A stretch of DNA of 9,622 bases, taken from contig QQUD01000166.1 of the NCBI GenBank assembly GCA_008501785.1, positions 1-9,622 on the forward strand, given 5' to 3'. This document shows, in pieces, positions 1-9,622 of the stretch. A program made the translations under genes and the position numbers. This DNA comes from Chloroflexota bacterium. Lineage in GTDB: Bacteria; Chloroflexota; Anaerolineae; Promineifilales; Promineifilaceae. The number at the start of each line of letters is the position of its first letter. The stretch's first letter is position 1. The notes below the pieces were generated by a model that saw only the letters and a program-made list of their open reading frames with translations, searched no databases and was not told the DNA's origin.

Positions 1-363
1 AAAGGCCGACTCAACGAAGTCAGCATGGACAATTGGGTGAAGTGTGTAGATGAAGCTTTGCGCAAAAGCGGCACCAAACCAGACGGAACCCCCTACACCA
101 AAGCCGACCTCGATTTCTTAAACATGGTTCTTATCAAACCGTCCGGCCATCGCGACATGCTGACTCGGTTGGGATTGACCGAAGAACAAGCCGTTTACCT
201 GGGCCATATCGGCCACACTGGTGAACAAGATGCCATGTTCAGCATCCGTGAAGGCGTGGCTCAAGGGCGATTAAAAGATGGCGATCTGATGGCAATTGTG
301 GCGGCTGGTATTGGCTACGTTTGGGCAGCAGGCATTGTGCAATGGGGTAAACAAGCAGTTTAA
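1..363 (+). CDS. KAS III-like 3-oxoacyl synthase, C-terminal part (5' end outside window)
   Basis: The frame is open from the first base of the window (KGRLNEV before the first Met at 25) to TAA 361-363, so this is the last 120 residues of a longer gene and the ATG at 25 is not the likely start. The ending resembles the C-terminal half of ketoacyl-ACP synthase III (FabH family): a GHTGEQDAM segment, then GRLKDGDLMAIVAAGIGY and a terminal WAAGIVQWG, matching the family pattern GNTsaaS, then GD, then a glycine-rich strand. These enzymes join an acyl-CoA to a malonyl or acyl carrier by a Claisen condensation in the cytosol. At the position of the usual active-site Asn (GNT) this protein has His (GHT). 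The catalytic Cys and His lie outside the window. HMG-CoA synthase is less likely because the end lacks its usual pattern. The family is fairly sure; the substrate is unknown. Confidence 0.75.
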   Translation, partial: KGRLNEVSMDNWVKCVDEALRKSGTKPDGTPYTKADLDFLNMVLIKPSGHRDMLTRLGLTEEQAVYLGHIGHTGEQDAMFSIREGVAQGRLKDGDLMAIVAAGIGYVWAAGIVQWGKQAV

Positions 364-410
364 CTATTTTGACCTACAAGTGTGTTTTCTAAGCAAAACA
401 GGTCAAAAGT

Positions 411-509
411 GTCATTCCGAACGGAGTCTTCGGAGTGAGGAATCTTGCTTCGAGTCAGTCATTATTCCCCGACCTCAAAGCAAGATTCCTCGGAGGACCT
501 CGGAATGAC
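411..509. repeat. GTCATTCC-ended inverted-repeat element, copy 1
   Basis: The outer ends, GTCATTCCGA at 411-420 and TCGGAATGAC at 500-509, are perfect inverted repeats. A second perfect 14-bp pair (GAGGAATCTTGCTT 437-450 with 478-491) encloses a loop of about 27 bp. A related copy sits at 5397-5485; the left arms match at 33 of 34 positions while the centres are unrelated. There is no coding capacity, so it looks like a non-autonomous, MITE-like or structural dispersed repeat. An extra lone right end, TCGGAATGAC, follows at 566-575, suggesting a decayed second unit. The rest of the 308-bp spacer (364-410, 576-655) shows nothing I can name. Confidence 0.8.
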
Positions 510-565
510 AACTACAAGACAAGTTTCTTCCCTTTCCTGTGCGGGGTCTTCCCGGCATTGGTTAC

Positions 566-575
566 TCGGAATGAC
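566..575. repeat. Solitary right end of the GTCATTCC element
   Basis: TCGGAATGAC is repeated here exactly, 66 bp after the same 10-mer closes copy 1 at 500-509. No matching left end precedes it within the spacer other than that of copy 1. It is probably the remnant of a second, degraded element. Confidence 0.5.
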
Positions 576-659
576 AGTTGGATTACAACATGCTCCGGCC
601 GGTTTTTGACCGTGCCGGATGGCTTTTTTGAAGCCGTTCGATTTAAAAATGTGATAACC

Positions 660-665
660 AAGGAG
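660..665 (+). promoter_or_regulatory. Shine-Dalgarno of the short-chain dehydrogenase
   Basis: AAGGAG lies 6 nt before the ATG at 672. It fixes the start there, against a longer in-frame extension beginning at 435 that would be translated from the inverted-repeat element. Confidence 0.85.
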
Positions 666-671
666 CTTAAG

Positions 672-1430
672 ATGCGATTGAAAGATAGGGTAGCGCTCGT
701 CACCGGTGGCGCAGCAGGGATTGGCAAAGCAACGGCCGTTCGCTTCACCGAAGAAGGCGCAAAAGTTGTCATTTGTGACGTAAACGAAGAAATGGGCCAA
801 GCAGCCGCTGCTGAAATCGGAGCCGATTTCTACAAAGTGAATGTGGCAGACCGACAGGATGTGCAAAATTGGGTGGATGCGGTGGTGGAGAAATACGGCC
901 GTATTGATATCCTCGTCAACAATGCAGGTGTATTGCGTGATGGCACCCTCGTCAAAGTCAAAAATGGGCAATTAGTTAAACAAATGTCTGAAGAAAACTT
1001 CGACCTCGTTATCAGCGTCAACCTCAAAGGCGTGTTCAACTGCACCCAGGCAGTTGCCCCCGTCATGATCAATCAAGGCGGCGGTGTTGTGCTCAATGCT
1101 ACCTCTATCGTCGGTTTAGATGGCAACTTTGGCCAAACCAACTACGTCGCGACTAAATCTGGCGTGATTGGCATGACCAAAGTGTGGGCACGAGAATTAG
1201 GACGCAGCGGCGTTCGCGTGAACGCAGTGGCTCCCGGCTTTACGCTCACCGAAATGGTCAGACAAATGCCTGAAAAAATCCTCGATGGCATGAAAGCACG
1301 CACACCACTGCGCCGCCTAGGTGAGCCACGCGACATTGCCAATGCTTATCTTTTCCTGGCTTCAGATGAAGCCAGCTTTATTAGTGGAGAGACATTACGA
1401 GTTGACGGCGGCATTGTTGTTGGAACGTGA
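672..1430 (+). CDS. Short-chain dehydrogenase/reductase, FabG-like (252 aa)
   Basis: Classical SDR of normal length that oxidises or reduces an alcohol/ketone pair with NAD(P)(H) in the cytosol. The cofactor loop TGGAAGIG is at residues 11-18. An acidic residue, D36, at the end of the second strand (VVICD) suggests NAD(H) over NADPH. NNAG is at 83-86. The catalytic tetrad is present: N117 (SVNLKG), S145 (NATSIVG), Y158 and K162 (YVATK). PG is at 188-189 and a typical VDGG end at 244-247. The best general match is the 3-oxoacyl-ACP/CoA reductase (FabG) group, but this family also covers many secondary-alcohol dehydrogenases, so the substrate is open. Residues about 88-107 (RDGTLVKVKNGQ onward) look slightly longer than in compact FabG. 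It sits between a condensing enzyme and a hydrolase, fitting a 3-hydroxy/3-oxoacyl step. It contains two ACGGCCGT palindromes (732, 895). Confidence 0.92.
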   Translation: MRLKDRVALVTGGAAGIGKATAVRFTEEGAKVVICDVNEEMGQAAAAEIGADFYKVNVADRQDVQNWVDAVVEKYGRIDILVNNAGVLRDGTLVKVKNGQLVKQMSEENFDLVISVNLKGVFNCTQAVAPVMINQGGGVVLNATSIVGLDGNFGQTNYVATKSGVIGMTKVWARELGRSGVRVNAVAPGFTLTEMVRQMPEKILDGMKARTPLRRLGEPRDIANAYLFLASDEASFISGETLRVDGGIVVGT

Positions 1431-1437
1431 TTTAGTT

Positions 1438-1500
1438 ACTGGTCGCTGGTAGCTGGTTGCTGGTGGGATTATTACCAGCAACAAGCTACCAGTGACCACC
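1438..1500. repeat. Period-7 tandem-repeat hairpin
   Basis: The left arm 1438-1464 carries CTGGT four times at exactly 7-nt steps (1439, 1446, 1453, 1460). The right arm 1474-1500 carries the complement at 7-nt steps (1474, 1481, 1488, 1495), with some units decayed. The two 27-nt arms pair at about 23 of 27 positions around a 9-nt loop. No T-run follows, so a simple rho-independent terminator is unlikely. The Shine-Dalgarno of the next gene begins 4 nt after the structure. Confidence 0.8.
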
Positions 1501-1504
1501 CCCA

Positions 1505-1511
1505 AAAGGAG
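1505..1511 (+). promoter_or_regulatory. Shine-Dalgarno of hydrolase A
   Basis: AAAGGAG lies 6 nt before the ATG at 1518 and directly after the period-7 hairpin, which could modulate access to it. Confidence 0.85.
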
Positions 1512-1517
1512 AATTTC

Positions 1518-2558
1518 ATGTCCTCGATTTCAACCTTACCTGGTATTGAATCCCAAATGGTCCAAACGGATCGGCTCAATATTCATATTTTGGCGTGTGG
1601 CCCTGCTGATGGCACACCAGTTTTGTTTGTGCATGGCAACGGCTCTTCAGCCACATTTTGGGAAGAGACGATGTTAGCCTTGCCAGATGGCTATCGGGCC
1701 GTCGCGGTTGATCTGCGCGGTTACGGCGATACCGAACCACTGCCAATTGACGCAACATTGGGCTTGTCGGATATGGTGGATGACATCCATTCGTTAACAC
1801 AAACAATGGGGATGGCATCCTATCACATCGTCGGACACAGTATGGGCGGTGGCATTGTGATGAAATATGCGATTGCTCATGCGGCTGAACTGCTTTCGAT
1901 CACGCTGGTCGATACGATGTCACCTTATGGCTATGGCGGCAGCAAAGATGCTGCTGGCACCATGACTTACAACGACGGCGCACCCTCAGGCATCAATCCC
2001 GACTTTGTGCAGGCGCTGGCTAATGGAGACAAAGGAACCGAAAATCCAATGGCTCCGCGCAACGTGTTTCGGCAGTTTTATGTCAAACCACCTTTCATCG
2101 CAGGGCGGGAAGATGCGCTGATTGATTCGATGATTTCGACGAAGATTGGAGATGATTGGTATCCGGGAACGGCCGTTCCCTCCCCCAATTGGCCCGGTGC
2201 CGCTCCTGGCGACAAAGGTGTTTTACCTGCATTCAATCGCAAATATTTCAACGCCAGCGCCCTGGTAGACATCGATCCCAAACCGCCTGTCTTGTGGATT
2301 CGCGGCGACAGCGATTTGATTGTCAGCGACTACGCCATGTTTGACTTGGCTGCTCTAGGCGCGATGGGTGCTGTTCCTGGTTGGCCCGGTGCTGAAGAAT
2401 GCCCTCCACAACCCATGCTGGCTCAGACTCGCGCAATTTTGGATCAATATCAAGCGAATGGCGGCTCTTACAAGGAAGAAGTGATTGCCGATGCCGGTCA
2501 TTCACCTTTCATCGAACAACCAGAAGCGTTCAACACTACGTTTCACGCAATTTTGTAA
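1518..2558 (+). CDS. Alpha/beta hydrolase A (346 aa)
   Basis: Alpha/beta-hydrolase fold enzyme, probably an esterase, lactonase or thioesterase; no signal peptide is seen, so cytosolic. The oxyanion-hole strand reads PVLFVHGNGSS (residues 34-44). The nucleophile elbow is GHSMG (106-110), with S108 as nucleophile. The acid is probably D266 (WIRGDSD), and H328 (DAGHSPF) completes the triad. At 346 aa it is longer than the roughly 270-300 aa typical of simple members. The extra length is a large cap between about residues 133 and 255, including SPYGYGGSKD, VKPPF and SPNWPG. These segments recur in hydrolase B at 4293, so the two are paralogues with an unusual shared cap. It lies 50 bp before the first acyl-CoA synthetase, suggesting that it supplies an acid to it. 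The substrate is unknown. Confidence 0.88.
   Translation: MSSISTLPGIESQMVQTDRLNIHILACGPADGTPVLFVHGNGSSATFWEETMLALPDGYRAVAVDLRGYGDTEPLPIDATLGLSDMVDDIHSLTQTMGMASYHIVGHSMGGGIVMKYAIAHAAELLSITLVDTMSPYGYGGSKDAAGTMTYNDGAPSGINPDFVQALANGDKGTENPMAPRNVFRQFYVKPPFIAGREDALIDSMISTKIGDDWYPGTAVPSPNWPGAAPGDKGVLPAFNRKYFNASALVDIDPKPPVLWIRGDSDLIVSDYAMFDLAALGAMGAVPGWPGAEECPPQPMLAQTRAILDQYQANGGSYKEEVIADAGHSPFIEQPEAFNTTFHAIL
2165..2180. repeat. 16-bp perfect palindrome around ACGGCCGT
   Basis: GGGAACGGCCGTTCCC is a perfect palindrome inside hydrolase A, read as G-T-A-V-P in frame. It is the longest perfect extension of the nine ACGGCCGT sites. About 11 G and 3 C lie in the 30 bases before the core, and about 6 G and 16 C in the 30 after it. 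Confidence 0.9.
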
Positions 2559-2584
2559 AGCGATTTTGAAAATCGCGCTACAAA
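2552..2584. repeat. CGATTTT hairpin in the hydrolase A-ligase spacer
   Basis: GCGATTTT and AAAATCGC (2560-2576, one-base loop) form a perfect stem. Outside it TTTGTA (2552-2557) pairs with TACAAA (2579-2584). The stop codon of hydrolase A lies within the outer arm. No U-tract follows, so terminator function is weakly supported. The stem sequence resembles the CGATTT/AAATCG hairpins at 4146-4275. Confidence 0.65.
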
Positions 2585-2608
2585 CCAACCCGAAAAAAGG
2601 CGGATGGT

Positions 2609-4138
2609 ATGCACGCAGCGGATTTATTGAGCAAACGAGCACTATTGACACCAGCGCGTGAGGCATTGCTATTTACAGACACGGGCCAACAGTTCACATA
2701 TGCGCAATTAAACGAGCGTTCCAACCGGGCCGCTAATTTTTTGCGGGAAAAATGCGGCATTCAAGAAGGAGATCGGGTTTCTATTTTAGCGCACAATTGT
2801 GTGCCATATCTTGACTTGTTTTATGGCCTTGCCAAGATTGGTGCAATTTTAGCGCCGCTGAATTGGCGCTTAGTGGCATCTGAATTGACTTATATTGTCA
2901 ATGATTGTGACCCGAAAGTGCTGCTCTGTGACCCTGATTTTGTGGAGATGCTGGCAGAGATGCGCCCCCACATCAAAGTCGATCAGTTTGTCACGCTAGG
3001 TGGTGCGGAAATTGAAGGGGCGCTTTCATATGAAGATGAGTTAGAAGATGCGGATGGTGGGGAACCGAAACGGCCGTATTCCCTCACCGGCGACACCCCA
3101 CACTGCATCCTCTACACCTCAGGCACCACCGGACGACCCAAAGGAGCCATCATCCCACAGCGGCAAGTGTTATGGAACATCCTCAACACCACCGCCAGTT
3201 GGGGATTAACCGAGCATGATGTATCGCCCGTATTTACACCCTTATTCCACGCAGGTGGACTTTTTGCCTTTTTAACGCCGCTGTTTTATCTGGGTGGACG
3301 CATTGTTCTTTCCAAAAGCTTTGATCCTGAGAAAACACTAGACATCATTTTGGAAGAAAAATGCACGGTCATTCTAGGTGTACCCACCATTTTTCAGATG
3401 TGGCTCGATGCTCCCAATTTTCACGAACTTGATTTTAGCCATGTTCATTTCTTCATCAGTGGTGGCGCACCTTGTCCCCCTTCCCTCATGGAAAAATGGC
3501 GTAACGCCAAAAACATCGTCTTCCGCCAGGGGTATGGCCTGACGGAAGTAGGTCCCAACTGCTTCAGCATGACCGACGAAGATTCTGTGCCCAAAACTGG
3601 CAGCGTGGGCCGCCCCATCTTCCACAGCGATATGCGATTGGTCGATGAAAATGGCAACGACGTGCCGGTGGGTAATGAGGGGGAACTACTCATCAAAGGA
3701 CCACATGTCAGCACCGGATATTGGCAAAATCCCAAAGCCACCGCCGACGCGCTGGTCGACGATTGGTTCTACACGGGCGATACGGCGCGAATGGATGAAG
3801 ATGGATTTTACACCATTGTGGGTCGGGCAAAGGATATGATCATCAGCGGTGGCGAGAATGTGTATGCGGCTGAGGTGGAAGCGGTGTTTTTGGAACATAC
3901 GGCCGTTTCCGGCGCAGCACTCATCGGTAAACCCAACAAAAAATGGGGTGAGGTTGGTTTGATGATCGTCATCACCGAAAAAGGCCAGACCGTCACCGCC
4001 GACGAACTGATTGCCCACTGCCACCAACGCCTCGCTCGCTACAAAGCACCCAAAGAAATCATTTTCGCCGACGACCTACCCTACTCGCCTTATGGCAAAG
4101 TGATGAAAAACAAGCTGCGCGAAAAATATTTGGAATAG
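2609..4138 (+). CDS. AMP-forming acyl-CoA synthetase, complete (509 aa)
   Basis: Member of the ANL (adenylate-forming) superfamily: activates a carboxylic acid with ATP to an acyl-AMP and then to acyl-CoA. The phosphate-binding motif YTSGTTGRPKG is at 169-179, the aromatic YGLTE at 309-313, YTGD at 388-391, and the hinge region GRAKDMIISGGENVY at 405-419. The C-terminal catalytic lysine is K497 in SPYGKVMKN. The length is normal for medium/long-chain or aryl acid-CoA ligases and all key residues are present, so it should be active. The start at 2609 follows a weak AAGG at 2597-2600, 8 nt upstream. The N-terminal part closely resembles the second ligase at 8366 (shared KIGAIL, LNWRL, YI-NDC), so the two are paralogues. 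It contains two ACGGCCGT sites (3070, 3899). Chain length or aromatic preference cannot be told from the sequence. Confidence 0.93.
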   Translation: MHAADLLSKRALLTPAREALLFTDTGQQFTYAQLNERSNRAANFLREKCGIQEGDRVSILAHNCVPYLDLFYGLAKIGAILAPLNWRLVASELTYIVNDCDPKVLLCDPDFVEMLAEMRPHIKVDQFVTLGGAEIEGALSYEDELEDADGGEPKRPYSLTGDTPHCILYTSGTTGRPKGAIIPQRQVLWNILNTTASWGLTEHDVSPVFTPLFHAGGLFAFLTPLFYLGGRIVLSKSFDPEKTLDIILEEKCTVILGVPTIFQMWLDAPNFHELDFSHVHFFISGGAPCPPSLMEKWRNAKNIVFRQGYGLTEVGPNCFSMTDEDSVPKTGSVGRPIFHSDMRLVDENGNDVPVGNEGELLIKGPHVSTGYWQNPKATADALVDDWFYTGDTARMDEDGFYTIVGRAKDMIISGGENVYAAEVEAVFLEHTAVSGAALIGKPNKKWGEVGLMIVITEKGQTVTADELIAHCHQRLARYKAPKEIIFADDLPYSPYGKVMKNKLREKYLE

Positions 4139-4145
4139 TTAGTAG

Positions 4146-4275
4146 CCCGATTTTCCAAATCGGGAGTCGAACAAGATGTTCGATTTACAGAAGAGACCTC
4201 ATGAACGTGGCACACCACCACCCATGAAAACCGTAGTGCGATTTGGTAAATCGCATATCGAATTAGCAATTCGAT
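4146..4275. repeat. Duplicated double-hairpin unit upstream of hydrolase B
   Basis: Two related units lie 91 bp apart. Unit 1 has stem CCCGATTT/AAATCGGG (4146-4164), then TCGAAC/GTTCGA (4167-4183). Unit 2 has TGCGATTT/AAATCGCA (4237-4255), then ATCGAATT/AATTCGAT (4257-4275). Each is followed by CGATTTACAGA, a purine-rich stretch and ATGAA (4181 and 4272). Only the second unit leads into the real gene start at 4293. The first resembles a decayed or duplicated leader. Unit 1 begins 8 nt after the ligase stop. Confidence 0.75.
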
Positions 4276-4280
4276 TTACA

Positions 4281-4288
4281 GAGGAAAA
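4281..4288 (+). promoter_or_regulatory. Shine-Dalgarno of hydrolase B
   Basis: GAGGAAAA begins 12 nt before the ATG at 4293, with GAGG 8 nt away. It supports this start over an in-frame ATG at 4176, whose 39-residue extension would be encoded by the hairpin repeats. Confidence 0.75.
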
Positions 4289-4292
4289 AGTT

Positions 4293-5348
4293 ATGAAGAT
4301 TCCAACAATAGATGGGATTACCGCGAAAACAATTGTTACCAACCGCATTTCCACTCGCGTGCTGTTTAGCGGGGCTGATGATGGCGTGCCGGTGCTATTT
4401 TTGCATGGCAACATCTCATCAGCGACATGGTGGGAAGAAACGATGGTGGCTTTGCCTGACGGATATCGCGGCATTGCGCCAGACCAGCGCGGCTTTGGCG
4501 AGGCTGATTTCGATAAAAAAGTAGACGCCACACGTGGCGCAGGCGATTGGGCTGATGATGCAACTGCGCTGCTTGACCATTTGGGTATTGAAAAAGCGCA
4601 CATTGTGGGCAACTCGCTTGGTGGCGTTGTCGTTTGGCGGCTGATGATGGATGTGCCCGCACGATTCCTAACGGCTACGTTGGTGGATCCCGGTTCCCCG
4701 TTTGGCTTTGGCGGCACGAAGGATGTGGACGGCACACCTTGCTACAAGGATTTTGCCGGTTCAGGGGGTGGTTTATCCAATCCCGAACTGATTAAACGAA
4801 TGCAGGCAGGCGACATGAGCACAGAAAGTCCAGTTTCGCCACGTTCGGCGCTGCGAACCCTGTTGGTCAAACCGCCGCTAATCCCAGAACGAGAGGATGC
4901 GCTGGTGATGTCGATGCTGGCAACTCACATCAGCGAACAAGATGTACCTGGTGACTCGGTACAATCACCAAACTGGCCGCACATGGCACCGGGCAAATGG
5001 GGAGCAACCAACGCGCTTTCGCCCAAATACACCGGGGATGTCAACAAGCTGTTTGCTGTTGAACCAAAAACCAGCGTGCTTTGGATTCGTGGTAGTCATG
5101 ATTTGGCTGTTTCTGACAACGCGGCTTCAGACCCCGCCACAGTTGGGGCAATGGGCTTGCTGCCCAGTTATCCTGGCCCAAAAGTTTACCCACCACAGCC
5201 CATGCTCAAACAAACCCGCGCAGTTTTAGAGAAATATGCAGCAGCCGGTGGCACATACCAAGAAGTGATTATTGAAGATGCAGGACACATTCCTTACATC
5301 GAAAAACCAATTGAATTTAACAGACATTTTCATGGACATATTAGTTAG
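4293..5348 (+). CDS. Alpha/beta hydrolase B, paralogue of hydrolase A (351 aa)
   Basis: Alpha/beta-hydrolase fold, likely a cytosolic esterase, lactonase or thioesterase. The oxyanion strand is PVLFLHGNISS (33-43). The nucleophile elbow is GNSLG (106-110) with S108; the acid is probably D270 (WIRGSHD); the His is H332 (EDAGHIPY). It lines up with hydrolase A along its whole length: same nucleophile number, WEETM.ALPDGYR after the oxyanion loop, SPFGFGGTKD, LVKPPLI, SPNWP, PPQPML.QTRA and the AGH...IE.P end. The elbow differs (GNSLG against GHSMG), as does part of the cap, so the pair arose by duplication and may have split substrates. It follows the ligase by 154 bp and precedes the thiolase by 192 bp. 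The start is set by the GAGG at 4281. No ACGGCCGT site lies in this gene, unlike in hydrolase A. Confidence 0.88.
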   Translation: MKIPTIDGITAKTIVTNRISTRVLFSGADDGVPVLFLHGNISSATWWEETMVALPDGYRGIAPDQRGFGEADFDKKVDATRGAGDWADDATALLDHLGIEKAHIVGNSLGGVVVWRLMMDVPARFLTATLVDPGSPFGFGGTKDVDGTPCYKDFAGSGGGLSNPELIKRMQAGDMSTESPVSPRSALRTLLVKPPLIPEREDALVMSMLATHISEQDVPGDSVQSPNWPHMAPGKWGATNALSPKYTGDVNKLFAVEPKTSVLWIRGSHDLAVSDNAASDPATVGAMGLLPSYPGPKVYPPQPMLKQTRAVLEKYAAAGGTYQEVIIEDAGHIPYIEKPIEFNRHFHGHIS

Positions 5349-5396
5349 AAACCGTGTTTTTCTTTGTTAGTTAAAAATTTAGCCAAGCTTAAAACT

Positions 5397-5485
5397 GTCA
5401 TTCCGAACGGAGTCTTTGGAGTGAGGAATCCCGACTACCTTTAAATGATAGACCATGGGGGTTCCTCAGAGGACTTTGGAATGAC
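5397..5485. repeat. GTCATTCC-ended inverted-repeat element, copy 2
   Basis: The left arm 5397-5430 matches copy 1 (411-444) at 33 of 34 bases. The right end 5459-5485 is the same arm with four or so changes (TTGGAATGAC instead of TCGGAATGAC). The centre is unrelated to copy 1 and about 10 bp shorter. It fills much of the 192-bp spacer between hydrolase B and the thiolase. Bases 5349-5396 show nothing recognisable. Confidence 0.8.
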
Positions 5486-5528
5486 ATGGCTTATTTGTCT
5501 TAATTTTCAACAAGAAAACACGATTTTT

Positions 5529-5532
5529 GGAG
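5529..5532 (+). promoter_or_regulatory. Shine-Dalgarno of the thiolase
   Basis: GGAG lies 8 nt before the ATG at 5541. This start is preferred over the in-frame ATG at 5445, which lies inside repeat copy 2. Confidence 0.7.
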
Positions 5533-5540
5533 AAGAACAC

Positions 5541-6803
5541 ATGAGTAAACGAAAACTAGGTCGAGGTGTTGCCGTTGTGGGCGCAGGGATGAGCCAGTTT
5601 GGTGCGTTCCCTGAAAAAACGACTCGCGACCTTTTTGTAGAGGCGTTCCAGGATATGCGAGCTTCAGTGGATAAGGGGTTGGTGCCCAACGACATTGAGG
5701 CTTTGTACATTGGCAATTACAGCAGTGATTTGTTTGAAGGGCAGGGTCACACGGCTCCGATTATGGCGGATTGGGTGGGATTGACACCACGCCCAGCAAC
5801 GCGAATTGAGGATGCGTGTGCCAGCTCTGGTGTCGCTTTGCGGCAGGGTTTGTTGGCGATTGCTTCTGGTGCGTACGACATGGTTTTGGTAGGTGGCATC
5901 GAGAAGATGAATAACCTGCCGATTGCCGAGGTGACAGAAGCGTTAGCAACGGCTGGCGACATTTTGTACGAAATTCCGGCTGGATTTACCTTCCCCGGCT
6001 TTTATGCAACGATGGCGACGGCATATATGCACAAGTACGGAGCTGTGCCAGAAGCGTTGATGCAGGTGGCGCGGAAAAATCACGACAATGGAGCGCTGAA
6101 TCCAAAAGCACAATTTAACAGTACGATTGCTGGCGTGATGGCTGCCAAGCAGCGCAGCGCCGAGCGAAAAGGGCGACCCATTCCCACCTGGGATAACGAG
6201 ATGGCATTTTTGCAGGATGACCGAGCGAATCCGATGATTGCGTGGCCGTTGCGCTTGTTTGATTGTTCGCCGGTGACGGATGGGGCAACGGCCGTTCTCC
6301 TCGTCAGTGAAGAAATTGCCAAACAGTATACCGACGACCCCGTGTACATCATCGGGTCTGGGCAAGCCAGCGATGGTGCGTTACACGACCGTCCCGACTT
6401 GACCAGCATCAGCGCAGCAAAACGCGCCGGTCAGATGGCTTACGAGATGGCAGACATTGCTGCCGATGACATCAAAATCGCCGAAGTCCACGACTGTTTC
6501 ACCATCGCGGAAATCATTGCCACTGAAGATTTGGGCTTTTTTGAGCCAGGTCAGGGGCATGAAGCAGCGCAAGAAGGGTTGACAGCACGGCATGGGACCA
6601 AGCCGATTAACACATCTGGCGGCTTGAAGTCGAAAGGGCATCCAGTGGGTGCATCGGGCGCAGGGCAGGCGATTGAAGTTTTCAAACAAATGCGCGGCCT
6701 TGCAGGTAAGCGGCAAGTGGATCGCGATATTGATCTGGCTTTGACGCATAACGTGGGCGGAACGGGACAAACGGCCGTTGTTCACATTTACGAGAGAAGA
6801 TAG
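5541..6803 (+). CDS. SCP2-type thiolase / acetyl-CoA acetyltransferase (420 aa)
   Basis: Thiolase-fold enzyme that cleaves 3-oxoacyl-CoA with CoA or condenses two acyl-CoAs. The nucleophile is C93 in EDACASSG. HDCF is at 317-320, and the GHP histidine is H367 in KGHPVGASG. The usual C-terminal Cys-x-Gly motif is replaced by HNVGGTG (403-409). This set is typical of SCP2/archaeal-type thiolases, in which the HDCF cysteine (C319) takes over the second catalytic role. All these residues are present, so a working thiolase is more likely than an Ltp2-type retro-aldolase, which uses tyrosines. Such thiolases commonly pair with a DUF35 protein, and here one follows 75 bp downstream. The length is normal. 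The TAG stop is also the first unit of the period-8 repeat. It carries two ACGGCCGT sites (6288, 6771); codon choice becomes visibly C-rich just after the first. Confidence 0.9.
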   Translation: MSKRKLGRGVAVVGAGMSQFGAFPEKTTRDLFVEAFQDMRASVDKGLVPNDIEALYIGNYSSDLFEGQGHTAPIMADWVGLTPRPATRIEDACASSGVALRQGLLAIASGAYDMVLVGGIEKMNNLPIAEVTEALATAGDILYEIPAGFTFPGFYATMATAYMHKYGAVPEALMQVARKNHDNGALNPKAQFNSTIAGVMAAKQRSAERKGRPIPTWDNEMAFLQDDRANPMIAWPLRLFDCSPVTDGATAVLLVSEEIAKQYTDDPVYIIGSGQASDGALHDRPDLTSISAAKRAGQMAYEMADIAADDIKIAEVHDCFTIAEIIATEDLGFFEPGQGHEAAQEGLTARHGTKPINTSGGLKSKGHPVGASGAGQAIEVFKQMRGLAGKRQVDRDIDLALTHNVGGTGQTAVVHIYERR

Positions 6804-6874
6804 TCGAATAGTCAGATAGTCGGGTAGTCAAGTTGTCAAGACTACCGGACTAAAGACTACCGGACTAAGGACTA
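6801..6874. repeat. Period-8 TAGTC/GACTA inverted tandem repeat
   Basis: TAGTC occurs at 6801, 6809, 6817 and 6825, exactly 8 nt apart, with a TTGTC variant at 6833. Its complement GACTA follows at 6840, 6848, 6855, 6863 and 6870. The right half is also a 15-bp direct duplication (GACTACCGGACTAA, 6840-6854 and 6855-6869). Five forward and five reverse units can fold into one long hairpin. The first unit supplies the thiolase stop codon. The end of the array supplies AAGGA (6867-6871), the likely ribosome binding site of the next gene. Confidence 0.85.
6867..6871 (+). promoter_or_regulatory. Shine-Dalgarno of the DUF35 gene, inside the repeat
   Basis: AAGGA lies 7 nt before the ATG at 6879. 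It belongs to the last units of the period-8 array, so folding of the array could hide it. Confidence 0.6.
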
Positions 6875-6878
6875 AAAA

Positions 6879-7292
6879 ATGATTAACCGAGCATTTAGTG
6901 AACATTCTTTCCAGACATTTTTGAGTGAAGGTAAGTTGATGGGGGCACGGAGTAAGGCGACAGGCAAGATTTTTGTGCCGCCGCGTCCGATTGATCCGGA
7001 GACGCACAGTGATGAGATGGAGTGGGTTGAGTTGTCGGGTAAGGGGGAGTTGGCGGCGTTTACGGCCGTTTACATCGGTCCCAATGCCATGATTGAAGCG
7101 GGTTATGACCGCAAAAATCCGTATCTAACGGGTGTGGTGAAATTGGATGAAGGCCCGATGATCAGCGCCCAAATTTTGGGGCTTGAATCAGCCAAACCGG
7201 AAATTAGCCATATTGGCACGCCGCTTACCGTCACATTTATTGAGCGCGGCGAAGAGGAAGAGAAGCGTACATTTTTAGCTTTTGAGGTTTAG
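6879..7292 (+). CDS. DUF35 OB-fold protein lacking zinc-ribbon cysteines (137 aa)
   Basis: Matches the DUF35 family (rubredoxin-like zinc ribbon plus OB fold) that accompanies SCP2-type thiolases and can shape or bridge their acyl-CoA site. Typical features: an N-terminal helix FQTFLSEGKLMG (11-22), the PPR turn (34-36), WVELSGKGELAAFTAVYIGP (49-68) leading into the OB fold, GVVKLDEGP (85-93), IGTPLTVTF (112-120) and a FLAFEV end. Normal members carry Cys-x2-Cys before PPR and a second Cys-x2-Cys after it. Here the first pair reads S25 and A28 (RSKATG), the second region is PIDPETHS, and the whole protein has no cysteine, so zinc cannot be bound in the usual way. The 75-bp distance to the thiolase supports a complex with it. 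It contains one ACGGCCGT site (7062). Family assignment rests on motif recall; a fold search would settle it. Confidence 0.82.
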   Translation: MINRAFSEHSFQTFLSEGKLMGARSKATGKIFVPPRPIDPETHSDEMEWVELSGKGELAAFTAVYIGPNAMIEAGYDRKNPYLTGVVKLDEGPMISAQILGLESAKPEISHIGTPLTVTFIERGEEEEKRTFLAFEV

Positions 7293-7316
7293 GAACGGTG
7301 GTTTTATAAACCTATA

Positions 7317-7413
7317 AATTGTCATACCCCACCTTCGTGAGGGCAGGCTCTGCGAAGGCAGGTATCCATCTTTTTTGAGACGTGGATTCCCGCCTTCGCG
7401 GGAATGACAATTT
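7317..7413. repeat. GTCATTCCC/CCTTCGCGGG dispersed repeat
   Basis: The ends AAATTGTCATACCC (7317-7330) and GGGAATGACAATTT (7400-7413) are inverted repeats with one mismatch. On the right ATTCCCGC/GCGGGAAT (7386-7405) forms a perfect 8-bp stem with a CTTC loop. The left half has the related GCGAAGGCAGGTATCC. It shares the GTCATTCC terminus with the elements at 411 and 5397, but the interior is different, so it is a second family. It occupies about half of the 205-bp spacer before the third hydrolase. Confidence 0.75.
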
Positions 7414-7445
7414 AAAGTTCACGGGATTATTTAACCTCCATTTCT

Positions 7446-7475
7446 TTGCAAGTCAGAAATCGGATTTATTATAAA
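7446..7475 (+). promoter_or_regulatory. Possible sigma-70-type promoter before the third hydrolase
   Basis: TTGCAA (7446-7451) and TATAAA (7470-7475) are 18 bp apart, matching the -35 and -10 consensus at 4 and 5 of 6 positions. Transcription would begin near 7482, giving a short leader to the ATG at 7498. The -10 falls in the loop side of the hairpin at 7455-7486. Prediction by eye only. Confidence 0.3.
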
Positions 7476-7486
7476 ATCTGATTTCT
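7455..7486. repeat. AGAAATCGGATTT hairpin next to the start codon
   Basis: AGAAATCGGATTT (7455-7467) pairs with AAATCTGATTTCT (7474-7486) across a 6-nt loop. All 13 positions pair if one G-U is allowed. It ends 11 nt before the ATG of the third hydrolase, where no Shine-Dalgarno is visible. It could be another dispersed AT-rich hairpin or a control element for that gene. Confidence 0.6.
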
Positions 7487-7497
7487 CAAACACAACT

Positions 7498-8319
7498 ATG
7501 CCTAAAGTTACTGTAAACGACATCCAAATTTATTACGAATGGCACGGGCCGCCAGATGGCGAAGTGGTGGTGTTGTCTAATGGCGTGTTGATGAGTACGG
7601 CGAGTTGGGCGATGCAAACGGCGGCTTTGGCTAAGCATTATCGGTTGCTGCTGTACGACTGCCGGGGCATGTGGCAGTCAGAGCATCCGCCAGGGCCGTA
7701 CTCGATGGAAATGCACGCTGATGATTTGGCTGGGTTGATGGATGCGCTTGAGATTGACGCGGCTCACATGGGCGGCACATCCTACGGCGCTGAGATTAGC
7801 ATGATCTTTGCGCTCAAATATCCGCAGCGCACCAAAAGTCTGATGGTGACGTCGGCAGTGAGCCATGTAGAGCCATTGCTTAATGGTTTTATTGAAACCT
7901 GGAACAGCGCAGCAAAAGCACACGACTCAGAAAGGCTGTTTCAGGTCGTTTATCCGCTCACCTTTGCCAATGACTGGATTGCGGCTAACCAGGAAACACT
8001 CAATCAGGCACGCGAGCGCTACAAGTTGCTCGATTTTGATGCGTTTTCGGCGCTGTTGATGAGCTTTTCGCAGTTAAACATCACATCTGATTTACACAAA
8101 ATCACAGCACCAACGCTGGTCGTTGCTGGGGATGAAGACATTCTCAAGCCGCGTCATTATTCCGAAATCATTGCGAAAGAAATACCAAATGCCGAGTTTG
8201 CTGTGATTCCAGGTGCGGGCCACGCTGCTTTGTGGGAGAAAGCTGGCGTTTTTAACTCGCTGCTGCTCGGATTTTTGGCTACACATGCCCAACCTCCGGG
8301 AGGTATCGGGCAGGATTGA
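7498..8319 (+). CDS. Alpha/beta hydrolase, 3-oxoadipate enol-lactonase-like (273 aa)
   Basis: Compact alpha/beta hydrolase of the length usual for enol-lactonase (PcaD-like) and related C-C or ester hydrolases. The oxyanion region is VVVLSNGVLMS (23-33), with NG in place of HG. DCRGMWQSE (54-62) is the usual D.RG.G.S position. The nucleophile elbow is GTSYG (93-97), S95. The acid is D214 (VVAGDEDILKP) and the His is H242 (PGAGHAALWE). Only the fold is shared with hydrolases A and B; it lacks their large cap. The last residues (AQPPGGIGQD) are encoded by a palindromic repeat at 8291-8305 and look like an appended tail. The gene is 46 bp before the second ligase, repeating the hydrolase-then-ligase order seen at 1518/2609. 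No clear ribosome binding site is visible. The substrate is unknown; PcaD-like is a structural comparison, not a proof. Confidence 0.87.
   Translation: MPKVTVNDIQIYYEWHGPPDGEVVVLSNGVLMSTASWAMQTAALAKHYRLLLYDCRGMWQSEHPPGPYSMEMHADDLAGLMDALEIDAAHMGGTSYGAEISMIFALKYPQRTKSLMVTSAVSHVEPLLNGFIETWNSAAKAHDSERLFQVVYPLTFANDWIAANQETLNQARERYKLLDFDAFSALLMSFSQLNITSDLHKITAPTLVVAGDEDILKPRHYSEIIAKEIPNAEFAVIPGAGHAALWEKAGVFNSLLLGFLATHAQPPGGIGQD
8291..8305. repeat. AACCTCC-G-GGAGGT palindrome, copy 1, inside the hydrolase 3' end
   Basis: AACCTCCGGGAGGTA contains a perfect 13-bp odd palindrome (8292-8304). It codes for the Pro-Pro-Gly-Gly of the hydrolase tail, before the stop at 8317. A sister copy lies 41 bp downstream. 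Confidence 0.7.
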
Positions 8320-8331
8320 GGCTTTTGAATG

Positions 8332-8346
8332 AACCTCCCGGAGGTT
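8332..8346. repeat. AACCTCC-C-GGAGGTT palindrome, copy 2
   Basis: Perfect 7+1+7 palindrome in the 46-bp spacer before the second ligase. It is the same unit as 8291-8305 with the centre base changed. GGAGG in its right arm looks like a Shine-Dalgarno but is 22 nt from the ATG, too far; the AAGGA at 8353 is better placed. Confidence 0.7.
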
Positions 8347-8352
8347 TTCACG

Positions 8353-8357
8353 AAGGA
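8353..8357 (+). promoter_or_regulatory. Shine-Dalgarno of the second ligase
   Basis: AAGGA lies 8 nt before the ATG at 8366, fixing the start just after the AACCTCC palindrome. Confidence 0.7.
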
Positions 8358-8365
8358 TTGAATTG

Positions 8366-9622
8366 ATGTACCACTTTGATTGGATTAAACGACATGCGGA
8401 ACGGACACCAGAAAAATTGGCGCTGGTGGACGCGCACAGTGGGCGGCAGTTTAGTTACGCTCAATTTAATGCGCGTGCCAACCGATTAGCCAGTTTTTTG
8501 CGTGATGAATTGGGCGTTGAGCAAGGTGACCGGGTTTCCATTTTGGCACAAAACAGCTCTGATTATTTCGAGGTGCTGTTTGCTTGCGGCAAGATTGGGG
8601 CCATTTTGAATACGCTGAATTGGCGGCTGGCTGCGCCGGAATTAGCGTACATTATCAATGATTGCACACCGCGTGTGATGATTTATGGTGGGGAGTTCGA
8701 AACGGCCGTTTCCACCCTCCACCCCCAAATCAACTGCGAATCGACCATTGTCATGGCGGACAGCGCACCAGAAGGCGAATGGACCTACGAGAACGCATTA
8801 GCCGCTGGTTCACCTGATGATTTTGAAGGACCACGCCTGAAATATGAAGACACCTGGGCCATTCTTTACACCTCTGGGACAACGGGACGACCAAAAGGAG
8901 CGCAGGTTACTTACGGTAATTTCTTTTATAACGCCGTAGGGATGGGACGTGCAATTGATTTGACCTCAGATGATGTCAATCTGAATGTGCTGCCAACTTT
9001 CCACGCGGGTGGATTGGGGCTGTACGCGGGGCCAATTTTCCATGCGGGCGGGACGCTGATTGTGATGAGAGCTTTTGATCCAGGAAAAATGTTGGATTTG
9101 ATTGCACAATGGCACGTCAATAAAATGCTGCTGGTTCCAGCTATTTATCTGGCGCTGCTGCAATATCCCGATTTTGATAAGGTGGATTTGTCGGGCGTGG
9201 TGCATTGGGGCAGCGGTGGCTCATCTTTGCCGACATCGCTGGTCGAGCAGTATGCCAAAAAAGGCATCATCATCCAGCAGGGCTTTGGTATGACCGAAAC
9301 AGGGCCGACGGTATTCCTGATCGACAAGAAAAATGCGGTGCGCAAGGCTGGCTCGGTGGGCAAGCCGGTGCTGCATACGGATGTATGCATCATGGACCGC
9401 GACGGGAATATGCTAGGACCGAACCAGGTGGGTGAACTGTGCATTCGTGGCGGCAATGTGACGACAGGATATTGGAATCGCCCGGAAGCAAGCGCCGAAG
9501 CAATTAAAAATGATTGGTTACATTCAGGCGATGCGGCCACGTTTGATGAAGAAGGTTTCTACTACATTGTGGATCGCTGGAAGGATATGTTTATTTCGGG
9601 TGGTGAGAATGTGTATCCAGCG
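8366..9622 (+). CDS. AMP-forming acyl-CoA synthetase, 3' end outside window (419 aa seen)
   Basis: The frame opens with MYHFDWIKRHAERTPEKLAL and stays open to the last base, so the gene continues beyond the window. Phosphate-binding motif YTSGTTGRPKG at 168-178, FGMTE at 307-311, HSGD at 386-389, and the hinge region DRWKDMFISGGENVYPA at 403-419. The C-terminal domain with the catalytic lysine is not in view. By comparison with the 509-aa ligase at 2609, about 90 residues are missing. The two share NWRL, YI-NDC, FHAGGL, SGG and the same motif spacing, so they are paralogues. Differences such as FGMTE against YGLTE and HSGD against YTGD may reflect different acid specificity. It contains one ACGGCCGT site (8702), extended to GAAACGGCCGTTTC at 8699-8712, after which a run of C-rich codons begins. 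It follows its hydrolase neighbour by 46 bp, so the two may be co-transcribed. Confidence 0.92.
   Translation, partial: MYHFDWIKRHAERTPEKLALVDAHSGRQFSYAQFNARANRLASFLRDELGVEQGDRVSILAQNSSDYFEVLFACGKIGAILNTLNWRLAAPELAYIINDCTPRVMIYGGEFETAVSTLHPQINCESTIVMADSAPEGEWTYENALAAGSPDDFEGPRLKYEDTWAILYTSGTTGRPKGAQVTYGNFFYNAVGMGRAIDLTSDDVNLNVLPTFHAGGLGLYAGPIFHAGGTLIVMRAFDPGKMLDLIAQWHVNKMLLVPAIYLALLQYPDFDKVDLSGVVHWGSGGSSLPTSLVEQYAKKGIIIQQGFGMTETGPTVFLIDKKNAVRKAGSVGKPVLHTDVCIMDRDGNMLGPNQVGELCIRGGNVTTGYWNRPEASAEAIKNDWLHSGDAATFDEEGFYYIVDRWKDMFISGGENVYPA

Follow-up and report, generated by a model that had tools for sequence, protein, structure and literature searches.

A highly iterated palindrome of Chloroflexota lies at a mirror-symmetric switch of strand composition

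Introduction

To our knowledge, the function of highly iterated palindromes (HIPs) is still open. Chi sites and KOPS are frequent short G-rich signals tied to the polarity of DNA processing, and both are asymmetric and oriented with replication. DNA uptake sequences (USS/DUS) occur about once per kb and affect the encoded peptides; they are not palindromic, and we know of none with a flank polarity of the kind described here. Replication leaves a strand asymmetry, with G exceeding C and T exceeding A on one strand and the reverse across a boundary, and its period is set by origin and terminus.

HIP1 (GCGATCGC) and alternate HIPs are cyanobacterial palindromes, treated by Elhai 2015 (PMC4390886). 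They resemble the octamer ACGGCCGT studied here: one GC-rich palindromic octamer recurs roughly once per kb or more often in genic and intergenic DNA, other palindromes substitute for it in some relatives, and one-base deviants are concentrated at the outer positions (PMC4390886). We found such deviants in the genomes G004 and G001. The phylum and the sequences are different. The initial annotation of a 9,622 nt stretch of Chloroflexota DNA (the window) knew of no described system in which strand composition flips at such a site. This needs correction for the palindrome, which is of the HIP kind; the flip itself we did not find in print. The words "skew" and "chloroflex" are absent from the main text of PMC4390886, and none of the matches listed by a search that covered few subscription journals dealt with ACGGCCGT in Chloroflexota or with a skew flip at a HIP.

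Results

Nine Sites in the Window

The window harbors nine copies of ACGGCCGT (Table 1), compared to 0.15 expected, and none of 200 shuffles reached nine. The first copy, at 732, was missing from the range given in the initial annotation, which started at 865. Our recount of the 30-base flanks gave the 111 G and 33 C before the sites and the 90 C after them that had been reported, while G after the sites was 50 and not 49. All nine sites were G-rich before the core, and C equaled or exceeded G after the core at seven of them, the exceptions being 732 and 6771, as had been noted. The summed flip of 118 was well above 57, the maximum of 5,000 sets in which nine intragenic positions were drawn at random. 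It also exceeded all 5,000 sets with flanks of 60, 100, 150, or 250 bases and all but 1 with 500 bases. When only third codon positions were considered, as had been suggested, the fractions of G and C before the sites were 0.44 and 0.06 (1-12 bp) and 0.46 and 0.07 (13-30 bp). After the sites they were 0.00 and 0.61 (1-12 bp) and 0.06 and 0.42 (13-30 bp).

Table 1. Features of the window, with the presence of each site in orthologues (flip values in brackets)
Feature	Position	Strand	Location or content; flip	Orthologues with the site	Orthologues without the site
Short-chain dehydrogenase, SDR (adh_short_C2)	672..1430	+	2 sites		
ACGGCCGT	732..739	.	in SDR gene; 0.07	G001, G004 (in place)	G002, G007, G008
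ACGGCCGT	895..902	.	in SDR gene; 0.20	G001 (0.00), G002, G004 (0.27, 0.30)	G007, G008 (0.15, 0.08)
Alpha/beta hydrolase	1518..2558	+	1 site		
ACGGCCGT	2169..2176	.	in first alpha/beta hydrolase gene; 0.30		G004 (0.15; single orthologue compared)
AMP-binding acyl-CoA ligase-like enzyme	2609..4138	+	2 sites		
ACGGCCGT	3070..3077	.	in first AMP-binding gene; 0.35	G001 (0.20)	G002, G003, G004, G008 (-0.15 to 0.00)
ACGGCCGT	3899..3906	.	in first AMP-binding gene; 0.23	G003, G004 (0.18, 0.30)	G001 (CCGGCCGT instead, 0.13), G002, G008
Thiolase (Thiolase_N, Thiolase_C_1)	5541..6803	+	2 sites		
ACGGCCGT	6288..6295	.	in thiolase gene; 0.17	G001-G004 (0.08-0.17)	G005, G007, G008 (-0.18 to -0.05)
ACGGCCGT	6771..6778	.	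in thiolase gene near 3' end, too close to gene end for the orthologue comparison; G-rich before, no C excess after		
OB-fold protein (ChsH2_C)	6879..7292	+	1 site		
ACGGCCGT	7062..7069	.	in OB-fold gene; 0.23	G001, G003 (0.02, 0.12)	G006, G008
Second AMP-binding enzyme, truncated by window end	8366..9622	+	1 site		
ACGGCCGT	8702..8709	.	in second AMP-binding gene; 0.38	G001 (0.15)	G003, G004, G007 (-0.05 to 0.08)

A Group of Chloroflexota Has ACGGCCGT as Its Highly Iterated Palindrome

Of the 59 genomes examined, 22, from a group of uncultured Chloroflexota, carried ACGGCCGT in 2,500 copies or more. Across whole genomes, G001-G004 had densities of roughly 1.0 to 2.1 copies per kb. A 331 kb sample of G004 contained 716 copies, compared to a median of 3 among the palindromic octamers present. 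For a slightly larger sample, which had 786 copies, a third-order model predicted 7.9. Copies occurred in genic and intergenic DNA: 606 of the 716 were located within called genes, 105 were intergenic, and 5 were at gene edges. REP/hairpin repeat elements differ, being extragenic and having paired arms, which the flanks of ACGGCCGT lack. Dispersed repeats held 67 of 103 intergenic copies in G004. Relatives had other palindromes, namely TGCCGGCA in G020, TCGGCCGA in G016 and G039, and GCGGCCGC in G023. One-base deviants in G004 were in excess at position 1 (170 versus 95 expected) and at or below expectation at positions 2-4. G001 resembled G004 (25 versus 12 at position 1), and no outer-position excess was seen in G020 with its other palindrome (45 versus 53).

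The palindrome also affected the encoded proteins. The G004 sample contained 385 Thr-Ala-Val tripeptides compared to 51 expected (>7-fold), and 379 of them were encoded by ACGGCCGT and only 6 otherwise. Thus, a short DNA motif shapes the proteome.

Shape and Reach of the Flip

The DNA was G-rich before and C-rich after ACGGCCGT, mainly at third codon positions, in all four genomes sampled, and in none of them was the aligned skew profile flat. In G004, 13,998 random codons located more than 60 bp from any core gave a flip of -0.004. The proposal that the palindrome sits at a boundary of opposite strand biases was thus borne out in several genomes. The flanks were mirror-symmetric, and the flip was nearly symmetric relative to the coding strand. 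Directly beside the core, position -1 favored A, and positions -3 and -4 favored G. Non-repetitive intergenic copies (36 sites) showed the flip as well, weakly past 20 bp.

Between adjacent palindromes, the GC skew followed a sawtooth that was close to zero near mid-interval in all interval classes from 150 bp to 2-5 kb. In the longest class it ran from -0.15 to +0.14 in G004 (11 intervals) and from -0.15 to +0.13 in the pooled sparser genomes (36 intervals). In three of the four data sets, fitting resolved a component of 20-23 bp together with a slow one of about 1 kb, whereas the fit to G001 yielded no defined slow length. Two-exponential fits gave fast lengths of 22, 23, and 21 bp and slow lengths of 1,223, 1,133, and 1,004 bp for G004, the pooled set, and G020, respectively. 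For the pooled set, modelling the skew by relative position improved the fit slightly (by 3.7 AIC units). The slow part comprised G over C and T over A jointly (0.20 and 0.10 in G004, 0.15 and 0.07 in G001, 0.13 and 0.07 in the pooled set), and its TA share was less than 2 standard errors from zero in G020 and in G016 and G039 together. This resembles replication asymmetry in the joint excess and in the reversal past a boundary, but here palindromes hundreds of bases apart set the period.

Amino-acid context did not account for the flip in G004. Cores in the Thr-Ala-Val frame had a flip of 0.119 (n = 323), and without a core within 60 bp it was -0.013 for [ST]A[VIL] (134 cases), -0.007 for [YDNH]GR (18 cases), and 0.094 for Thr-Ala-Val itself, whose 3 cases were too small a sample to serve as a control. 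Other palindromes of G004 showed no consistent flip (values away from the core are approximate for sites near sequence starts); TTGGCCAA (13 sites) reached 0.15 at 0-10 bp only.

Orthologues and Substitution

The initial annotation had also pointed to homologues lacking the motif, and among orthologues the bias accompanied the presence of the palindrome. Orthologues retaining it had a flip of 0.141 (471 pairs). Where it was absent within 100 bp, the flip was 0.022 versus 0.126 at the focal sites (407 pairs, 178 focal sites), and bootstrapping by gene gave 0.008-0.035 versus 0.107-0.146. Orthologues from genomes with few copies had a flip of -0.010 (71 pairs). At 65-80% identity and where amino acids were identical, the core was kept in 297 of 345 cases compared to 1,124 of 4,147 for permuted octamers.

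Divergence at fourfold sites between G004 and G011 was flat with distance from the palindrome (0.18-0.23), and sites 1-15 bp from the core were not constrained (0.204). C/T differences between these genomes were not in excess on the G-rich side, and A/G differences were somewhat more common within 15 bp. Near the core, C at fourfold sites was replaced by G in G004 and by A, T, and G in varying shares in G001 and G003, not chiefly by T. Since substitution was not raised near the sites and C/T differences showed no excess, a simple mutation hotspot and plain cytosine deamination fail as explanations; the composition of the fourfold sites did not support deamination either.

Other Palindromes, Viral DNA and Cyanobacterial HIP1

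Relatives with TGCCGGCA, TCGGCCGA, or GCGGCCGC showed the flip at their own palindrome. CGGCCG showed no consistent flip in two genomes enriched for it (none in G013, one bin of 0.045 ± 0.016 in G015). At 267 sites in palindrome-dense viral contigs, the flip was small or absent beyond 10 bp; thus, the palindrome probably does not need it in order to be favored. The flip and sawtooth also distinguish ACGGCCGT from HIP1, for which they were not seen beyond 10 bp in plasmid and viral DNA. HIP1 showed no flip beyond 5 bp on pSYSM (65 sites) and a Trichormus plasmid (26 sites), and values of 0.060 and 0.036 at 0-10 bp and none beyond in 23 HIP1-rich of 80 viral loci. In 100 kb of a Gloeothece PCC 7822 plasmid, no octamer was strongly iterated.

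Candidate Enzymes

A MutH homologue was found in none of the 59 genomes, while the E. coli control was recovered, which does not fit MutH-directed mismatch repair. C5 methyltransferases had no match in 10 of the 22 palindrome-rich genomes, which are metagenome-assembled (MAGs) and may be incomplete. Among the matches listed, which were sorted by E-value, an adenine-type orphan methyltransferase reached ≥65% identity in 12 of the 22 rich genomes and in none of the 37 poor ones; G011 has an ortholog. No methyltransferase was found in all carrier genomes. Relatives of the orphan enzyme below 60% identity (best 52%) occurred in at least 5,000 plasmid records, so that the enzyme family by itself does not set these bacteria apart. 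Seven of ten neighboring proteins from four genomes had Pfam families and three had none. The families were thioredoxin/DSBA (twice), META, GT87, peptidyl-tRNA hydrolase, rRNA adenine dimethylase, and isocitrate/isopropylmalate dehydrogenase; none of these seven was a nuclease. The analysis identified no nickase or nuclease acting at ACGGCCGT.

Discussion

ACGGCCGT is over-represented and conserved, and it is flanked by a mirror-symmetric sawtooth. Among orthologues, the bias is associated with the presence of the palindrome, and in relatives it moves to other palindromes. We favor, with a probability of roughly 0.4, that this is the strand-polarised footprint of DNA processing, a nick or break followed by 5'-to-3' excision, that starts at the palindrome. 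ACGGCCGT would anchor a recurrent strand-polarised DNA transaction, in which the site would be nicked or cut and the 5' end removed outwards by 5'-to-3' excision or resection. Consequently, on both sides, the strand running 5' to 3' toward the palindrome would become single-stranded for a distance of between hundreds of bases and about 1 kb. Over evolutionary time, damage, resynthesis, or mismatch correction on the exposed strand could then shift its composition toward that of a leading strand, with G over C and T over A and a mirror image across the site. G over C together with T over A is expected of a strand that is more often single-stranded, as known from leading-strand skew. Several results count against this reading: the flat divergence and the lack of a C/T excess, the replacement of C near the core not chiefly by T, the lack of a consistent flip at CGGCCG, the weak TA share in G020 and in G016 with G039, the missing MutH and nuclease, and the fits for G001 and the pooled set. 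We infer the nick or break, the exonuclease polarity, and the single-strandedness from the sequence pattern, and likewise an enzyme and any link to methylation, mismatch repair, or a methyltransferase. The initial annotation had suggested a start point of excision, nicking, resection, or strand exchange, and an origin of excision, resection, or exchange would match both the polarity and the roughly 1 kb reach; its mutational side, if taken as a simple hotspot, was not supported. As a whole, that interpretation is partly supported.

Selection or biased conversion could also be the source of the footprint. A translocase or a recombination complex (Chi/RecBCD/AddAB- or FtsK-like, or one that loads RecA) might read a G-rich, C-poor lead-in to a palindromic stop or loading site, which weak selection at synonymous sites would keep. 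The strong conservation of the core, the shift of composition at unchanged substitution rate, and the enrichment of 5-mers such as GGTGG 5-30 bp before the sites (166 versus 31) agree with this. ACGGCCGT itself is no oriented signal like Chi or KOPS, since its core is self-complementary and its flanks are mirror-symmetric. However, at 13-60 bp, no 5-mer was far from the single-base prediction (z -3.3 to 4.6 for 417 5-mers, spread 1.36), the viral contigs carry the palindrome with hardly any flip, and a smooth 1 kb gradient at thousands of sites demands selection on very many weak positions. We consider selection for polarity rather unlikely. Biased gene conversion, with recombination starting at the palindrome, heteroduplex correction favoring G over C on the 3'-ended strand, and the same bias spreading the palindrome, would equally change composition and not the substitution rate. 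The decay of the skew is tract-like, and the coding of Thr-Ala-Val looks as if the palindrome was driven. Yet the recombination itself is putative, and near-cognate octamers were just mildly depleted, at position 3 nearly as strongly in a non-iterated control (14 versus 27) as in G004 (20 versus 48), which makes their biased correction a weak candidate and conversion unlikely.

The 20-23 bp component has the size of a protein footprint. Together with the preferred bases beside the core and the core conservation, it may reflect a degenerate recognition sequence that extends past the palindrome and is G-rich on the 5' side and C-rich on the 3' side. Such an extended binding site may account for the fast component alone. 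It leaves the slow component unexplained, the fourfold sites at 1-15 bp are unconstrained, and the viral copies have little or no flip beyond 10 bp, so that as a full explanation it is improbable. Hairpin or cruciform formation, or template-switch repair of quasi-palindromes, would make the flanks complementary. A few window sites resemble long imperfect palindromes, and G to the left with C to the right yields chance complementarity. The flanks did not covary: positions -k and +k paired not clearly more often than after the flanks had been shuffled between sites (44 range tests on 11 site classes in three data sets, all with z ≤ 2.0), and we regard this origin as highly improbable.

Extending the reading of polarised processing from the palindrome, we propose tentatively that a lineage-specific, self-spreading palindrome may divide the genome into repair domains. 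At each copy, the DNA would be opened and processed outwards over about 1 kb with fixed polarity, which would leave the genome-wide sawtooth. The same biased repair would create and maintain the palindrome, even at a cost to protein sequence (Thr-Ala-Val), and the identity of the palindrome would switch between relatives while the process stays. USS/DUS likewise occur about once per kb and affect encoded peptides, but ACGGCCGT is palindromic. In these bacteria, HIPs carry a physical clue in the sequence alone, a mirror-symmetric strand bias on the kilobase scale. Since the bias tracks the palindrome, is nearly gone in orthologues without it, and is recentred in relatives, hypotheses of nicking, resection, or repair at HIPs become testable. 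If true, the repair-domain reading would give the activity of HIPs its first sequence-level footprint.

Abundance of the Palindrome and Its Alternates

The palindromic octamer ACGGCCGT (the core) was present in 2,984 copies in genome G001 (3.0 Mb), 9,707 in G002, 6,777 in G003 and 12,611 in G004 (6.0 Mb). The backwards-read pattern, used as a control, had only 55-392 copies in these four genomes. In 331 kb of G004, 716 cores were found against a median of 3 for palindromic octamers present. Among the 59 genomes around and including G004, 22 had at least 2,500 copies (rich genomes), and the other 37 (poor genomes) had at most 1,727. The core belongs to the same kind of highly iterated palindrome (HIP) as those known from cyanobacteria (Elhai 2015, PMC4390886).

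Some relatives have switched palindrome. G020 iterates TGCCGGCA instead (3,665 copies; 38-fold in the sample relative to base composition), G016 and G039 iterate TCGGCCGA (64- and 67-fold) and G023 iterates GCGGCCGC (63-fold). CGGCCG was enriched 16-fold in G013 (L121-L122) and 10-fold in G015 (L123-L124) with the outer base not fixed, possibly a stage in the gain or loss of a HIP.

For G004 cores starting at codon position 1 (336 sites), bases -1/+1 mirrored each other at 0.26 versus 0.36 expected (z -4.1), a deficit confined to this codon-position class. In G001, bases -1/+1 were A/T in 93%. One of the two genomes may have an asymmetric motif, AACGGCCGT, where the other has AACGGCCGTT; alternatively, codon choice may contribute.

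The window itself carries an ordinary gene run of acyl-CoA type. Its nearest named relative was the MAG DOLZORAL124_50_6 "Chloroflexi bacterium" (L001), with a 93% identical thiolase; the next-best matches were other Chloroflexota MAGs. The source is therefore most likely a member of this Chloroflexota group.

Features of the window and the methyltransferase candidate
Feature	Location	Strand	Remark
SDR	window		
Alpha/beta hydrolases	window		three
AMP-binding enzymes	window		two
Thiolase	window		
OB-fold protein	window		
Ketoacyl synthase-like gene	window		end only
Dispersed intergenic inverted repeats	window 400-510, 5386-5486, 7321-7417		GTCATTCC ... GGAATGAC type, common to several gaps
53-nt direct repeat	window 4142-4194, 4233-4285		72% identical, between two genes
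Orphan adenine-type DNA methyltransferase	L336:1417-2370	minus	also L377-L380

Strand Composition around the Core

The initial annotation had described a flip in strand composition at each core of the window. Its G and C counts were borne out to within one base, and no random intragenic set among 5,000 matched the flip at any span from 30 to 250 bases. In G004, the aligned GC skew (both strands folded) climbed toward the core, being 0.01 at 400-600 bp and 0.34 at 5-10 bp; the profiles of G001, G002 and G003 were similar. Within genes the flip resided mainly in third codon positions. At fourfold sites of G004, 13-30 bp from the core, C and G were 0.26 and 0.51 before and 0.52 and 0.25 after it, with A and T almost unchanged and a baseline of about 0.40 and 0.39 at 301-600 bp. 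In two-fold codons, C/(C+T) was 0.37 before and 0.62 after the core, and G/(A+G) was 0.52 and 0.34. In G001, C was reduced before the core (0.22 vs. 0.30) and replaced by A and T more than by G (0.32 vs. 0.31), and G was reduced after it (0.20 vs. 0.27). On the coding strand the two sides mirrored each other closely, so transcription is not likely to be the cause.

The flip was weak at intergenic G004 copies in a first analysis. Dispersed repeats with G-rich/C-rich inner flanks contained 67 of these 103 copies (L041-L060). At the 36 copies outside repeats the flip was present 12-20 bp away (C 0.22, G 0.33), but only faint farther out (C/G 0.22/0.25 at 20-30 bp and 0.23/0.27 at 30-60 bp).

On half-flanks without a second core within 700 bp, the G004 skew was 0.33 at 0-10 bp, 0.10 at 90-120 bp, 0.05 at 300-400 bp and zero at 500-700 bp. 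All seven classes of interval between adjacent cores, spanning 150 bp to 5 kb, had a sawtooth skew: C-rich past the left core, about zero in the middle and G-rich ahead of the right one. Two exponentials were the best model of those tried in G004 and G001. In G020 they tied with a model combining a fast exponential and relative position, which fitted slightly better in the pooled set (by 3.7 AIC units). The fast lengths were 22, 22, 23 and 21 bp (G004, G001, pooled, G020). The slow lengths were 1,223 bp (G004), 1,133 bp (pooled) and 1,004 bp (G020); the G001 fit did not define one. When the slow length was set to 1.1 kb, the slow GC and TA amplitudes were 0.20 and 0.10 in G004, 0.15 and 0.07 in G001, 0.13 and 0.07 in the pooled set, 0.12 and 0.03 in G020, and 0.12 and 0.03 in G016+G039, zero lying within two standard errors of the last two TA values.

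Dependence of the Flip on the Palindrome

The flip follows each genome's palindrome. At 10-20 bp it was 0.150 at TGCCGGCA in G020 (135 sites), while 79 other GCCGGC sites gave 0.029 ± 0.017. The corresponding values were 0.140 at TCGGCCGA in G039 (50 sites) and 0.102 at GCGGCCGC in G023 (41 sites). G016 showed 0.110 at 5-10 bp from TCGGCCGA (51 sites), only 0.028 ± 0.020 at 10-20 bp, and 0.069 at 20-30 bp. CGGCCG had no flip in nine loci (124 sites) from genomes without an iterated octamer. The enriched CGGCCG of G013 (36 sites) and G015 (101 sites; one bin 0.045 ± 0.016) had no consistent flip, which argues against this dependence as a general rule.

Pairing genes of the sampled stretches by reciprocal best hits yielded 1,061 site-orthologue comparisons. 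Where iterated genomes retained the palindrome in place (471 pairs), the flip was 0.141 in focal gene and orthologue alike. In orthologues from iterated genomes that lacked their own palindrome within 100 bp it was 0.022 versus 0.126 (407 pairs, 178 focal sites), and 0.031 versus 0.107 in the subset lacking one within 300 bp (164 pairs). With an own palindrome 4-100 bp off (112 pairs) the values were 0.043 and 0.141, and in the few-copy genomes G005-G008 (71 pairs) -0.010 and 0.153. Focal and orthologue intervals stayed separate in a bootstrap by gene, the pairs themselves being non-independent. Fourfold codons common to both showed a similarly reduced contrast, with some residue in the orthologue. 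Single sites varied: window site 895 is retained in G001 with a flip of 0.00 there, and site 2169 is absent in G004, yet 0.15 remained. Above 90% identity with the site absent, the orthologue flip was 0.083 versus 0.079 (four pairs, too few to read); persistence after recent loss is expected of a footprint.

Conservation of the Core and Effect on Proteins

Between proteins sharing 65-80% identity, exact retention was seen for 307 of 620 cores versus 1,184 of 9,548 permuted octamers; where the encoded amino acids were the same, the numbers were 297 of 345 and 1,124 of 4,147. Between G004 and G011 (31 kb aligned, cores chosen in G004), 4 of 508 core bases differed versus 8-10% in the flanks. Fourfold differences (29 genes) were 2 of 158 inside cores versus 0.18-0.23 outside, flat with distance.

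Thr-Ala-Val (ACG GCC GTN) occurred 385 times in the G004 sample versus 51 expected, 379 encoded by the core and 6 by other codons; Asn-Gly-Arg occurred 90 times versus 16. The core encoded 164 of 173 Thr-Ala-Val in G001, 89 of 91 in G002 and 88 of 96 in G003, and the excess was 5-8 times expectation across the four samples (L041-L100 and others). Thr-Ala-Val was not in excess in G020 (14 vs. 20 expected); Met-Pro-Ala, encodable by that genome's own palindrome, was (26 vs. 7). The palindrome seems to spread at some protein cost, like a driven sequence.

Candidate Enzymes

MutH was found in none of the 59 genomes. Among the 22 rich genomes, 10 had no match to a C5 methyltransferase. An orphan methyltransferase was present at 65% identity or higher in 12 of the 22 rich genomes and in none of the 37 poor ones, a count confounded by kinship and MAG gaps. 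It is of the adenine-specific YhdJ/CcrM type, its best NCBIfam matches lying under their cut-offs and its nearest solved chains being adenine methyltransferase-like. Of ten neighbouring proteins scanned in four of its neighbourhoods, none matched a nuclease; their families were housekeeping ones, or they had no family match. G041 is among the ten rich genomes without it; another methyltransferase of G041 is 98% identical to one of G030, which has the orphan enzyme. Because ten carriers lack it, the enzyme is a lead, not an answer.

Origin of the Flip and Viral DNA

The flip is a real and strong property of a HIP and, to our knowledge, undescribed so far. A footprint of DNA processing is the most likely reading; the flat substitution rate is the main evidence against a simple mutation account. 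Weak selection and biased conversion are both live rivals as the source of the flip. The even divergence with distance indicates that the flanks are not substitution hotspots and are not under constraint, but biased in composition alone.

Viral contigs were scanned as well (120 stretches, of which 80 listed loci were analysed), and core density reached 3.7 per kb. L384, L395, L398, L435 and L455 had 2.8-3.7 ACGGCCGT per kb, exceeding the density of the bacterial genomes sampled, with little or no flip past 10 bp. Five scanned proteins of L398 included family matches to an anti-repressor, ParA, FtsK/SpoIIIE-like protein and endolysin, and L435 had PAPS reductase and D5-like regulator matches; 3 of 10 viral-contig proteins scanned had no family match. 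Twelve dense loci on eleven contigs (8 or more cores, density above 0.8 per kb) comprised 267 sites in two groups. The flip in these groups was 0.07 and 0.13 at 0-5 bp; at 10-20 bp it was down to 0.013 and 0.020 (± 0.014 in both cases), and farther out it was at most 0.022 ± 0.015. Some single loci showed a flip, mostly close in (0-30 bp: L384 0.051 ± 0.017, L387 0.081 ± 0.024).

Unlike the core, cyanobacterial HIP1 on plasmid and viral DNA had no flip past the first 10 bp; the sites were 65 on pSYSM, 26 on a Trichormus plasmid and 270 in 23 HIP1-rich viral loci. Its slow amplitude was -0.034 ± 0.014 for part of these sites.

If the hosts of the viruses are such bacteria, the palindrome is favoured in viral DNA with little or no flip. 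The flip would then be a by-product that builds up slowly on chromosomes and not a component of the signal.
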